The notes under the pieces were generated by a model, which saw nothing but the letters and a program-made list of their open reading frames with translations, was not told the origin of the DNA and made no database searches. The position numbers were made by a program, and so were the translations under genes. From positions 1 through 64,000 of the forward strand of contig JAJECT010000001.1 in the NCBI GenBank assembly GCA_022821845.1: a stretch of DNA of 64,000 bases. Reading direction: 5' to 3'. The stretch is from Rhodothermales bacterium. GTDB taxonomy: Bacteria > Bacteroidota > Rhodothermia > Rhodothermales > VXPQ01. Within the stretch, counting starts at the first letter, position 1; every line of letters starts with the position of its first letter. Of the stretch, positions 1-64,000 are shown in pieces.

Positions 1-12
1 GGAATGACACAG

Positions 13-180
13 CCAGCGTGCCCCTCGCAGCCTCCCGAAGGGCGCGTCACGTACTCTAAGACACGAATCTACGGTGTTTTCTGCTGATTTCAACGATACA
101 AGCATGACGACTTTTACAGGCAAACGTGACGCGCTGAGCGAAGTGGATTTGATCAGAGTATCCTTAATCAGCGTATCCTG
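13..180 (+). repeat. Dispersed intergenic repeat, copy A (composite)
   Basis: Bases 151-165 (GATCAGAGTATCCTT) and 166-180 (AATCAGCGTATCCTG) are two adjacent 15-mers differing at few positions. Bases 13-34 match, in the opposite orientation, 39050-39071, where that block lies directly next to the same GTATCC-type end. Here the two parts are separated by about 100 bases (see 42-134). Related sequences occur at 6431, 16540, 26275, 39019 and 50724. No gene is visible in 1-184. Whether the repeat is a mobile element remnant or a regulatory element cannot be told from sequence alone. Confidence 0.65.
42..134. repeat. Inverted-repeat-bounded insertion within repeat copy A
   Basis: GCGCGTCACGT at 42-52 and ACGTGACGCGC at 124-134 are perfect 11-base inverted repeats enclosing about 70 bases. 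Comparison with 39019-39071, where the flanking parts of the repeat are contiguous, shows this segment as extra sequence. It encodes nothing recognisable. It could be a miniature non-autonomous element nested in the older repeat. The right end plus its flank (124-164) also recurs at 6431-6471. Confidence 0.5.
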
Positions 181-184
181 AAAT

Positions 185-484
185 CTACGTTTGCACGTCG
201 TAGATTTTTACGTCTTCCCAGAGGTGGCTGTATTCGTTCCGAAAACGGTCGTGGATGGGATCGTCCTGGTAAAAATCATGGCCTGCCTTGTCGTCGAAAA
301 CAACCACAAGGCCGCATGAATAGTCGCGGAGCACGACCGGGCGATGGGTATCGGCGGGCGCGCCGACGAATCCGTGGCGGACCGTTTCGATGTCGAGCAG
401 GGACCGAACGCCTTCGTCGAATACCTGAAGGTCCTCGGCGGCAAGGTCGGCCCGGAGTCGGAAAAACACGCAATGAACGAACAT
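185..484 (-). CDS. Dabb (stress-responsive alpha/beta-barrel) domain protein
   Basis: A 99-residue protein that fits the Dabb family (dimeric ferredoxin-like alpha/beta barrel, usually about 100 residues). It opens MFVHCVFFRL, the usual MxxHxVxFxL beta strand, and ends with the typical DPIHDRFRNEY...W..VKIYDV block. The reading frame stays open further upstream, but the ATG at 484 is the only start giving a family-length protein, so the upstream 100 residues were discarded. Dabb proteins are cytosolic; their biochemical roles vary (some cyclases or hydrolases, many unknown), so no substrate is proposed. It lies 113 bases downstream of the MOSC gene on the same strand and could share its transcript. 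Confidence 0.85.
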   Translation of the reverse strand: MFVHCVFFRLRADLAAEDLQVFDEGVRSLLDIETVRHGFVGAPADTHRPVVLRDYSCGLVVVFDDKAGHDFYQDDPIHDRFRNEYSHLWEDVKIYDVQT

Positions 485-597
485 GGCGGCGGATAAGATG
501 AATGGTGGATAAATTCGCAGGCCGATAGCGGCGTAGCCCGCAAGGTACGGCGCCGCGCAATAGAGCGTATGGATTTCGAGCCGGGCGAAACGCCTCG

Positions 598-1440
598 CTA
601 TCGCCGCAACGTCGGCGCGACGATATCGCCCCGGCGCACGGTTCCGGGATGCAGCGGCACCAGATTCTGGCCAAAACGGACCTTCCCGTCCTCCCCGCGA
701 CGAAACGTGTTCAGGGTTTGCATCGGCTCCTTGCCGGACGAAGCGCCTTTCTCCTGATCGATGGTCGTTACGACGCAGCGAGCGCACGGCTTGACCACCA
801 GAAAATCCACTTCCCCTATGCGTACGCGCTCCCAGCCATCCTCTGCAAACGCCTCGACGCCCGACACAACCAGGTTCGGACGAAAACGATGCATGGGGAC
901 CGGCTCGGCCAACCGCTCGTTAAGCGCTTCCAGCGAAGCCTCGGAAATGAGCAGGGCCGGAAACGAATCCGCGAAACTCACGACGTCGCCGGGCCTGCCG
1001 TATCCGGCCTCAACCGGCCGGCTGGCGGGATCGTCCAGAAAAACGAGGCGGCATTCCACATCCAGGAACCGGCTGAACCATGCGTGCGCCTCGTCGTCCG
1101 CCACGGCGGCGGAAACAATATCTCCCCACAGGTCCACGGACGCCCGCGCTTTCCCGTCCGGCAAGCGGACCAACAAATCTGCCTGTCCGGGCGCCTGCGC
1201 ATGCAGCCCGTCCGGCTGCGCCGCCGCCTGGATCAAGGCCAGTTTCGGCGTAACGCGCTGGGAAACGAATTTCCCGTCTGGATCGACCAGCATCCAGCGG
1301 CGGTCCATGCGCAGCCCCTGCGGCTCCACCGCCGACGTTTCCAGCGGCACCCGCCTGGTCGACTTGACCGGATAGACATACACCGCAGCAAGGCGGCCTG
1401 TCGCCGCCGCATCCGTCGCATTTTTGTCCATAACGCGCAT
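598..1440 (-). CDS. MOSC domain protein (YcbX/mARC-like)
   Basis: About 280 residues: an N-terminal MOSC beta-barrel domain (RLAAVYVYPVKS..., VEPQGLRMDRRWMLVD) followed by the MOSC domain. The family binds molybdenum cofactor and, in YcbX/mARC, reduces N-hydroxylated compounds with help from a ferredoxin or cytochrome b5 partner. The PCARCVVTTID motif near the C-terminus contains the conserved cysteine expected to ligate molybdenum. No 2Fe-2S ferredoxin domain is fused at the C-terminus, unlike E. coli YcbX, so an external electron donor would be needed. Start codons at 1440 and 1431 are both plausible; neither has a clear ribosome-binding site. Substrate unknown. Confidence 0.85.
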   Translation of the reverse strand: MRVMDKNATDAAATGRLAAVYVYPVKSTRRVPLETSAVEPQGLRMDRRWMLVDPDGKFVSQRVTPKLALIQAAAQPDGLHAQAPGQADLLVRLPDGKARASVDLWGDIVSAAVADDEAHAWFSRFLDVECRLVFLDDPASRPVEAGYGRPGDVVSFADSFPALLISEASLEALNERLAEPVPMHRFRPNLVVSGVEAFAEDGWERVRIGEVDFLVVKPCARCVVTTIDQEKGASSGKEPMQTLNTFRRGEDGKVRFGQNLVPLHPGTVRRGDIVAPTLRR

Positions 1441-1658
1441 AGTTGTGAATATAAAGGCGCCCGCATCGAATCCATTTCGACCGGCGCTTCGCTTACGCAA
1501 GTACAGGCCTTCATGATTCCATCGCTACGATCTGCAGCGGCTTCGCGCGAAAGAAAGTGGCGCAAGCCCGTCCCGATGGCCTATCTTTCCCTGTGCGCCG
1601 CGCAGGCAATCCGCCGCGCCCGTATCTCGCTGGCATTCTATACCCATTGGACAGGATC

Positions 1659-3008
1659 ATGCAACGCAGGCAATTCCTGAAAACCGGCGCCCTGCTCGCC
1701 GCAGCCTCTGCGCTGCCCGGCATGGCCAGGGCGCCCTGGCGCCGAAACCCCCTCCGCGCAGGCCTCGTCGGATGCGGCTGGTACGGCAAAACGGACTTGC
1801 TCCGGCTGATTCAGGTCGCTCCCGTGGAAGTTACGTCGCTCTGCGACGTGGACCGGAACATGCTGCGCGGAGCCGTGGAGATCGTGGCCGAACGGCAAGC
1901 GTCCGGCAACCGTCCGCGAACCTTCGCCGACTACCGCGAAATGCTTGCGGCAGGCGACCTTGACCTCGTCCTGATCGACACGCCAGATCACTGGCACGCA
2001 TTGCCGATGATCGACGCCTGCCGGGCCGGACTGGACGTGTGGGTGCAAAAACCCGTTGGCGTGGACGTGGTCGAGGGGCAGGCAATGGTCGCCGCCGCCC
2101 GCAAATACGGGCGCGTGGTCCAGGTGGGCATGCAGCGACGCAGCACGCCCCATCTTGTCGAGGCCCGGGACCGCTATGTGCGATCGGGGCGGCTTGGCAA
2201 AATTCGGCTGGCGGAAACGTACTGTTATTACCATATGCGCACGCGGCGGAATCCCCCGGCGATTTCGCCTCCGGACGAACTGGATTACGAAATGTGGGCG
2301 GGACCTGCCCCGAAAATCCCCTTCAACGAGCTCGTCCACCCGCGCGGATGGCGCAATTTCATGGAATACAGCAACGGAATCATGGGGGATATGTGCGTAC
2401 ATATGCTGGATACGGTCCGCTGGATGCTTGATCTCGGCTGGCCCCGAAGCATCTCTTCCACAGGGGGCGTCCTCGTGGATACGGACAGCATCGCCAACAC
2501 GCCCGACACGCAAACGGCCACGTTCGAATTCAACGAACTGCCCGTCCTTTGGCAGCACAGAGCCTGGGGGCGCGCCGCCGACCCGGACTATCCGTGGGGC
2601 GCCACGCTGTACGGCGACGGCGGTACGCTCAAATTAAGCGTCCATTCGTACGACTTCATTCCGCAGGGCGGCGGCGAGACGGAACGGGGCACGGCCCTCT
2701 ACGAATACGAACGCTACCCGGAAGACCGCACGGAACAGGACCTCGAACGGCATGTGGCGTCCGCGATTCGGGGACACATGGTCGATTTTCTGGAGGCGAT
2801 CGAACAACGGTCCCGGCCCGTGGCGGATATCGAAGAGGGACATATTTCGGCGGCTTCCTGCATTCTCGCCAATATTTCCATGGCCCTGGGCCGGACCCTC
2901 GAATGGGACGCCGAAGCAGGGCGGGTCGCGGGGGACGAGGAAGCGAATGCATTGCTCGCCCGACCCTACCGCGCCCCATGGACGCACCCGGACCCGGAAA
3001 ACGTCTAA
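1659..3008 (+). CDS. Gfo/Idh/MocA family oxidoreductase, Tat-exported
   Basis: 449 residues. The chosen ATG opens MQRRQFLKTGALLAAAS, a twin-arginine signal (RRxFLK plus hydrophobic stretch), which decides the start over longer in-frame openings. Then comes a Rossmann NAD(P)-binding domain (RAGLVGCGWYG), the family EKP-type motif here as VQKPVGVD, and the C-terminal Gfo/Idh/MocA alpha/beta domain (residues about 170-420). Exported members oxidise or epimerise sugars and carry a tightly bound nicotinamide cofactor, which fits Tat export of a folded enzyme. The exact sugar is not readable. A CBM9-like gene follows 51 bases downstream on the same strand, suggesting joint use in glycan breakdown. 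Confidence 0.88.
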   Translation: MQRRQFLKTGALLAAASALPGMARAPWRRNPLRAGLVGCGWYGKTDLLRLIQVAPVEVTSLCDVDRNMLRGAVEIVAERQASGNRPRTFADYREMLAAGDLDLVLIDTPDHWHALPMIDACRAGLDVWVQKPVGVDVVEGQAMVAAARKYGRVVQVGMQRRSTPHLVEARDRYVRSGRLGKIRLAETYCYYHMRTRRNPPAISPPDELDYEMWAGPAPKIPFNELVHPRGWRNFMEYSNGIMGDMCVHMLDTVRWMLDLGWPRSISSTGGVLVDTDSIANTPDTQTATFEFNELPVLWQHRAWGRAADPDYPWGATLYGDGGTLKLSVHSYDFIPQGGGETERGTALYEYERYPEDRTEQDLERHVASAIRGHMVDFLEAIEQRSRPVADIEEGHISAASCILANISMALGRTLEWDAEAGRVAGDEEANALLARPYRAPWTHPDPENV

Positions 3009-3059
3009 AGCGCCCGCGCCGCCAATCGTTCTCTTTATTTACGCGCCGCCGATTTCGTT

Positions 3060-4109
3060 ATGACCGAACCTGCATGGGACCTGCCCAGAGACCTCGACGC
3101 CGCGTCGTGGGAGCATATGGCGATGATCGTCCCCCGGAACTACCTGTGCCATTTTGTCGAAACCGCTCCAAAAACAGACGGCAAACTGGACAAACCGCTC
3201 TGGCGCGAGGCGCCCTGGAGCGAACCGTTTACAGACATTGAGGGAGACCGCCGCCCCGCGCCGCGCCAGGAAACGCGCATGGCGATGCGCTGGGACGAAA
3301 CCTGCCTGTACATTGCCGCCCGCCTGGAAGAAACGCATGTATGGGGGTCGCTCACCGAGCCGAACAGCGTAATTTTTCAGGACAACGACTTCGAAGTGTT
3401 CATCGACCCGGACGGAGACCACCACCGGTACTGGGAAATGGAAGTCAATGCGCTGAACACGCGCTGGCAACTGGCGCTGGAGAAACCGTACCGCGACGGC
3501 GGACCCGCCATTTCCCCGGCCCCCATAGCGGGGCTGCGCTCGGCAGTGTACGTGGAAGGCACCCTCAATGCCCCGCACGACACGGATGCGTACTGGTCCG
3601 TGGAGATCGCCATCCCGTGGCGCGGCCTGGCGCCCTACGCCCCGCCCGGCGGCGCGCCGCCCGAAGAAGGCGCGCAATGGCGCATGAACTTCTCCCGGGT
3701 GCAATGGCGCCACGAAATCCATGAAGGCGTCTACCGCAAAAAACCCGATACGCCAGAGGACAACTGGGTTTGGTCCCCGCAAGGCGTGGTGGACATGCAC
3801 CGTCCCGAACGCTGGGGGTTCGTGCAGTTCACGCGGGCGCGGCCCGGAGAAGCCGCCTTCCGACCGGACCCGACTTTTCCGGCGCGCGAGGCGCTCATGG
3901 CCACGTACTACGCGCAACGGGCGTTTTTCAAGCAACGCGGGCGCTGGGCGAAATCCCTGCAAGAACTCCCGGACACGCTGGCGGAAAGCATTCGCCTCGT
4001 CTCCGACGGCGAAAACTGGTTTGCGGAAATGCCTGCCGAAAACGCCGACGGGCGCCCGTGCGCAGTACGCATAGATCAGGCTTCGCGGATAACGGTGGAG
4101 AATAAATAA
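3060..4109 (+). CDS. Carbohydrate-binding family 9-like protein
   Basis: 349 residues. Residues about 30-255 look like a CBM9/DOMON-type beta-sandwich: VETAPKTDGKLDKPLWREAPW, then RMAMRWDETCLYIAARLEE, DNDFEVFIDPDGDHHRYWEMEVNA and WSVEIAIPWRGL, in the usual order. Such proteins in Bacteroidota are often found beside glycan-processing enzymes. No catalytic motif was seen. No signal peptide is apparent at the chosen ATG, although the partner upstream is Tat-exported; a start further upstream is not supported. The C-terminal 90 residues have no recognised domain. Probably co-transcribed with the Gfo/Idh/MocA gene. Confidence 0.8.
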   Translation: MTEPAWDLPRDLDAASWEHMAMIVPRNYLCHFVETAPKTDGKLDKPLWREAPWSEPFTDIEGDRRPAPRQETRMAMRWDETCLYIAARLEETHVWGSLTEPNSVIFQDNDFEVFIDPDGDHHRYWEMEVNALNTRWQLALEKPYRDGGPAISPAPIAGLRSAVYVEGTLNAPHDTDAYWSVEIAIPWRGLAPYAPPGGAPPEEGAQWRMNFSRVQWRHEIHEGVYRKKPDTPEDNWVWSPQGVVDMHRPERWGFVQFTRARPGEAAFRPDPTFPAREALMATYYAQRAFFKQRGRWAKSLQELPDTLAESIRLVSDGENWFAEMPAENADGRPCAVRIDQASRITVENK

Positions 4110-4130
4110 CCTGTCGCCTGAGATTTTTTA

Positions 4131-4160
4131 TTTGACATCTTATAGGATGTTTTTTATCTT
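4131..4160 (+). promoter_or_regulatory. Candidate promoter of the PIN toxin remnant
   Basis: TTGACA at 4132-4137, a 17-base spacer, then TATCTT at 4155-4160. The same bases also fit the Bacteroidota consensus (TTTG, about 20 bases, TAnnTTTG). The stretch is conspicuously A/T-rich amid GC-rich DNA. Transcription would begin within a few bases of the GTG at 4167, so the mRNA would be leaderless or nearly so. Confidence 0.45.
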
Positions 4161-4166
4161 GTTGCC

Positions 4167-4367
4167 GTGAGGTTGGTACTGGATACAAATATTATCGTCT
4201 CTGCTTTCCGGAGCCGTCGAGGCGCAAGCAACGCACTCCTTCGGATGGTTGCAAATCAGCGCATTAAACCACTATGTTCGACAACCCTGTTTCTGGAATC
4301 GGCGCTGTTGAAGCGGCAAAGGCTTTTCTGCAAAAGCGGGCCGCGGAAGCAGTCGAGGGCGACCTGA
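4167..4367 (+). pseudogene. PIN-domain toxin, truncated remnant
   Basis: Starting at GTG 4167 the product begins RLVLDTNIIVSAFRSRRGAS, the first beta strand and acidic residue of PIN-domain ribonucleases of the putative toxin-antitoxin PIN family, and resembles that family to about residue 45 (STTLFLE). The frame then loses resemblance and stops at 66 residues; intact members are about 140 residues and carry further catalytic acids that are absent here. A different frame (ATG 4274 to stop 4453, 59 residues, ending in an Asp/Pro-rich tail) runs on from the breakpoint. This looks like a decayed, inactive toxin gene. No antitoxin gene is recognisable beside it. Confidence 0.6.
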
Positions 4368-4466
4368 AACGTTATCTTGAAAACGCCCCGGATACGTCTC
4401 CCGATCCGAGTGACGATCCTCATCCGTATCCCCCGGATAACAGTGGCGAATAAATAACCCGCCGCC

Positions 4467-6407
4467 CTAATACACCTCCGTCTCGCCTTTTTCCTCTTCA
4501 AGGGCTGGTTCCAGCGCGAAGCGGATGTACAAGGCGTCAGGGCCGTATACGGCGGCGTCCTGCGCCCGCTCCATAACGCGCCGCATGGCTTCCGCGGCGG
4601 GCGCCGCCTTGTCGCCGAGCAATTGCAGGGCGCGGGCCGCCCGGAGTACGTCCAGCGGCTTCTCGCTCTCCAGCGCGGCTTCCAGTACGGCAAGCCCCTC
4701 GGAAGCGTCGTTCAGGGCAACCAGCGCAGCCGCCGCCTCCGTACGCACCGCAGGGCTCGCATCTTCCAGAGCCCGCCGCAAGACCTCCACGCTCAAGGGA
4801 TCGTTCGCGCCCGCCGCGCGCAATCCCAGCGCAGCCCAATACCGGACCGAAGCGCTTGCATCCCCAAGAAGCGCCGCTTGCCTCGCCGCAGCGCGCGGCT
4901 GTCCTACAAGGTTCGCCGCATCCAGTACGCGCACAAGCGGGTACGCGGAAGGATCCGACCCGAATTCGAGCGGCGTCCGCCCCGTCCGCTCAGCCAGCCG
5001 CAACGCTTCGGCTTCGTCCAGAAAACCGATGTCCCGCGTCTCCACCTCCCACTGGGTCAAGCGGCTCCGCATCCGATCCAGTACGTCGATGTACGCTGGC
5101 GAATCGGCCAGATTGCGAAGCTGGTACGGATCGGTCACCGTGTCGAAGAGTTCTTCGGCCGGTTTCGAGGGGCCGGCATAGGTCATCTGCGCCGCATTCA
5201 GCGCGCCCGCCTCGGCAAGCCGCGTAATAGTCTGGCGAATCGGGGCCTGGTCCGAAAAGAATTCCGGCTGATTCCAGGACAGATGCGGATGATAATGGCG
5301 AATGTACAGGAACCGCTCGTCGCGCACGGAACGCGCCATGTCGTAGGCCTCGTCCACCCGGTCGCGCGCCCCGAACACGAATTCCCGTTCCGCCAGCGAA
5401 TCCGCATTCAGGAACGGCGCGCCCTGCATATGCGCCGGCGCCTCTTCTCCGACAAGGCGCAACATCGTGGGCGCGAAATCCACGAAACTTACCAGGCGAT
5501 CCGTGGACGATCCGGGCGGCGCCGGCGCAAGATGCCGCCATTTCGGGGGGAAATAGATAATCAGCGGAACGTGCAGGCCGGAATCGTAGAGGACCCGTTT
5601 CCCGCGCGGCAGGCCCGTCCCGTGATCTCCGTAAAAAAACACGATGGTGTTGTCCGCCACGCCATCCTCTTCCAGTTCGGCCAGCAGGCGTCCCGCGTTG
5701 GCGTCCATAGCGGTCACGGCGTCGTAGTAGCGAGCCACTGTCTTGCGTACATCCGGATCGTCCGGGTAATACGGAGGCAGCGGCGCGGCGGCGGGGTCGT
5801 GCGTACCCAGCCCGGCGGCCAATTCGGGAAATTCCGTATCCAGAAAGGAAATGCGACTCTGGTGGGTGTGCATGTGGTTGAACACCGCGAAGAACGGCTG
5901 CCCGTCCTCGCGTCCCCGCCAGTGCGCTTCGTCGCTGCGCTCGTCCCAGGATTCGGCGACGAGGCGCGGCTCCGCGGACGTATTGTAGTCGGTCTTGACG
6001 TTGTTCGTCGCGTAATAGCCCAGGGCGCGCAAATACGCCGGAAAACCCGTAATGTCGTCTGGAATGGGCGCTTTCGAACGCAATCCCTGCGTCCCCGCCG
6101 TGGTGGCGTAGATTCCCGTAAGCAGCGTAAAGCGGGCCGGGGAACAGACGGGCGCGGTAGCGAACGCGTTCGTATACGTCACGCCTTGCCGGGCCAGCCG
6201 GTCGAGATGCGGCGTTTCCGCGTAGGCGTCCCCGTACGCGCCCAGATCGGCGCTCATGTCCTCCGCCGTAAGCCATAGAATATTCGGCAAATCGGCAGAG
6301 AATTCGGGCGCCTCTTCCGCCGCGCCGCATCCGGAAAGGGCTGCAAGCAGGATGAGCAGTCCAGCAACCCGGACCGTCGTCGTTCGAGAGAAAAACATGT
6401 TCTTCAT
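4467..6407 (-). CDS. Lipoprotein sulfatase with C-terminal HEAT-like repeats
   Basis: 646 residues. A lipoprotein signal ends LAALSGC (Cys27). The sulfatase domain (about 40-470) contains N-terminal metal-binding acids (LWLTAEDMSAD), the formylglycine site CSPAR at 88-92 followed by LLTGIY, and YGDHGTGLPRGKRVLYDSG, which holds further metal and substrate residues. A cysteine-type sulfatase needs a formylglycine-generating enzyme, not seen in this window. Residues about 495-640 are Ala/Leu-rich helical repeats (DASASVRYWAALGL, DASPAVRTEAAAALVAL) resembling HEAT/PBS repeats, an uncommon extension. The protein should face the periplasm or cell surface and desulfate a glycan; the substrate is unknown. 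An alternative start at 6422 adds five residues. Confidence 0.9.
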   Translation of the reverse strand: MKNMFFSRTTTVRVAGLLILLAALSGCGAAEEAPEFSADLPNILWLTAEDMSADLGAYGDAYAETPHLDRLARQGVTYTNAFATAPVCSPARFTLLTGIYATTAGTQGLRSKAPIPDDITGFPAYLRALGYYATNNVKTDYNTSAEPRLVAESWDERSDEAHWRGREDGQPFFAVFNHMHTHQSRISFLDTEFPELAAGLGTHDPAAAPLPPYYPDDPDVRKTVARYYDAVTAMDANAGRLLAELEEDGVADNTIVFFYGDHGTGLPRGKRVLYDSGLHVPLIIYFPPKWRHLAPAPPGSSTDRLVSFVDFAPTMLRLVGEEAPAHMQGAPFLNADSLAEREFVFGARDRVDEAYDMARSVRDERFLYIRHYHPHLSWNQPEFFSDQAPIRQTITRLAEAGALNAAQMTYAGPSKPAEELFDTVTDPYQLRNLADSPAYIDVLDRMRSRLTQWEVETRDIGFLDEAEALRLAERTGRTPLEFGSDPSAYPLVRVLDAANLVGQPRAAARQAALLGDASASVRYWAALGLRAAGANDPLSVEVLRRALEDASPAVRTEAAAALVALNDASEGLAVLEAALESEKPLDVLRAARALQLLGDKAAPAAEAMRRVMERAQDAAVYGPDALYIRFALEPALEEEKGETEVY

Positions 6408-6430
6408 GGCTACCGTGTGCATTCGAGGGA

Positions 6431-6471
6431 ACGTGACGCGCCGAGCGAAGCGGTTTGGAGCAGCGCGTCCT
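6431..6471 (+). repeat. Dispersed repeat, partial copy
   Basis: This stretch matches 124-164 at 33 of 41 positions, including the identical ACGTGACGCGC and GAGCGAAG blocks, and ends in TCCT like the other copies. It sits in the divergent gap between the sulfatase and the outer-membrane protein. It extends similarity across both the nested insertion end and the older repeat, so the two parts travel together here. Confidence 0.5.
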
Positions 6472-6600
6472 GCACAGTATGATACGCACAGAAACAAAAG
6501 CCGGTCAAGCGCAAAAACCGCGCGCTTGGCTTTTTGTCCCGTTTTGGCGTATACTTCTGGCGCATTGCCAACCCCCCTTTAACATCATCATAGCCGCTCC

Positions 6601-7563
6601 ATGCGCATCGCATCCAGAACAAAAACGCGCCAGTTTCTCCGTACGCTCCCGCCCATAGCGTGCGCTGTCTGCCTTTTCTGGGCAGGCGCGGCCAGCGCCC
6701 AGGAGAATGGTCGCGGCTTCTATATCGGGATCGACACGGGCGTCGCCAACTCCGCGCAGCTGGAAACTTCCGTCTCCGCAGTCACTACGCCCACGAAATG
6801 CGACCGCCTGGTCTATGACGATCCGGCCATGGCCCCGAGCAACGCGCCGGAATGCATGGTAACCGATCTCCAGGCGCTCTCCTCCAACGGATTTTCGCCG
6901 GGCAACGGATTCGCTGGCGGGATACGTTTGGGATACGCCCTCCGCGCGCTGCGATTCGAACTCGCATACCGGATACAGGACTACGGCAACGATACGTCGC
7001 CCTTCGCTGAATCAACCGCCAATCAGGCGGTGGTCAGCAAGGCCAGCGAATGGAGCGCCGTGCAGCCGCCAGTCGAAACCATCTCCGGCTATCGCACCCA
7101 CCAGGTCTTTGCGAACATCCACTACGACTTCGCGAACAATTCCCCCTGGACGCCTTCCATAGGCGCAGGCGTCGGCCTCGCGCGCGCGAACCTGCACTAC
7201 AACAGGCGCCTGCTGCGCAAAACGCTTGCCGAAGGATACCAGGACGTGGAGCCGCCGACCACGCTCGCCGACAGGCCGATCCGGGCCGCCGGGACGCTCA
7301 GCATGCTGGACGCCGAGGTCAGCGGAACGCTCGTCGGCTTTCAGGCGGTGGCCGGCGTGGATTACGCCGTCGGGGAGCGCACTGCGATCGGGCTCACAGT
7401 CCAATGGACCCGTTTCGGAACCCTCACGGAAGATGTGACCTGGTCCGTTATCCGCAGCCATGCGCCCGTGCGCGCGGATGGCGTAACGCCTTTTACAGGA
7501 GAATTGACATTCGACAGCTTCGCATCGCTGGCCGCGACCCTGGGGCTGACGTACCGGTTTTAA
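6601..7563 (+). CDS. Outer-membrane beta-barrel protein
   Basis: 320 residues with a signal peptide (residues about 1-33, ending AGAASAQ) and a mature part of alternating hydrophobic/polar strands such as FYIGIDTGVANSAQL, FAGGIRLGYALRALRFELAYRI and FANIHYDF. It ends ATLGLTYRF, with the C-terminal phenylalanine typical of barrel insertion signals. This layout suits a small porin-like or OmpW/Opa-like barrel. Two cysteines (CDRLVYDDP...EC) in an early loop may form a disulphide. A possible promoter (TTGGCT, 18 bases, TATACT at 6550-6555) lies just upstream. No specific ligand is suggested. Confidence 0.75.
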   Translation: MRIASRTKTRQFLRTLPPIACAVCLFWAGAASAQENGRGFYIGIDTGVANSAQLETSVSAVTTPTKCDRLVYDDPAMAPSNAPECMVTDLQALSSNGFSPGNGFAGGIRLGYALRALRFELAYRIQDYGNDTSPFAESTANQAVVSKASEWSAVQPPVETISGYRTHQVFANIHYDFANNSPWTPSIGAGVGLARANLHYNRRLLRKTLAEGYQDVEPPTTLADRPIRAAGTLSMLDAEVSGTLVGFQAVAGVDYAVGERTAIGLTVQWTRFGTLTEDVTWSVIRSHAPVRADGVTPFTGELTFDSFASLAATLGLTYRF

Positions 7564-7652
7564 GGGACGGCGCAGACACCTGACAGGTCAGGGCCGGGGC
7601 TGTCGCGCTTGCGAACCCGCGCCGGGAATCATCCCAAAGCCCACGGCAGCGC

Positions 7653-8534
7653 CTACTCAACCCCGTACAACCGGGCCGCATTGCCCCGGAAAATCTGTTC
7701 CTTCGCCTCGGAATCGAGATCGAGCCCCGCTATTTTCCAGTATTCGGCGGGAAAAAATCCCCAGGGCGTATCGGTGGCGAACAGGACCCGCCCGAAGCCC
7801 AGATTGCGACGGTCCAGTTCGCGCAACAGCCATCTCGGCGCAAAGCCCGGCACGACAGACGTATCCGTATATACGTCGAAACCTTGCTCGATCCAATCCG
7901 GAAATCGCGGCGCAAACCGGAATGCCGGCGCAATAGCCTCCCCGCAATGCACCAATTGATACGTGGCCCGGCTTCCGTACCGTTGCATGAAACGATCAAA
8001 CTCCAGGGGATCTGCGCCGGGCAAGTACCCCGTATGAAAATGAATGACCAGTCCATGCGCGCCCGCGGCTTCGAGAATGCGCTCCACGTTGCGGCGTACG
8101 GGCGCATCCCAACTGGCCGGATCGATGCCGTACGGCGACCAGGTGTTCGACGCGATCTTGAGGGCGCGCACCTTGGGATGCGGCAACCGGGCCAGCGTAG
8201 CCTCGAGAAGCGATTCGACCTGCGGGAGCGGAGAAACCCATAACCCGCCGTACAGATTGGGATACCGCTCCACGGCGTCGATAAGCAGGGCGTTGTATTC
8301 GAACGCCGCCTCCTGGCGGTCGAGATAGGTGGGTACAATGACCCCCGCTTCAATGCCATGCCGATCAAGATACGCTGCGCAATCGGCGCCCGAAGCATGG
8401 TCCAGGACCTTGGGAATGGGCGTGATCCGGCGCCCGGCGAATGCCTGCGTTCCATACGGTCCGATATGAAAATGGGCGTCGAAAACCGGATAGACGCGCT
8501 CCGGCGACTCCGGTCCGGGCCTATGGCCAGCCAT
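7653..8534 (-). CDS. Amidohydrolase (TIM-barrel metal-dependent hydrolase)
   Basis: 293 residues of the amidohydrolase-2 type. Metal-binding HxH occurs as FDAHFHIG (His21, His23); further expected ligands are in LVIHFHTGYLPG, YQLVHCGE and LFATDTPWG (terminal Asp). The family includes decarboxylases and lactonases or amidases acting on small carboxylated or sugar-derived compounds. The ATG at 8534 was chosen because it overlaps the stop codon of the small gene upstream (ATGA), a translational coupling; the open frame upstream of it is the other gene's shadow. It is the last gene of a minus-strand cassette that starts with an AGE epimerase and a sodium:solute symporter, so it may act on the imported compound. 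Confidence 0.85.
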   Translation of the reverse strand: MAGHRPGPESPERVYPVFDAHFHIGPYGTQAFAGRRITPIPKVLDHASGADCAAYLDRHGIEAGVIVPTYLDRQEAAFEYNALLIDAVERYPNLYGGLWVSPLPQVESLLEATLARLPHPKVRALKIASNTWSPYGIDPASWDAPVRRNVERILEAAGAHGLVIHFHTGYLPGADPLEFDRFMQRYGSRATYQLVHCGEAIAPAFRFAPRFPDWIEQGFDVYTDTSVVPGFAPRWLLRELDRRNLGFGRVLFATDTPWGFFPAEYWKIAGLDLDSEAKEQIFRGNAARLYGVE

Positions 8535-8674
8535 CAATCGTCCAGCTGCTTCGTAAAATGCCTGTAGAGCAGCCACGTAAGGCCGAAAGCCACGAGAAAA
8601 ATAGCGCCGGGAATCGCAACGCCCACCCAGGTTATCTGCGGCGCGGCGGCTTGCATGAGCAGGGACAACGTCAT
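8534..8674 (-). CDS. Small single-span membrane protein (46 aa)
   Basis: 46 residues: a short N-terminus, one strongly hydrophobic segment (about 16-37, WVGVAIPGAIFLVAFGLTWL) and a charged tail RHFTKQLDD. Its start overlaps the preceding 38-residue gene and its stop overlaps the amidohydrolase start, both as ATGA. Tiny single-span proteins beside SSS-family transporters are known as symporter small accessory proteins, and that is the most likely role by position. No sequence family was recognised with certainty. Confidence 0.65.
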   Translation of the reverse strand: MTLSLLMQAAAPQITWVGVAIPGAIFLVAFGLTWLLYRHFTKQLDD

Positions 8675-8787
8675 GGCTTTCGTTTCTTGTGATGCTTGCG
8701 GTACGAACGCCACGCCAGCACAAGCCCGAGGAGCGAGGCGGCGTAGGCAATGGTCATTCCGATAACCGTGGTCAGGCTTTCCGTCAT
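8671..8787 (-). CDS. Small single-span membrane protein (38 aa)
   Basis: 38 residues with one hydrophobic segment (GMTIAYAASLLGLVLAW) and a very basic tail (RSYRKHHKKRKP), predicting the C-terminus in the cytoplasm. It overlaps the 102-residue gene upstream (8784-8787) and the 46-residue gene downstream (8671-8674) by four bases each. The perfect ATGA chaining is the main evidence that a gene this short is real. Probable accessory subunit of the adjacent symporter, by analogy with other micro-proteins of SSS transporters. Confidence 0.6.
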   Translation of the reverse strand: MTESLTTVIGMTIAYAASLLGLVLAWRSYRKHHKKRKP

Positions 8788-9092
8788 GGCGCATCCTGTT
8801 CGTGTTGTTTCCAGCGAACGGAATCTTCCAGATCGCGCAGGTACCCCTGCTGATTCTTCTCGTATTCCTCCGAAATGGCCTTCATTTTCGGATCGATGAT
8901 CCAGTGCATCCATACGATGAGCGCAATGCTGACGGCGCTGATCGCAAACCCCTCCCATCGCAAAAGCAAACACAACGCCACCCCCAGCGTCAGGCCAAAA
9001 TAGCAAATCGGCGAGAGCGCGATGGCGAACCCGTCTTCCCGGGTCCATTTGTCGGCTTCTTCGGCCGTCCACGTACGTCGAACGAGAGGCAT
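8784..9092 (-). CDS. Two-span membrane protein, symporter-associated (102 aa)
   Basis: 102 residues: a charged N-terminus (RRTWTAEEADKWTRED), two adjacent hydrophobic segments (about 22-40 and 48-65: FAIALSPICYFGLTLGVAL, FAISAVSIALIVWMHWI) and a charged helical tail. It starts 21 bases after the symporter stop and overlaps the next gene by ATGA. Position and topology recall small subunits that accompany some SSS transporters, but no named family was recognised, so the role is inferred from context only. Confidence 0.65.
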   Translation of the reverse strand: MPLVRRTWTAEEADKWTREDGFAIALSPICYFGLTLGVALCLLLRWEGFAISAVSIALIVWMHWIIDPKMKAISEEYEKNQQGYLRDLEDSVRWKQHEQDAP

Positions 9093-9113
9093 GATGCAAC
9101 AGGAAATCGGTGA

Positions 9114-10721
9114 TCAGGATTGCGAAAGGGCGCGTCGCGGCGACGCATCGGGCTGGATCAGTCCGCGCCGCTCGGCCTCGCGGCGAACGGGACCCCACCA
9201 TCCGAGGGGACGCGCCTGCACATAGTACTTGACGAGATGATCCATAGGCTCTGGCTTCGTCAGCAACGTTACGGGAATGAAAACGCCGACGCCCAGCAGC
9301 ATAAGCAGCCAGAACTGCTGGTAGTCAAGCAATTCCGGGATCACGCCGAACTCGGGCAATATCCACACCACCAGCCAACTGAAGCCAAGGTTGGCGATCC
9401 AGGCCGACAAATACCCCCACGCATTGAAGCGCCACCATATTACCTGAAGAATATTCGGCAACCAGATGCCTGCCGTCATGATCCAGAGCGCGAAAATAAG
9501 CCACTCCGTAATGTTCTCCATCATCAACCCGTACACGAACGAACCAAGCAACAGAATCAGCGTGGACCAGCGGCCCACCCACACAAGGGTCCGCTCGGAA
9601 GCCTCGGGGTTCCAGTAGTGCTGGTACAAGTCGCGGGTCGCGTACAACGCCCCCAGATTCAGATGGGACGAAATGGTCGAGAGGTGGATGGCGAGGATGG
9701 CGGCGAAAAAGAACCCCACCATCCCCACGGGCAGGTAATCGAAGCCCAGCCGGAACCAGCCCATCTCGTACTCGGCCGTTTCCGTCATGCCCGGAAACAG
9801 CACGAAAAAACCCAGGATGGCCACGGCCCAGACCGAGTTGCGCACAAGCCCGACGAGCGTGCCCCACCAGATGCTGTAACTGGCGTCGCGCACGGTGCGG
9901 GCGGACTGGATGCGCTGCGCCTCGGGGTACCAGTCGATACTCGTCCCCATGCCAAACCCGCCGAGGATGGCGATCACCATCATCGTAACGAACCAGGCGG
10001 CGGGGAATTCTCCGGTCCACCATCCTGTGAACGCAAACGGATTCAGGCGATCCGTTTCGCCCAGAATCGTAAGTTTTTCGACAATGCCCGTCGGCCCGCC
10101 CGCCGTCATAATCCCCCAGATCGACACAATCATGATAACCAGAAAAGCGATCACGCCCTGCTGAAAATCGGCCATGACGACGCCCCAGTAGCCCGCCGCC
10201 AGCACATAGACGGCGCACACGGACGAAAAAGACACCAGGCCCACCCACAGCGGCCAACCGAAAAGGAACGCGCACACTTTGCCCATCGCAATGCCCACCC
10301 AGCCCAGCACGAACATGTTCATGAACACCTGCCACCCGGCCATCCAGCCGCGCAACATTTCGGCGCCAAGACCCGTAAACCGGACGACATTCCATTCGGC
10401 CTGCGTGTACGCCAGCGAACGGCGGAAAATGCGCGTCGAAACAAAGGCGCTGATGGCTGCCCAGGCCGAGAAGAAGGTATACCAGATGCCCGCCAGGCCG
10501 TGACGATAAATAATGCCCGTGATCCACATGGGCGTGTCGGTGGCCGTATGGGTGGCGTACACCGAAGAAGCCGGCAGCCACCAGGGCAACCCGCGCCCCG
10601 CCAAAAAGAAATCGGACTGCGAGCGTCTGCCGAGGCGATAGAACAGTACGCCGCTGCCGATCATCAGCAGCAGAAACGCCGCCACCCAGAGCCAGTCGAG
10701 CCAGGTAAAAAGAACATTCAT
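9114..10721 (-). CDS. Sodium:solute symporter (SSS family)
   Basis: 535 residues, about 13 hydrophobic spans. The N-terminus has the family pattern SDFFLAGRGLPWWLPASSVYATHTATDTP, where the core contacts sodium and substrate, and later GFGMGTSIDWYPEAQRIQSARTVRDA, typical of sugar-type SSS members. It should import a sugar or sugar acid with sodium at the inner membrane. An AGE-type epimerase lies upstream and three tiny membrane proteins plus an amidohydrolase lie downstream on the same strand, so the cargo is probably an amino sugar or related carbohydrate. The exact substrate is not readable. Confidence 0.92.
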   Translation of the reverse strand: MNVLFTWLDWLWVAAFLLLMIGSGVLFYRLGRRSQSDFFLAGRGLPWWLPASSVYATHTATDTPMWITGIIYRHGLAGIWYTFFSAWAAISAFVSTRIFRRSLAYTQAEWNVVRFTGLGAEMLRGWMAGWQVFMNMFVLGWVGIAMGKVCAFLFGWPLWVGLVSFSSVCAVYVLAAGYWGVVMADFQQGVIAFLVIMIVSIWGIMTAGGPTGIVEKLTILGETDRLNPFAFTGWWTGEFPAAWFVTMMVIAILGGFGMGTSIDWYPEAQRIQSARTVRDASYSIWWGTLVGLVRNSVWAVAILGFFVLFPGMTETAEYEMGWFRLGFDYLPVGMVGFFFAAILAIHLSTISSHLNLGALYATRDLYQHYWNPEASERTLVWVGRWSTLILLLGSFVYGLMMENITEWLIFALWIMTAGIWLPNILQVIWWRFNAWGYLSAWIANLGFSWLVVWILPEFGVIPELLDYQQFWLLMLLGVGVFIPVTLLTKPEPMDHLVKYYVQARPLGWWGPVRREAERRGLIQPDASPRRALSQS

Positions 10722-10855
10722 GAAAAAACCGGGGAAAATCCCTGCGAAAGGGCAAGCGCCTTCACGATACGTTCTTTCGCAAGGAAAGGCAAGCGTTAAT
10801 TAAAATTAGCGGGTAAACAGGGAGGCGCCAGACGCAAGCGGGCATGCGAAACCCC

Positions 10856-12058
10856 TCAGGCGAGCCACGCGGGTTTTTCGTCCAAAAGGCGCAAACACAA
10901 CCACAACGCGCGCGGGACATGGAAACACCCCTTGTACGGCCCGCCCTTGAAGCGATGCGTTACGACGCCCTGCCGGTCGAGATAGCCGAACCATTCCCCG
11001 TATTCGGGGTCGGAAAACCGCGTGAACGCGTAGCGATGCACGGATTCGAACGCAGCAAGGTCGGCGGCGTCTCCGGTCAGAAAATAATCCAGCAGATGGG
11101 CGTAGAGCGCCTCGCAATGCGGCCACCACAACTTCATGGACCATTCCAGCGGAACGGGCGCGTATCCTTCCGCATCCACAAAATAAAACAGCCCTTCGCA
11201 CTTCTGATCCCAGCCCTTTTCGAAAGACCACCGCACCATGTCCAGGGCCTGGCGCTGCGCGTCCGCATGTTCGAGGCGTTGCGCCCAGTGCTGCAAAAAC
11301 CATCCCGCCTCGATCGCGTGGCCCGGCGTAAGCAAGCGGCCTTCCGGACCCTCGAGGCGGCTGCCGTCGGGGGCCACGGCCTCGTACACGCACCGCGTAT
11401 CGACATGCACGTGCAAGGCCGTCCGGCGGATGCAGTCGTCCGCCTCGGCGCGGTATGTCCCGAAATCGTCGCCCGCCACCTCCTCGATCAGGTTGAGCAA
11501 CAACATAGGGACGGCCAGCGCTTGCGACGGAGCTTGCCCTTCGTACGCCGGGCGCCCTACTTTCGTCCAGTCCCAGGCCCATTCCCACATGCGCTCAAGC
11601 CCTTCGTACGCCTCGCGAAGGAGTTCCGGCTCCTCGGCGGCCCGGGCGTATTCCGCAAGCGCCATAAGGTAAAAGCACTCCGTGAATATCTTGCGCTGGA
11701 GATACGCGGGGCGTCCGTCCGCCGTCGTCGAAAAATATACCCTTCCGTCCGGCCGGGCGGCATGCTTCCGCAGGAAATCCATCCCGTCGCGCGCTATCGC
11801 AAGCCAGGAAGGACGGGCCTCGACGGCGCGGTATAATTTGCTGAACATCCATACCAGGCGCCCCTGCATCCACATATGCTTGGTCGTATCGTAGACGGCC
11901 CCGTCCCGATCGAGGTTATTGAAATGGCCGCCGTGCGCGGAGTCCGGGGCGTGGCGCTCCCAGAACGGAATCACCTTTTCGAACAATTCGTTTTCGTACC
12001 GATTGCGGTAGCGGGCGCGAAGCGAGGCGAAATCGGCGGCGGAATGGGGAGAGGGCAT
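10856..12058 (-). CDS. AGE family epimerase (N-acylglucosamine/cellobiose 2-epimerase type)
   Basis: 400 residues forming the alpha6/alpha6 barrel family. Conserved pieces are visible: KHMWMQGRLVWMFSKLY near residue 60, FTECFYLMALAEYA, LLTPGHAIEAGWFLQH and KLWWPHCEALYA, carrying the two histidines used as acid/base in C2 epimerisation. The ATG at 12058 gives the family-length protein; the frame is open further upstream but lacks homology-like content. It converts N-acetyl-mannosamine/glucosamine or an analogous sugar in the cytosol. It is the first gene of the minus-strand transport cassette, 134 bases upstream of the symporter, with a short A/T-rich patch in that gap. Confidence 0.88.
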   Translation of the reverse strand: MPSPHSAADFASLRARYRNRYENELFEKVIPFWERHAPDSAHGGHFNNLDRDGAVYDTTKHMWMQGRLVWMFSKLYRAVEARPSWLAIARDGMDFLRKHAARPDGRVYFSTTADGRPAYLQRKIFTECFYLMALAEYARAAEEPELLREAYEGLERMWEWAWDWTKVGRPAYEGQAPSQALAVPMLLLNLIEEVAGDDFGTYRAEADDCIRRTALHVHVDTRCVYEAVAPDGSRLEGPEGRLLTPGHAIEAGWFLQHWAQRLEHADAQRQALDMVRWSFEKGWDQKCEGLFYFVDAEGYAPVPLEWSMKLWWPHCEALYAHLLDYFLTGDAADLAAFESVHRYAFTRFSDPEYGEWFGYLDRQGVVTHRFKGGPYKGCFHVPRALWLCLRLLDEKPAWLA

Positions 12059-12283
12059 AGCGCAAAACGAGCGTATTCGGGTTTGGTATGGCGTAGAGAA
12101 CGGCGTGCAGGAATCCGTCCGAACGACAGAATGTACGCCGCCCCGCGCAAAAAACAGCGTAATTCCCGCTCCGCCGCAACAAACCGCTTGGAAAAGCGCC
12201 AAACCGCAAGGCGAACCGAACGTTTCGATGCTTCGTTGCGTATTTTCCAGCGTACCCGGCCGCATGAACCGCTACGCAGTACG

Positions 12284-12922
12284 ATGCCCGATCCCATCCC
12301 GAAACCACGCCCCGCCACGCGACGCAACGCCGCAGCGCCCCTCTTGGCCCTGCTCGTCGCATGGGGCGCATACGCCTCCGCCCGACCCGGCATGGCGCAG
12401 CCCGCGAATCGGGCGCTTTTCGAGGAAATGGCTCTCGATTGCCTTGGAACGCTGCCCGATACGGAAAGCCGCAACCTGATTTTGGGCGCGCCCGAAGACA
12501 TGCCGTACGTTCGCGCCGCGCTCGTCGCCGCATGGCAAACCGGCGGCTATACGATATTTCTTCCGGATTCGGCAAAAAGCGGCGTTCGGATCGCCTATGC
12601 CGTCGAGGAAGCGGGTATACGCTACGAAAAGCGACGGCGGAAACAACTTGCCCGCGAAGCCCGCCTCGCGCTGCGCTACGACATTTCGGACGCGGACGGA
12701 CGCGTACTGGCCGACGAGCGGTGCGCTCTCACGCGCTCGGACGTCGTTGCGCGCGCGCAACGCGCCGCCCTGGAAAGCGAAGCCTGGCCCGAAACGCAGG
12801 GCACGCCGCCTCGCAGGAGCAAGGTTCGCCGCCTGCTGGAACCCGCGGTCCTGACCACCGCCATGGCGATCACGGCGTGGCTCTTCTTCTCGCTTCGTTC
12901 GTCCGAGGAGGATTCCTCATGA
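12284..12922 (+). CDS. Hypothetical exported protein with C-terminal membrane anchor
   Basis: 212 residues, not recognised. The N-terminus is basic with a hydrophobic stretch (NAAAPLLALLVAWGAYASA) that reads as a signal or signal anchor. The middle (50-180) is mixed alpha/beta and very Arg/Ala-rich. A second hydrophobic segment at 187-204 (AVLTTAMAITAWLFFSL) precedes an acidic end SSEEDSS. Its stop overlaps the start of the next lipoprotein gene (ATGA), so the two are very likely translated together and may act in the same envelope process. The gene is divergent from the AGE epimerase across a 225-base gap. Confidence 0.6.
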   Translation: MPDPIPKPRPATRRNAAAPLLALLVAWGAYASARPGMAQPANRALFEEMALDCLGTLPDTESRNLILGAPEDMPYVRAALVAAWQTGGYTIFLPDSAKSGVRIAYAVEEAGIRYEKRRRKQLAREARLALRYDISDADGRVLADERCALTRSDVVARAQRAALESEAWPETQGTPPRRSKVRRLLEPAVLTTAMAITAWLFFSLRSSEEDSS

Positions 12923-14124
12923 GCGCCCCTGTCGAGGCATGGCGGGGGCTGTTCGTCGGGCAGCGCAGGGGCCTGGCCGCGCGGCTCGCCGCCGCGCTAT
13001 GGTGCGCTACGCTGTGGGCGGCCTGCGCAACGCCCCTTCCGCCCACGGGAGGCCCCACGGACGATACGCCCCCGCACATTGTCGAGACCATCCCCGAAAA
13101 CGGCGACGTAAACATATCCGAAGCGTCCCTCCGCATCGTCTTTTCCGAACACGTCAACGAACGCTCCTTTCAGCAAGCCTTGTCTATCGTTCCGGAACCG
13201 GAAACGCCCCCGGAACTGGACTGGCGAGGCGCCCGCGTAGACATTCGCCTGGCGGGCCCGCTGCGCGAGGACGCCACCTATGTTTTCACCATCGACACCG
13301 CATTGCGGGATCTGCGCGGCGTGGCGCTGGCGGCCCCGATCCTCCTTGCTTTCTCGACGGGACCCGCGCTGAACGCCGGCGTCCTGGCCGGACGGGTCAT
13401 TCAAAGCCGCGACGGCGCGCCTGCGGGCGGCGTCGACGTGCTGGCGTACGCAACCCGGGGCGACGCCCCGCCCGACTCGCTTCCCGCCCGCCCGGCGTAC
13501 CGGACCCAAACCGATCCCGACGGAGCCTTCCGATTCGAATATATGACGGAGCGGCGCTGGTTCGTGGCGGCGGTGGCCGACATGAACTACAATGCCCGCC
13601 CCGATCCGGGAGAACCCTTTGCCCCGCCGCCCGTCCCGGCGCTCCTTGCGGACACCGCCCGGACGCCCTTTGAGATTCCCTGGACGCTGGCCCAACCTGA
13701 CGCTGCGCCATCCGATTCCGCGCGCGCGCCCGAAGCGGAACAGGAAACAGAAGAAGAAACCCCCGAACCCATTCCCCTTGAAGAAACCGGGGAAATCCGG
13801 GGCGTCGTCGTATCCGGCGAGCCGTACCCGACGGTCGTCGAAACCTGGCCAGACACGCTCGACATGGCATCCGCCGAGCCCCCGTACCGTACCCTTGCCG
13901 ACGAGGACGGCGCCTTCCTGATCGCCCGGCTTCCCGCCGGAACCTACCGGCTGCGGGCCTGGATAGACCGGAACGAAAACAACCGCCGGGACCCGGGCCT
14001 GCTGATTCCGTATCGCGCGCCGGAGCCAATCTACTTCCTTCCAGAACCAACGCGCGTCCGCGCCCGCTGGGAAACCACCTTGCCGGATACGCTTCGCATT
14101 CCCGCAGTCCCCTCCACGCCCTGA
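12919..14124 (+). CDS. Ig-like domain lipoprotein
   Basis: 401 residues. Signal region ends LWAAC (Cys36), followed by the PLPPTGGPTDDTPP block that marks a conserved Bacteroidota lipoprotein group with an N-terminal bacterial Ig-like (Big_5/SbsA-type) domain: IVETIPENGDVNISEASLRIVFSEHV and YVFTIDTALRDLRG. Carboxypeptidase-regulatory-like segments follow (VIQSRDGAPAGGVDVLAY, and again GEIRGVVVSGEPYP), separated by an acidic Pro/Glu linker (about 270-295). Likely surface or periplasmic and structural; no enzyme motif was found. It overlaps the upstream gene and sits 1 base before nnr. Confidence 0.8.
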   Translation: MSAPVEAWRGLFVGQRRGLAARLAAALWCATLWAACATPLPPTGGPTDDTPPHIVETIPENGDVNISEASLRIVFSEHVNERSFQQALSIVPEPETPPELDWRGARVDIRLAGPLREDATYVFTIDTALRDLRGVALAAPILLAFSTGPALNAGVLAGRVIQSRDGAPAGGVDVLAYATRGDAPPDSLPARPAYRTQTDPDGAFRFEYMTERRWFVAAVADMNYNARPDPGEPFAPPPVPALLADTARTPFEIPWTLAQPDAAPSDSARAPEAEQETEEETPEPIPLEETGEIRGVVVSGEPYPTVVETWPDTLDMASAEPPYRTLADEDGAFLIARLPAGTYRLRAWIDRNENNRRDPGLLIPYRAPEPIYFLPEPTRVRARWETTLPDTLRIPAVPSTP

Positions 14125-14125
14125 C

Positions 14126-15748
14126 ATGCTCCCCGTACGCCCCGAACCGGTCCTGAGCGCCGCGGCCATGCGCCGCGCCGACGAACGCGCCATTCGCGAT
14201 TTTGGCATACCGGCCCATACCCTCATGGAATCGGCGGGCAAGGGCGCCGCCCTGCGTCTTTTGCAGGACATCTGCCCGGAACGCGCGGGCGGCGTATGGC
14301 GCGTATACTGCGGCAAGGGACACAACGGAGGCGACGGATTCGTGCTGGCGAGATACCTCTACGAAGCGGGCGCCGACGTGGAAGTTCTCCATTTGCATCG
14401 CAGCGAGGAAGCGCTGTCCGGGGACGTCGCCGCGCACTTCGCCACCCTCTGCAAACTGGCGGAAACGGATTCCGACAGCCGACTCCGCATGGCGCCGTAC
14501 GAACCCGGGGCCGCCTGGTCCCATCCCGCCGTGCATGTGGACGCCTTGCTGGGCACGGGGCTGGCGTCCCCCCTGCGCGAGCCGGTTCGCGCGCTCGTCG
14601 AACGCCTCAACGCCGCGCCCGGCTTCAAAATAGCCATAGACATTCCCACCGGCCTCCATGCAGACCTCGGCAAGCCGCTGGGGACTGCGTTCCAGGCCGA
14701 CCTGACCTGCGCCATGGCCGCGCGCAAAACCGGACTCTGCCTGCACGAGGGACCGGCGTACGCAGGACGCTGCGCCGTCATAGATATCGGCGTCCCGTAT
14801 GCGGCGCTCCGGGACGCCGCCGCCGAGGATCCCGCCCGATCTGGACTCCGTCCCTCCGATCCGCTCGTGCGCGCATGGATGCCCGTCCGCAACGCCGCGT
14901 CGCACAAGTACTCCGCAGGACTGGCGCTGATCGTAGCGGGGTCGGAAAAAATGACCGGGGCGGCGGCGCTGGCCGCGGAGGGGGCGGCGCGGGTCGGGGC
15001 CGGCTACGTGGCGTGCGGATGCGACCATCGCATTCGGGATTCGCTGGAAATACAGCTCCCGGACGTCGTTACGATACCGCTTCCGGCGACGTCCGACGGC
15101 ATAGCGGCCGAGGGCGCCCTCGAAGCGCTTTCGGAAAGCCTGGCCAAATGCCGCGCCCTGGTGACGGGATGCGGCCTGGGGCGCGCGGCGGGCACCCGGG
15201 CCTTTGCGCTCCGGCTGCTGGAAACGGCGGAAGTCCCGGTCGTGGTGGACGCGGATGCGCTCCATGCCCTCGTCGGACGGACGGACCTTCTGCAAAGCCG
15301 TGCGCGCGGACGCTGGATTCTGACGCCCCACGAAGGCGAATTCCGGCGGTTGTTCGGGGACGCGCTCGACAAGGCGGGTATTCCCTCAGAGGACCGCATG
15401 GCCTCCGCCCGATACGTCGCCGACGCCTTCGACTGCGTCCTGATCCTCAAGGGATACCCTGCGCTTGCGGCGGCGCCCGCAGGCAAGGGCAAAACCGGCA
15501 CAACATGGATCAACGCTACAGGCGGTCCGGCGCTGGCGACGGCGGGCACGGGCGACGTGCTGGCCGGGCTGTGCGGCGGGTTGCTGGCGCAGGGATTGAC
15601 GGCGGAGCGCGCTGCCGTCGCGGCCCTGCACCTTGGCGGCGCCGCCGCGGATCGCTACTCGGCGAAGCAATCCGGACGCGCGCTGCGCGCCACCGATTTG
15701 CTGCGCGAAGTTCCGTTTGCGCTGCGGGAACGCCTCGGCCTGGAATGA
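14126..15748 (+). CDS. nnr: Bifunctional NAD(P)H-hydrate epimerase/dehydratase
   Basis: 540 residues in two domains. Residues about 1-230 are the YjeF_N epimerase (RADERAIRDFGIPAHTLMESAGKGAA; CGKGHNGGDGFVLARYLYEAG; AIDIPTGL). Residues about 250-540 are the ribokinase-fold ADP/ATP-dependent dehydratase (HKYSAGLALIVAGS; ILTPHEGEFRRL; NATGGPALATAGTGDVLAG with the nucleotide-binding GTGD). Together they repair hydrated NADH and NADPH in the cytosol. Length and domain order are those of the usual fusion. The start follows the upstream stop by one base, indicating an operon with the lipoprotein gene. Confidence 0.95.
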   Translation: MLPVRPEPVLSAAAMRRADERAIRDFGIPAHTLMESAGKGAALRLLQDICPERAGGVWRVYCGKGHNGGDGFVLARYLYEAGADVEVLHLHRSEEALSGDVAAHFATLCKLAETDSDSRLRMAPYEPGAAWSHPAVHVDALLGTGLASPLREPVRALVERLNAAPGFKIAIDIPTGLHADLGKPLGTAFQADLTCAMAARKTGLCLHEGPAYAGRCAVIDIGVPYAALRDAAAEDPARSGLRPSDPLVRAWMPVRNAASHKYSAGLALIVAGSEKMTGAAALAAEGAARVGAGYVACGCDHRIRDSLEIQLPDVVTIPLPATSDGIAAEGALEALSESLAKCRALVTGCGLGRAAGTRAFALRLLETAEVPVVVDADALHALVGRTDLLQSRARGRWILTPHEGEFRRLFGDALDKAGIPSEDRMASARYVADAFDCVLILKGYPALAAAPAGKGKTGTTWINATGGPALATAGTGDVLAGLCGGLLAQGLTAERAAVAALHLGGAAADRYSAKQSGRALRATDLLREVPFALRERLGLE

Positions 15749-15873
15749 CTGCGCGGCGAAATAACGTGATAAAATTCTTGAAATTCACAATGCGAATTCA
15801 CGGAACCGGGCGTTTTTACGTATGTTAATCCTACTCGGTCCCGTGCCACTTCAACCTATCCGGAAACAGCGAC

Positions 15874-16533
15874 ATGGCTTTGCAAAAGGAAGACAAGCAT
15901 AACCTGAAGAACAAGTACGCGCTCTATATGGAGGCGGGCCTGATCATCACGCTGGCCATCCTGATCGTCGCCTTCCGCGCCAACTGGTCCAACCAGAGCG
16001 ATTTCGAGATCGTGCTCCCGGAACAGGAGCAGATCACGATGGAGGAAATCCAGCAAACGGAGCAAATCGAGCAACCGCCGCCGCCGCCCAGGCCGCCCGT
16101 GCCCGTTGAAGTCCCCAACGACGAAATCCTGGAAGACGATATCCTGGACCTGGACGCTTCGCTCGACCTGGACGCCGCGCCGGCTGCGCTGCCTCCCCCG
16201 CCGCCCCAGGAGGAAGAAGAGGAAGAAGAGCCTGAAATCTTTTTCATCGTGGAGCAACAGCCTGAACTCATCGGAGGCATTGGCGCGGTCCAGAGCAAGG
16301 TGAACTATCCCGAGATTGCCCGTAAGGCGGGCGTGGAAGGGCGCGTATTCCTGCAATTCGTCGTGAACGAACAGGGCAACGTGGAAGACGTGGTCGTTAC
16401 CCGGGGCATTGGCGCCGGTTGCGACGAAGAAGCCGCCCGCGTCGTGAGCGAGGCCAAATTCACGCCCGGCAAGCAGCGCGGCAAGGCCGTCAAGGTGCGC
16501 ATGTCGCTGCCCATCACCTTCAAGTTGAAATAA
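15874..16533 (+). CDS. Energy transducer TonB
   Basis: 219 residues: a membrane anchor at about 19-35 (GLIITLAILIVAFRA), an acidic/Pro-rich periplasmic spacer (polyproline around 67-76 and 104-109, then a run of glutamates), and a C-terminal TonB domain (about 135-219: GGIGAVQSKVNYPEIARKAG, VEGRVFLQFVVNEQGNVEDVVV, EEAARVVSEAKFTPGKQRG). It transmits proton-motive force to TonB-dependent outer-membrane receptors. ExbB/ExbD are not nearby. The 125-base gap upstream is A/T-richer and probably holds the promoter. A strong terminator follows. Confidence 0.92.
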   Translation: MALQKEDKHNLKNKYALYMEAGLIITLAILIVAFRANWSNQSDFEIVLPEQEQITMEEIQQTEQIEQPPPPPRPPVPVEVPNDEILEDDILDLDASLDLDAAPAALPPPPPQEEEEEEEPEIFFIVEQQPELIGGIGAVQSKVNYPEIARKAGVEGRVFLQFVVNEQGNVEDVVVTRGIGAGCDEEAARVVSEAKFTPGKQRGKAVKVRMSLPITFKLK

Positions 16534-16539
16534 GGAAAG

Positions 16540-16556
16540 GGATACGCCGATCAAAA
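16540..16556 (-). repeat. Dispersed repeat end
   Basis: GGATACGCCGATCAAAA is the exact reverse complement of 50790-50806 (TTTTGATCGGCGTATCC). It starts seven bases after the tonB stop codon and just before the terminator stem, so this repeat is placed at the 3' end of a transcription unit. Confidence 0.55.
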
Positions 16557-16558
16557 CG

Positions 16559-16600
16559 AAAGGCGCCTGGACGAATCGCCTGATTTGTCCGGGCGCCTTT
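16559..16600. terminator. Intrinsic terminator between tonB and rpiA
   Basis: AAAGGCGCCTGGAC (16559-16572) pairs with GTCCGGGCGCCTTT (16587-16600) with one G-T wobble, 14 base pairs around a 14-base loop. It is followed by a T-rich run (CTTTATTTTGCCTTTCTTTATTTTG) on the plus strand and preceded by an A-rich stretch, so it can stop both convergent transcripts. Confidence 0.85.
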
Positions 16601-16635
16601 CTTTATTTTGCCTTTCTTTATTTTGATTATGCCCG

Positions 16636-17343
16636 TTATTTCCCCTGCGCGCCTTTGGCCAGCGTGCGGACGCTCCCGTCCTCTTCGCCAACAAGAACGT
16701 CGGTGGTATAGCCCGCAAAAATACCGTGGTCCAAAACGCCCGGTATGTTCTTGATGGCGGGCCCCAGCGCTTCGGGATCCTCTATGCCCCCCTCGAACGA
16801 CGCATCAAGGATGTAAAACGCCTGATCGGTGCAAACAGGCGCTCCGGCTTCGTCTGTGCGCAATGCGGGGGAGGCGCCCAGACGCCGCAACGCCTCCATG
16901 ACCGGAGCCGCCGCAAAGGGCGCCACTTCCACAGGCACCGGAAACGCGGCGCCCAACCGCTGCACAACCTTGGATTCGTCCACGAGCACGATAAAACGCG
17001 CTGCTTGCTCCGCAACGATTTTTTCGCGCGTATGCGCGCCGCCGCCGCCCTTGATCAGGCGCCAGTGCGGATCGATCTCGTCGGCGCCGTCGATAGCCAT
17101 GTCCAGTCGGCCCGCCTCGGCCAGCGTACCAAGGGGCAAGGCAAGGCGGCGGGCGATCTCTTCCGTGGCTATCGAGGTTGGAACGCCCGAGAACGACAGC
17201 CCTTCTTCGCGGACGCGCCGTCCCAACGCTTCCAGCGCGTAGGCCACGGTAGAACCCGTGCCCAAACCAATGCGCATGCCGTTTTGCACCCAGGAAGCCG
17301 CCTGTTCTCCCGCGGCGCGTTTTGCATGATCCTGCTTCTTCAC
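16636..17343 (-). CDS. rpiA: Ribose-5-phosphate isomerase A
   Basis: 235 residues, normal length for RpiA. Substrate-binding loop GLGTGSTVAYALE (26-38), catalytic region DGADEIDPHWRLIKGGGGAHTREKIVA (about 86-112, with the catalytic Asp/Glu/Lys set) and VDESKVVQRLG are all present. It interconverts ribose-5-phosphate and ribulose-5-phosphate in the pentose phosphate pathway, in the cytosol. Transcribed divergently from parA across a 157-base A/T-rich gap and convergent to tonB. Confidence 0.96.
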   Translation of the reverse strand: MKKQDHAKRAAGEQAASWVQNGMRIGLGTGSTVAYALEALGRRVREEGLSFSGVPTSIATEEIARRLALPLGTLAEAGRLDMAIDGADEIDPHWRLIKGGGGAHTREKIVAEQAARFIVLVDESKVVQRLGAAFPVPVEVAPFAAAPVMEALRRLGASPALRTDEAGAPVCTDQAFYILDASFEGGIEDPEALGPAIKNIPGVLDHGIFAGYTTDVLVGEEDGSVRTLAKGAQGK

Positions 17344-17458
17344 GTTTTTTCCCTGTTTTCCCGAAAAGTATCCGACCCCATCGAAAAATAAAAATATAAA
17401 ACCAATTGCTTATCCATTCGTTGATCCTGATAACGGCGCAATCCGGCGAATATCGAAA

Positions 17459-17472
17459 ATACGAATCCGTAT
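17459..17472. promoter_or_regulatory. Palindrome in the rpiA-parA divergent region
   Basis: ATACG AATC CGTAT is a perfect 5-base inverted repeat with a 4-base centre, 29 bases before the parA start. It could be an operator (some ParA proteins regulate their own promoter) or chance. The surrounding gap is A/T-rich (AAAAATAAAAATATAAAA at about 17385-17402), as expected of promoters. Confidence 0.25.
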
Positions 17473-17500
17473 CCGGGCGATACGACACGGACCGAACGCT

Positions 17501-18331
17501 ATGGGAAAAATAATTTCGATTGCGAACCAGAAAGGCGGCGTGGGCAAAACAACCACGGCCATCAATCTGGCGGCGTCGCTGGCGGCCATGGAGTATCCGA
17601 TCCTGCTCGTGGACATGGATCCCCAGGCAAACGCCAGTTCGGGAACCGGCGTACACGACGGAACGCGGGGACATTCCATCTACGAAGCGCTGATCGGCAA
17701 CGCCGAAATACGCTCCATCGTCCAGGAAACGAACATCGCTTCGCTGCATGTGGCGCCCAGCCACATCAACCTTGTGGGCGCGGAAATCGAAATAGCGGAC
17801 CTGCCCAGGCGGGAATACCGCCTCAAACAAGCCTTCGACGCCATCCGGCGGGACTATGCGTTCATCGTGATAGACTGCCCGCCGTCGCTCGGCTTGCTCA
17901 CGGTAAACGCGCTTACCGCCTCGGACTCCGTCGTCATCCCCTTGCAAACCGAATATTTCGCCCTCGAAGGGTTAGGGCAACTGCTGAATACGGTAAAAAT
18001 CGTCCAGCAGCGCCTGAACCAGGCCCTCGAAATAGAAGGCGTCCTGCTGACTATGTTCGACGCCCGGCTCCGCCTTGCGAACCAGGTCGTAAACGAAGTG
18101 CGGCAATATTTCGGCGACAAAGTGTTCAAGACCATCGTCCGACGCAACGTTCGGCTTTCGGAAGCGCCCGGTTTCGGGAAACCCGTGCTGCTCTACGATG
18201 CGATTTCCACCGGCGCGCGCAACTATATCGCCCTCGCTCGCGAAATCGTCGAGAACAATGCCGGGGCCGCGATGCAAGCAAACGGCGACGCGCCCCGGAC
18301 GCATACGCCGCCCGTCGAATACGCCCCGTAA
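17501..18331 (+). CDS. parA: Chromosome partitioning ATPase ParA (Soj)
   Basis: 276 residues. Deviant Walker A KGGVGKTTT (11-19) with the signature lysine, switch region DMDPQANASSG, Walker B-like FIVIDCPPSLGLLTVNAL and the C-terminal Soj pattern RRNVRLSEAPGFGKPVLLYD. It forms ATP-dependent dimers on the nucleoid and drives origin segregation with ParB. parB follows 24 bases downstream. The length and lack of an N-terminal DNA-binding domain mark it as chromosomal type Ib-like/Soj, not a plasmid type Ia ParA. Confidence 0.95.
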   Translation: MGKIISIANQKGGVGKTTTAINLAASLAAMEYPILLVDMDPQANASSGTGVHDGTRGHSIYEALIGNAEIRSIVQETNIASLHVAPSHINLVGAEIEIADLPRREYRLKQAFDAIRRDYAFIVIDCPPSLGLLTVNALTASDSVVIPLQTEYFALEGLGQLLNTVKIVQQRLNQALEIEGVLLTMFDARLRLANQVVNEVRQYFGDKVFKTIVRRNVRLSEAPGFGKPVLLYDAISTGARNYIALAREIVENNAGAAMQANGDAPRTHTPPVEYAP

Positions 18332-18355
18332 TTTTCACGTATCCCCTCTCTTGCC

Positions 18356-19255
18356 ATGGCGCCACGGAAAGAAGCGCTGGGACGCGGACTGAGCGCAATC
18401 CTCGAATCGAACGAAGAACCCCTTGCGTCCGCCCATTCGTCCAGACGAGCCAGCCAGATCAGCGAAATAGACCTGTCGCTCGTACAGCCCAATCCCATGC
18501 AACCCCGCAAGGATTTCGACGAAGAAACGCTCATGGAACTGGCGCACTCGATCAGGCAACTGGGGGTGATTCAGCCTGTCGCGGTGCGAGCGGGGGAGCG
18601 GGGGTACGAACTCATTTCCGGAGAGCGACGGCTGCGCGCGGCGCGGCTTGCGGGGCTCGAACGCATTCCCGCCTATGTTCGGGAGGCGGATGCGGACAGC
18701 ATGTTGCAAATGGCTATCGTCGAAAATGTCCAGCGCGAGAACCTCAACCCGATCGAAGAGGCGCTGGCCTACCGGCGCTTGATGGAAGAATGCGACATGA
18801 CCCACGAAGAAGTAGCCCGCAGCGTCGCCAAAAGCCGATCCGCCGTAACCAATATGCTGCGCTTGCTCCGGCTGCCCCCCATCGTGCAAACCGGCCTGCG
18901 CGACGGCGAAGTATCCGTTGGACACGCCCGCGTACTGATTGGCATAGCAGACGAGAAAACGCAAATCGCCCTCTTCGAAGCCATCAAGGCCAAAGGATTG
19001 TCCGTACGGGAAGTCGAGCGAAGGGTACGGGAAAATCGCGAGGCCAGAACGCCAAAAACCAAAAAACCGGCGCAAGGCGAGACCGCCCTGTCGAAGCGGG
19101 ACGCCCTGCAAGTGGAAAAATACGTGTCGCAACTTCGCAGCCGCCTTGGCACGCGGGTGGGCATCCGGCGTCAGGGCCATGGAGGACGTATCGAAATCGA
19201 GTACTATTCCGGCGAAGACCTGGAACGGCTGCTCGAATTGATCGCGGGGAAATAA
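18356..19255 (+). CDS. parB: Chromosome partitioning protein ParB (Spo0J)
   Basis: 299 residues. It opens with RKEALGRGLSAIL, the usual N-terminal motif contacting ParA, followed by the ParB CTPase/nuclease-fold domain (PNPMQPRKDFDEETLMELAHSI, GERRLRAARLAG, VENVQRENLNPIEEA), a helix-turn-helix (MTHEEVARSVAKSRSAVTNMLRLLRL) that would bind parS, and a C-terminal dimerisation domain. The cognate parS consensus was not found in this window. The DUF5683 gene starts 2 bases after the stop. Confidence 0.95.
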   Translation: MAPRKEALGRGLSAILESNEEPLASAHSSRRASQISEIDLSLVQPNPMQPRKDFDEETLMELAHSIRQLGVIQPVAVRAGERGYELISGERRLRAARLAGLERIPAYVREADADSMLQMAIVENVQRENLNPIEEALAYRRLMEECDMTHEEVARSVAKSRSAVTNMLRLLRLPPIVQTGLRDGEVSVGHARVLIGIADEKTQIALFEAIKAKGLSVREVERRVRENREARTPKTKKPAQGETALSKRDALQVEKYVSQLRSRLGTRVGIRRQGHGGRIEIEYYSGEDLERLLELIAGK

Positions 19256-19257
19256 TC

Positions 19258-19938
19258 GTGCATAGCCGCATCGGATACGTCGGGATGATCCTGATGGCCT
19301 GCATGACCAGTTTCGCGGCGGCGCAAACCATAGCCGCGCAACCCGTGGCGGCGCAGCCGGACACCGCCGTCGCCAGGCAGCGCTTCAATCCCCGCGCGGC
19401 GCTCTGGCGAGCGGCCGTGCCGGGTTGGGGGCAAATGCGCAACCGGCAGTATTACAAGGCGGCGATCGTGTGGGGCGGCCTGGCGGGTTTCACGGGCGCC
19501 ATCTTGCGCGCGAATCGGCGATACCGAACATATGGAAACGGATACCTGTGGGTGATCCGGGACGCCTCCACCATCAATGTCCCCGCAGCATACGAACAGG
19601 ACTATCTGAGCCTGCTTGGAGAACTGGGGATCGCCCCCGAAGAAGCGGAAACGGACGCCTTTCAGAACAGGCTGGGCGGTCTGTTCCGGCAGCAACGGGA
19701 CGCCCTGCGAAGAAATCGCGACGTGCTGTACATCGGCGCCGGCGTTTTCTACGGACTGTCGATTCTCGATGCGTACGTCCACGCGCACCTGCTGGACTTT
19801 GACGTAGGCGAAAACCTGGCCTTTTCCCTGCAACCCGCAGGCGTTTCGGCGACCTGGCGATTCGGGAGCCAGAATACCTTCCGATCCGGGGCGCAAATCG
19901 CGCCGTGCGGCGTAGAAAATAAGCCGTGCGGACATTAA
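19258..19938 (+). CDS. DUF5683 family exported/membrane protein
   Basis: 226 residues from the GTG at 19258, two bases after the parB stop; an alternative ATG at 19285 would shorten the signal peptide. After a signal (ending FAAAQ) come FNPRAALWRAAVPGWGQMRNRQYYKAAIVWGGLAGF, the P-G-x-GQ-x-N-x-xYYK motif that defines DUF5683, and a second hydrophobic stretch VLYIGAGVFYGLSILDAYVHAHL. The parA-parB-DUF5683 order is common in Bacteroidota. Function unknown; probably envelope-located. Confidence 0.85.
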   Translation: MHSRIGYVGMILMACMTSFAAAQTIAAQPVAAQPDTAVARQRFNPRAALWRAAVPGWGQMRNRQYYKAAIVWGGLAGFTGAILRANRRYRTYGNGYLWVIRDASTINVPAAYEQDYLSLLGELGIAPEEAETDAFQNRLGGLFRQQRDALRRNRDVLYIGAGVFYGLSILDAYVHAHLLDFDVGENLAFSLQPAGVSATWRFGSQNTFRSGAQIAPCGVENKPCGH

Positions 19939-20076
19939 TGCCGAAAATTCCTTATTTTACTTCGTTAACGCATTGGGTTGCCTGGAAACATCCAGCATCT
20001 ATTGTACGCGCGCGCTCCATCCGCCCCGACAGAAGCCTGTTCCCTGGCCATACCGCCTGAGACGAATAACGACCAT

Positions 20077-21435
20077 ATGATGACGCCCCTTGATTCCCGA
20101 TCAGAGCGCCATGACGGTGCGGCTACGGATGCCTGTGCAGTGGCGGAGCCCACGCTGTTCGAAAAATGCCACCGGTTCTTTGACGAATCGACGGATTACA
20201 GCCAGGCCAAACAAGCCGGCCTGTACCCGTACTTCCGCATGATCGAGCGGAACGAAGGAACCCGCGCCATCCTGAACGGGCGGGAAGTCATCATGGCCGG
20301 CTCCAACAATTACCTTGGGCTCACGTCCGACCCCCGGGTCCAGGAAGCTGCCGCCAACGCCATCAAGCAGTATGGCACCGGCTGCACCGGCAGCCGATTC
20401 CTGAACGGTACGCTAGACCTGCATATCCAGCTGGAAGAACGGCTCGCCCGGTTCATGCAAGCCCCTGCTTGCGTCGTGTTCTCGACAGGCTATATGGCGA
20501 ACGAGGGCGTCATCCAGGCGCTTGCGGGCAAGGGAGATTTCATCTTTTCCGACAAGGACAACCATGCCTCGATTACGGCGGGAACGCGCGCCAGCATGGG
20601 AGAAACGATCCGTTTTCGACACAACGACACGGATCACTTGCGAAAATCGCTGGCCAAAACCTGCCAGATGCATCCGCAAGCAGGGAAGTTGATCGTGACG
20701 GACGGCGTGTTCTCCATGAGCGGCGTCATCGCGAAAGTGCCGGAACTGGTCGAGATCGCCGAAGAATTCGGGGCGGCGCTGCTCCTTGACGACGCACATG
20801 CCTGCGGCGTCATTGGGCCGGGCGGGCGCGGTTCGGCGGCGCATTTCGGGCTCAGCGATCGCGTGCCGCTCACCACGGGCACGTTCTCGAAGAGTTTCGC
20901 TTCGCTGGGAGGATTCTGCGTAGCGACCCGGGACATCGTCGAGTTTATTCGCCATCGCAGCGCCACGCATATGTTCAGCGCATCCATGCCCCCGCCCAGC
21001 GTGGCCACGGTGCTTAAATGCCTGGACATCCTTGAAGAAGAACCCGAACGCCTCGAACGGCTCTGGGACATTTCGGAGTATATGCGCAACGGCTTCCGGA
21101 ACTCCGGATTCAACATCTGGACAAGCCAGTCCGCCGTCATTCCGGTCGTCATCGGCGACATGCTGACCTGCTTCAGGTTCTGGCACGACCTGCTCGAAGA
21201 AGGCGTCTTCGCCAATGCGGTGGCGCCGCCCGCCGTCCCGCCGGGCCAATCGCTTATGCGCACCTCGTTCATGGCCACGCACTCGAACGACGAACTGGAT
21301 TTTATTCTTGACAAATTCACCCGCGTGGGCGTAAAACACGGGATCGTCAACCGGAACGGCGCAGCCATCGCGCAAGAAGACGAAGCATATCTGACGAAAA
21401 ACGCAGCGGCGACGCAAGCCAACGCGCAGCCATAA
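20077..21435 (+). CDS. spt: Serine palmitoyltransferase-like alpha-oxoamine synthase
   Basis: 452 residues of the PLP-dependent alpha-oxoamine synthase family. Key motifs: NNYLGLTSDPRVQEAA, GTGCTGSRFLNGTLDLH, DDAHACGVIGPGGRG and TTGTFSKSFASLGGF, whose lysine would hold PLP. The relatives condense an amino acid with an acyl-CoA: serine palmitoyltransferase (first step of sphingolipid synthesis), KBL, or 8-amino-7-oxononanoate synthase. The extended N-terminus (FEKCHRFFDESTDYSQAKQAGLYPYFRMIE) resembles bacterial SPT, and no biotin or threonine-degradation genes are nearby. Start at 20077 chosen over 19978 because the intervening residues look non-coding. A GNAT-fold protein follows. Confidence 0.82.
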   Translation: MMTPLDSRSERHDGAATDACAVAEPTLFEKCHRFFDESTDYSQAKQAGLYPYFRMIERNEGTRAILNGREVIMAGSNNYLGLTSDPRVQEAAANAIKQYGTGCTGSRFLNGTLDLHIQLEERLARFMQAPACVVFSTGYMANEGVIQALAGKGDFIFSDKDNHASITAGTRASMGETIRFRHNDTDHLRKSLAKTCQMHPQAGKLIVTDGVFSMSGVIAKVPELVEIAEEFGAALLLDDAHACGVIGPGGRGSAAHFGLSDRVPLTTGTFSKSFASLGGFCVATRDIVEFIRHRSATHMFSASMPPPSVATVLKCLDILEEEPERLERLWDISEYMRNGFRNSGFNIWTSQSAVIPVVIGDMLTCFRFWHDLLEEGVFANAVAPPAVPPGQSLMRTSFMATHSNDELDFILDKFTRVGVKHGIVNRNGAAIAQEDEAYLTKNAAATQANAQP

Positions 21436-21476
21436 CACCCCGCCCGACGGGTCTGCGCTTTCCATATCCTGATTGC

Positions 21477-22616
21477 ATGGCAACACGCCCCGTAACCGTT
21501 CGCCCCGTTCGCTCGCGGAGCGACCTCAGGGCATTCGTTGATTTACCGTATCGCTTGTATCGCAAGTATCCTGCCTGGACGCCTCCGCTTCGGCAGGATA
21601 TTCGGCATGCGCTGGACCCGAAAAAAAACGCCTTCTTCGAGCACGGCGCCATCTATCCGTTTCTTGCCTGCGACGCTTCCGGCGCCGTCGCGGGACGCAT
21701 CGCCGCCATCGTAAACGGCATGCATCTCAAAACATACGGAGATAGCCTGGGCTATTTTGGATTCTTCGAAACCGTCGAGGAGTACGCTGTCGCAGAGGCC
21801 CTCCTGGACGCAGCGGCCGACCGGCTCCGGGACGAAGGCCTGACCGGCGTACGCGGCCCCGCCAATCCCTCCATCAACGATACGTGCGGCTTGCTGGTGG
21901 ACGGATTCGACAAGGAGCCCGGCATTCTCATGCCATACAATCCGCCGTATTACCTGACTTTTCTGGAGCGGTACGGTTTTCGGCGCGCGATGACCATGTG
22001 GGGGTATTACGTTCACAAGAAGTATGTCAAAACCGCCAGGCTGGAACGCGGCGTCGAAATCGTAAAGCGGCGCAATCCGGGCGTGACGCTGCGTACGCTG
22101 GACATGAAACGCTTCGACGAAGAAGTGCAAAGCATCCGCGATATTTATAACGACGCCTGGGAAAACAACTGGGGACACGTCCCGATGACCGAGAACGAAT
22201 TTGCCCAGCTTGCCCGGCAAATGAAGCAAATCGTCGATCCGAACGTCGTCTATTTCGTGGAGGATAACGGGGTTCCCGTGGGCTTTTCCGTATCGCTTCC
22301 GAATATCAACCAGTTGCTCCGGCACGTGCCCGACGGGCGATTGTTTCCCTTCGGCGTGTTTCAGATACTGATTCGGGAGAAATTCGGGGGGATCACGGAA
22401 ATTCGCACCCCTATCCTCGGCGTCCGCAAGAAATACCACGGGCGCGGCCTGGACGCCATGCTGAACCTTGCGGCCATCCGCAACGGTCCGGAGCATGGGT
22501 ACGAAGCAAGCGAACTGAGCTGGGTGCTCGACTCCAACGTTCGCCAGCGCAACGCGCTCGTCGCGATCGGCGGCGTGGTGGACAAGGAGTATGCGATGCT
22601 GGAAAAAGCCCTGTGA
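21477..22616 (+). CDS. GNAT-fold acyltransferase-like protein (YghO-like), candidate ceramide synthase
   Basis: 379 residues. N-terminal half PYRLYRKYPAWTPPLRQDIRHALDPKKNAFFEHG and RGPANPSINDTCGLLVDGFD, C-terminal half with a GNAT-like region (VYFVEDNGVPVGFSVSLPNINQ, ILGVRKKYHGRGLDAML, SELSWVLDSN). The RGPANPS...G segment is characteristic of YghO-like proteins found next to spt in bacterial sphingolipid loci, where a GNAT-fold enzyme has been reported as a bacterial ceramide synthase. Placement 41 bases after the spt-like gene makes N-acylation of a sphingoid base the leading hypothesis; general N-acetyltransferase activity is the alternative. Confidence 0.7.
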   Translation: MATRPVTVRPVRSRSDLRAFVDLPYRLYRKYPAWTPPLRQDIRHALDPKKNAFFEHGAIYPFLACDASGAVAGRIAAIVNGMHLKTYGDSLGYFGFFETVEEYAVAEALLDAAADRLRDEGLTGVRGPANPSINDTCGLLVDGFDKEPGILMPYNPPYYLTFLERYGFRRAMTMWGYYVHKKYVKTARLERGVEIVKRRNPGVTLRTLDMKRFDEEVQSIRDIYNDAWENNWGHVPMTENEFAQLARQMKQIVDPNVVYFVEDNGVPVGFSVSLPNINQLLRHVPDGRLFPFGVFQILIREKFGGITEIRTPILGVRKKYHGRGLDAMLNLAAIRNGPEHGYEASELSWVLDSNVRQRNALVAIGGVVDKEYAMLEKAL

Positions 22617-22755
22617 CGGGATTGCAGGCTGATCGAAAGCGCTCGTCTCCAGCGAATGAAAACGCTTGGCGGCGGACGGGCGGCCCTGGCGTACGAAAAT
22701 GTCGAGGCGATACGGGAGCGGAACAGCGAAGCGCCGCAACGACCGCGCAGCGCGT

Positions 22756-22791
22756 CAAAACAAAAAACGCCGACTGCAAAAGCAATCGGCG
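22756..22791 (-). terminator. Minus-strand intrinsic terminator in the gene-free island
   Basis: Read on the minus strand: CGCCGATTGC, loop TTTT, GCAGTCGGCG (10 pairs, one G-T wobble), then TTTTTTGTTTTG. On the plus strand the arms are 22768-22777 and 22782-22791. No minus-strand gene ends here; the nearest upstream one stops almost 1 kb away with another hairpin in between. The signal implies an unannotated minus-strand RNA. Confidence 0.75.
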
Positions 22792-23400
22792 CTTCCTGCC
22801 TGGACATGCGGGGATAACCCCACAATTAAACTTGCGCCATTACGCTTGGCGAAATGCTATAGAACCCGGCGTCTATTGCATCCGGAATCCTTCCTGTCAG
22901 CGACGGGCCTCCCGGGATTTCTGCGCATCGCCTCAGCAATACGCCGAAACCGGAGTTCGGGAGGCCCTACTCCCGTTGGCGCCGCAGACCGGCCGAAACC
23001 GGCGACAACGCCAACGTAGCGGCATGTGCCTGGCGAACAGTGGCCTGATCGCCGAGCTGCGAGAACCGCATGGGCAAACGGTTCCAGCGCCACAGGCCTT
23101 TTGATTGCCTGCGCTTCCTGTATCCACACATTCTCCACAGCAAGCGTTCCGATCCCCTTGCTGCGCTTGCCCTCTCCAAGCAGGCATTGCGCGTACGCGC
23201 TACGCCATCGCTTCGTCAAGTTGCTTGCGCAGCGAAAACCGGATTCGCCAGCCGCTTCGTCGAACCTGTGCACACCCCTCGCCAGAGCGGGGGACGGACG
23301 GCAGACGCCTCATGCAGCCAGAGTATTCAGTCGCTTCAAGGAACAGCATCCGAAGACGCTGGAATCATAATAAGCGTCCGTTTACGTCAGGTCAAGGCCC

Positions 23401-23433
23401 CGACAGTATTTTATTTCACAATTTATTAACAAA
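23401..23433 (-). promoter_or_regulatory. Candidate minus-strand promoter in the gene-free island
   Basis: On the minus strand TTTG (23430-23433) is followed after 21 bases by TACTGTCG (23401-23408), an imperfect match to the Bacteroidota TTTG/TAnnTTTG promoter. The spacer is strikingly A/T-rich. Transcription would run toward the terminator at 22756. Confidence 0.25.
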
Positions 23434-23526
23434 CTGTGCACGGCTTGCAAAAAAGATGTGGATAGAGAAGCCGCAAGCCATACGTCGCGCCGAACCGCTT
23501 TGCTTCTGGCGCCCTGCGCAAACCGA

Positions 23527-23557
23527 AAAGCCCGACCTGCCGTACAGGCCGGGCTTT
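23527..23557 (-). terminator. Hairpin downstream of rhomboid gene
   Basis: AAAGCCCGACCTG (23527-23539) pairs with CAGGCCGGGCTTT (23545-23557), one mismatch, loop CCGTA. On the minus strand it is followed by a short T-rich run (TTTTCGGTTT), so it could end the purQ-rhomboid transcript about 200 bases past the rhomboid stop. Confidence 0.5.
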
Positions 23558-23682
23558 CGACGCCCACGAAGATGCGACCGATGCCTCGCAATCCATAAAA
23601 CCGGAAAAAACGGCGGATGCGAGCGAGGCCTCCAGCGCATGAGGTGAAGGCAAAATGCGAAATAATCGGAAATAAAGCAAGC

Positions 23683-23750
23683 AATAACGGAATTTTTCTG
23701 TGGCGCAGGAAAAATAATTTCCCAAAATATATAAGAAATAACGGAATTTT
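23683..23750. repeat. Direct repeat AATAACGGAATTTT, two copies
   Basis: The 14-mer AATAACGGAATTTT occurs at 23683-23696 and 23737-23750, 54 bases apart, in an A/T-rich patch just 3' of the rhomboid gene. A third imperfect form (AATAATCGGAAATA) lies at about 23661. Role unknown; possible protein-binding sites or remnants of an insertion. Confidence 0.45.
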
Positions 23751-23761
23751 GACAGAAGACG

Positions 23762-24394
23762 CTATATTCCGAGTCGGCCCAGTTCCTGCAGGAATATCTC
23801 CACCGATTGGGGCTCCAGCAACATCGTGAGCATCAGTCCGCCCAGCGCGCCGCCCAAATGCGCCTCGTGCGCAATGCCGCCCCCCGCCCCGCTGCGGGAA
23901 CGCTGCATCGCATACATCGAAACCGCCACATAGCCCACGGCGAAAAGCGCCGCCGGAACGCCTATCGGCACGAAAGCAATGTAAATGGGCTGAAGCGGGG
24001 CGAACAGGCAATACCCGAACAACACCCCGCTGATCGCCCCGGACGCCCCGACCGACGCATACGTCGAAGAATGTCTGTGCAAGGCAAGGGAAAACCCGTT
24101 CGCCGCCAATTCGGAGCCGAAGTACAACGCCAGAAAAGAGCCGGAGCCCAATACGCTTTCCATCGGCGGGCCGAAGAAATAGAGCGTAATCATATTGAAC
24201 AACAGGTGCCCGGCGCCCACATGCACGAATCCCGCCGTAATGAACCCGCTATATTGCCCATGGCGCAGCGCCAGATACGGTTTGAACGCCAGGCGATCCA
24301 GAAGCGAACGATCGAATAGCAGGGCATAGCCGCTCGTCAGGAGCGTGGCCAACAGCAGGGAAAACGTAACCGGGGACGCGGAGAAAGAAAGCAT
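23762..24394 (-). CDS. Rhomboid family intramembrane serine protease
   Basis: 210 residues, about six membrane spans. Features in order: FITAGFVHVGAGHLLFNMITLYFFG (the HxxxN-type segment that stabilises the oxyanion), catalytic serine in VGASGAISGVLFGY, and catalytic histidine in AHEAHLGGALGGLML. These make a Ser-His dyad typical of active rhomboids, which cut single-span substrates within the membrane. The start is 7 bases after the purQ stop on the same strand, so the two are probably co-transcribed, though no functional link is evident. Confidence 0.9.
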   Translation of the reverse strand: MLSFSASPVTFSLLLATLLTSGYALLFDRSLLDRLAFKPYLALRHGQYSGFITAGFVHVGAGHLLFNMITLYFFGPPMESVLGSGSFLALYFGSELAANGFSLALHRHSSTYASVGASGAISGVLFGYCLFAPLQPIYIAFVPIGVPAALFAVGYVAVSMYAMQRSRSGAGGGIAHEAHLGGALGGLMLTMLLEPQSVEIFLQELGRLGI

Positions 24395-24401
24395 GTGCGG
24401 A

Positions 24402-25103
24402 TTACGCCTGCGCGATATGGTCTATAATGGATTCGAACAACGGCTTCCCGTCGGCGCTTCCGAGGACGCCTTCCGCGCACCGATCCGGATGCGGCATCAT
24501 CCCCAGGACGTTCCGCCCCTCGTTGACAATGCCCGCAATGTGGCGGGCCGATCCGTTCGGGTTCGCTCCCGGCGCAAGCGCCCCCGACGCGTCGCAATAC
24601 CGAAACACGACCCGACCTTCCCCCTCAAGACGGTCCAGCGCATCGCTCGAGGCGAAATAATTGCCCTCGCCATGCGAAACCGGAATGCGAACGACCTGCC
24701 CTTCCTGCAAGCGCGTCGTGTAGGGCGTGCGCGCGTTTTCGACCCGCAAGTTCACCTGCTTGCAGACGAAACGAAGCGAAGCGTTCCGCATCAGGACGCC
24801 CGGCAACAAACCCATCTCGCAAAGCATCTGGAATCCGTTGCAAATGCCGAACACCAGCCCGCCGCGCGAAGCGAAACGCGCCACATCCTGCATAACCGGC
24901 GAGAACCGGGCAATGGCCCCGGAGCGCAAATAATCTCCGTACGAAAAGCCGCCGGGCAAAACGACCACGTCCGCATCGCCGACGCTGCTTTCCTTGTGCC
25001 AAATAAAGCGCGCCGCTTGTCCAAACACATGCTTTGCGGCGTGATAGGCGTCGTGGTCGCAATTGGACCCCGGAAAAACGATAATGCCGAATCGGACGGC
25101 CAT
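24402..25103 (-). CDS. purQ: Phosphoribosylformylglycinamidine synthase subunit PurQ
   Basis: 233 residues, class I glutamine amidotransferase. It opens [20 protein letters not shown], has the nucleophile elbow [13 protein letters not shown] (Cys88), the [16 protein letters not shown] segment, SHGEGNYFA, and the C-terminal His-containing [10 protein letters not shown]. It supplies ammonia from glutamine to PurL in de novo purine synthesis (FGAM synthase); purL and purS are not in this window. Length is normal. The ATG at 25103 is the start that gives the canonical N-terminus; a long open frame continues upstream but is the shadow of the divergent aldo/keto reductase gene. Confidence 0.96.
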
Positions 25104-25304
25104 GGAACAGGCGAAAAGGATGACGAAAAACGAACGACGCGCAGGCGCAAACGCCGCAACCCATGGTTTCAGGGAACGAATACGAGTCAAAGCGTTCGAA
25201 TACCTGCCAAAACCAGGGCCAGCGAACACCCGTTCGCGCAGGATACAATATACTAAATTGCGCGGCGTACGCAGCGCCGTAACGAAAACGAGCAGGAACC
25301 GCAT

Positions 25305-26276
25305 ATGAATTATCGGAGATTCGGTCGCCGGGGCCGGGAAGTCAGCGAAATCGGGTACGGAATGTGGGGCATGGCGGACTGGTCGGATTCCGACGACGCC
25401 GAGTCCATCCGCTCCATGAGCCGGGCCGTCGCCCTCGGATGCACGTTTTTCGACACGGCGCTGGCCTACGGCGACGGGCATAGCGAGCGGCTGCTGGGAA
25501 AACTGGCGGCGTTGCACCCGGAAGCGTCCCTGTACGCGGCATCCAAAGTACCGCCGAAAAACCGTCAATGGCCCAGCCGGCGCGGGTATGCGCTGGACGA
25601 TGTGTTTCCGCCCGACTACGTGAAGGAATCCATCGAAAAAAGCCTGGAAAATACGGGCCTTCCCCATATTGACCTGATGCAATTGCACGTATGGGAAGAC
25701 GACTGGCTCGATGACGACCGCTGGATCGCCGCGCTGGAGGATTTCCGGCGGCAGGGCCTCGTCCGGGCCGTGGGGATCAGTTTGAATCGATGGGAACCCT
25801 GGAATGGCGTCAAAGCGGTCCGGAGCGGACTGGTGGACGCCGTACAAGTGATTTACAACATCTTCGACCAGGCGCCCGAAGACGAATTGTTTCCGGCTTG
25901 CACGGAAATGAACGTCGCCGTTATTGCCCGGGTCCCGTTCGACGAAGGCGGCTTGACGGGCAACCTGACGCTTGATATGGCGTGGCCGGAAGGCGACTGG
26001 CGAAACATCTACTTCGGGCCGGAGAACCTGGCGGAAACGGTCCGCCGCGCCGACGCGCTGAAAGAGATAGCCCCCGAAGGCATGCGCTTGCCGGAAATGG
26101 CGTTGCGGTTCGTGCTGTCGAACGACGCCGTATCCACCATTATTCCCGGCATGCGCAAACTTCGCCATGTCGAGGCCAATATCGGCGCCAGCGACAAAGG
26201 CGGGCTGGACGCAGACCTGCTGGAAACGCTGCGGGCGCATCGCTGGGACCGGGAACCCACAGCATGGTCCCACTAA
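25305..26276 (+). CDS. Aldo/keto reductase
   Basis: 323 residues, an AKR-type TIM barrel: [44 protein letters not shown] (catalytic Asp and Tyr), [11 protein letters not shown] (catalytic Lys), [12 protein letters not shown] (His) and [17 protein letters not shown] (cofactor binding). It should reduce an aldehyde or ketone with NADPH in the cytosol; substrate not predictable. Divergent from purQ across about 200 bases; a TATACT hexamer (25249-25254) in that gap is a possible -10. The stop codon overlaps one copy of the dispersed repeat. Confidence 0.9.
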
Positions 26277-26289
26277 GGATACGCTGATT
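26275..26289 (-). repeat. Dispersed repeat end
   Basis: AAGGATACGCTGATT is the reverse complement of the AATCAGCGTATCCTN unit at 166-180. It begins inside the stop codon of the aldo/keto reductase and precedes the DUF58 start by 20 bases, so it lies across what might otherwise be read as a simple gene junction. Confidence 0.5.
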
Positions 26290-26309
26290 CATTCCTGCTC
26301 TGTACGCAC

Positions 26310-27188
26310 ATGATTCCGCGGGAGCTGTTCAGAAAAATTCGTCGGATCGAAATCCGCACGAAAGGACTCGTCAATAATTTCTTCGGGGGCGAATACCACT
26401 CGGCCTTCAAGGGGCTCGGCATCGAGTTTTCGGAAGTGCGCCCGTACCAGGTCGGGGACGATATTCGTTCGATCGACTGGAACGTCTCTGCGCGCACCGG
26501 AGAAACCTATGTGAAAGTGTTCGAGGAAGAACGCGAGCAAACGCTCATGCTGGTGGTGGACGTATCCGGGTCGGAGAATTTCGGATCGCAGGCGCAATTC
26601 AAGCGAGAAGGCGCGGCGGAAATTTGCGCCATCGTCGGGTTCAGCGCTATTTCCAACAACGACAAGGTGGGCCTCCTGCTGATTTCGGACCAGGTCGAAC
26701 TTTTCGTGCCGCCAAAGAAAGGGCGGCGGCATGTGCTGCGCTTGCTCCGGGACCTGTTCGCCCACGAGGCGGAATCCCGAAAGACCGACCTGGCGGCGGC
26801 GCTGAAGTACCTGCCCCGGATGCTGAATCGCCGCTCCATCGTACTGGTCATCAGCGATTTCATGGACGAGGGTTTCGAAAAAGCGTTGCGCGTAGTGGCC
26901 CGGCGACACGACGCCATCGGGGTGCGGCTGGAGGATCCGCGCGAACGCGCGTTGCCCCGCATGGGACTCATCGAACTGACCGATGCGGAAACCGGCGAAA
27001 CGACGATTGTGGACACGAACGACCGGAGGGTGCGGGAAGCGTTCGCGGCGGAGGCGGAGGCGCGGCGGGCGGCGCTCGACGACCTGTTCCGACGCATCGG
27101 CATGGAGCATATGACCATCCGCATGGAAGAAGGGTATGTCGAACCTCTGATCCGCTTCTTCCGCCATCGAAACCGGGCCAGGACATGA
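26310..27188 (+). CDS. DUF58 domain protein (VWA-like, Bat-operon type)
   Basis: 292 residues. It shows the DUF58 hallmark GEYHSAFKGLGIEFSEVRPYQVGDDIRSIDWNVSART followed by a von Willebrand A-like fold with MIDAS-type DVSGSENFG and LVISDFMDE. DUF58 proteins normally work with a MoxR ATPase and the BatA/B/D membrane proteins in a cell-envelope chaperone-like system often called the aerotolerance operon. Here no moxR lies immediately upstream; an aldo/keto reductase does. The stop overlaps the next gene's start (ATGA), so the operon begins at or before this gene. Confidence 0.9.
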   Translation: MIPRELFRKIRRIEIRTKGLVNNFFGGEYHSAFKGLGIEFSEVRPYQVGDDIRSIDWNVSARTGETYVKVFEEEREQTLMLVVDVSGSENFGSQAQFKREGAAEICAIVGFSAISNNDKVGLLLISDQVELFVPPKKGRRHVLRLLRDLFAHEAESRKTDLAAALKYLPRMLNRRSIVLVISDFMDEGFEKALRVVARRHDAIGVRLEDPRERALPRMGLIELTDAETGETTIVDTNDRRVREAFAAEAEARRAALDDLFRRIGMEHMTIRMEEGYVEPLIRFFRHRNRART

Positions 27189-28333
27189 CGCGGCGCATTA
27201 TATCGAAAAACGCTTCCCCGGCGCGGAAAGCGTTTTCGTTCGTTCGAAAAAGCGTAACCGGCAGGCGCAGGGCGGTCGCCGCCGCGCTCCTGACGGTTTT
27301 CGTCGCAACGACAGGGCCCGCCGCCGCGCAGGACGTCCCCCCCGCAGATTCGACAAGAAGCGTTCGGCTGCACGTGCTGGCCGACAGCGTATCGATCGGC
27401 GAACAATTCTTTCTGGCCATCGTCGCGCGGCGCGATACGTCCGAAACCGTCTCGTTCCGCCTCCCGGACAGCGAGGACGAAGCACTCGTTTTCGGCGACA
27501 TAGAGGCGCTGAACGCTGTGCGGCGCGAACGCGTGCTCCCCGGAGGCGCGCAGGCGGACAGCCTGGTCTACCTGGTCGCTACGTTTGCGCTCGATACGGC
27601 GTACGTGGCGCCCATTCCTGTCCTGTTTACATCCGCCGAAGGGACGGCGCGCTTGCTTACGGACTCCACATGGATCCCCGTCCGCTCCCTGGTCCCTGCG
27701 GAAACGGATCATGCCCAGGGCATTCGGGACCTTGCGCCCCTCGCAACGTTTCCGCGGTCCGCATGGCCGATTGCGGCAGGGATTATCCTGGCGCTCCTTG
27801 CGGCGGCAGGTATTTTCTGGTGGATTCGCCGGCGACGGAACCGCAAAAACGAGATCGAAACAGAAAGCATTCCGCCCGTTCCGCCCGACCGGGAAGCTTT
27901 CGACAGGCTGGACGCCCTCGCAAAAACCGATTTGTCGGATCCTCGGAACGCCCCGTTTTTCTACGACGAATTGTCGAATATCCTGAGAACGTATGTGGCC
28001 CGCCGCCTCAAGGCGCCTGCCCTGGAGATGACCACCGGCGAAACGGTTGCGCTGCTTGCGGCGCGGGACATGCCGGACGGACCATCGGTCAGTCGGTTCA
28101 GGAACGTGCTCGTCGCCTGCGATGATGTCAAGTTCGCCGACGGGCGGCCCCCTGCAAGCCAGGGCGCAACGCTCATCGGTACGGCCCGAAGCATTATCGA
28201 AACCATGGAAACGCAGGCGCGCGCCGCAGACGAGGCCGCCGAAACGACCGCAAGGGCAGAAACGAACGGCGCATTCGAAGACCCCGCCGCGACGCCTGCG
28301 GAACCGGACGTCGCCAGCCCGAACGCGCCCTGA
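27185..28333 (+). CDS. Bat-operon membrane protein (BatD/DUF4381-like layout)
   Basis: 382 residues. Signal peptide about 24-49 (ending GPAAAQ), periplasmic beta-rich part 50-190 (VRLHVLADSVSIGEQFFLAIV), one membrane span 193-213 (AWPIAAGIILALLAAAGIFWW), a basic stop-transfer, then a cytoplasmic helical domain (FFYDELSNILRTYVARRLKAPALEMTTGETVALL) similar in kind to the post-membrane region of BatD. An Ala/Glu-rich tail ends the protein. It is translationally coupled to the DUF58 gene. It matches the extra membrane protein commonly placed between DUF58 and batA in Bacteroidota; exact family name not certain. Confidence 0.75.
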   Translation: MTRRIISKNASPARKAFSFVRKSVTGRRRAVAAALLTVFVATTGPAAAQDVPPADSTRSVRLHVLADSVSIGEQFFLAIVARRDTSETVSFRLPDSEDEALVFGDIEALNAVRRERVLPGGAQADSLVYLVATFALDTAYVAPIPVLFTSAEGTARLLTDSTWIPVRSLVPAETDHAQGIRDLAPLATFPRSAWPIAAGIILALLAAAGIFWWIRRRRNRKNEIETESIPPVPPDREAFDRLDALAKTDLSDPRNAPFFYDELSNILRTYVARRLKAPALEMTTGETVALLAARDMPDGPSVSRFRNVLVACDDVKFADGRPPASQGATLIGTARSIIETMETQARAADEAAETTARAETNGAFEDPAATPAEPDVASPNAP

Positions 28334-28465
28334 CCGTCCTGACGCAGGCCGGCAAACCGCCCAGGTCCGCATAGCGCCCGCCGCCATAGCCGCCTATGGC
28401 AACAATTTTTCGCAAAAAAGGTACAGGATCCGCTTGCAACAGCGATCCGCGTTTCACGGTTTCCC

Positions 28466-29452
28466 ATGCAGTTCGCGCAACCTGAGTGGTTATGGCTCCT
28501 CGCGCTCGTCCCCCTCTTCGCAGGGTGGACGTGGTGGCGGGCGTTCCGTACGCGCAAAGGCATGCGTTTCAGCGACATCGCGGCGGCGCAGCGCGCGCCC
28601 AGGTCGCTGTGGGTGCGGATGCGGGCGCTGCCGACCGTGCTGCGCCTCGGCGTGGTAACGCTCGGCGTGCTGGCCCTTGCCCGCCCGCAGGAACGGGACA
28701 CGATCCGCGAACGGTACGCGGAGGGCGTGGATATTGTCCTCGTGCTCGACACGTCCACCTCCATGCGGGCCGAAGATTTTTCCCCGAACCGGTTCGAGGC
28801 GGCCCGGGACGTAGCGGCGGAATTCATCGCATCGCGCACGTCGGACCGCGTCGGCCTCGTGGTGTTCGCCGCGAAAGCCTACACGCAAACGCCGCTTACG
28901 CTTGATTATAATTTCCTGCTTCGGATGCTGGACGAAGTGGAAGTAGGCGTTATCGAAGACGGCACGGCCATCGGGACGGCCATCGCCATGGGCGTAAACC
29001 GCCTCAAGGACAGCGCCGCCGAAAGCAAGGTGCTGATTCTGCTCACGGACGGACAAAACAACCGGGGCGTAATCGACCCCGTAACGGCCTCGGAGGTTGC
29101 GCAGGCCATGGATGTGCGCATCTATTCGATCGGCGTGGGTACGCATGGCGAAGCCCCGTTCCCCTTTGTCGACGCCTTCGGAGGGCAACGACGGCAAATG
29201 GTCAAGGTCGAAATCGACGAGGATATGCTCTCGTCCGTAGCAGAGAAAACGGGCGGACGCTATTTTCGCGCCACCAACCGGCAATCGCTCCAAAGCATCT
29301 ACGAAGAAATCGGCGAACTCGAAAAAACAGAAGTAGCCGAGCGTTTCTACACGGACTACACGGAGCGGTACGCCCTGTTCTTGTGGCCCGCCCTCGGCCT
29401 CCTGCTGCTCGAACTCCTGCTCTCCGCTACGCGCCTTCGCCGCGCGCCCTGA
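28466..29452 (+). CDS. batA: VWA domain protein BatA
   Basis: 328 residues. An N-terminal membrane segment (FAQPEWLWLLALVPLFAGW), a second span near residue 58-75 (VLRLGVVTLGVLALA), a VWA domain with intact MIDAS DTSTSM (DxSxS) and LTDGQNN, and a C-terminal membrane anchor (ALFLWPALGLLLLELLLSA). This is the BatA arrangement: a periplasm-facing metal-dependent adhesion-type domain held by membrane spans. batB starts 5 bases after its stop. A 132-base gap separates it from the preceding gene and could hold a secondary promoter. Confidence 0.92.
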   Translation: MQFAQPEWLWLLALVPLFAGWTWWRAFRTRKGMRFSDIAAAQRAPRSLWVRMRALPTVLRLGVVTLGVLALARPQERDTIRERYAEGVDIVLVLDTSTSMRAEDFSPNRFEAARDVAAEFIASRTSDRVGLVVFAAKAYTQTPLTLDYNFLLRMLDEVEVGVIEDGTAIGTAIAMGVNRLKDSAAESKVLILLTDGQNNRGVIDPVTASEVAQAMDVRIYSIGVGTHGEAPFPFVDAFGGQRRQMVKVEIDEDMLSSVAEKTGGRYFRATNRQSLQSIYEEIGELEKTEVAERFYTDYTERYALFLWPALGLLLLELLLSATRLRRAP

Positions 29453-29457
29453 CCTGT

Positions 29458-30495
29458 ATGGATTGGCTGCATCCCGCATATCTCTGGACGATGGCGGCAG
29501 GCCCTGCGCTGGCCGCCATGTTCTTCCTGTGGGCGGCGCGCAAACGACGCGAGGCCATGCGACGGTTCGGCCTGCGGGATACCGTGGCCCGCCTCGCGCC
29601 AGGAATCAGCCCGCGGCGGCGACGCTGGAAAGCCGCCGTCGTAACCTGCGCAACGGGCCTGCTTGCCCTCGCGCTGGCCGGACCGCGCTTCGGTACGCAA
29701 CTCCGCGACGTAAAACGCGAAGGCGTCGACTTGATCGTCGCCCTGGACGTGTCCGCTTCCATGCTGGCCGAAGACGTAGCGCCCAATCGCCTGGACCGCG
29801 CCAAAAACGAAATCCGAAAACTGCTAAACGACCTGCGCGGCGACCGGATAGGACTGGTCGTTTTCGCCGGGGACGCCTTCCTGCAATGCCCTCTTACCAC
29901 AGATTATTCGGCGGTGCGTCTCTTCCTGGACATAGCCAGCCCGGACGCCATCGCGGTCCCGGGCACCGACTTCGGCGCCGCGCTCCAGATGGCTGCGCAG
30001 GCTTTCGACATATCCGCCGCCGCCCCGGACGATGCGCGCAGCCGGGCGCTGCTCTTCGTATCGGATGGAGAAAACCATGTGGCGGACCTGGAAGAACTGA
30101 CGAGTCTGGCCCACGATGAAAATATCGTTCTGTTTGCCGCAGGCGTGGGCGAAACGGACGGAAGCCCGATTCCCGTATACCAAAACGGACGACGCATCGG
30201 ATTCCGGGAAAATGCAGCGGGAGACATCGTGCGGACCCGCCTTGAGGAACAGGGCCTGCGGCAATTGTCCGAGGGCGGCGCCTATTTTCGCATCGCCCGC
30301 ACTTCCAGTTCCCTGTCCAAAATAACAGCGGCCCTGGAACGTTTGGAAAGAAACGAGTTTGCCCAGGAAGAATTCGAGGAATACGACGAAAAATTCCAAT
30401 GGCCGCTGGCGCTTGCCCTGTTGCTGTTGCTTCTCGAACGATCCATTCCCGACCGACGTACAAGCCGATCCGCAGATCCTCCCGGATACGCCTGA
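29458..30495 (+). CDS. batB: VWA domain protein BatB
   Basis: 345 residues, built like BatA: N-terminal span (LWTMAAGPALAAMFFLWAA), second span (KAAVVTCATGLLALALAGP), VWA domain with MIDAS DVSASM and VSDGENH, and a C-terminal span (FQWPLALALLLLLLE). The phrase GPRFGTQLRDVKREGVDLIVALDVSASM is characteristic of BatB. The ATG at 29458 was chosen because it follows the batA stop by 5 bases; the longer frame overlaps batA. It likely pairs with BatA in the membrane. Confidence 0.92.
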   Translation: MDWLHPAYLWTMAAGPALAAMFFLWAARKRREAMRRFGLRDTVARLAPGISPRRRRWKAAVVTCATGLLALALAGPRFGTQLRDVKREGVDLIVALDVSASMLAEDVAPNRLDRAKNEIRKLLNDLRGDRIGLVVFAGDAFLQCPLTTDYSAVRLFLDIASPDAIAVPGTDFGAALQMAAQAFDISAAAPDDARSRALLFVSDGENHVADLEELTSLAHDENIVLFAAGVGETDGSPIPVYQNGRRIGFRENAAGDIVRTRLEEQGLRQLSEGGAYFRIARTSSSLSKITAALERLERNEFAQEEFEEYDEKFQWPLALALLLLLLERSIPDRRTSRSADPPGYA

Positions 30496-30510
30496 AAAAC
30501 CCCCGCCGCC

Positions 30511-31401
30511 ATGTCTTTTTTCGCCCTGCTGCTCCTGTTCCAGTCCGCAGCCGCCCCGCCCGCGCCGCAACATGCGCAAGAAGCAAGCCCGGAAATTGCG
30601 ACGTCTGAACAAACGACGGGCGGACTATTCGGTCCCAGCGGAAAGCGGGACGGCCGGCGCGGCAACGACCTGTACCGCGAGGAAGCGTACGCCGACGCGG
30701 CCGCGACCTATGCAGGCGGAATCGCTATCCTTTCCGACGACGCCGCGCCGCGCTTGCGTTACGGCCTGCATAATAACCTCGCGGCGGCGCTCCTGAAGTC
30801 GGGCGACGTCGAAGCCGCTCGGGAAACGTTCGAGCAGGCCCTGGCGGAGGCCCGGGAAAGCGGCGAAGACATGGACCTTGCCCGAACGGCGTACAACGCG
30901 GGCAACGCCGCCTTCGCCGACGAGGACCTGGAAAGCGCCCTTGCGCATTATCGCCGCAGCCTCCTCCGGAATCCGGACAACGAAGACGCCCGGTTCAACT
31001 ATGAATTCGTAAAACGCCAAATGGAAGCGCAGGAGGAACAGGAAGGGCAGGAACAACAAGATCAGCAGCAACAGGATCAGGACCAGCAGGAATCCGACGA
31101 CGAAAACAGCGAAAACGGCCAGAACGAATCCCCGCAGGACGAAAACCAGGAAGAATCGCCGCAAAACGAGCAAAATCGAGCGAACGAACAACAGGAACAG
31201 TCCGGCGAAAACGAACCGCAACCCAACGAATCCCCGCAGGAACAGGCGCAGGATTCGCAAGACCCGTCATCCGGAGAACAACCGCTGAGCCAGGCGCAGG
31301 CCGAACGCATGCTCGAAGCGCTCGAACAGGAAGAAGGCAATCTGCTGCGAGAACTCCAGCGTACGCCATCGCGCCCGCAGCGCGTGGAAAAAGATTGGTA
31401 G
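30511..31401 (+). CDS. batC: TPR protein BatC
   Basis: 296 residues. Residues about 1-18 are a short signal (MSFFALLLLFQSAAAPP). TPR-like units follow at about 48-165 (GNDLYREEAYADAAATYAGG, RYGLHNNLAAALLKSGDVEAARETFEQAL, YNAGNAAFADEDLESALAHYRRSLLRNPDN). A long Gln/Glu/Asn/Asp low-complexity stretch (about 172-255) comes next, and the end reads ALEQEEGNLLRELQ...RVEKDW, the C-terminal signature of BatC. It probably acts as a periplasmic scaffold among the Bat proteins. Confidence 0.88.
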   Translation: MSFFALLLLFQSAAAPPAPQHAQEASPEIATSEQTTGGLFGPSGKRDGRRGNDLYREEAYADAAATYAGGIAILSDDAAPRLRYGLHNNLAAALLKSGDVEAARETFEQALAEARESGEDMDLARTAYNAGNAAFADEDLESALAHYRRSLLRNPDNEDARFNYEFVKRQMEAQEEQEGQEQQDQQQQDQDQQESDDENSENGQNESPQDENQEESPQNEQNRANEQQEQSGENEPQPNESPQEQAQDSQDPSSGEQPLSQAQAERMLEALEQEEGNLLRELQRTPSRPQRVEKDW

Positions 31402-31452
31402 AAAAAAGCGTAGAAAGGGTATAAAAAAGGCGTATAAAAGGTATAAAAAGTA
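31398..31452 (+). repeat. A-rich tandem motif in the batC-batD spacer
   Basis: The spacer consists almost wholly of five imperfect units of GTAGAAA/GTATAAAA separated by A and G runs, beginning in the batC stop codon and ending at the batD ATG. Its A/T content contrasts with the GC-rich flanks. It may act as an unstructured translation-initiation region or carry a promoter for batD. Confidence 0.4.
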
Positions 31453-34101
31453 ATGAAAAAACGGTTAACGCATATCGGGCTGCTGCTCTTGTTTGCCATA
31501 CCGGCGGCATACGGACAGGATATCGAAATCCGCGCCACGGTGAACGAAACAACCATCGGGACGCAGGAGCAACTCGTGCTCAGCGTAGAAATAGCGGGCG
31601 CCGGATTCTCCGGCGTGGAAACCCCAACCCCGCCGGAAGCCGAAGGACTGGCGCTGCTGCAAAGCACGCCCAGCGTACACCGAAACATGACGTTTACGAA
31701 CGGCGCGCTGGAGCAAAGCGTAACCTTTCGGTGGGCCTATCGTCCGCTGCGAGAAGGTCCTGCGCGGCTTTTGTCCACGCGGATCTCCGTGGACGGACAA
31801 GCCTGGGAAACGGACCCCCTTGATATCATGGTGGTGAATCAGGCCCAGCGTCCGCAGCCGCAACAACCCCCGCAAGCGTCGAACTGGCCTTTCGGCAACG
31901 CGTCTTCCTGGCCGCAGGACCCCGCCGCAAACGAAGCGACCGAAACACTCGAACCAGGCGACTTGTTTATCCGCGTCGCGCCCAGCAAAACCTCGGCGCG
32001 CCAGAATGAACAAATCGTCGTAGAATACTTGCTGTATTTTCGGGACGGCGTACAGTTGCGTCACAGCCGCCTCTCCGGTTCCTGGGACGCGGAGGGATTC
32101 TGGCGCGAGGAATTCGACATCGACACGCAACCCGTGCCGGAAAGCGTCGTAGAAAATGGCCTGCTTTACCGCACCGTTCCCCTGAAACGGGTAGCCATCT
32201 TCCCGACCCGGCCCGGTACGCTCACGGTCGATGCGCTTGAAGTCGAGTCCGAGGTACACCGGGCCTTCGGCGCGCGTACCAGCCCGTTCGACCGGCTTTT
32301 CTCGTTGCGGGGACAATTCCAGCCGGTAGCGATTGCTTCCGAACCGCTTTCCTTGCAGGTTACGCCGCTCCCCGCAGACGCCCCGCCCGCCTTTTCGGGC
32401 GCGGTAGGCGACTGGAACATGACGGCCTCGGCCAGCAAAACGGACGTGGAAGTGGGCGAACCCTTGCATATCGAAGTTATGATCGAAGGGACCGGCAATG
32501 TGGCCACGCTAAGCGCCCCGGCGTTTACGCCTCCGGGGGCGTTCGAAGGATACGATCCGAATATCGAAACCGCCATTAATCGGAGCGGACGGCGCATACG
32601 AGGCCGCAAAACCTTCGAGTACGTCGTGATTCCTCGCGCCAATGGTTTGTTCGAAATGCCGCCGATTCCATTCGCCTGGTACGACCCGGACGCCGACCGC
32701 TACGTAACGCAAGAAGCCGCCCTCCCCGCGATTCGCGTAACCGGCTCGGCGGAAGCGCTGGCGGCGGGCGCCACGGCCGAAGGATTTCCCATAGACGATA
32801 TCGCAGACATCCTGACGACGCCCGACGACTGGCGTCCGGTCGAGGCAGCGCCCCTGCATCGCCGCGCCTGGCCGTATGGCGCGCTGCTGTTGCCGCCGGG
32901 ATTTTTGCTTTTTTTGTATGTTCGGCGGCGCCATGCCGACCGGCTATCTCGCGACGCGCGCTATGCCCGCGGGCGCATGGCGCACCCGCTGGCCCGCAAA
33001 CATCTGCGCGAAGCCGGAAAATTACTGGAAAGCGACCGCCCCATTGCCTTTTACGAAGAAATCGAGCGGGCGCTGAGCGGTTTCATCGGCAACCGGCTGA
33101 ACGTACCCGAAACAGGATGGACGCGCGACCGGCTCGACGCTTGCCTCTGCGACGCCGGCGTACGAAGCGCCGTCCGGGATCGGCTGCGAAATATCCTCGA
33201 CGAATGCGACCAGGCCCGGTTTGCGCCCGTACTGCCCGACCGCGCGGCCATGGAAAGCGCGCAGGAACGCGCCGCCTCGCTCATCGTCGCGGTGGACGAA
33301 ACCGCCAGATCGACCCTAAACAGGAAAGCGATCCGGGCTGGCGAAACGACCCTCCCGGGGCTGCTTGCCCTGCTGTTATGGACCGGCGCGGGGCTTGTGC
33401 AAGCGCAGGATATTCCCGAAGCCGTGCGCCATTTCGACGAAGGCAACCAACGCTTTCGGGAAGGCGCCCACAGAGAGGCTATGGCAAGCTACCGGAACGC
33501 GCTCGACGCCGGATACGCAAACGGCGCGCTCTACTACAATATCGGCAACGCCTATTTCCGCCTGGACGAAACAGGACAGGCAATCCGGTTCTACGAAAAG
33601 GCCCGCCTTCGCATGCCGGACAACAAGGCGTTGACGCACAACCTCGCCCGCGCGCGCGAGCAGACCGCCGACCGCTTTTCGCAGCTGCCCGCTCCCTTTT
33701 GGCGCCCGGCGTGGAACCGCCTCGCGCAGACGCTGTCGCCAACGGGCCTCTTCCTGATCGGGCTGCTGGGATACGGATTGGCCTGCGGAGCCCTTGCGCT
33801 GCGCATCCGGGGCGCCCGATCCCCCTGGCTGCGGCGCATGACGCTGGCGGGCGGCGTGCTGGCCATCCTTTTTGTTGCGTCCGGGTTCGCTGCATCCTGG
33901 GAAGAAACGCACGCGACGCGCGCCGTCATGCTGGCGGACGCCACCGACCTGACGGATCGCCCGAACGGCTCGTCCGCAGAGCTGACCGTACACGAAGGCA
34001 CGGTCGTGGACGTCGTAAAGGTCCGGGCAGGCTGGAGCGAGATCCGCCTGCCGAATGGCGTCCAGGGCTGGGTTCCCGCCACTGCCTACGGGGACATTTG
34101 A
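31453..34101 (+). CDS. batD: BatD-BatE fusion protein
   Basis: 882 residues. Signal MKKRLTHIGLLLLFAIPAAYG, BatD-type beta-domain repeats (about 22-465: IEIRATVNETTIGTQEQLVLSVEI, ... VIPRANGLFEMPPIPFAWYDPD), a membrane span near 477-492 and a helical cytoplasmic-type region (FYEEIERALSGFIGNRLNVPETGW). Then, without a stop, a hydrophobic segment (LPGLLALLLWTGAGLVQAQ) that looks like a signal peptide, TPR units (EAVRHFDEGNQRFREGAHREAMASY, ALYYNIGNAYFRLDETGQAIRFYEKA), two more spans and a C-terminal SH3-like domain (DLTDRPNGSSAELTVHEGTVVDVVK). The second half is the usual BatE, normally a separate gene. Confidence 0.88.
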   Translation: MKKRLTHIGLLLLFAIPAAYGQDIEIRATVNETTIGTQEQLVLSVEIAGAGFSGVETPTPPEAEGLALLQSTPSVHRNMTFTNGALEQSVTFRWAYRPLREGPARLLSTRISVDGQAWETDPLDIMVVNQAQRPQPQQPPQASNWPFGNASSWPQDPAANEATETLEPGDLFIRVAPSKTSARQNEQIVVEYLLYFRDGVQLRHSRLSGSWDAEGFWREEFDIDTQPVPESVVENGLLYRTVPLKRVAIFPTRPGTLTVDALEVESEVHRAFGARTSPFDRLFSLRGQFQPVAIASEPLSLQVTPLPADAPPAFSGAVGDWNMTASASKTDVEVGEPLHIEVMIEGTGNVATLSAPAFTPPGAFEGYDPNIETAINRSGRRIRGRKTFEYVVIPRANGLFEMPPIPFAWYDPDADRYVTQEAALPAIRVTGSAEALAAGATAEGFPIDDIADILTTPDDWRPVEAAPLHRRAWPYGALLLPPGFLLFLYVRRRHADRLSRDARYARGRMAHPLARKHLREAGKLLESDRPIAFYEEIERALSGFIGNRLNVPETGWTRDRLDACLCDAGVRSAVRDRLRNILDECDQARFAPVLPDRAAMESAQERAASLIVAVDETARSTLNRKAIRAGETTLPGLLALLLWTGAGLVQAQDIPEAVRHFDEGNQRFREGAHREAMASYRNALDAGYANGALYYNIGNAYFRLDETGQAIRFYEKARLRMPDNKALTHNLARAREQTADRFSQLPAPFWRPAWNRLAQTLSPTGLFLIGLLGYGLACGALALRIRGARSPWLRRMTLAGGVLAILFVASGFAASWEETHATRAVMLADATDLTDRPNGSSAELTVHEGTVVDVVKVRAGWSEIRLPNGVQGWVPATAYGDI

Positions 34102-34126
34102 CAACGGCGCTCGTACAGCCTATACT
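34098..34126 (+). promoter_or_regulatory. Promoter candidate for dnaX
   Basis: TTGACA (34098-34103), a 17-base spacer and TATACT (34121-34126) make a near-consensus sigma-70-type promoter, 56 bases before the dnaX ATG. The -35 hexamer overlaps the stop codon of the preceding batD-batE gene. A second TATAAT hexamer occurs at 34141-34146 without a matching upstream element. Confidence 0.5.
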
Positions 34127-34181
34127 GGTCCCATCGACTTTATAATGGGCTCTTCGCCGCCTGAAAAACCGTTTCTCCGCC

Positions 34182-36152
34182 ATGTCCGACAAGAGGTATC
34201 TCGTTACCGCGCGCAAGTACCGCCCGAGACGGTTCGACGAACTGGTGGCGCAGGAACACGTTACGGAAACCCTTCGCAACGCCATCCGCATGAACCGGCT
34301 GGCCCACGCCTACCTGTTCAGCGGTCCGCGCGGCGTCGGCAAAACCACGGCGGCGCGCATTCTGGCGAAAGCCATCAACTGCACCACCCCGCTGAGCGAG
34401 CGAGACGGAGGAGCAGAACCGTGCCTCGTCTGCGAACACTGCCGCACGTTCGAGGAAGGGCGCAGCCTGAACGTAATCGAGATCGACGCCGCCTCGAACA
34501 ACCGCGTAGACGACATTCGCGACCTGCGAGAAACGGTGCGCATCCCTCCGCAAGGCGCCCGCCGCAAGGTGTACATCGTGGACGAGGTGCATATGCTCTC
34601 CACGGCGGCGTTCAACGCGTTGCTGAAAACCCTTGAAGAGCCGCCGCCCCACGTCCTCTTCATCTTTGCGACGACCGAACCCCACAAAGTCCTCCCCACC
34701 ATCCTGTCCCGGTGCCAGCGGTTCGATTTTCGACGCATCGCCGTACCCGAAATCGTTACCCGGCTAAGCGCCATCTGCGAAGAGGAAAACATTCGCGCGG
34801 ACGAGGCTTCCTTGCTGCTCATTGCCCGCAAGGGAGACGGCGCCTTGCGGGACGCGCTGTCGGTCTTCGATCAGGCGATCTCCCTGTGCGGCTCGGAGAT
34901 TACGTATAGCGAACTCGTGCAAGCGCTGGGCGTGGTGGACATTGATCGGTATTTCGAAGTAACGGACCGAATTGCCGCCCGCGACATGGGGGGCATGCTG
35001 CAACTGGTCGAAAATGCAATCCGGGCCGGACACGACTTGCAGGAATTCATGGCCGGACTGACGGAGCACTTGCGCAATCTGCTGGTTGCGCGCACCATGG
35101 AGCATACCGAACTGATCGAGGCGGCGGAAGCGACCCGGCTACGCTACGCCGAAGCCGTAGCGCCCTTTTCGGAAATGGACCTCTTGCGCCTCCTGACGCT
35201 GGGATCCCATGCGGAAACGACGCTCAGAGACAGCATCCAGCCGCGCCTGAAAATAGAAACGATCCTGCTGAATATGGCTATGATCGCGCTGGGAGCGGAC
35301 CTGCGCGAGGCGCTTGACAAAATAGACCGACTGGAACCGGGCCCAACCCCCGGCCCCGCGGAGCGCAAACCCCCGGCCCCGCCGCGCGCGCCCGCGAAAA
35401 CGCCGCCGCCCCCTGCCGCGTCGCCCCGCCGAAACGCAGCCCCCCCGGCAACCGCGCCCGCGCCCGCAAAGGAGCCCGAACGCAAGCCTCCCCAAAAACC
35501 GCAGCGCGCGCGTCCCCCGGAATCAGCCGAGCCCGCCCCGCCCGCGCCCTCCGCATCGCCTGAACCTGATCCTGCGCCGCCGGCGCCCCCCGCGTCGTCT
35601 GCGCAATCGTTCGATGCGGGCGGCAACATGATGGACGCCGTATTCGGTAAACCAACGCTGCAACGCGACGACGCCCCCTCCGGGAAAACCGCCCTCCAGG
35701 CCCCTGCCGCCGAGGCGGACGTCGCTGCGCCGGATCCCCCCGAAACGAACGCCGCGGACGCGCCGAACGAAAATCCCGTCGCCGCCGCCTGGAGCGAACT
35801 GCTGGAGCATATCAAAAAGGACAGGATAAACCTGGGCGCCATGCTCCAGCATGCGCAGCCGGAAGGCTACGAGGAAGAGGTGATTCGCCTTGCCGTCCCG
35901 AACGATTTTCACCGGCGCGAATTGACCGAAAACGGCGATTACATCGTAGCGCAGGCCAAGAGCCTGACGGCGCTGGCGAACACGCCGATTCGCGGAATAC
36001 ACTGTACGGTGCGCGAAAACCTGAACGCCGCCGAGGCAGACGGCGCCCCTGAAACCGACAAGGATATCGCGTTGTACATAGAACGCAAGCGGAAAGACAA
36101 CCCTGTCGTGCGCGAAATTTTCGAACGGTTCGACGTGGAACCTGCCTGGTAA
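34182..36152 (+). CDS. dnaX: DNA polymerase III subunit gamma/tau
   Basis: 656 residues. AAA+ clamp-loader core: Walker A GPRGVGKTTAA (about 47-57), a four-cysteine zinc module (NCTTPLSERDGGAEPCLVCEHC), Walker B VYIVDEVHML, sensor 1 FATTEPHKVLPTILSRCQRFDF and sensor 2 GDGALRDALSVFDQA. Residues about 385-500 are a Pro/Ala-rich linker, followed by a C-terminal tau-type domain (AAAWSELLEHIKKDRINLGAMLQHAQP...). It loads the sliding clamp and ties the replisome together. No slippery heptamer for a frameshifted gamma form was noticed. It heads the dnaX-ybaB-recR order common in bacteria. Confidence 0.95.
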   Translation: MSDKRYLVTARKYRPRRFDELVAQEHVTETLRNAIRMNRLAHAYLFSGPRGVGKTTAARILAKAINCTTPLSERDGGAEPCLVCEHCRTFEEGRSLNVIEIDAASNNRVDDIRDLRETVRIPPQGARRKVYIVDEVHMLSTAAFNALLKTLEEPPPHVLFIFATTEPHKVLPTILSRCQRFDFRRIAVPEIVTRLSAICEEENIRADEASLLLIARKGDGALRDALSVFDQAISLCGSEITYSELVQALGVVDIDRYFEVTDRIAARDMGGMLQLVENAIRAGHDLQEFMAGLTEHLRNLLVARTMEHTELIEAAEATRLRYAEAVAPFSEMDLLRLLTLGSHAETTLRDSIQPRLKIETILLNMAMIALGADLREALDKIDRLEPGPTPGPAERKPPAPPRAPAKTPPPPAASPRRNAAPPATAPAPAKEPERKPPQKPQRARPPESAEPAPPAPSASPEPDPAPPAPPASSAQSFDAGGNMMDAVFGKPTLQRDDAPSGKTALQAPAAEADVAAPDPPETNAADAPNENPVAAAWSELLEHIKKDRINLGAMLQHAQPEGYEEEVIRLAVPNDFHRRELTENGDYIVAQAKSLTALANTPIRGIHCTVRENLNAAEADGAPETDKDIALYIERKRKDNPVVREIFERFDVEPAW

Positions 36153-36209
36153 ATCCCCGCGCCGCCCGATGCAAAAGGCGCGCTCGACATCCAGAAAACG
36201 GTACAGGAC

Positions 36210-36554
36210 ATGGCTGACGACGCCAATATGGCCGACATGTTCGGCATGGTCATGGAAATGCAGAAGAAGATGAAGGAGGCGCAGGAAAACCTTGCCGCCA
36301 AAACCGTTACCGCCGAATCCGGCGGCGGCATGGTCAAGGTGACGGCCAGCGGGAACCAGCGCATTACGAATATCCGTATCGAGCCGGACGCGATCGACGC
36401 CGACGACGTCGAAATGCTGGAAGACCTTGTGGTCGCCGGCGTCAACAAGGCCCTCGAAAACGCCGAAGAAATGGCGAAAAGCGAAATGGGCAGCGTGGCA
36501 GGAAGCATGCTTCCCCCGGGCGCGTTGCCCGGCTTTCCCGGCCTGAATCTGTAA
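36210..36554 (+). CDS. YbaB/EbfC family nucleoid-associated protein
   Basis: 114 residues. Typical EbfC layout: Met-rich N-terminal helix ([21 protein letters not shown]), central beta hairpin ([29 protein letters not shown]) and a C-terminal helix ([24 protein letters not shown]). These proteins bind DNA as dimers. Its position between dnaX and recR is the usual one and supports the call. An internal ATG seven codons in could also serve as start. Confidence 0.93.
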
Positions 36555-36627
36555 CGAATGCGCCGACGAGGGCAACCCGCGTAGCGCAACCGTCCGGCGA
36601 CATTCGCTTTCCAAACCATACGAGCGC

Positions 36628-37296
36628 ATGGGATTTACCTCCGAATCGGTGGAAGCGCTGGTCGAGCAGTTTGCGAAATTGCCCGGCGTAGGGCGAAAAA
36701 CGGCGCAGCGCCTGACGGCCCATGTGCTCAAAATGCCCCGCGCCGAAATCGCAGACCTGGCGGACACGCTGATCAAGGTCAAGGATACGGTCCGGCAATG
36801 CTCCGTGTGCTGCAACGTAACCGATACAGATCCGTGCGCCATTTGCCGTTCTCCGCAGCGCGACCACGCCGTCATTTGCCTCGTGGAGGACGCCAACGAC
36901 GTCCTGGCCATCGAACGGCTCAACGAATACCACGGCGTCTATCATGTGCTGGGCGGAGCCATCTCTCCCCTGGACGGGGTAGGGCCGGAAGACCTCCGCA
37001 TCCACGAGCTGTTGCGACGAATCGATCCCGCGCAGGACCCGGCCGCCCCGCCGCAAAACGGCCAGGCGCCCGCACACGACGAGCCAGACCATGCCGCATC
37101 CCCTCCCAAGGAAATCATTTTTGCGCTGAACCCCACGGTAGAAGGGGACACCACGGTGTATTACCTCTCCCAATTGCTTAAAACATCCGGCATACGCCTG
37201 ACGCGCATCGCGCGCGGATTGCCCATCGGAGGGGACCTCGAATACGCCGACGAAGCCACCCTGGCGCGCGCTCTCCAGGGCCGCGACGCACTCTGA
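36628..37296 (+). CDS. recR: Recombination mediator protein RecR
   Basis: 222 residues. Helix-hairpin-helix [17 protein letters not shown], zinc finger CSVC...CAIC with its spacer ([16 protein letters not shown]), Toprim domain ([16 protein letters not shown]) and the C-terminal Walker-B-like end ([25 protein letters not shown]). It works with RecF/RecO to load RecA onto gaps. The protein is about 20 residues longer than usual because of an Ala/Pro/Asp-rich insertion at about 134-160 ([20 protein letters not shown]) inside the Toprim domain. The ABC permease starts one base after its stop. Confidence 0.95.
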
Positions 37297-37297
37297 T

Positions 37298-38947
37298 ATG
37301 CTGACGCGACGAGGGTCTCTTCTCCTGGCGGTTCCCATTCTGCTCGTGCTGGCCGCCTATGTACTCTATCCGAGCGCGCGCACGTTCGCGTCGGGCCTGA
37401 CCGTTGAAAACTACGCCCGGCTCTTCTCTTCCTGGTCGTCCGCCAACGTACGGGCCCTCTTCAATTCCGTATTCATTTCCATAGCGACCGTGCTCGGCGG
37501 CGGCGTACTGGGCACCGCGCTGGCCTGGTGTTTTCATCGTTTCCGGTTCCCGTTGCGCGGAACGCTGATGGCGGTCGCCGCCTTTCCGCTGGCCCTGCCT
37601 CCCCTCGTAGGCGTGCTGGCCTTCCTTTTCCTGTATGGCGAAAGCGGCATCCTGCCCCGGGTGCTCCAGGAACTGTTTCGCCTCGACGATACGCCGTTTG
37701 CCTTTGAGGGCCTTGCTGCGGTCTGGCTCGTGCATGTCTACGCCATGTACGTCTACTTTTACCTGTTCGCGCTGTCGGCGCTCGACAATGTGGACAAGAG
37801 CTTGCCCGAAGCCTCCGCCGACCTTGGAGCCTCCGGGTTCACGACATTCCGGCGCATCCTCCTGCCGCAACTGCGGCCCGCGCTGACCGGCGCCGCCTTG
37901 CTCGTATTTATGATTTCGATGGCGTCCTTTACGGCGCCGCTCCTGTTCGCAGGAACAGAAAGTTTCCTCACGCTACAAATTTATAATTACAAAACGAACG
38001 GCAATCTGGACCTGTCGGCGGCCGTTTCCGTCCTCTTGACCGCCATCTGCCTGGTATTTCTGCTGGCGCTGGAAAGCCGGCGCAGGCAACGCATGCGGGG
38101 GGCGGCGAAAGGCGTAGCGGCCCCGCCCGCCCCCATCCGGAGCGGAGCCGGGCGCATCGCCGCCGCGGCGGCAACCCTGCCCATGCTGGCGTTCCTCCTT
38201 TTGCCCATAGCGACCGTCCTGCTGATCTCGTTTGCCCGGGAAGGAAGCTGGACCTGGCAAATTTTTCCCACGGCGTACACCTTCGACAACTACGCCGCGC
38301 TTTTTCGGGACCCGGACGTATTCGATCCCGTCTGGAACAGCTTGCGGATGGCGCTCGTCGCCACCGCCGGCAACATCGTATTCGGCGTGGCCGCGGCCCT
38401 GTATATCGCCAAGGGCAACATTCCGGGACGCGGCCTGGCGCGCCTGCTCACGGCGCTGCCCTTCGCCATTCCGGGCACCGTCATCGCCGTGAACCTGATC
38501 GTCGCCTTCAACGAACCCGTCCTGCCTGCGCTGAACACGATACTCGTCGGCGGATTCTGGATTCTGCCGCTGGCGTATTTCATTCGCCACATTCCCTTCG
38601 TCGTACGCTCGACCACGGCGGCGCTTGAACAGTTCGACGACCGCCTCGCAGAAGCGTCCGCGGACCTCGGCGCCCGATTCGCTACAACCTTTCGCCGCAT
38701 CGTGCTCCCCTCCATCGCGCCCGGCATCCGGGCGGGCGCCCTGCTTACCTTCGTCGCGTCGGTGGGCGAATTCGTTTCGTCCATTATGCTCTACGTCTTC
38801 GACAACCGCCCTATCAGCGTGGAAATCCTGGCCCAGTTGCGGCTCTACGATTTCGGCGCGGCGGCCGCCTACAGCGTATTCCTGATGCTGCTGATCGGGC
38901 TGGCCACCGTGGCTATCGGAAAATCGGGACCGTCCCTGGCGCAATAA
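37298..38947 (+). CDS. ABC transporter permease, two-domain (iron/thiamine type)
   Basis: 549 residues, about twelve spans in two homologous halves. Each half has an EAA loop: LPEASADLGASGFTTFRRILLPQLRP and LAEASADLGARFATTFRRIVLPSIAP. This duplicated permease architecture is that of the FbpB/ThiP/SfuB group, which import ferric iron, thiamine or related solutes with one periplasmic binding protein and one ATPase. Neither partner is adjacent in this window: recR is upstream and sprA downstream. The coupling to recR (one-base gap) suggests co-transcription. Substrate cannot be assigned. Confidence 0.88.
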   Translation: MLTRRGSLLLAVPILLVLAAYVLYPSARTFASGLTVENYARLFSSWSSANVRALFNSVFISIATVLGGGVLGTALAWCFHRFRFPLRGTLMAVAAFPLALPPLVGVLAFLFLYGESGILPRVLQELFRLDDTPFAFEGLAAVWLVHVYAMYVYFYLFALSALDNVDKSLPEASADLGASGFTTFRRILLPQLRPALTGAALLVFMISMASFTAPLLFAGTESFLTLQIYNYKTNGNLDLSAAVSVLLTAICLVFLLALESRRRQRMRGAAKGVAAPPAPIRSGAGRIAAAAATLPMLAFLLLPIATVLLISFAREGSWTWQIFPTAYTFDNYAALFRDPDVFDPVWNSLRMALVATAGNIVFGVAAALYIAKGNIPGRGLARLLTALPFAIPGTVIAVNLIVAFNEPVLPALNTILVGGFWILPLAYFIRHIPFVVRSTTAALEQFDDRLAEASADLGARFATTFRRIVLPSIAPGIRAGALLTFVASVGEFVSSIMLYVFDNRPISVEILAQLRLYDFGAAAAYSVFLMLLIGLATVAIGKSGPSLAQ

Positions 38948-39568
38948 CGCGAACGAGCGGCCCCGCCGGAAAGGCCGGTTAAAATAATAAGGCGGGAATT
39001 TTTCGAGGTTAAATAATTAAGGATACTCTGATTAAATCCGCGAAGCTCAGAGGCTGCGAGGGGTGCGCTGGGGTCCGCATTCGAACGCAACGTCGGGCCT
39101 CGGAACAGGCCCGCCAAGTCGAGACCGGACACGCCCTTGCGTTTAGCAAAAGGGCGCGCCCCAGGCCTGGGCACTCGTCCGCAGGGAACTATTTTCCCCT
39201 GATTCGTACGAAGGAACGCCCGCCGAACCGGCAACGCGCTCCGTTCTGCATAGCGCTGTTCCGAACAAGCGGCCCGTTCGATTCGGCGCCTCGCCCGACC
39301 CTGCGATCCAACCCCATGCCCTCTGCGCGCTTCCGCTACCGTTTTCCATAAAGAAGGAGTCTGTCGACAGACGTCCCGCCGGACGCCGTAACGCCTGCGG
39401 CGGGCCTGTGGCGCGCTCCATCGCGGCCCTGCATCCCTGCGGCGAAAAAAAACCGCCGCGGGACGGGGTTTCGGGTTGTCTATACATCGCAGTTATTCAG
39501 GATCATCGCGAAGAAGTCGGGTGAGTTCGTACGCCGTACGCATAACGGGACAAAAGCGTCCCGGTCGC
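38948..39568. other. 620-base gap upstream of sprA
   Basis: No convincing gene. It contains a copy of the dispersed repeat (39019-39071), a GC hairpin with an A8 loop (GCGGCG...CGCCGC at about 39441-39462) and, nearest to sprA, a possible -10 (TATACA at 39481-39486). A long untranslated leader for sprA is possible. An in-frame start at 39476 would extend SprA by 31 residues lacking signal-peptide character and was rejected. Confidence 0.45.
39019..39071 (-). repeat. Dispersed repeat, copy C (uninterrupted)
   Basis: AAGGATACTCTGATT (39019-39033) is followed directly by AAATCCGCGAAGCTCA and then by a block (39050-39071) that matches 13-34 inverted. It shows the repeat without the insertion seen in copy A, and so gives the order of events there. 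Confidence 0.6.
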
Positions 39569-42500
39569 ATGAAAACGCCCTGTTTGCATGCGGCGGGCGC
39601 CATGGCGCTTGCGCTTTTGCTGCAAGGCCTGGCGACGCAGCACGGCCATGCGCAAGTTACGCCCCCGCCCCCGGAAGACGGTGCCGCGCCCGCCGATACG
39701 TCCGCCGTCGAGCCCGACGCGGACCCCGTAACCTTCCAGACGATTTTCGGCGGCGACCCCTGGAGCCCCGTTACGTTCGATACGATTTTCGGCGACAAGA
39801 TCCGGGGAACCATCACGTTTGCAAGCATCTTCGGCGATAAAACCGGGGCCGACGACACCACCGACGCCGCCAGTTTCCGCAGGGCCGACTTCTACCTCCC
39901 GCCCCTAAAACCGGACCAGCGGATGGCCTCCCCGGTGCAGCGGGAACGCCGCCCCTTCTTCCCCGCGCTGGGCAACTACTGGCGACACGAAGTCGAGCTG
40001 GATTCCACCCGACAGGAATTCATCGTCCGGGAATTCGTGGGCGAAAGCGAGGTCCGATACCCGCTCGTCATCGACTTCGACGCCTACCGGGAACGCCGCC
40101 TGAACGCCTGGCTCACCGACACCTGGCGCATCGTCAGCGATCAGCAGGCCCAGCAGCGGCGCCAGCGATCCCGGGGCGGGCTTGGGTTCAATATCGCCAT
40201 ACCCGGCGGGCGACGCAGCGCCTTCAGCACCATATTCGGCGCCTCCACGGTCAGTTTGCGCGTAAACGGGCAGGCCAGCATCCAGGCCGGTTTCGAATAC
40301 CGGAAAAGCGACCAGCAAGTAGCCATTAGTGGCCGGACCGGGCGGCTTTCGCCGGAATTTACGCAAGACATTCGCCTTGGCATCACGGGTTCGATCGGGG
40401 ACAAACTCGATATCGACATTGATTGGGATACGCAGAATCAATTCGACTTCCAGAACCAGCTCCGCCTGCAATACACGGGGTACGAGGACGAAATTATCCA
40501 GAATATCGAAGCCGGAAATGTCAATCTGTCCACCCCTTCGCGCCTGATTCGCGGCGGACAAAGCCTGTTCGGCATCAAAACCGAATTCCAGCTGGGCGGC
40601 TTGCGCCTGACGACGGTGGCCAGTCAGCAAGAAGGCCAGGCCAACACGTTGTCGATCGAAGGCGGCGCCCAAACGACGGAATTCGACATAAAACCGACGG
40701 CGTACAGCGAGAATACGCACTATTTCCTGGCCTACTATTTTCGCAACCGCTGGGAGGACGCCTTGCAGAACCCGCCGCAAGTGTTCGTTGCGAACGGCTT
40801 CGAAAGCATCACGGACATCGAGATATGGAAACTGGAGCGCACCACGGCCGAAGAGGAAGACGTGCGGCAAGCCGTGGCGCTGGTCGATCTTGGAGAACCG
40901 CAGGACGTCGTGCGCCTGGCCAACGGCTATACGTCGCAAGTCCTTCCCGGAATCAACGACTGGCGATACCCCCGGGCCACGCTGGACGCGGAACTGCGCG
41001 ACGGCGACGCCAAGCCGCAGGATTACCTCGCTTCGCTGGGCCTGGGCGACGACGATTTTCAGGTGGGCAAGTTCAAAAAACTCCGGCGGGGAATCGACTT
41101 TGATTTCGACAATGTGCTCGGGTACGTCTCGCTCCGGCAGCGCATTCAGGAAAACGAAGCGCTGGCCGTAGCGTTTCGTTTCCGGGCGAACGGGCAAACG
41201 TATCAGGTGGGGGATTTTTCGTCGGAAACCGGCGGCGCTTCCGGCGGACAGAATTCGGACCGCCTTGTGCTGAAATTGCTCAAGCCCGTCCAGCTGCGGC
41301 AACCCAACCCCGAAGGCAATTTCAACCCGGCGGCATGGTATCTCGAATTGCGCAACATTTACCGGATTCCCGGTCGGGGACTGAATCCGAACGAATTCGA
41401 GTTGCAAGTGGAATACCAGCCCCCGGGCAGTCCGGCGGCGACCGTCGTAACCGAATTGAACGGCAACCAGCGGCAAACGCTTCTCCAGTTGCTCGGGCTC
41501 GACCGGCTCAACGCAGACGGCGCGGAACGCCCCGACGACCTTTTCGATTACCTCGTCAACTTCACGATCAAGCCGGGCAAGGGCGAACTCATTTTCCCCT
41601 CGCTCGAACCGTTCGGCAGCCATATAGAAAATATCATCGACGGGCTGAACATTCCCGAATCGCAAAAGGAGGCCCGCAAAAGAAAGTATGCGTACGCCGG
41701 CCTCTATACGCAAAAGAAAGAACTGGCCGTGCGCCAGTCGCAATTCGACGTGTACCGTATTCGGGGGTCCTACAAGGGCGCCTCGCAGGATTTCTACGAC
41801 CTGCGGGCTTTTTCGGGACTCATCGAAGGGTCCGTCGTCGTCGCGTCCGGCGGGAACAGACTGGAAGAAGGCACGGATTTCATCGTGGACTACCAGGGCG
41901 GCACCGTCACGATTATCAATGACGCCTACCTGATCGAAGGCCGCGATCTAAGCATTGATTACGAGCAGAACGCATATTTCAATATTCAAACCAAAACGTT
42001 GCTCGGCGCGCGGCTGGACTATGTCGCCAGCGACGAACTCGCCTTCGGCAGTACGCTGTTTAGCCTGAACCAGAAATCGCCTATAGACAAATACCGCATC
42101 GGGGAAGAACCGATCTCCAACACCATCTGGGGCCTGGATGGCCAGCTGAATATCGAACCCCTGTGGCTGACGCGGGCCGTAGACGCCCTTCCGCTCATAC
42201 AGACGCGGGCGCCCAGCCATATCCGCATATCCGGGGAATTCGCGCAACTCCGCCCCGGCGCGAACCCCACGAACGCATTCGAAAAATCCCGGGACGCGCT
42301 CCGGGATATTGGACAGGATTTCGAAGGGGACGAATTGCGGGGCATTTCCTATCTCGACGATTTCGAGGGGTTCGAAAATACGTACTCGTTGCGGCAGGCC
42401 GGCGGGTGGCGCCTGGCTTCCGCCCCGGATTCGATCGGCGCGCTCCCCGCCGATTTCTCGGGCGCCGCCTCGGACTCCTTGCGCACGAACTGGCGGGCCG

Positions 42501-45500
42501 TGATGGGCTGGTATTCGCTGCACCAGAACACGCTGCAAGACCTGATTGGAAAAAGCACGAACTGCGCTTCGATAGACCCGGCGATCTGCCCGGTCAGGAT
42601 CAACGAAGTATTGCCAAACAAGGACACCCAGGGAGAACAAAATCAATTCCTCCAGCCCCTGGACGTCTACTTCACGCCCCATCAGCGCGGACCCTACAAC
42701 TACACCAGAGACCTCCGGGGCTTTCTGAACGACCCGCGGAATACGTGGGGAGGCATGGTGCAGCGGCTGCCGGAAGGCTACACCGACTTCTCCACCAAAA
42801 ACATTGAATTCGTCGAATTTATCGTGAAGGTGCTTCCCGGAGAGGGAGGGCGCGTGCATCGGGACGCCAAATTGTTCGTGGACCTGGGGTCTATTTCGGA
42901 AGACGTCCTCCCCAATGGCCTGCTGAACACGGAAGACGGGCTTACCCTCGCCAGCGCCAGCTTGCGCGATCTGGATTCGTGGGGCCGCACCGCCAGCGGT
43001 ACGCAGAATGTTACGATCGACGTGGAGGGACGACGCACAGAAGACCTGGGCCTGGACGGGCTGGCTTCCTACGCGCCCGAGGATTACGACCCCCTGATAA
43101 CCGAGCAAATGCATTTTCGCGACTTTCTCGACGCGCTGGACGACGGAATATCCGACCCCCGTTACCGCGCCGAGGTCGCGAAAGCCCGCCTCGACCCTTC
43201 CGGCGACGACTTCTTCTATTTTGGCGCAAACGGATACTTCGAAAACCCGACGTACTACCCGAACGGGGCCAGCGTACAGGAGCGATTCTCCCGGTATTTT
43301 CCAGGCACAGAGATCAACTCGTTCGAGGCGCAGAAAGACCTCGCGCCCTCCCTGTACGGCAAACGAGGCAATTCGCGGCTTCCCGACACCGAGGACCTGA
43401 ACCTCAATTCGGCGGCGGACATCGACAATAGCTACTTCCAGTACGAATTGCCCCTGTCGCCCGTCGTGCTCGACTCGCTCGCCAGGCCCGAGCGCATAAA
43501 CGACTATGTCGTCACAGAGACCAACGACGGCTGGTATCAGATTCGCATCCCCATCCGGGATTTTTCGCGACGGGTGGGCAATATTCAGGACTTCACCCTG
43601 ATCGAATCGATCCGGGTATGGACTACGGGGCACGACAACCCGGTAACGCTCCGCTTCCCGACGTTCGAACTGGTGGGGGCGCAATGGCAAAAATCCGAGG
43701 CGGTCTCGCGGGAACGGGACCTTCCGGGCGACACGCAGCGAGACCAGACCCGACTCTCTGTTTCGAGCATCAACAACGAGGAAAACACCAGTACGTACGC
43801 CCCGCCCAACGGCACCATCATCAGCCAGATTCAAACCACCAGCGCGGTGCTTCAGAACGCGCGCGAACAGGCCATGGCCCTGCGGGTGGAGAACCTGATG
43901 CCCGGCAAGCAACAAGCGATTTTCAAGACCTATCAGCAGGAAGTAGATCTACTGAAATACTCGAACCTGCGCATGTTTCTGCACATGCACGGCGAACGGG
44001 GGGACGGCGCGCCCATCGAAGAGCGAGAAAACGTTCGCTTCTTCATGCGTATTGGCGCGAACGAAACGAACGACTACTACGAGTACGAAATGCCGCTGTC
44101 CCCCAGTTCGATCACGTCGAAGGACGCGGATGAAATCTGGCAAACCAATCGCATGGTAGGCGGCGAGTTCGTCGATCTGAACTCGGTAAATATCAAATTG
44201 GGCGCCCTGAACCAGCTCAAGGTGTCGCGCGACGACCGGGCTTTCCCAACAGACAGCGTCTATTGGTCGGACATTCAAAATGTCCCGCTTAGCCCCGACA
44301 TTCCCGAATTCGCGCCGCCGGGCACCCGTCTTGGGGTCAAGGGGACGCCCTCGCTGGGGGGCGTAAACACCATTGTGCTCGGCATTCGGAACGGAGCCGA
44401 TTCGACCATTGCCGGCGTCCGAAATATCCGCCCCGAGGACATCCTCAAGGATGTAACCGTCTGGGTGAACGAACTCCGGGTGTCCGGATACGACGAAACG
44501 AACGGCTGGGCCGCCGTGGGCAACGCGGACGTCAAACTGGCCGACTTCGCCACGGTCAAAGCCACCTGGCAACACCAGACCGACGGCTTCGGCGGACTGG
44601 AAAGCACCCTCGGCGATCGCGAGCAGGTCAACATCTCCAACTGGAGCGTTACGACCGACGTGAATCTCGACAAATTTATCCCGGAACGCTACGGCTGGAC
44701 GCTCCCCGCCTCGGCCCAGGTATCCAACCAGACGTCCACGCCTCGTTTCTCGCCCAATAGAGGAGATATTCGGCTGGAAGAACTCCTTGCGCAGGCCGAC
44801 CGGAACGAGGAACTGAGCGAGGCGGAACGCGAACAGAAAAAAGACGAAATCGTCGAATCGGCCCAAACCCGATCCGTAACGCGGTCCTACAGCATCCGCA
44901 TCGGCAAATCGGGATCCGACTCGCGGGCGCTGCGCAATACGGTGGACGGCCTTGCCCTGAGTTTTTCCGCTTCGAACGCAAGCGCCAGCAATCCGTCCCA
45001 GCGGCAACGGGACAGCGAGCGGTGGAATTCTTCCCTCACCTACCGGTTAAACGTGCGGAGGCCGCGCACCGTGCGTCCGTTCTGGTTCCTCGAAAATATT
45101 CCCCTCGTGGGCGGCCCCCTCGGCGGGCTGAATTTTAATTACGCGCCCCGGGCCATTTCGACCGGAGCCACCGCGTCGCGCAATTTCTCCGAGTCGCAAG
45201 ACCGGCGAAGGGACCTCCCCGACGCCGCTGCGCAATCCTTGCCGGAAGTGGTCGAATTTCCGATACGCCAGTCGCATGCGCTTTCGCATCGCCGCAACGG
45301 CAACTTTCAGTACGATCCGTTCCAGTTTCTGAACCTGTCGTACACCGCCAGCACCAGCCAAAGCCTGAACGCGGCAGGGGTAGACACCGTGTTTACCGTC
45401 ATCCGCGTCGATAGTCTTGGCAACGAAAGCGTTTTCGCCAATACGACGGAAGAAGCCGCCCTTGCGGCGGGCCTGATCAACGAAGACGACACGCGGTTCG

Positions 45501-47848
45501 AAGTAAGCCAACTTCGCGTGGTGGGCGCGGGGCAAGTGATCAACCGCATTTTCTCCGGGCACGAAGGGATTCGGACCGATCAGCACAGCGAAAGCTTTAC
45601 GGCCACCTTCAATCCGAGAATGCCCGCCGCGCTGGAATGGTTCGACCTGCAGGATATCACCTGGAGCTCGCAATTCAGCTGGCGAAACGGTTCGGTTGGA
45701 CGCAATACCGGCGCATCGACAAGCAACCAGTCCGAAATACGCGCCGGCAACACGCTCCGCATACAAGACCTGTTCCGAAAAATACCGTTCTACGAAACAA
45801 TGGAAGAGGCAGAAAAGCGGTACCGGCAGGAGCAATCCGACGCGCGCGCGCAGCGTCAGCAACAGCGCGCCGCCGACAAAGAGGAACGCAGGCGTCTCCG
45901 GGAAGCGGCCCGGGAGGAAAAAGAACGCCTGAAACAGGAAGAAAAAGAGCGTAAGGCAAGGGAAAAAGCCGCCGAAGAAGCCGAAAGAGAAGCAGCGGAC
46001 GAGGAAGAGGCGATACAGGAAGCCGCCAACGAGGAGGCATTGCCCGAACAGCAGGAAACGCCCGCAGAAGACGAAGAAGTAGAAGCCCCCGACGAAACCT
46101 TACCCCTGGCCGAACCCGAAACGCCCTCCACGCAAGAAGAAGGCGAGGCGGACGAACTGCCCATAACAACCGACGAAGAAGTCGAAGTCCCCGACGAAAC
46201 CTTGCCCCTGCCTGAAACCGATACGCTGCCCGCGCAAGAAGAAGGCGAGGCGGGCGAACCGCCCATAGAAACCGACGAAGAAACCGAAGCCCCTGACGAA
46301 ACCTTACCCTTGGCCGAAACCGATACGCTGCCCGCGCAAGAAGAAGGCGAGGCGGGCGAACCACCCGCAGAAACCGACGAAGAAACCGAAGTCCCCGACG
46401 AAGAGGCGGAAATCGAAGAAGAACGCGGGCCAGGATTTTTCGCCGCCATGCTGCCCAGCCCCGTATCGCTGGCCCGCCGCACCCTGCTGGCCGCCACAGG
46501 CATACGGGAACTCACGGTAACATACAGTTCCAGCCAAAGCAGCAATTCCAGCAACGTAGGGCAACTCATACTGGACGATAATGGCGATATCCTGGATGTG
46601 AATACGCCCTACAGCCTGATAGACGCCCTTTTCCATAACGCCGGACCGCCGCTCGGATACCGGTTCGGGTTCGACAGGGACCTGCCCCTCGAACAGCGCA
46701 TCGTCAGCGACCGTCTGCAAGTGCAAGACGCCTTGTCGGACCGGAAACAAATACAAGGCCGCACCACGCTGAATCCAACCCGGTCTCTCCAGATCAACCT
46801 TACCTGGAACGCCAACTGGAGCAGCAGCGCCAACCGGACGTACCGACCGGACCCCATCACGATCACCGAAACGCTCACCGGATCGAACCGGGCTTCGGTG
46901 TGGGTGTTCGGACCGGGCTATCTGGACCTGTTCGAAAGGCAATTGGAAACCTACCAGCAGGACGACGCCCGCGCCGAAGACCCCCGGCGCATCGGCGACG
47001 AAAACGGGGACGGGCGCATCGTGCTCACCAACGAATCCATTGTCGACGATTTTCAGGACGCCTTTCTGTCCGGGCCGGGCGCCATAGATTCCCGGGGATT
47101 TCTTCCCTTTCCCATGCCCGGATGGCAAATCACCTGGTCGGGCATCGGGCAATGGCCCATCCTTCGCAGTCTGGTTACGAACGCCAGTCTCCGGCATGGC
47201 TACACGTCGGACTACGCCACGGATTACCGCCGAAACGTAATCTCGGACGAATCGACCCGCTCTTTCGACCTCAGCGGACAGCAAATCGTATTCGCCATCC
47301 CCACAGACGAGGTCGGAAGCATTCGGGTCAACGAACGGTTCCAGCCCCTCGTCGGACTGGACCTGTCTTTCAAGGGCAATTTGCAAACAACCGTAACCTG
47401 GGAGAAGAGCACTTCGTATATGTTGAGCACCACCAACTTCGAAGTGTCGGAAAACAACAACAGCCAGGTTACTGTTACGGCTAATTATTCGAGGTCCGGC
47501 ATGAAGCTGCCTTTCCTGAAAAAGATAAACAACCGGATCAGCTTCAGTTTAAGCATGTCGGTGGCCAATCTGAGCGACCGGCGCCTTTTGCTGCGACGCG
47601 CCCTGACGGATTATATCGACCGCCGCGAGGCGTTCGCGGTCGAGGATGCGGTGAAGGGAGACAACGTGTCCGTCATTTCCGCCTCGAAACGCTATACGGT
47701 CGCGCCCCGTATTTCCTACCAGATCAGCAATCGCGTCAGCACGGATTTCACGCTTCGCTACGAGAATTTTATCAGCGAAGACAGCCGAACGCCGTCCTCT
47801 ACAAGCATCAACGGCGGATTCAATTTCCGGTTAAGCATCGCCAACTGA
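39569..47848 (+). CDS. sprA: Type IX secretion system outer-membrane protein SprA
   Basis: 2759 residues from ATG 39569, which gives a proper signal peptide (MKTPCLHAAGAMALALLLQG...HAQ). The giant size, repeated barrel-type strands and the phrases VSLRVNGQASIQAGFEYRKS, RSYSIRIGKSGSDSRALRNTVDGLALSFSASNAS and YNATHYFLAYYFR-type segments fit SprA (Sov), the 36-strand outer-membrane translocon of the type IX system. Residues about 2078-2168 are a charged coiled coil (EERRRLREAAREEKERLKQE) followed by an acidic tandem repeat, an insertion that makes it longer than typical SprA. The barrel resumes at about 2285 and ends NFRLSIAN. No other T9SS component is in the window, but a T9SS cargo is (52397-55048). 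Confidence 0.93.
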   Translation: MKTPCLHAAGAMALALLLQGLATQHGHAQVTPPPPEDGAAPADTSAVEPDADPVTFQTIFGGDPWSPVTFDTIFGDKIRGTITFASIFGDKTGADDTTDAASFRRADFYLPPLKPDQRMASPVQRERRPFFPALGNYWRHEVELDSTRQEFIVREFVGESEVRYPLVIDFDAYRERRLNAWLTDTWRIVSDQQAQQRRQRSRGGLGFNIAIPGGRRSAFSTIFGASTVSLRVNGQASIQAGFEYRKSDQQVAISGRTGRLSPEFTQDIRLGITGSIGDKLDIDIDWDTQNQFDFQNQLRLQYTGYEDEIIQNIEAGNVNLSTPSRLIRGGQSLFGIKTEFQLGGLRLTTVASQQEGQANTLSIEGGAQTTEFDIKPTAYSENTHYFLAYYFRNRWEDALQNPPQVFVANGFESITDIEIWKLERTTAEEEDVRQAVALVDLGEPQDVVRLANGYTSQVLPGINDWRYPRATLDAELRDGDAKPQDYLASLGLGDDDFQVGKFKKLRRGIDFDFDNVLGYVSLRQRIQENEALAVAFRFRANGQTYQVGDFSSETGGASGGQNSDRLVLKLLKPVQLRQPNPEGNFNPAAWYLELRNIYRIPGRGLNPNEFELQVEYQPPGSPAATVVTELNGNQRQTLLQLLGLDRLNADGAERPDDLFDYLVNFTIKPGKGELIFPSLEPFGSHIENIIDGLNIPESQKEARKRKYAYAGLYTQKKELAVRQSQFDVYRIRGSYKGASQDFYDLRAFSGLIEGSVVVASGGNRLEEGTDFIVDYQGGTVTIINDAYLIEGRDLSIDYEQNAYFNIQTKTLLGARLDYVASDELAFGSTLFSLNQKSPIDKYRIGEEPISNTIWGLDGQLNIEPLWLTRAVDALPLIQTRAPSHIRISGEFAQLRPGANPTNAFEKSRDALRDIGQDFEGDELRGISYLDDFEGFENTYSLRQAGGWRLASAPDSIGALPADFSGAASDSLRTNWRAVMGWYSLHQNTLQDLIGKSTNCASIDPAICPVRINEVLPNKDTQGEQNQFLQPLDVYFTPHQRGPYNYTRDLRGFLNDPRNTWGGMVQRLPEGYTDFSTKNIEFVEFIVKVLPGEGGRVHRDAKLFVDLGSISEDVLPNGLLNTEDGLTLASASLRDLDSWGRTASGTQNVTIDVEGRRTEDLGLDGLASYAPEDYDPLITEQMHFRDFLDALDDGISDPRYRAEVAKARLDPSGDDFFYFGANGYFENPTYYPNGASVQERFSRYFPGTEINSFEAQKDLAPSLYGKRGNSRLPDTEDLNLNSAADIDNSYFQYELPLSPVVLDSLARPERINDYVVTETNDGWYQIRIPIRDFSRRVGNIQDFTLIESIRVWTTGHDNPVTLRFPTFELVGAQWQKSEAVSRERDLPGDTQRDQTRLSVSSINNEENTSTYAPPNGTIISQIQTTSAVLQNAREQAMALRVENLMPGKQQAIFKTYQQEVDLLKYSNLRMFLHMHGERGDGAPIEERENVRFFMRIGANETNDYYEYEMPLSPSSITSKDADEIWQTNRMVGGEFVDLNSVNIKLGALNQLKVSRDDRAFPTDSVYWSDIQNVPLSPDIPEFAPPGTRLGVKGTPSLGGVNTIVLGIRNGADSTIAGVRNIRPEDILKDVTVWVNELRVSGYDETNGWAAVGNADVKLADFATVKATWQHQTDGFGGLESTLGDREQVNISNWSVTTDVNLDKFIPERYGWTLPASAQVSNQTSTPRFSPNRGDIRLEELLAQADRNEELSEAEREQKKDEIVESAQTRSVTRSYSIRIGKSGSDSRALRNTVDGLALSFSASNASASNPSQRQRDSERWNSSLTYRLNVRRPRTVRPFWFLENIPLVGGPLGGLNFNYAPRAISTGATASRNFSESQDRRRDLPDAAAQSLPEVVEFPIRQSHALSHRRNGNFQYDPFQFLNLSYTASTSQSLNAAGVDTVFTVIRVDSLGNESVFANTTEEAALAAGLINEDDTRFEVSQLRVVGAGQVINRIFSGHEGIRTDQHSESFTATFNPRMPAALEWFDLQDITWSSQFSWRNGSVGRNTGASTSNQSEIRAGNTLRIQDLFRKIPFYETMEEAEKRYRQEQSDARAQRQQQRAADKEERRRLREAAREEKERLKQEEKERKAREKAAEEAEREAADEEEAIQEAANEEALPEQQETPAEDEEVEAPDETLPLAEPETPSTQEEGEADELPITTDEEVEVPDETLPLPETDTLPAQEEGEAGEPPIETDEETEAPDETLPLAETDTLPAQEEGEAGEPPAETDEETEVPDEEAEIEEERGPGFFAAMLPSPVSLARRTLLAATGIRELTVTYSSSQSSNSSNVGQLILDDNGDILDVNTPYSLIDALFHNAGPPLGYRFGFDRDLPLEQRIVSDRLQVQDALSDRKQIQGRTTLNPTRSLQINLTWNANWSSSANRTYRPDPITITETLTGSNRASVWVFGPGYLDLFERQLETYQQDDARAEDPRRIGDENGDGRIVLTNESIVDDFQDAFLSGPGAIDSRGFLPFPMPGWQITWSGIGQWPILRSLVTNASLRHGYTSDYATDYRRNVISDESTRSFDLSGQQIVFAIPTDEVGSIRVNERFQPLVGLDLSFKGNLQTTVTWEKSTSYMLSTTNFEVSENNNSQVTVTANYSRSGMKLPFLKKINNRISFSLSMSVANLSDRRLLLRRALTDYIDRREAFAVEDAVKGDNVSVISASKRYTVAPRISYQISNRVSTDFTLRYENFISEDSRTPSSTSINGGFNFRLSIAN
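46073..46408 (+). repeat. 102-base tandem repeat inside sprA
   Basis: Units begin at 46073, 46175 and 46277 (102 bases, 34 residues each) with a partial fourth at 46379. Each encodes EE-x-E-x-PDETLPL...QEEGEA-x-E-P-x-x-T-D. The second and third copies are the most alike. The tract is strongly acidic and would form a flexible, probably periplasmic or surface linker. Copy number should be prone to change by slippage. Confidence 0.85.
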
Positions 47849-47849
47849 C

Positions 47850-48608
47850 ATGAGCGCATCCAGATTCGTCATGGCTTGCGACCTGGGGCAGATGGAGTAT
47901 CGGCCCGCCTGGGCGTTGCAGCAGCGTATCCAGCAGCGCCTCATTGCGGCGAAGCGGCGTACGCCCCCGGAAATGCTCCCGCACGTATTGCTGTTCGTCG
48001 AACACTCGCCCGTATTCACGATCGGAAAAAGCGGGAACAGGGAAAACCTGCTCGTTTCCGAGGCCCTGCTTCGACAGCGCGGCGCCGAATTCATCGAAAT
48101 AGACCGCGGCGGCGACATTACCTGGCATGGACCAGGGCAAATCGTAGGCTACCCGATCCTGGACCTGGACCGGTTCGTCCCCGACATACACCGGTACTTG
48201 CGCCTGATCGAACAAACCATCATGAACGTTTGCGCGTCGTACGGCGTACGAGGCGGGCGCATTGCAGGACGCACCGGCGTCTGGGTCGACGCCGATGCGA
48301 CGACGACTCTGCAAAGCGCGGCGGCACGCAAGATATGCGCCATGGGCATACGATGCAGCCGATGGGTAACCATGCACGGATTTGCGCTGAACGTACATCC
48401 CGACCTGAACTGGTTTTCGCACATCGTCCCCTGCGGGATTGCAGACGCCAACGTAACATCCCTTGAAAAAGAAACGGGCGGCCCCGTCGCCTCGCAAGAC
48501 GCGAAGGAAAAGATCGTCCATCACTTCGCCACCCTGTTCGAAGCAGAGGTCCGCCATGTGGGCGGCGTCGTCGCGGGCGAATTTCTTGACGATTTTCTTG
48601 ACGAATAA
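47850..48608 (+). CDS. lipB: Octanoyltransferase LipB
   Basis: 252 residues. HSPVFTIGKSGNRENLL, IDRGGDITWHGPGQIVGYPILDL (the RGG-x-x-T-x-HGPGQ motif), GRTGVWV, the catalytic lysine in ARKICAMGI and the nucleophilic cysteine in HIVPCGI are all present. It transfers octanoyl groups from acyl carrier protein to lipoyl domains, in the cytosol. It starts one base after the sprA stop, so it may share the sprA transcript. lipA is not in the window. Confidence 0.95.
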   Translation: MSASRFVMACDLGQMEYRPAWALQQRIQQRLIAAKRRTPPEMLPHVLLFVEHSPVFTIGKSGNRENLLVSEALLRQRGAEFIEIDRGGDITWHGPGQIVGYPILDLDRFVPDIHRYLRLIEQTIMNVCASYGVRGGRIAGRTGVWVDADATTTLQSAAARKICAMGIRCSRWVTMHGFALNVHPDLNWFSHIVPCGIADANVTSLEKETGGPVASQDAKEKIVHHFATLFEAEVRHVGGVVAGEFLDDFLDE

Positions 48609-48693
48609 ACCGCCCGCGGCGCGCCATGGGATCCTCTTTGCGCGATCCGGGTACCCCGCATCCTGAAAAACATCACGCAACACGCTCGAAACG

Positions 48694-49059
48694 ATGGCTG
48701 CAAGCAAACCGCTCGACCTCGAACAATTTATCCGCATCCTGATTGGGGAAACCCTCTTCTACGACGACGAATACGGCGCCATCGGTTGCCTCAGCCTGAT
48801 CGACCCCCGTAAAAAACGGGAGCGCTTTATCGCTTCGTTCATGCCCGAGGACGGCGCGTTCGCAATCGAGGAAGCCACCGCCTGGACGCGCGACGGAGAA
48901 GGCGAGGAGGCCATTGGCTACGAACTGGCCGCGGACAGCAAGGAGAACGCGACCTTCCAGTCGCCGGAAGAAATCGCAGGCGCCCTGCTCAAACTGGCCA
49001 AGCGGCACAACCTCCTGCCAAGCCTTACGATCCTATTCGAAGAGGACGAAATCGCCTGA
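48694..49059 (+). CDS. Conserved-looking hypothetical protein (121 aa)
   Basis: 121 residues, acidic (many Glu/Asp), no signal peptide or membrane segment. It has mixed alpha/beta character: LEQFIRILIGETLFYDD, CLSLIDPRKKRERFIASFM, a terminal helix EEIAGALLKLAKRHNLLPSL and the end TILFEEDEIA. Clean codon structure and no overlap with other genes support it being real. No family was recognised. It lies between lipB and the convergent rsfS gene; nothing in context fixes a role. Confidence 0.6.
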   Translation: MAASKPLDLEQFIRILIGETLFYDDEYGAIGCLSLIDPRKKRERFIASFMPEDGAFAIEEATAWTRDGEGEEAIGYELAADSKENATFQSPEEIAGALLKLAKRHNLLPSLTILFEEDEIA

Positions 49060-49110
49060 GGCCGGCGAAACCGGGTTGGTTTCCGGGAAATCTTACTCTT
49101 CCGGGGCAGG

Positions 49111-49521
49111 TTATCCTGCGCCTCCCGACGCCTGCGGACGGTTTTCCCGAGGCAATCCAGCCGACGCCACCTGTTGTTTCGGCGCGTCGCCCCACAACCT
49201 CTCCAGGTCGTAAAACGCGCGCTTGTCCGGGCTGAACACATGCGCCACCACATCTACGTAGTCCAGCAGCACCCATTGCCACGCATCGGCGCCTTCCATA
49301 TGCCACGGTTTTTCGTCGCATTGCGTACGCACCCGCTCCCTGATGGCCTCGGCGATCGCTTTGATTTGCAATGCTGAATCGCCCGTGCCTATCACGAAAT
49401 AATCGACGAAGCCGGCCACCTCTCGCATGTCCAGTACGGTAACGTCCCGGGCCTTCTTGTCCAGCATGGCCTCGACGACATGCGCCACCAGGGCAGGCGA
49501 ACTATCCAACGTTTGATTCAT
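49111..49521 (-). CDS. rsfS: Ribosome silencing factor RsfS
   Basis: 136 residues. The RsfS/Iojap fold is plain: VVEAMLDKKARDVTVLDMREVAGFVDYFVIGTGDSALQIKAIAEAI, then WHMEGADAWQWVLLDYVDVVAHVFSPDKRAFYDLERLWGDA. It binds ribosomal protein uL14 and blocks subunit joining in slow growth. The C-terminal 22 residues after the core are a Gly/Ala/Arg tail. Its start overlaps the stop of the LytR_C gene (ATGA), a pairing seen in many bacteria. Confidence 0.95.
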   Translation of the reverse strand: MNQTLDSSPALVAHVVEAMLDKKARDVTVLDMREVAGFVDYFVIGTGDSALQIKAIAEAIRERVRTQCDEKPWHMEGADAWQWVLLDYVDVVAHVFSPDKRAFYDLERLWGDAPKQQVASAGLPRENRPQASGGAG

Positions 49522-49943
49522 TTGCCGAAAGGGTGCAACGTTTCGTAATCCAGGCCGATCACCACAGAAGCATCCAGAAAATACTCCGGGCGAATATCCT
49601 GTTCGACCTGTCGGATGCCCAATGCTTCCGCCACCTTACGGGCCGCCTCCATATCTCCAACCCGGTCGATCACCATGGATCGGGCAACGCCGAACGATTC
49701 GTAATCTCCTGTCGCCACCACGTCATAGCCGCGCTCGCGCAGAAACGCCGCCATGGCGCCCGCCAGGCCGTCGACGCCGCATCCGTTGCGGACCTCGACC
49801 TGTACGATGTCCGGGACGGTTTTGTTTTGCCCGTCAGGCAACGTAGCCACGCGCGTCACAAAACCGTAGGCAAGCACAAAGGCCAGGCAACCAAACACCG
49901 CAATGGCCAAGCCCATGAAACGATGCTTCCAGCGAGCCATCAT
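49518..49943 (-). CDS. LytR C-terminal domain protein
   Basis: 141 residues. One N-terminal membrane span (FMGLAIAVFGCLAFVLAYGFV), then a LytR_C domain (DIVQVEVRNGCGVDGLAGAMAAFLRERGYDVVATGDY, DASVVIGLDYETLHPFGK). This domain, without the LytR-CpsA-Psr catalytic part, is commonly encoded just before rsfS. Starts at 49943 and 49940 (tandem ATG) are both possible. Probably a periplasm-facing, cell-wall-associated protein; function not established. Confidence 0.85.
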   Translation of the reverse strand: MMARWKHRFMGLAIAVFGCLAFVLAYGFVTRVATLPDGQNKTVPDIVQVEVRNGCGVDGLAGAMAAFLRERGYDVVATGDYESFGVARSMVIDRVGDMEAARKVAEALGIRQVEQDIRPEYFLDASVVIGLDYETLHPFGK

Positions 49944-49977
49944 CGGCAAGGAGAATCCGGGAACGCAGCCGCCTTGC

Positions 49978-50565
49978 CTACCGAAGCGTATCGTTCCAGA
50001 AAAGATCGTCGGCGGAGCCCACGCGCATATGCATCCTGCTGCCGCCGTAATAGGGACGGTACCCGAAGGCCGAGCCATACCTTCCGTACCCGCCATACCC
50101 ATACGGACTCATGTACCCTCCATACGGGCTTTGCCGAACCGAAAAATGCAATTGCACCTTGTCGGAAGGACGATAGGCAATCTCCGCGTTGCGCAGCAGG
50201 AACCGGCCCTGCATCCCCTCTGAGGCACCCAGCATGTTCGCGCCGCCAAAGGGCGAAAAGGCGTACGCCAGGTCTACCCGGCCCGCCAGTTTGCTGTTGA
50301 ACTGGAAGCGCATGGTGTTCGTGTACATGCCAAGCGAAGCGCTCGCGCCGCCGAACGAACCAAAGGACATTTCGTAGGAATGCCCCATTCGAAAATGCTG
50401 CGGGCTAAAAAGCCGGTTCAGCGAAAACGTCGCGGCGGACGCAGTATCGTAGAGACGGGACTGCGCCTGCTGATTGCGCGCGTCTTGCCGATACTGGGCC
50501 TGGGCAGGGACGGTTAGGCCAAAAAACACGACCAGCCAGAGAAGAAACAGCCTGTTTCGCATCAT
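49978..50565 (-). CDS. Hypothetical exported protein with Gly/Tyr-rich tail
   Basis: 195 residues from the tandem ATGs at 50565/50562. Signal peptide about 1-23 (FLLWLVVFFGLTVPAQAQ). The mature part reads like short outer-membrane beta strands (FSLNRLFSPQHFRMGHSYEMSFGSF, ASASLGMYTNTMRFQFNSKLAGRVDLAYAFSPF, RFLLRNAEIAYRPSDKVQLHFSV) and ends in a Gly/Tyr/Pro-rich stretch (YGGYMSPYGYGGYGRYGS). Possibly surface-exposed. It lies 34 bases before the LytR_C gene and is probably the first gene of that operon. No named family recognised. Confidence 0.65.
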   Translation of the reverse strand: MMRNRLFLLWLVVFFGLTVPAQAQYRQDARNQQAQSRLYDTASAATFSLNRLFSPQHFRMGHSYEMSFGSFGGASASLGMYTNTMRFQFNSKLAGRVDLAYAFSPFGGANMLGASEGMQGRFLLRNAEIAYRPSDKVQLHFSVRQSPYGGYMSPYGYGGYGRYGSAFGYRPYYGGSRMHMRVGSADDLFWNDTLR

Positions 50566-50723
50566 ATTAAGGAATAGGGTTTGGGGCGCGAAATCGGGCG
50601 CCGCTTGGCGAATACGACGGAAATACCGGGAAGGCAAAATACGGAAACCCCCATTATATTCCCATAATAGGCTTTGCGAAACTGTTTGTCAAGACGAATC
50701 GACATGCCTGCGCAGGAAACACG

Positions 50724-50806
50724 GGATACGCTGACGTCCGCAAAGCGCGGCGATTGCGCGAAACGCCCCGAGTGCGCCGGGCGAAATGGTTTTGATCGGC
50801 GTATCC
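50724..50806. repeat. Dispersed repeat, copy D with terminal inverted repeats
   Basis: The left end GGATACGCTGACG and right end GATCGGCGTATCC are inverted repeats with 11 of 13 matches, enclosing an 83-base element in the gap between the surface-protein gene and tsaD. Its right end is identical over 17 bases to the copy beside rpiA. The structure resembles a MITE. It lies 36 bases before the tsaD start and may carry its promoter. Confidence 0.6.
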
Positions 50807-50842
50807 TGTTTTAACGTTGCAAACCCCTGACTATTGCCTTCT

Positions 50843-51871
50843 GTGCCAAACGACTCCGTCATACTGGGTATCGAGAGCTCCTGCGACGATACCGCCGCCG
50901 CCGTAATAGCCAACGGCAAGGCGCTGTCCAGCGAGACGGCTTCGCAGCAAATCCACGCCCGCTTCGGGGGGGTCGTGCCCGAACTGGCCTCGCGCGCGCA
51001 CCAGCGCCGCATCGTTCCGGTGGTGCGCGCAGCCCTCCGGAAGGCCAACGTCGCGCCGTCCGACCTATCCGCCGTCGCGGTAACCCGCGGGCCGGGGCTG
51101 GCCGGATCGTTGCTCGTCGGACTTGGCTTTGCCCGGGCGTACGCGTTCGGGCTGGGCATACCCGTAATGGGAATCAATCATCTCGAAGGACACGTTTTCT
51201 CTGCGTGCATTGGCCAGGAACTGCCGAAAAGCCCCTGGCTATGCCTCATCGTGTCCGGCGGGCACACGCAACTGGCGCTTGTGGAAGACCGCCTGACGCT
51301 CCGCCCGCTCGGAACAACCCGCGACGACGCGGCGGGCGAAGCCTTCGACAAGGTCGCCCGGCTGCTCGACCTCGGCTATCCGGGCGGGCCCGCCATCGAC
51401 CGCCTTGCAGCGCGGGGAGACCCGAATTTCCATGCCTTTCCGCGCGCCCGCCTCGCCGGATACGATTTTTCGTTCAGCGGACTCAAAACCTCCGTGCTGT
51501 ACTACCTGAACAAACTGGGCGACGAAAAACGCGCAGCGCTCATGCAGCGTCGCCTGCCCGATCTGTGCGCCGCGTTCCAGGAAGCCGTCGTGGATATGCT
51601 GATCGACCCCTTGCGACGGGCCATTGCCGAAACCGGCGTACGCGAAGTACATATCGTCGGGGGCGTTTCCGCCAACGCCCGCCTGAGGCAACGAGCGAAA
51701 ACGCTGGGCGAAACCTGCGGCGTACGCATGCGCATGCCCCAGCCTGCCTATTGCATGGACAACGCCGCCATGATCGCCTTCGCCGCGCACGTCCGCCTTG
51801 CCGCCGGGCAAACAAACGCCCCGGATCATCCGGTCATGGAACCGAACCTCGCCCTTGGAACGTTTGCGTAG
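50843..51871 (+). CDS. tsaD: tRNA threonylcarbamoyladenosine transferase TsaD
   Basis: 342 residues from GTG 50843; TTG 50834 is an alternative, and no ATG fits. Kae1/TsaD motifs: LGIESSCDDTAAAVI, FGGVVPELASRAH, the metal site HLEGHVFSA (HxxxH), SGGHTQLAL, FDKVARLLDLGYPGGPAIDRLA, FSFSGLKT and GGVSANARLR. It transfers threonylcarbamoyl to A37 of ANN-decoding tRNAs with TsaB/E. A near-essential gene starting at a non-ATG codon, just downstream of a repeat element. Confidence 0.95.
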   Translation: MPNDSVILGIESSCDDTAAAVIANGKALSSETASQQIHARFGGVVPELASRAHQRRIVPVVRAALRKANVAPSDLSAVAVTRGPGLAGSLLVGLGFARAYAFGLGIPVMGINHLEGHVFSACIGQELPKSPWLCLIVSGGHTQLALVEDRLTLRPLGTTRDDAAGEAFDKVARLLDLGYPGGPAIDRLAARGDPNFHAFPRARLAGYDFSFSGLKTSVLYYLNKLGDEKRAALMQRRLPDLCAAFQEAVVDMLIDPLRRAIAETGVREVHIVGGVSANARLRQRAKTLGETCGVRMRMPQPAYCMDNAAMIAFAAHVRLAAGQTNAPDHPVMEPNLALGTFA

Positions 51872-51928
51872 CGCGGAATCGCCCGAACCCAACCCCTTCC
51901 AGCATTTCTCCCAACCGAAGTACGCTCC

Positions 51929-52318
51929 ATGTCCTCTGGATCGAAGCCGCCGGAAAACCTCCTGCAAGCCATACAGGAGCTGATGGATCATCTTGACGAG
52001 GAGGCTCCCGCGACCCCTGCGCATCCATCCGAGAGCGATATGACGCCCTGGCGGCAGCGCATAGATATTCTGGACCGTATCGTGCTGCTTTTGATGAACG
52101 AGCGGGTGGAATGCGCCAACGCCATCGGCGCGATAAAGAAAAAAATGGGCTGGCCAGTCTATATCCCGAAACGGGAGGCCGAGGTCATTCGTAACGTGAT
52201 CGCCGAAAACAAGGGGCCCCTGTCCGACGCCGCCGTACGCAGGCTGTTCGAACGGGTTATCGACGAAACCCGCTCCAACGAACGCCACAAGTACAACAAC
52301 CGGAGCGAAAAGGAATAA
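51929..52318 (+). CDS. Chorismate mutase (AroQ-fold, class II)
   Basis: 129 residues; the last 90 form the all-helical mutase: WRQRIDILDRIVLLLMNERVECANAIGAIKKKMGWPVYIPKREAEVI (Arg and Lys of the active site) and GPLSDAAVRRLFERVIDETR. The first 35 residues are an acidic/Pro extension not part of the fold. It converts chorismate to prephenate, for Phe/Tyr synthesis. No fused DAHP synthase, prephenate dehydratase or dehydrogenase domain is present. It follows tsaD by 57 bases. Confidence 0.88.
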   Translation: MSSGSKPPENLLQAIQELMDHLDEEAPATPAHPSESDMTPWRQRIDILDRIVLLLMNERVECANAIGAIKKKMGWPVYIPKREAEVIRNVIAENKGPLSDAAVRRLFERVIDETRSNERHKYNNRSEKE

Positions 52319-52396
52319 ACGGACAACAGCGCGCGAGACAGCAAGCGCGGCTGCCCGGACCAGAGCCGGCCGCGCAGCCTGTCCCGCAGGCCCGGC

Positions 52397-55048
52397 TTAT
52401 TTCATCAGCACCATGCGCCGGGTGGCTATGTGCGCGCCCGTCTCAAGCACATAGACGTACACGCCGCTGGCCCACCCGGAGGCGTCCAGGCGCACTTCGT
52501 GTTCGCCCGCCGGGCGCAGCCCATCCACCGGCATAGCCACCTTCTGGCCCAGCAAGTTGTACACGGAGAGCCGGATTTGCGCGGAAGCCGGTTGCGTCCA
52601 GGCGATCGACGTGGTCGGATTGAACGGATTCGGATAATTCTGCGCCAGCGTCACGCCGGAAGGAAGTTCCACCGGGTCTTCTTCTGCGGACGTAACCCCC
52701 AGCGAAGCCCGAAACCGGGCGCGAATGGGAAACACCTGCCCGTTGAGCGAAAACCAGAAATCGTCGTCATCGTCGCGATCACACTCGTACGTACTGTCGT
52801 TGGGCTTGCGGCACAACCGCAAGGCCGCTATGGGGCGCCAGGTCGTAACATTCTCGCCATCCCTGTTCTTCAGGGTGCCATACCAGTAGGCCAGCGTATC
52901 CGGATCCGAATAACGGGTGCTCCGGGCCATGGAGGGGTAAAGGTAATTCTCGTCGGCGCCCTTGTTGGCCAGGCCAATGAAAATCGAATCCGGAAGTGTG
53001 GCAAGCGCCTGCTCGTCCTGCGGAATATTCACCCTGAGGAACGAATACGTATGGGAACTTACATGCGATGCCGTGGGCCGCTCGTCCACATCCTGGCTAT
53101 ACAGTTCTTTGCCTGGAAAGGCAAGCCGCCAGCTCCGAAGCGGCGTGGGCGGGTCCGTTGCGTCGTCGAACTCGTAGGGCACGTCGCGCCATTCGACGTC
53201 CCATACTTTTAGCGTGAAATCCCGGGGGGCGGCACTCGACACCATGCTGTTTCTATCCTGGTTAGCATATACCGGCGCCACAAAGACCGATGTCAGCTGC
53301 GCCCCGGCGGGCACCGGAAACACCTGCGCCATCATATTCTCTTCGTCCCCCGTAATATATACCATGTCCTGGTTTTTGCCGGTTTCGTGCGCCACCGTGG
53401 TGACATCAAAGCGCTCCCCTCCCCAATTGCCGGTAATATCCAGTTTGATGGGCGCAAAGAAATTCGCCTGCGTATGCACGACAATCAGCGTAACGCGCTC
53501 ATACGTTCCTTTCACGGAGTGGCTTTCCGTATCGGGATCCAGGTTCGCAAGTTCCTTCGCCCCCGTTTCTGATTCGGTAAACAGCCGCAACGATAAATGC
53601 TTCCGGTTGTTTGCGTCCGCATCGCTCCCGACCCGGAAGCCGCCTCCCGGTCCCCCTTCTCCCGTGCTCTCGAAATCCTTGATTTCCAGCACAAGGTCCG
53701 TCGCATTCTCCCACGTCAAATACTCGACGGCGCCGCCGGTCAAGTTTACCGTCGTTTCGGAGGGAGCAGGGTCAGCCTGGGTATCCACGATGATGGTAGA
53801 CGGCGCCTTCACGCTGTGCCGAATGGAAGGCTTGTAGGCGTACTGCTCCCCTACGCTGGCGTCGTTGATGAAATTCGCAGCGTGAAAATCCGCCACGACC
53901 CCCGCCAGCGTAAAACCATGCTCGCCCAGCACCTGATCGTAGGCGTCCGCGCCGTTGAGCCACGATCCAATCGGGCAAAAAGCGGCGCCCGGGGGGCATT
54001 TTGCGCGCACGATGGATCCGGTGGGTTCCAGCCCAATGCGGTCCGCAATGTAGGTCGTAAAAAGCCCGGACCGCTCGTAATCGTTTATGACTTCCACCGT
54101 CGCCGCATCGCGGCGCCAGGAAAGCAACGGGCGGCCATGCTCTCTCGGATCGTCCAGATACCTGATGGGACGCGGCGGAAATCCGTGCAACAATTCCGAC
54201 CATTCCGACAAGCCCTCGTTGACGAAAGTCAATTCGCATGTGGAACAGGGGCCCTTGAAATTAACATGCTGATACGCATGATGAATGACGTGCTGATATT
54301 CGTGCACCAGGGTGCCCGCCAGCGGCAGGACGCCTTTTTGCAGGCCCTGGGGCAGATCCATGTACACAATATTGCCCATATTTCCAACGCCGGGTTCGTC
54401 CGGTTCGGGATCCAGGTCAACCGCCGTAACGAAGCCGAGCACGCAGCAATCGTCGGTGCCCTCTACAATATCGAAAAACAGTATGTCGACCTTGCCGTCC
54501 GCATTGGGCTCCGTCGGCGGATCGCCGAATATCTGATGGCTGTTCGCTATCATGCCCTCCTCCGGTCGCCAGGAACCCTCGGGGGTTCGGGAAAGCACGT
54601 AGGCCTCGATTTCCGCAAATTGCTCGTCCGTAGCGACGCCCATCTGATCGTTCGCAACCCAAATATAGGCGAGATCGTTTTGCGCCACGAGCGTGAAGGC
54701 GCGCTTCTCCCAACGAGCGTCGTCTGTATAAATATCCGTTATCACATTAAAGTCCTTCTCTTGCCCCATGTCGTACGATACCGCCGTCTTGAATGTGGGC
54801 AACAAACCAAGCGCTTTCGCTTCATGGTATGCCCGCAAGGCGGCAATGGACTCCGGCCTCCGGGCGAGCCGATCCGTAACATGAATAATTTGTATGTCGT
54901 CGTCCGCCGCCTGCCGGGCGTCTTGTCCGGAAACGGGCGGTTGCATGGTTTCGAGCTCGCCCAGGTATTGCGCAAACGCCGGGCTTGCGGCCGCCAGCAG
55001 AACAAGGCAAAAAAGCAAGGTAAGGCACGGAGCGAAGCGTCTGGCCAT
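52397..55048 (-). CDS. Secreted metalloprotease with T9SS C-terminal sorting domain
   Basis: 883 residues. Signal peptide MARRFAPCLTLLFCLVLLAAASPAFA (ATG 55048; an upstream TTG was rejected). Around 240-285 lies LPLAGTLVHEYQHVIHHAYQ with HExxH at 249-253 and NEGLSEWSE downstream, suggesting a zinc metalloprotease of the M30/hyicolysin kind. A cysteine pair CSTC precedes the glutamate. The middle is beta-sandwich-like. The C-terminal about 85 residues (LAQNYPNPFNPTTSIAW ... GWASGVYVYVLETG ... RRMVLMK) are the type A T9SS sorting domain, so the protein would be exported through SprA. Confidence 0.87.
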   Translation of the reverse strand: MARRFAPCLTLLFCLVLLAAASPAFAQYLGELETMQPPVSGQDARQAADDDIQIIHVTDRLARRPESIAALRAYHEAKALGLLPTFKTAVSYDMGQEKDFNVITDIYTDDARWEKRAFTLVAQNDLAYIWVANDQMGVATDEQFAEIEAYVLSRTPEGSWRPEEGMIANSHQIFGDPPTEPNADGKVDILFFDIVEGTDDCCVLGFVTAVDLDPEPDEPGVGNMGNIVYMDLPQGLQKGVLPLAGTLVHEYQHVIHHAYQHVNFKGPCSTCELTFVNEGLSEWSELLHGFPPRPIRYLDDPREHGRPLLSWRRDAATVEVINDYERSGLFTTYIADRIGLEPTGSIVRAKCPPGAAFCPIGSWLNGADAYDQVLGEHGFTLAGVVADFHAANFINDASVGEQYAYKPSIRHSVKAPSTIIVDTQADPAPSETTVNLTGGAVEYLTWENATDLVLEIKDFESTGEGGPGGGFRVGSDADANNRKHLSLRLFTESETGAKELANLDPDTESHSVKGTYERVTLIVVHTQANFFAPIKLDITGNWGGERFDVTTVAHETGKNQDMVYITGDEENMMAQVFPVPAGAQLTSVFVAPVYANQDRNSMVSSAAPRDFTLKVWDVEWRDVPYEFDDATDPPTPLRSWRLAFPGKELYSQDVDERPTASHVSSHTYSFLRVNIPQDEQALATLPDSIFIGLANKGADENYLYPSMARSTRYSDPDTLAYWYGTLKNRDGENVTTWRPIAALRLCRKPNDSTYECDRDDDDDFWFSLNGQVFPIRARFRASLGVTSAEEDPVELPSGVTLAQNYPNPFNPTTSIAWTQPASAQIRLSVYNLLGQKVAMPVDGLRPAGEHEVRLDASGWASGVYVYVLETGAHIATRRMVLMK

Positions 55049-55244
55049 GGAAGCACCCAAAGCGTTTTGGTGGATAAAAGCGAATACGGTAATGTTACGG
55101 GATTATGACGAGATACGCCACCTGGTTCTAAAGTGAAGCAAAAAGCGTACCTTGCAATGCAAACAGGACGCGACCCGCAAACCGCGCCCTGTGATTTCCG
55201 TTACGCAAAAGCAGCCGGCCCCCTGGCGCAAAAGCCCGCAGCCA

Positions 55245-55592
55245 ATGAAACGCCAACGCACGAAACCGTCCCGCATCCGCCCGCATCGACGCCATGCGCC
55301 CGAAGCGTACATACTCTGCCTGTTGTTCGTGGGCCTTGCTTCCTGCGCCACGAACCGCGAACCCGCCGCCGACGTCGTCACGGTAGAAGGCATGGTCGCC
55401 GTGCGGGGCAACGAGCCTTTTGCCGAGTACGTACTGGAAACGTCGGGCGACGCGGCGTACGTCCTCGTCTTCCCGGAAGACGTGGAAACCCCGGCCCGCC
55501 TGCGCGTGACAGGCCGTCTGTACGTCAAGGAACGGATGGGCAGATCGTATGCGCATATCGAAGTCCATACGTATGAAAAACTATCCGACTAA
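55245..55592 (+). CDS. Small lipoprotein, hypothetical
   Basis: 115 residues from ATG 55245. A very basic start, a hydrophobic segment and lipobox (YILCLLFVGLASC) then about 80 residues of beta-rich sequence (VVTVEGMVAVRGNEPFAEYVLETSG...RLRVTGRLYVKERMGRSYAHIEVHTYEKL) that could be an OB-like fold. No family was named with confidence. It stands alone between the divergent T9SS protease gene and the convergent murJ gene. Confidence 0.65.
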   Translation: MKRQRTKPSRIRPHRRHAPEAYILCLLFVGLASCATNREPAADVVTVEGMVAVRGNEPFAEYVLETSGDAAYVLVFPEDVETPARLRVTGRLYVKERMGRSYAHIEVHTYEKLSD

Positions 55593-55704
55593 AGGCTGCA
55601 TGCTGTTCGGCTGCAAAACGTAAAACGCAGGGCCGAAGGGAATTACCTATGAAAATCTTGCAAAAAAGATGCCGAAATCGCGCAAGCGGTCGCAGGGGAA
55701 AGCG

Positions 55705-57441
55705 CTACCCGCCCCGCTTGCCGCGCCGAACGAACCGCCCGGACAACCGCGCCAGTTCGGGTACCCGGCGCATATAGGCGATAGCGAGATACCCTGCCCC
55801 ATAGATCGATACCACGACCAACGCTTCGACCGCAACGGGCAGACGGGGCGTCAAAAACCATGCGACGCCCGCCGGCACCGCCGCAACCAGCGCCATCGCC
55901 GTCATACGGCGCACGGCCTCCCAGGGCAAACGAAACGCAGGGAGCAAGACGCCGAGCGACCGCTGGAGACGCCATAATTCGACCCAGGCCCCGATGGTCG
56001 CGCCCGCAGCCAACCCCAGGCTGCCCAGATACAACGTACGCGTTCCCAGCGACGAACCCGCGACGGCCCCCACGGCCACGCCGTCCAATAGAAGCATGGC
56101 GGGGACCGCCGCACTCGTGGACACGACCACGCGCAACACAGCGATGCGCGCCGGGGTGCGCGTATTCTTGCGCGCATAGAACGCATTTTGCAACAGGCGG
56201 GACATGGCCGTCGCCAGCAGCCCCAGCGAATACCCGGCCAGCACCAGATACACCAGCCAGGCGTCCTCGGACCCAAACGCCCCCGTGCGGAAAAGCGCGC
56301 CCACGATAAGCAAGCCAAACGCAAGGTACCCGATACACGTGGGAATCGTCAGGAACAGCATCTGCCGAAGAGACCCGGACAGGCGCTGCGCGAAAGCGTC
56401 GGCTTTATCGGCCCCGAAACGAGACAGTTCGGGCAATTCCGACGCCGCCACGGACATTCCGAAAAGGCTTATCGGCAAGACATACAGCATCTGCGCGGGC
56501 CGCAACGCCGAGACGGCGCCCGCCGCAAGGCAGGAAGCCAGCAAAAGATCCAGGTAAGAAGAAATCTGATAGACGCCGCGCCCGGCGACAGCCGGTCCAA
56601 AGGCGCGCAGGGCTTCCCGAACCCCCGCCACCTTCGCGGACAAGGAAAGGCGGAAGCCGCGCAGCAGCCGAAACACCAGGGGCGCCTGCGCCGCGAATTG
56701 CAGGAAGCCGCCCAGCAAAGCCCCGTAGAAAGCGGCGAACAGCAGATCCGTCCGCGCGTCCGCCGCGGAACCCAGCGTCATCCTCGCCCCAACGATCAGC
56801 GCGCCAATGATCGCCGCATTCCACAGGACCGGGGCAAAGTACGGCAGAAAAAACCGCCGGTGGCTGTTCAGTACGCCCAGGCACCACGCCGCCAGCACCA
56901 GCAAGCCGGTCATGGGAAAGATGATGCGCACGGCCCGGACGGCCAGTTCGAATCGATCAACCGACAGTTCGCCCGCAGCCACGGCGGCGGCGTCCGCCCG
57001 GAACCCCGCCGCGAAAATCGTTACCACAGGCTCCGCCAGCAGTATGCCCGCCAGGGCAAGTAGCGCGGTCAGCGCCAGCAACAACCCGAAAATCGCCCCG
57101 GCGAACCGCCCCGCTTCCCGTTCCCGCCCCGCTGCGAGCATTTTCGAGTAGATGGGGATGAACGCCGCCGAAATCGTGCCCTCGCCCAGCAGATTCTGCA
57201 ACAGGTTCGGCCCCCGGAACGCGACCTGAAACACATCCGCGTACGCGCCCAGCCCGAAAAAATGGGCAAGCGCCCGCTCCCGCGCGAATCCGAAGAGGCG
57301 GCTTGCAAGAATGCCGCCCGCCACCACGCCGGCGGCGTTCCTGCGCGGCGATCCCGCCGCGTCGCTTTGCCCGACCATGCCTTCCCGACCTTCCGAATCG
57401 GGGGTTTTCTCGGGTTCGCGGGAAACGTCGCTCATGCGCAT
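55705..57441 (-). CDS. murJ: Lipid II flippase MurJ
   Basis: 578 residues, about 14 spans. N-terminal MurJ pattern AGGILASRLFGFARERALAHFFGLG, then DVFQVAFRGPNLLQNLLGEGTISAAFIPIYSKM, with the conserved arginines expected in the central cavity. It flips lipid II across the inner membrane for peptidoglycan synthesis. The ATG at 57441 overlaps the last base of the aroQ stop (TAATG); ATG 57435 is an alternative. It ends in a basic tail (RRGKRGG). Confidence 0.94.
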   Translation of the reverse strand: MRMSDVSREPEKTPDSEGREGMVGQSDAAGSPRRNAAGVVAGGILASRLFGFARERALAHFFGLGAYADVFQVAFRGPNLLQNLLGEGTISAAFIPIYSKMLAAGREREAGRFAGAIFGLLLALTALLALAGILLAEPVVTIFAAGFRADAAAVAAGELSVDRFELAVRAVRIIFPMTGLLVLAAWCLGVLNSHRRFFLPYFAPVLWNAAIIGALIVGARMTLGSAADARTDLLFAAFYGALLGGFLQFAAQAPLVFRLLRGFRLSLSAKVAGVREALRAFGPAVAGRGVYQISSYLDLLLASCLAAGAVSALRPAQMLYVLPISLFGMSVAASELPELSRFGADKADAFAQRLSGSLRQMLFLTIPTCIGYLAFGLLIVGALFRTGAFGSEDAWLVYLVLAGYSLGLLATAMSRLLQNAFYARKNTRTPARIAVLRVVVSTSAAVPAMLLLDGVAVGAVAGSSLGTRTLYLGSLGLAAGATIGAWVELWRLQRSLGVLLPAFRLPWEAVRRMTAMALVAAVPAGVAWFLTPRLPVAVEALVVVSIYGAGYLAIAYMRRVPELARLSGRFVRRGKRGG

Positions 57442-57872
57442 TACGCTCCGGCGGCGTCCAGAAAGTAGCGTACGGCCAGTTCGTAGCCTTTCGCGCCCAA
57501 ACCCACGATCTGCCCCGCCGATACGGCGGCGATCATGGACCGATGCCGAAAAGATTCGCGGGCGTGCACATTCGACAAATGCACTTCGATAACCGGTACG
57601 TCTATCGCCGCCACGGCGTCCCGCAGCGCGACGGACGTATGCGTAAACGCGCCGGGATTGAACACGGCGCCCGCCGCGCCCTCCCGGGCCGCCTCATGCA
57701 ACGCATCGATCAGGCCCCCTTCGTGATTACTCTGGACAAACCGGAAATCCACCTCGGGAAACAAGGCGCAGAGGGCGTCCTGCATGTCGGCCAGCGTGGC
57801 CGTCCCGTAAGTTTCCGGTTCGCGCGTACCGAGCAGGTTCAGGTTGGGACCGTTGAGTACGAACAGTTTCAT
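57441..57872 (-). CDS. aroQ: Type II 3-dehydroquinate dehydratase
   Basis: 143 residues. Type II signature NGPNLNLLGTREPETYG (catalytic Tyr), FVQSNHEGGLIDALHEA, NPGAFTHTSVALRDA, VIEVHLSNVHARESFRHRS (catalytic His). It dehydrates 3-dehydroquinate in the shikimate pathway as a dodecamer. A GGAGG ribosome-binding site lies 8 bases upstream of ATG 57872 and decides the start over one 33 bases further out. murJ is coupled downstream. Confidence 0.96.
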   Translation of the reverse strand: MKLFVLNGPNLNLLGTREPETYGTATLADMQDALCALFPEVDFRFVQSNHEGGLIDALHEAAREGAAGAVFNPGAFTHTSVALRDAVAAIDVPVIEVHLSNVHARESFRHRSMIAAVSAGQIVGLGAKGYELAVRYFLDAAGA

Positions 57873-57968
57873 CAGGCGTCCTCCAGGGCGACGAGGCAAG
57901 GGCAAAGATTGCGAAAAGATACGAAATAACGACGCGAATCGCAGCGGCGGCCAAGACGAACCGCGCCG

Positions 57969-58772
57969 TCACGCCCCTGCTTCGAAAACCAGTCCGTCGT
58001 ACCCAAGCCGGATGCCCTCCGGCAAGCGGGCCTCGGCGTCGGCGTGCAACGCGCTATGCGTCATATGGGTGAAATAGGTCTGCCGCGCGCCAATGCGCTG
58101 CGCGGCCCGAATCGCCTCCCGGAAAGAAAAATGCGTGGGATGCCCTTCCTCCCGCAAGGCGTCGAGCACCAGCACGTCCAGGCCCCGCAACAAGTCGAAG
58201 CTGCTTTCCGGAATCCGGTTGGTGTCCGTCAGGTAGGCGAATTTCCCTATCCGATACCCGAACAGGGGCAGTTCCCCGTGATACGCGTCGACAGGCACGA
58301 CGGATACGGATTGCGCCGTATCGCGGCGGCCGGTTACGGTAAAAGGCCCCTCGACGCTTTGCAACTTCAGGTTGGGGACGCCGGGATAGGAACGGTCCTC
58401 GAAAATATAGGTGAACATCTTGCGCAGCACCCGCACGGTATTATGGCGAGCGTAACATATAATGGGCCGCCGGTTTTCAAACAGGAACGGACGCAGGTCG
58501 TCTATGCCGCCCACATGGTCGAAATGGTGATGCGTGAACAGCACGGCGTCGATGTGCCGGATGCCTTCGCGAAGCGCCTGCCCGCGAAAATCCGGTCCGA
58601 TGTCGATAAGAATGCGCAACCCCTGCGTCTCCAGAACGCATGCGCTGCGGGTGCGCTTGTCGCGCGGGTCCTCCGAAGCGCATACTGGACACGCGCACCC
58701 GATAACGGGTACGCCGGTGGAGGTGCCCGTGCCGAGCAGGGTCACGCGAATGCGATCCTCACTCCGTATCAT
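57969..58772 (-). CDS. MBL-fold metallo-hydrolase (PhnP-like)
   Basis: 267 residues. The N-terminus VTLLGTGTSTGVPVIGCACPVCAS has the cysteine cluster of the PhnP branch. The metal motif THHHFDHVGGIDDLRPF (HxHxDH form HHHFDH), YLTDTNRIPESS, and FTHMTHSA complete the two-metal site. PhnP hydrolyses cyclic phosphodiesters; Bacteroidota carry many such proteins without phosphonate genes, so the substrate is uncertain. The start overlaps the upstream small gene by 14 bases, so it belongs to the same minus-strand operon. Confidence 0.88.
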   Translation of the reverse strand: MIRSEDRIRVTLLGTGTSTGVPVIGCACPVCASEDPRDKRTRSACVLETQGLRILIDIGPDFRGQALREGIRHIDAVLFTHHHFDHVGGIDDLRPFLFENRRPIICYARHNTVRVLRKMFTYIFEDRSYPGVPNLKLQSVEGPFTVTGRRDTAQSVSVVPVDAYHGELPLFGYRIGKFAYLTDTNRIPESSFDLLRGLDVLVLDALREEGHPTHFSFREAIRAAQRIGARQTYFTHMTHSALHADAEARLPEGIRLGYDGLVFEAGA

Positions 58773-59052
58773 CCGCTTCGTATACCGCCTCCGGCTCGTT
58801 TTGCCGCCACACTTCCTCGACCGCGGCGCGCACGGCAGGTTTCAAAAAAATATCGTCGAGGGGCAGATCCCGCAAGCTGTTGGCCAGCACGATCAATTGC
58901 ATTTCGGGAAGATGCTGCTTGTTCAGCACAATCATGCGCTCGTCGCCCACCTTGCACCGTCCGCCGCGAAAACGCCCCTTTTCCATGCGCACCTCCAGGC
59001 CAAACCCGGCGGCCGCTTCCTTGAGTTCTTCAAGAATGTGTTGGGTTTTCAT
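58759..59052 (-). CDS. Conserved small hypothetical protein (97 aa)
   Basis: 97 residues, cytosolic, no membrane segment. MKTQHILEELKEAAAGFGLEVR, then KGRFRGGRCKVGDERMIVLNKQHLPEMQLIVLANSL and an acidic end. The pattern (helix, short beta hairpin around GGRC, helix) is seen in small uncharacterised Bacteroidota proteins. Overlap of 14 bases with the MBL gene supports translation of both. Function unknown. Confidence 0.7.
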   Translation of the reverse strand: MKTQHILEELKEAAAGFGLEVRMEKGRFRGGRCKVGDERMIVLNKQHLPEMQLIVLANSLRDLPLDDIFLKPAVRAAVEEVWRQNEPEAVYEADDTE

Positions 59053-59102
59053 CGGACGGCAGGGTGAGGGACAAAAAGAAAGCGGAATGCCGGAATGCGC
59101 GG

Positions 59103-59885
59103 TCACCAGTTCAGGCCCAGGGCGATCCTGTGCCGCGAGCCGCGGTGATCCAGCCTGGTCTGGTCCGGTTCCAGCAGCAAATCCGCGTCGCCCGCCCGCC
59201 AGGCTTGCATGCGAAACCCGTACCCCGCCGATAAACCAAGGCGTCCGAACGCCTCGCGAACATGCAGGCGGACGCCCGCATCCACCAGCCAGGACAGGCC
59301 CGCGCTCCCCCCAAAGGACCGCAGCGCAACGCCCAGGACGGGGGCCGCCCGCGCCTCGAACGCCACGTTCTTGTCGCGTTCCGCGCTCCCGCCAAGACCC
59401 GCGCCCAAACCAAGCACCGTTACCTGAAACGACGAAAACGGCGCGTCCGCCTCTTCGTTCAGGGTCACCCGGCGATAGTTGGACTGAAGCGTCAGGGGAA
59501 TGTATAGTCGGGCGGTCTCCGACGCCCGAATCGCGAAAAGGCGGTTCCAGGTTTCTACGGAAAAGTCCAGTAACCGCGCGTCGGCTCCCGCGCCCGTGTT
59601 TTCCGGGCCGTATGCGATGGACGCGGAAAGATTGCCCCGCAGGTACAGCAAGCCATACGCCGGGCCCGTAAAGGCCGGGGCCTCTTCGTCCGGCTTCCCC
59701 CCTTCCGGCTGGAAATCGACGGCCTCCCACGCAAGCGCCACCGTGGTCGCGCGTTGCTGCGCAACCCTTCCGTAGGAAAAAAGCTGCGCCCGCGCCTCCG
59801 AAACCGCCGCAAGCGACGGCAAAGCAAGCAACGCCATGGCCGCAACGCCCGCAACCGGCGCCAGGGAAGTTCCGCGATAAGGCAT
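59103..59885 (-). CDS. Outer-membrane beta-barrel protein, hypothetical
   Basis: 260 residues. Signal peptide about 1-33 (APVAGVAAMALLALPSLAAVSEARA). The mature part consists of amphipathic strands (YGLLYLRGNLSASIAYG, LLDFSVETWNRLFAIRAS, TARLYIPLTLQSNYRRVTL, AGYGFRMQAWRAGDADLLLEP) and ends RHRIALGLNW with an aromatic C-terminus, as in barrels. ATG 59885 preferred to a TTG at 59897. It lies 48 bases downstream of the RNase gene on the same strand. No ligand suggested. Confidence 0.7.
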   Translation of the reverse strand: MPYRGTSLAPVAGVAAMALLALPSLAAVSEARAQLFSYGRVAQQRATTVALAWEAVDFQPEGGKPDEEAPAFTGPAYGLLYLRGNLSASIAYGPENTGAGADARLLDFSVETWNRLFAIRASETARLYIPLTLQSNYRRVTLNEEADAPFSSFQVTVLGLGAGLGGSAERDKNVAFEARAAPVLGVALRSFGGSAGLSWLVDAGVRLHVREAFGRLGLSAGYGFRMQAWRAGDADLLLEPDQTRLDHRGSRHRIALGLNW

Positions 59886-59933
59886 AGTCTGGCCCAAAGT
59901 AGCGAAAGCAATAGCGATACGGTCCGACCCGCG

Positions 59934-61814
59934 CTATCCGGGCCGCCCCCTTTTCGGCGGGGCAACGCGCCGGGTCAGGTCCTCCCCGGACCGGGTATCC
60001 GTAATGCGGAATGCGTACGGCGACATCCTGCCGTCTGTTTTGAGGCGTACGCGCAAGGAATGTTTCAGAAAAAATCCAACGCGCACGCCGGCGAATTTGC
60101 TCTTCAGCCAGGCCGCCGTAAACGGATGCGTCCATAGCGTCAGGTTCCGCGGACCGTCCGTCGCTTTGTACGCCGCCATCCACTGCTGGATTTCCTGCAG
60201 CACGACGATCGGCTCCGGGCGCCTTCCCCGCGCGGCCCCGCGCCCCCTTCCGGGCGACGGTTTCGGTTCTTTTGTCTCTGCGCTCCGGGACGGTTTTCGG
60301 GGCGGCGATTTCGCTTGGGGAGGCTTGTTTTCCTGAGGCGGCGTTTTGCGCGGGGGAGGGGACGAGGCCTCCGGATTCTCGGACGCGCCGTTCTGCGCCG
60401 GAAAATCCGGGGAATTGGCGCCCACCGTAACGCTTGGACGCAAACGCTGCCGGGTAATCTGAATAAGCCCGAAGTCGCTCATGGGCAGCGCCTTCGTAAC
60501 AGCGCGGTCCTTTCTGAATTCCTTCCGAAGCTCGTCGAAAATTTTCCTGCGGTTCTTTTCGTCCCGGAGGTCGATGAAATCCACCACGATAATGCCGCCA
60601 AGGTCCCGCAGGCGCACTTGCTTTGCGATAGCCCGCGCCGCTTCCAGGTTCACCTTCACCGAACTTTCTTCCTGCGACAGCCCGCGGCCCGCCCTGCCGG
60701 AGTTCACGTCCACCACATGCATGGCCTCCGTATGCTCAATGAAGAGATATCCGCCGCCCGGTAAATTAACGCGCTCCGAAAACGCCTCCTGTATTTCATT
60801 CTGGACGCCCGCCGCCTCGAACACATGCTTCTTGCCTGTGTGATGCCGGACGGCGCTGGCCATTTGCGGGGCAACCGCCTGAATGTAATTCCTGACGTTG
60901 CGATACAGCCGCTCGTTATCGATCAGCACCCGGTCGTAATCTTCGGAAAACCGGTCGCGCATAACCGACGAAAGCATGTTTACGTCGCGGTGCGCCAGCA
61001 TGGGCGGCTTGGGACGGCCCGCAAGCCGCTGCTCCATCTTGCGCCATTTGTCGAGCAGCAGCCTTAAATCCGTGTCGAGCGTTTTGGCGTCTTTCCCCTG
61101 GGCCACGGTGCGCACGATCAGGCCTATGCCCGCCGGAACGAGGCTTTTGGCCAGCGCCTTGAGGCGGCGGCGCTCCTTGTAGGAATGAATCTGCTTCGAC
61201 ACCGCCACATAGTTTCCGAACGGAACGAGGACCAGAAAACGCCCGGCCATGGATATGTCCGTGGACACGCGGCTGCCCTTGGTCGAAATCGGCTCCTTGA
61301 CTACCTTGACCAGAATCCGCTGATTGGCTTTCAGGGTTTTTTCCGGGGGAGCGGCGGCGCGGCGGCCCTTGTCCGTTTTTCTGGACAAGCGTTGCGCGAG
61401 GCGGCGGCGGGCGCGGATTTTCACGGTCCGCTCGAAGGAAGCCTTGTCCTCGCCGCGCCGGGATGCGCTACGGTCGCGGTGCGGTTTGCGGCGCGGCCCC
61501 CGTTTTCGCGGCGGCTTGCGGTTGCGATTCACCGTGCGCGAAACATCGGGCTGCTTCGACGCCACGAATTCGAGCAACTGCCCGAGGTCGTCCGACAAAT
61601 CGGAAAAATGAAGAAAGGCGTCCTGTTTGCGGCCAATATCCACGAACGCGGCCTGGATGCTGGGCATGACCTTGCACACCCGGCCCAGATAAATGTCGCC
61701 GATCGTTCGCGAATTATCGGGATTCTCTATGTAGAGTTCTGCGAGCTTTCCATTTTCCAGGATGGCTATCCGCGTTTGCGCCTTTTCTGCATTGATGATA
61801 ATTTCTTTACCCAT
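59934..61814 (-). CDS. rng: Ribonuclease E/G family protein
   Basis: 626 residues. S1 domain start (IGDIYLGRVCKVMPSIQAAFVDIGRKQDAFLHFSD) interrupted at about 85-165 by an Arg/Lys-rich insertion (KPPRKRGPRRKPHRDRSASRR). Catalytic metal acids are present in MHVVDVNSGR and GGIIVVDFIDLRDEKNR, with FGLIQITRQRLRPS following. A Pro/Lys-rich linker (about 470-530) precedes the terminal domain (LTLWTHPFTAAWLKSKF). The CPxCxG-type zinc-link motif usual after ITRQR was not found. It processes rRNA and decays mRNA. A gene-free leader of several hundred bases precedes it. Confidence 0.9.
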   Translation of the reverse strand: MGKEIIINAEKAQTRIAILENGKLAELYIENPDNSRTIGDIYLGRVCKVMPSIQAAFVDIGRKQDAFLHFSDLSDDLGQLLEFVASKQPDVSRTVNRNRKPPRKRGPRRKPHRDRSASRRGEDKASFERTVKIRARRRLAQRLSRKTDKGRRAAAPPEKTLKANQRILVKVVKEPISTKGSRVSTDISMAGRFLVLVPFGNYVAVSKQIHSYKERRRLKALAKSLVPAGIGLIVRTVAQGKDAKTLDTDLRLLLDKWRKMEQRLAGRPKPPMLAHRDVNMLSSVMRDRFSEDYDRVLIDNERLYRNVRNYIQAVAPQMASAVRHHTGKKHVFEAAGVQNEIQEAFSERVNLPGGGYLFIEHTEAMHVVDVNSGRAGRGLSQEESSVKVNLEAARAIAKQVRLRDLGGIIVVDFIDLRDEKNRRKIFDELRKEFRKDRAVTKALPMSDFGLIQITRQRLRPSVTVGANSPDFPAQNGASENPEASSPPPRKTPPQENKPPQAKSPPRKPSRSAETKEPKPSPGRGRGAARGRRPEPIVVLQEIQQWMAAYKATDGPRNLTLWTHPFTAAWLKSKFAGVRVGFFLKHSLRVRLKTDGRMSPYAFRITDTRSGEDLTRRVAPPKRGRPG

Positions 61815-62423
61815 ACAAGACGTGAGCGCACGCCTTCGGCGAGTCGGTCGATGTGCTGCGCGCTCGGCCCCATCGGGCCGGGCGTTGCGCCTCGACGGCG
61901 CATCGACAGGGTTCCAACGGCATTCCCGGTTGGAGGCAAGCAGGCATTCCGCAGGGCAGGCGCAAAACCTGCCGGGGAACGCCGTTCATAAAGTGCGCCG
62001 TCGAGTACAAAGCGCCGACAAACCACGCGAACAAGCCGCGCAAGCGGGCTATTCGCAACAGGCGCTCCGCCCCGCGCATACGCAACGCACGGAATGCGTC
62101 GCTTACGAAAAACGGTATCGCAAAACCGACTCAAGGACAACGTGCTACGCTCCTTGAAAACTTGTAAAAATTTCGTATGTGAAGATCGGCGGCCCAGCCG
62201 GGTCGCCTAAAGAAAATTCACATTTTCCGATACCTTACATGCCGTTCGAGCCGAAATGATCCCGCCAATGCGGTGGCACTTTGTTCCCGTTTGCGCGTAT
62301 TTTATCATCTTGCTTATTCCGAGTAACGCAGATTTTTGGCGCCAGACGCAGAAAATCACCGAATTTAACAGCCACGTCGTTCCAATGCGGGACGGCCCAG
62401 CCAAGACCGTTATCGTCCCCATT
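61815..62423. other. Divergent gap between RNase E/G and citrate synthase
   Basis: About 600 bases with no convincing gene. On the minus strand it could be a long leader for the RNase gene with hairpins such as GGCAGG-TTTTGCG-CCTGCC (about 61956-61974) and GCCCGGCCC/GGGGCCGAGC. Long 5' leaders of RNase E genes can mediate autoregulation. The A/T-rich part at 62155-62340 probably holds both promoters. In-frame ATGs for citrate synthase at 62256 and 62385 were judged too early. Confidence 0.4.
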
Positions 62424-63593
62424 ATGTCCCCCTCCACCTCCAAAGACCCCGAAAAATCAGGATATGCGACGACGAAGGCGCGGGGCCTGGCGGATGTCGT
62501 GGCGCTGGAGTCGCGCATCGCCCTCGTCAACGGAAAGGCCGGGCGCTTGCTGTATCGCGGCTACGATATCCGCGATCTCGCCCGCAACGCTTCCTACGAA
62601 GAAACGCTTTGCCTGCTTCTGGACGGCGACTTGCCCAATCAGGCCCGGCTGGACGAGATAAAAAAACAATTGCGGGCGGCCCTCGCGTTGCCGGAGGGCC
62701 TGTGGGGCGTGCTGGAACGCATGCCCGAAGGAGGCAGCCCCATGGCCATGCTGCGAACGGCGGTGTCCGCCCTCGGCCTTTTCGACGAAGAGGCCGACAA
62801 CAACTCCCCGGAGGCGAATTATAGAAAGGCGATCCGGATCGTCGCGCGCGTTCCGGGCATTATCGCCGCGATCGACCGGTTGCGGAACGGCAAAGACCCG
62901 GTGCCGCCCCGCATGGATTGCTCGCACGCGCACAATTTTTTATACATGCTTACCGGAGAGCGGCCCGGCGAAATGGCCGAACGCGCGTTCGACGCCTGCC
63001 TTGTGCTGCACGCCGAACACGGACTCAACGCTTCGACCTTCGCAAGCCGCGTGATCGGGGCTACGCTATCGGATATCTACTCGGCTATAACCGGAGGCGT
63101 CGCAGCGCTGAAAGGCCCGCTGCATGGCGGGGCCAATCAGGAAGTGATGCGCATGTTGCTCGAAATAGACCGGTCCGGCCAGCGGCCAGCGGACTATGTT
63201 CGGGCGAAACTGGCGCGGCGGGAACGCATCATGGGCTTTGGGCACCGGGTCTACAAGACAATGGACCCGCGCGCAAGCATCCTCAAGGACATGGCCAAGG
63301 GATTCGGCGAAGAAGCCGGCGACCTGAAATGGTACGACATGAGCCTGGAAATGATGGACGTAATGGAGGCGGAAAAAGGGCTGTATCCCAACGTAGACTT
63401 CTTCAGCGCCTCCATCTACTACGCGCTCGGCATCGCTATCGACCTGTATACGCCCATCTTCGCCCTGAGCCGTACGGCGGGCTGGAGCGCGCATCTGCTG
63501 GAGCAGTGGGGCGACAACAAGCTCATTCGCCCGAAGGCCGCGTACGCAGGCCCACAGGAAAAGCACGTCCTTCCTGTCGAAGAACGCGCGTAA
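62424..63593 (+). CDS. gltA: Citrate synthase
   Basis: 389 residues. LESRIALVNGKAGRLLYRGYDIRDLA, DCSHAHNFLYMLTG, LHAEHGLNASTFASRVIGATLSD, GPLHGGANQEVM (catalytic His), GFGHRVYKTMDPRA and YPNVDFFSASIYYALGI (catalytic Asp) are all intact. It condenses acetyl-CoA and oxaloacetate in the TCA cycle. The size and motif set are those of the shorter dimeric type found in many Gram-positives and Rhodothermota; a 2-methylcitrate synthase role is possible but no prp genes are adjacent. Start 62424 begins the conserved part; 62385 is an alternative. Confidence 0.95.
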   Translation: MSPSTSKDPEKSGYATTKARGLADVVALESRIALVNGKAGRLLYRGYDIRDLARNASYEETLCLLLDGDLPNQARLDEIKKQLRAALALPEGLWGVLERMPEGGSPMAMLRTAVSALGLFDEEADNNSPEANYRKAIRIVARVPGIIAAIDRLRNGKDPVPPRMDCSHAHNFLYMLTGERPGEMAERAFDACLVLHAEHGLNASTFASRVIGATLSDIYSAITGGVAALKGPLHGGANQEVMRMLLEIDRSGQRPADYVRAKLARRERIMGFGHRVYKTMDPRASILKDMAKGFGEEAGDLKWYDMSLEMMDVMEAEKGLYPNVDFFSASIYYALGIAIDLYTPIFALSRTAGWSAHLLEQWGDNKLIRPKAAYAGPQEKHVLPVEERA

Positions 63594-63629
63594 CGCGCCT
63601 CGCTCAGGCGAACGAGGCGAAGACATGCA

Positions 63630-63667
63630 GCGGCCTGCGACCGGAGAACGCTCCGATCACAGGCCGC
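63630..63667. terminator. Hairpin between citrate synthase and the lipoprotein gene
   Basis: GCGGCCTG-CGACCGGAG pairs with CTCCGATCA-CAGGCCGC, 17 base pairs with two mismatches and a 4-base loop. It sits between two convergent genes and can serve both, although no clear T-tract follows on either strand. Confidence 0.45.
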
Positions 63668-63691
63668 AGGCTGCCAATCCGGGAAGCGGGG

Positions 63692-64000
63692 TTATTCCCC
63701 TGCCTCTTCCATCTCTTCCTCTCCCTCCATTTCCTCCATCTCCATGTCGTGATCGCCGCCCTCATGGGCTTCCATATCGTCGCCTTCCATCTCCATCTCT
63801 TCGCCCTCCATCTCCATGCCGTCGCCTTCCATTTCCATCTCCATCTCCATGCCATCGTCTTCCATCTCCATGTCATGGCTTTCCATTTCCATGTCGCCAT
63901 GGTCGTCCATCATGGCGTCTTCGCTGTCGGCTTGCTGTCCGCCGCAGCCGACAAGCGCCATCAACGCGATGGCAAGCGTCATTATGGAAAAAGTACGTAA
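63692..64000 (-). CDS. Met/Glu/Asp/His-rich lipoprotein, 5' end outside window
   Basis: At least 96 residues; an in-frame ATG is at 63982, but the frame stays open to the window edge (LRTFSI precedes it) and a signal peptide would be longer, so the true start is probably beyond 64000. Hydrophobic MTLAIALMALVGCGG gives a lipobox (VGC). The mature part is a low-complexity repeat of EME/DME units with Gly and a few His (MEMEGDGMEMEGEEMEMEGDD), without aromatic residues. Such a composition could bind metal ions, copper in particular through Met, but no known family was recognised. Confidence 0.6.
   Translation of the reverse strand, partial: LRTFSIMTLAIALMALVGCGGQQADSEDAMMDDHGDMEMESHDMEMEDDGMEMEMEMEGDGMEMEGEEMEMEGDDMEAHEGGDHDMEMEEMEGEEEMEEAGE

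Follow-up and report, generated by a model that had tools for sequence, protein, structure and literature searches.

We analysed a window of 64,000 nucleotides from a Rhodothermales bacterium, in which two neighbouring predicted non-coding RNAs lie between positions 22762 and 23645 (all positions are those of the window, and all RNA features are on its minus strand). The larger (22762..23360, about 600 nt) has a start inferred from its promoter and an end inferred from its terminator. The smaller (23526..23645, about 120 nt, start likewise inferred) has its own predicted promoter. The initial annotation had proposed a minus-strand non-coding RNA of about 640 bases in this region. Such an RNA is supported, with an extent closer to 23360-22762, as the interval reported earlier takes in the promoter. 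The earlier reading was also incomplete, the large RNA being one half of a two-RNA system.

The promoter of the large RNA is of the sigma70 type (TTGACC-17-TATTAT, 23367..23395); it was assigned from the sequence and has a layout common to most of 56 genomes. The A/T-rich, promoter-like patch previously remarked on at 23401 lies directly upstream of it. The transcript begins with a 5’ hairpin (GCGTC-TTCG-GATGC, 23346..23359), which shows compensatory changes in alignment A2. The conserved core GTTCCTTGAAGCGACTGAATACTCTGGCTGCATGAGG (23308..23344) follows, comprising the target of the small RNA and the 5’ strands of three helices, P1, P2 and P3. Further inside are hairpin C (GAACCG-uuuGCCCAug-CGGUUC, 23063..23084), whose loop meets the small RNA, and the GTTGGCG/CGCCAAC inverted repeat, already pointed out and indeed present as a hairpin (22974..23016). 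The 3’ domain (22890..22972) pairs back to the core. It comprises P3’ (GAGTAGG, at 22972), followed by a hairpin (GGGCCTCCCG...CGGGAGGCCC), P2’ (GTCGCTGA, 22904-22897) and P1’ (AGGAAG, 22895-22890). The intrinsic terminator (22762..22792) has the stem GCGCCGATTGC-TTTT-GCAGTCGGCG followed by TTTTTT; the terminator announced at 22756-22791 is thus an exact stem-loop with a T run at 22792-22762. As had been said, it lies about 1 kb past the nearest minus-strand gene, a rhomboid (Pfam E 9e-29) that ends at 23762. This rhomboid protease gene (23762-24394) precedes the small RNA, as it also does, judged by eye, in many relatives; in G002 the two are not immediate neighbours.

The small RNA carries three segments complementary to the large RNA: arm A (CCTCATGC, 23637..23644) to core positions 23315-23308, arm B (ATCGGTCGC, 23574..23582) to core positions 23334-23326, and segment C (GTGGGCG, 23561..23567) to the loop of hairpin C. 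Its terminator (23526..23557) is the hairpin at 23527 of the initial annotation, which was right about the structure and missed its role in ending a partner RNA.

Conservation and distribution of the two transcription units

When 60 relatives were searched with the DNA of the locus, we found full-length relatives of the large RNA in five congeners (97 to 72% identity) and its 40-base core in twelve genomes of other families. R1, a covariance model of the 5’ hairpin and the core, gave one strong match per genome (E<1e-11) in 56 of the 114 Rhodothermales genomes, in 11 families, and no genome had a second full-core target. The carriers include a cultured species, Roseithermus sacchariphilus. Families f3, f4, f11 and f15 and genus g14 had only chance-level matches to R1, even with laxer filters, and there was no convincing match outside the Rhodothermales in a 395-genome sample of the phylum. 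Pattern matches in Motiliproteus, a “Mycobacterium” bin and a Verrucomicrobiaceae bin were set aside as chance hits. Given the full-length relatives in five congeners and the presence of the 5’ core throughout the order, the large RNA is not due to chance.

The promoter and the terminator of the large RNA are conserved among carriers, and in most of them the core stands directly 3’ of a TTGAC-17-TATAAT-like promoter and the 5’ hairpin, whose pairs change together across relatives. Both ends are kept; the body varies in length and sequence, and the RNA spans about 540-930 nt in relatives (a terminator lies that far downstream in most). The minus strand of 22750-23450 folds with z = -9.2 relative to dinucleotide shuffles, the plus strand with z = -3.0. 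The remark that nothing inside looks coding holds: indels within the genus are not in threes, and no reading frame is kept outside the core, within which the DNA itself is near-identical. The locus is not a degraded protein gene. Alignment with related genomes, suggested at the outset as a check, revealed compensatory changes. A search of Rfam 15, suggested likewise, gave no family at gathering score in the window, and the best matches in 15 related loci were below gathering scores. The sub-threshold matches (sar, Qrr, snoR77Y, Thr_leader and others) had chance-level E-values and were discarded, as were RNase P RNA and tmRNA, whose copies in this genome are elsewhere (250.8 and 182.3 bits, contigs C28 and C45). 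The promoter and terminator, the compensatory structure, the single copy in 56 genomes, the lack of a frame and the lack of an Rfam match together strongly support a minus-strand non-coding RNA.

The small RNA is on the same strand as the large one and upstream of it, about 210-580 nt from the core in most genomes. It is about 100-120 nt long in carriers. In relatives, its promoter reads TTGc-17-TAtcTT and the transcript starts with arm A (CCUCAUGC), followed by a variable hairpin, arm B (CUCAGUCGC), segment C (AUGGGCAC) and the terminator. R2, a model of the small RNA built on alignment A6, had strong matches in carriers; its matches in non-carrier genomes, among those opened, were terminator hairpins only. 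All 56 carriers have the small RNA: 52, plus two in which it lies beyond an insert of about 2 kb, plus two more in which it was read from another contig or a longer stretch. In the two genomes with the insert, the congeners G001 and G005, both RNAs are intact on either side of it, so they are separate units, and comparison across genomes shows two transcription units. The insert itself, an element of about 2 kb, occupies about 2.9 to 5.1 kb of L095 and L117. In one genome (G051, L098) segment C of the small RNA is apparently altered, and the sequence immediately 5’ of the large-RNA core looks duplicated or rearranged.

Sequence boxes upstream of the two promoters

Upstream of the large-RNA promoter there are elements that resemble DnaA boxes (23396..23465). 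They are weak here and form phased TGTGNAW arrays in relatives, at -16, -27, -38 and -50, upstream of the -35 box and 11-12 bp apart. Of the 56 loci, 38 have at least two phased TGTGNAW elements, compared with a single such array in the 716 kb of background that was sampled, and similar boxes occur near dnaA. The likeness to DnaA boxes makes DnaA a candidate regulator; direct repeats of 11 bp would also suit a regulator of the OmpR type. Several genomes encode two Bac_DnaA-domain genes (G000:C25:77955-78440 and C34:46148-46630; also G002, G004 and G033), and clusters of DnaA boxes adjoin the second of these genes.

The small-RNA promoter has a different box, CCGTTATTG, with one copy at about -46 (23682..23690) and a second, CCGTTATTT (8 of 9 positions), 54 bp from it (23736..23744). 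Among relatives, at least one copy stands at about -48 in 49 of 52 cases, and a second copy lies 54, 64, 74 or 85 bp further, i.e., in helical-turn steps. The exact CCGTTATTG pair is seen at the locus in carriers; genomes of the non-carrier families lack it altogether. A wider CCGTTATTG regulon was rejected, with four pairs outside the locus and four in a reversed-pattern control. One pair, 55 bp apart, is upstream of a parC/gyrA-like gene (G000:C2:30045-30108, L231); such pairs are at chance level over the order, and this one is suggestive. The -10 region of the small RNA in the window (23646-23660) looks weak, GCATTTTG compared with CTATTATG in the closest relative, G001, and small-RNA activity may be reduced in this genome. 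The phased DnaA-like repeats and the paired CCGTTATTG boxes provide a route to the physiology of the RNA pair.

Pairing within and between the two RNAs

RNAalifold, given 13 f5 sequences and no other input, paired the core of the large RNA with its 3’ end. P1 (GUUCCU:AGGAAC), P2 (GACGCGA:UCGCGUC) and P3 were found near the terminator in about 46 genomes, a count that leans towards helices as P1’ and P2’ were sought partly by complementarity. Hairpin C, whose stem has both-side changes at eight of its nine pairs, and the RNAalifold result lean less that way. The closing helices show compensatory changes, such as GACGAGA:UCUUGUU in G025. The covariation score of the cis helix set is 0.364, against 0.234 when shuffled (0 of 500 shuffles as high), with relatedness left in this statistic. 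Comparison thus shows helices that close the large RNA.

Comparison also shows three contacts between the RNAs, arms A and B on the core and segment C on a loop. The loop came out of a k-mer count in large-RNA bodies, as GUGCCCAU, which is complementary to segment C, and the contact is about 250 nt inside the large RNA. Over 31 distinct concatenated sequences, 96.0% of the 744 cells of the trans contacts are paired, against 30-46% in slid controls. Both-side changes occur at six trans pairs, compared with a shuffled mean of 1.1 (0 of 500 shuffles), again with relatedness left in. Random re-pairing of partners among 52 genomes never reached the real value in 2000 trials, and for contact C alone did so in 2 of 5000; relatedness is still present in both controls. 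Compensatory changes include GAGC/GCUC in G013 and G025, GGAC/GUCC in G074, CUCCGUCGC/GCGAUGGAG in G016, and CUUCAUGC with GCAUGAAG in f14 genomes. A few loop partners (G013, G074) were found partly via complementarity, which biases the counts, and the contact sequences change little, so independent compensatory events are few. Contact C is absent in at least six genomes (f10, f13).

When cofolded, the small RNA and the core are about 17-30 kcal/mol more stable than when folded separately, and arms A and B lie on the core in a three-way junction whose third helix is the small RNA’s own hairpin. In RNAduplex, pairing of the small RNA with shuffled cores was only modestly weaker in some genomes (z of -1.0 here and -5.3 in G033). 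Arm B covers core bases that are also used by P2 and P3. The bound and the closed forms would therefore be mutually exclusive, at least partly, which makes the small RNA most likely an antisense partner, and it probably switches the fold of the large RNA. Since the compensatory changes define the binding sites down to single bases, the mechanism is testable with designed swaps in vitro.

Proposed mechanism, rival explanations and known systems

We favour, with a probability of about 0.6, a reading in which the locus encodes a pair of non-coding RNAs, the small one being an antisense partner that would remodel the large one or keep it open. The large RNA would close on itself when its conserved 5’ core pairs with the 3’ end through P1, P2 and P3. 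The small RNA, made separately from its own upstream promoter, would bind the same core in trans with two arms and also touch the hairpin loop further inside. In the simplest mechanism, it would bind the 5’ end of the nascent large RNA while the 3’ end is still to be made, and could in this way decide the fold. The closed and bound folds would then compete, the small RNA would control the large one by setting how much of it is active, and each promoter would have its own regulator: for the large RNA DnaA or a protein like it, for the small one a protein at CCGTTATTG. If the large-RNA promoter does answer to DnaA, a non-coding RNA would be tied to the replication cycle. We can go further only tentatively, to a possible, if doubtful, hetero-RNA machine of the order, with obligate partners, three trans contacts and a large RNA under DnaA-type control, whose making or folding would follow the replication cycle.

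The small RNA might instead be no regulator, but the permanent subunit of a stable two-subunit ribozyme or scaffold. Such a complex would fit the strict co-occurrence of the RNAs (56 of 56 genomes), the spread of three contacts over the large RNA and the conservation of the contact sequences beyond the needs of pairing. We nevertheless regard it as unlikely, since two promoters, each with boxes of its own kind, suggest that the RNAs are controlled separately, arm B shares bases with P2 and P3, and outside the contacts we found no conserved candidate for an active site. It is quite improbable that the small RNA regulates mRNAs via its arms and that the large RNA is a sponge that titrates it. 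The arms are very conserved, like the seeds of sRNAs, and arm A starts the small RNA, but a target sequence alone would suffice for a sponge, whereas the large RNA combines length and structure with a conserved closure of its own. In addition, a search that covered full-core targets found no other in any genome.

Two adjacent RNAs, complementary over about 20-30 bp at the 5’ end of the longer RNA, are reminiscent of type I toxin-antitoxin systems, and tisB/istR is an RNA pair of this kind. The large RNA would then be an mRNA that encodes a small toxin, with the small RNA as the antitoxin, a very improbable arrangement here, where no reading frame is conserved outside the core, the body varies widely in length and sequence, indels are not in threes within the genus and there is one copy per genome. 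Finally, the inverted motifs and the DnaA-box-like repeats could act as DNA, in a replication origin or another site. The phased TGTGNAW boxes upstream of the large-RNA promoter, rare in the 716 kb background, are in favour of such a site, although DnaA binding at this promoter would fit our preferred antisense mechanism too. Variable hairpin stems, terminators and trans compensatory changes are features of RNA, which renders a DNA site extremely improbable. An origin, suggested by these repeats and by parAB at 17.5-19.3 kb, was ruled out by GC skew and dnaA positions: the skew switches near dnaA, 0.5-0.7 Mb from the locus in G004 and G012, there is no skew change in the window, and G002 agrees. 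The parA and parB genes are at 17501-19255, though there is no skew switch in the window and dnaA is on other contigs.

The RNA pair has several counterparts among known RNAs. Among the papers searched, none was on non-coding RNA in Rhodothermales. Like 6S RNA (RF00013), the large RNA is a structured non-coding RNA with its own promoter, but 6S RNA is about 180 nt long and forms one hairpin with an open bubble. We found no covariance-model match to 6S RNA in G000, G012 or G047, and rejected this identity for the locus, as sequence and structure do not match. As in tisB/istR-1, the two RNAs are neighbours with a short stretch of trans complementarity close to the 5’ end of the longer RNA; the difference is that our locus has no toxin reading frame and its large RNA is a closed structured RNA. 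RNA I and RNA II of ColE1 are an antisense pair that controls plasmid copy number. In both cases a small antisense RNA meets the 5’ part and the loops of a long structured RNA, alternative folds matter, and, as in antisense copy control, we found trans complementarity with compensatory changes. In copy control, however, the antisense RNA is on the opposite strand of its target, at the origin, whereas our small RNA is upstream on the same strand, on a chromosome and with the origin elsewhere. It would also act as a bipartite clamp instead of by full overlap, and a primer role is not part of the evidence here.

OLE, ROOL and GOLLD are large ornate bacterial RNAs that form complexes of identical copies (PMC12286853). 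The large RNA resembles them in being non-coding, several hundred nucleotides long and highly structured, with intermolecular contacts backed by covariation and a function un- or incompletely known. It differs in sequence, does not match the sequence and structure models of these families or any other in Rfam, is restricted to Rhodothermales, and its partner is a different, small RNA. The locus would be a case of two non-coding RNAs whose mutual pairing bacteria have conserved across an entire order. The large structured RNAs known from bacteria are few, most of them functionally unassigned, and this one comes with a genetically separate RNA partner.
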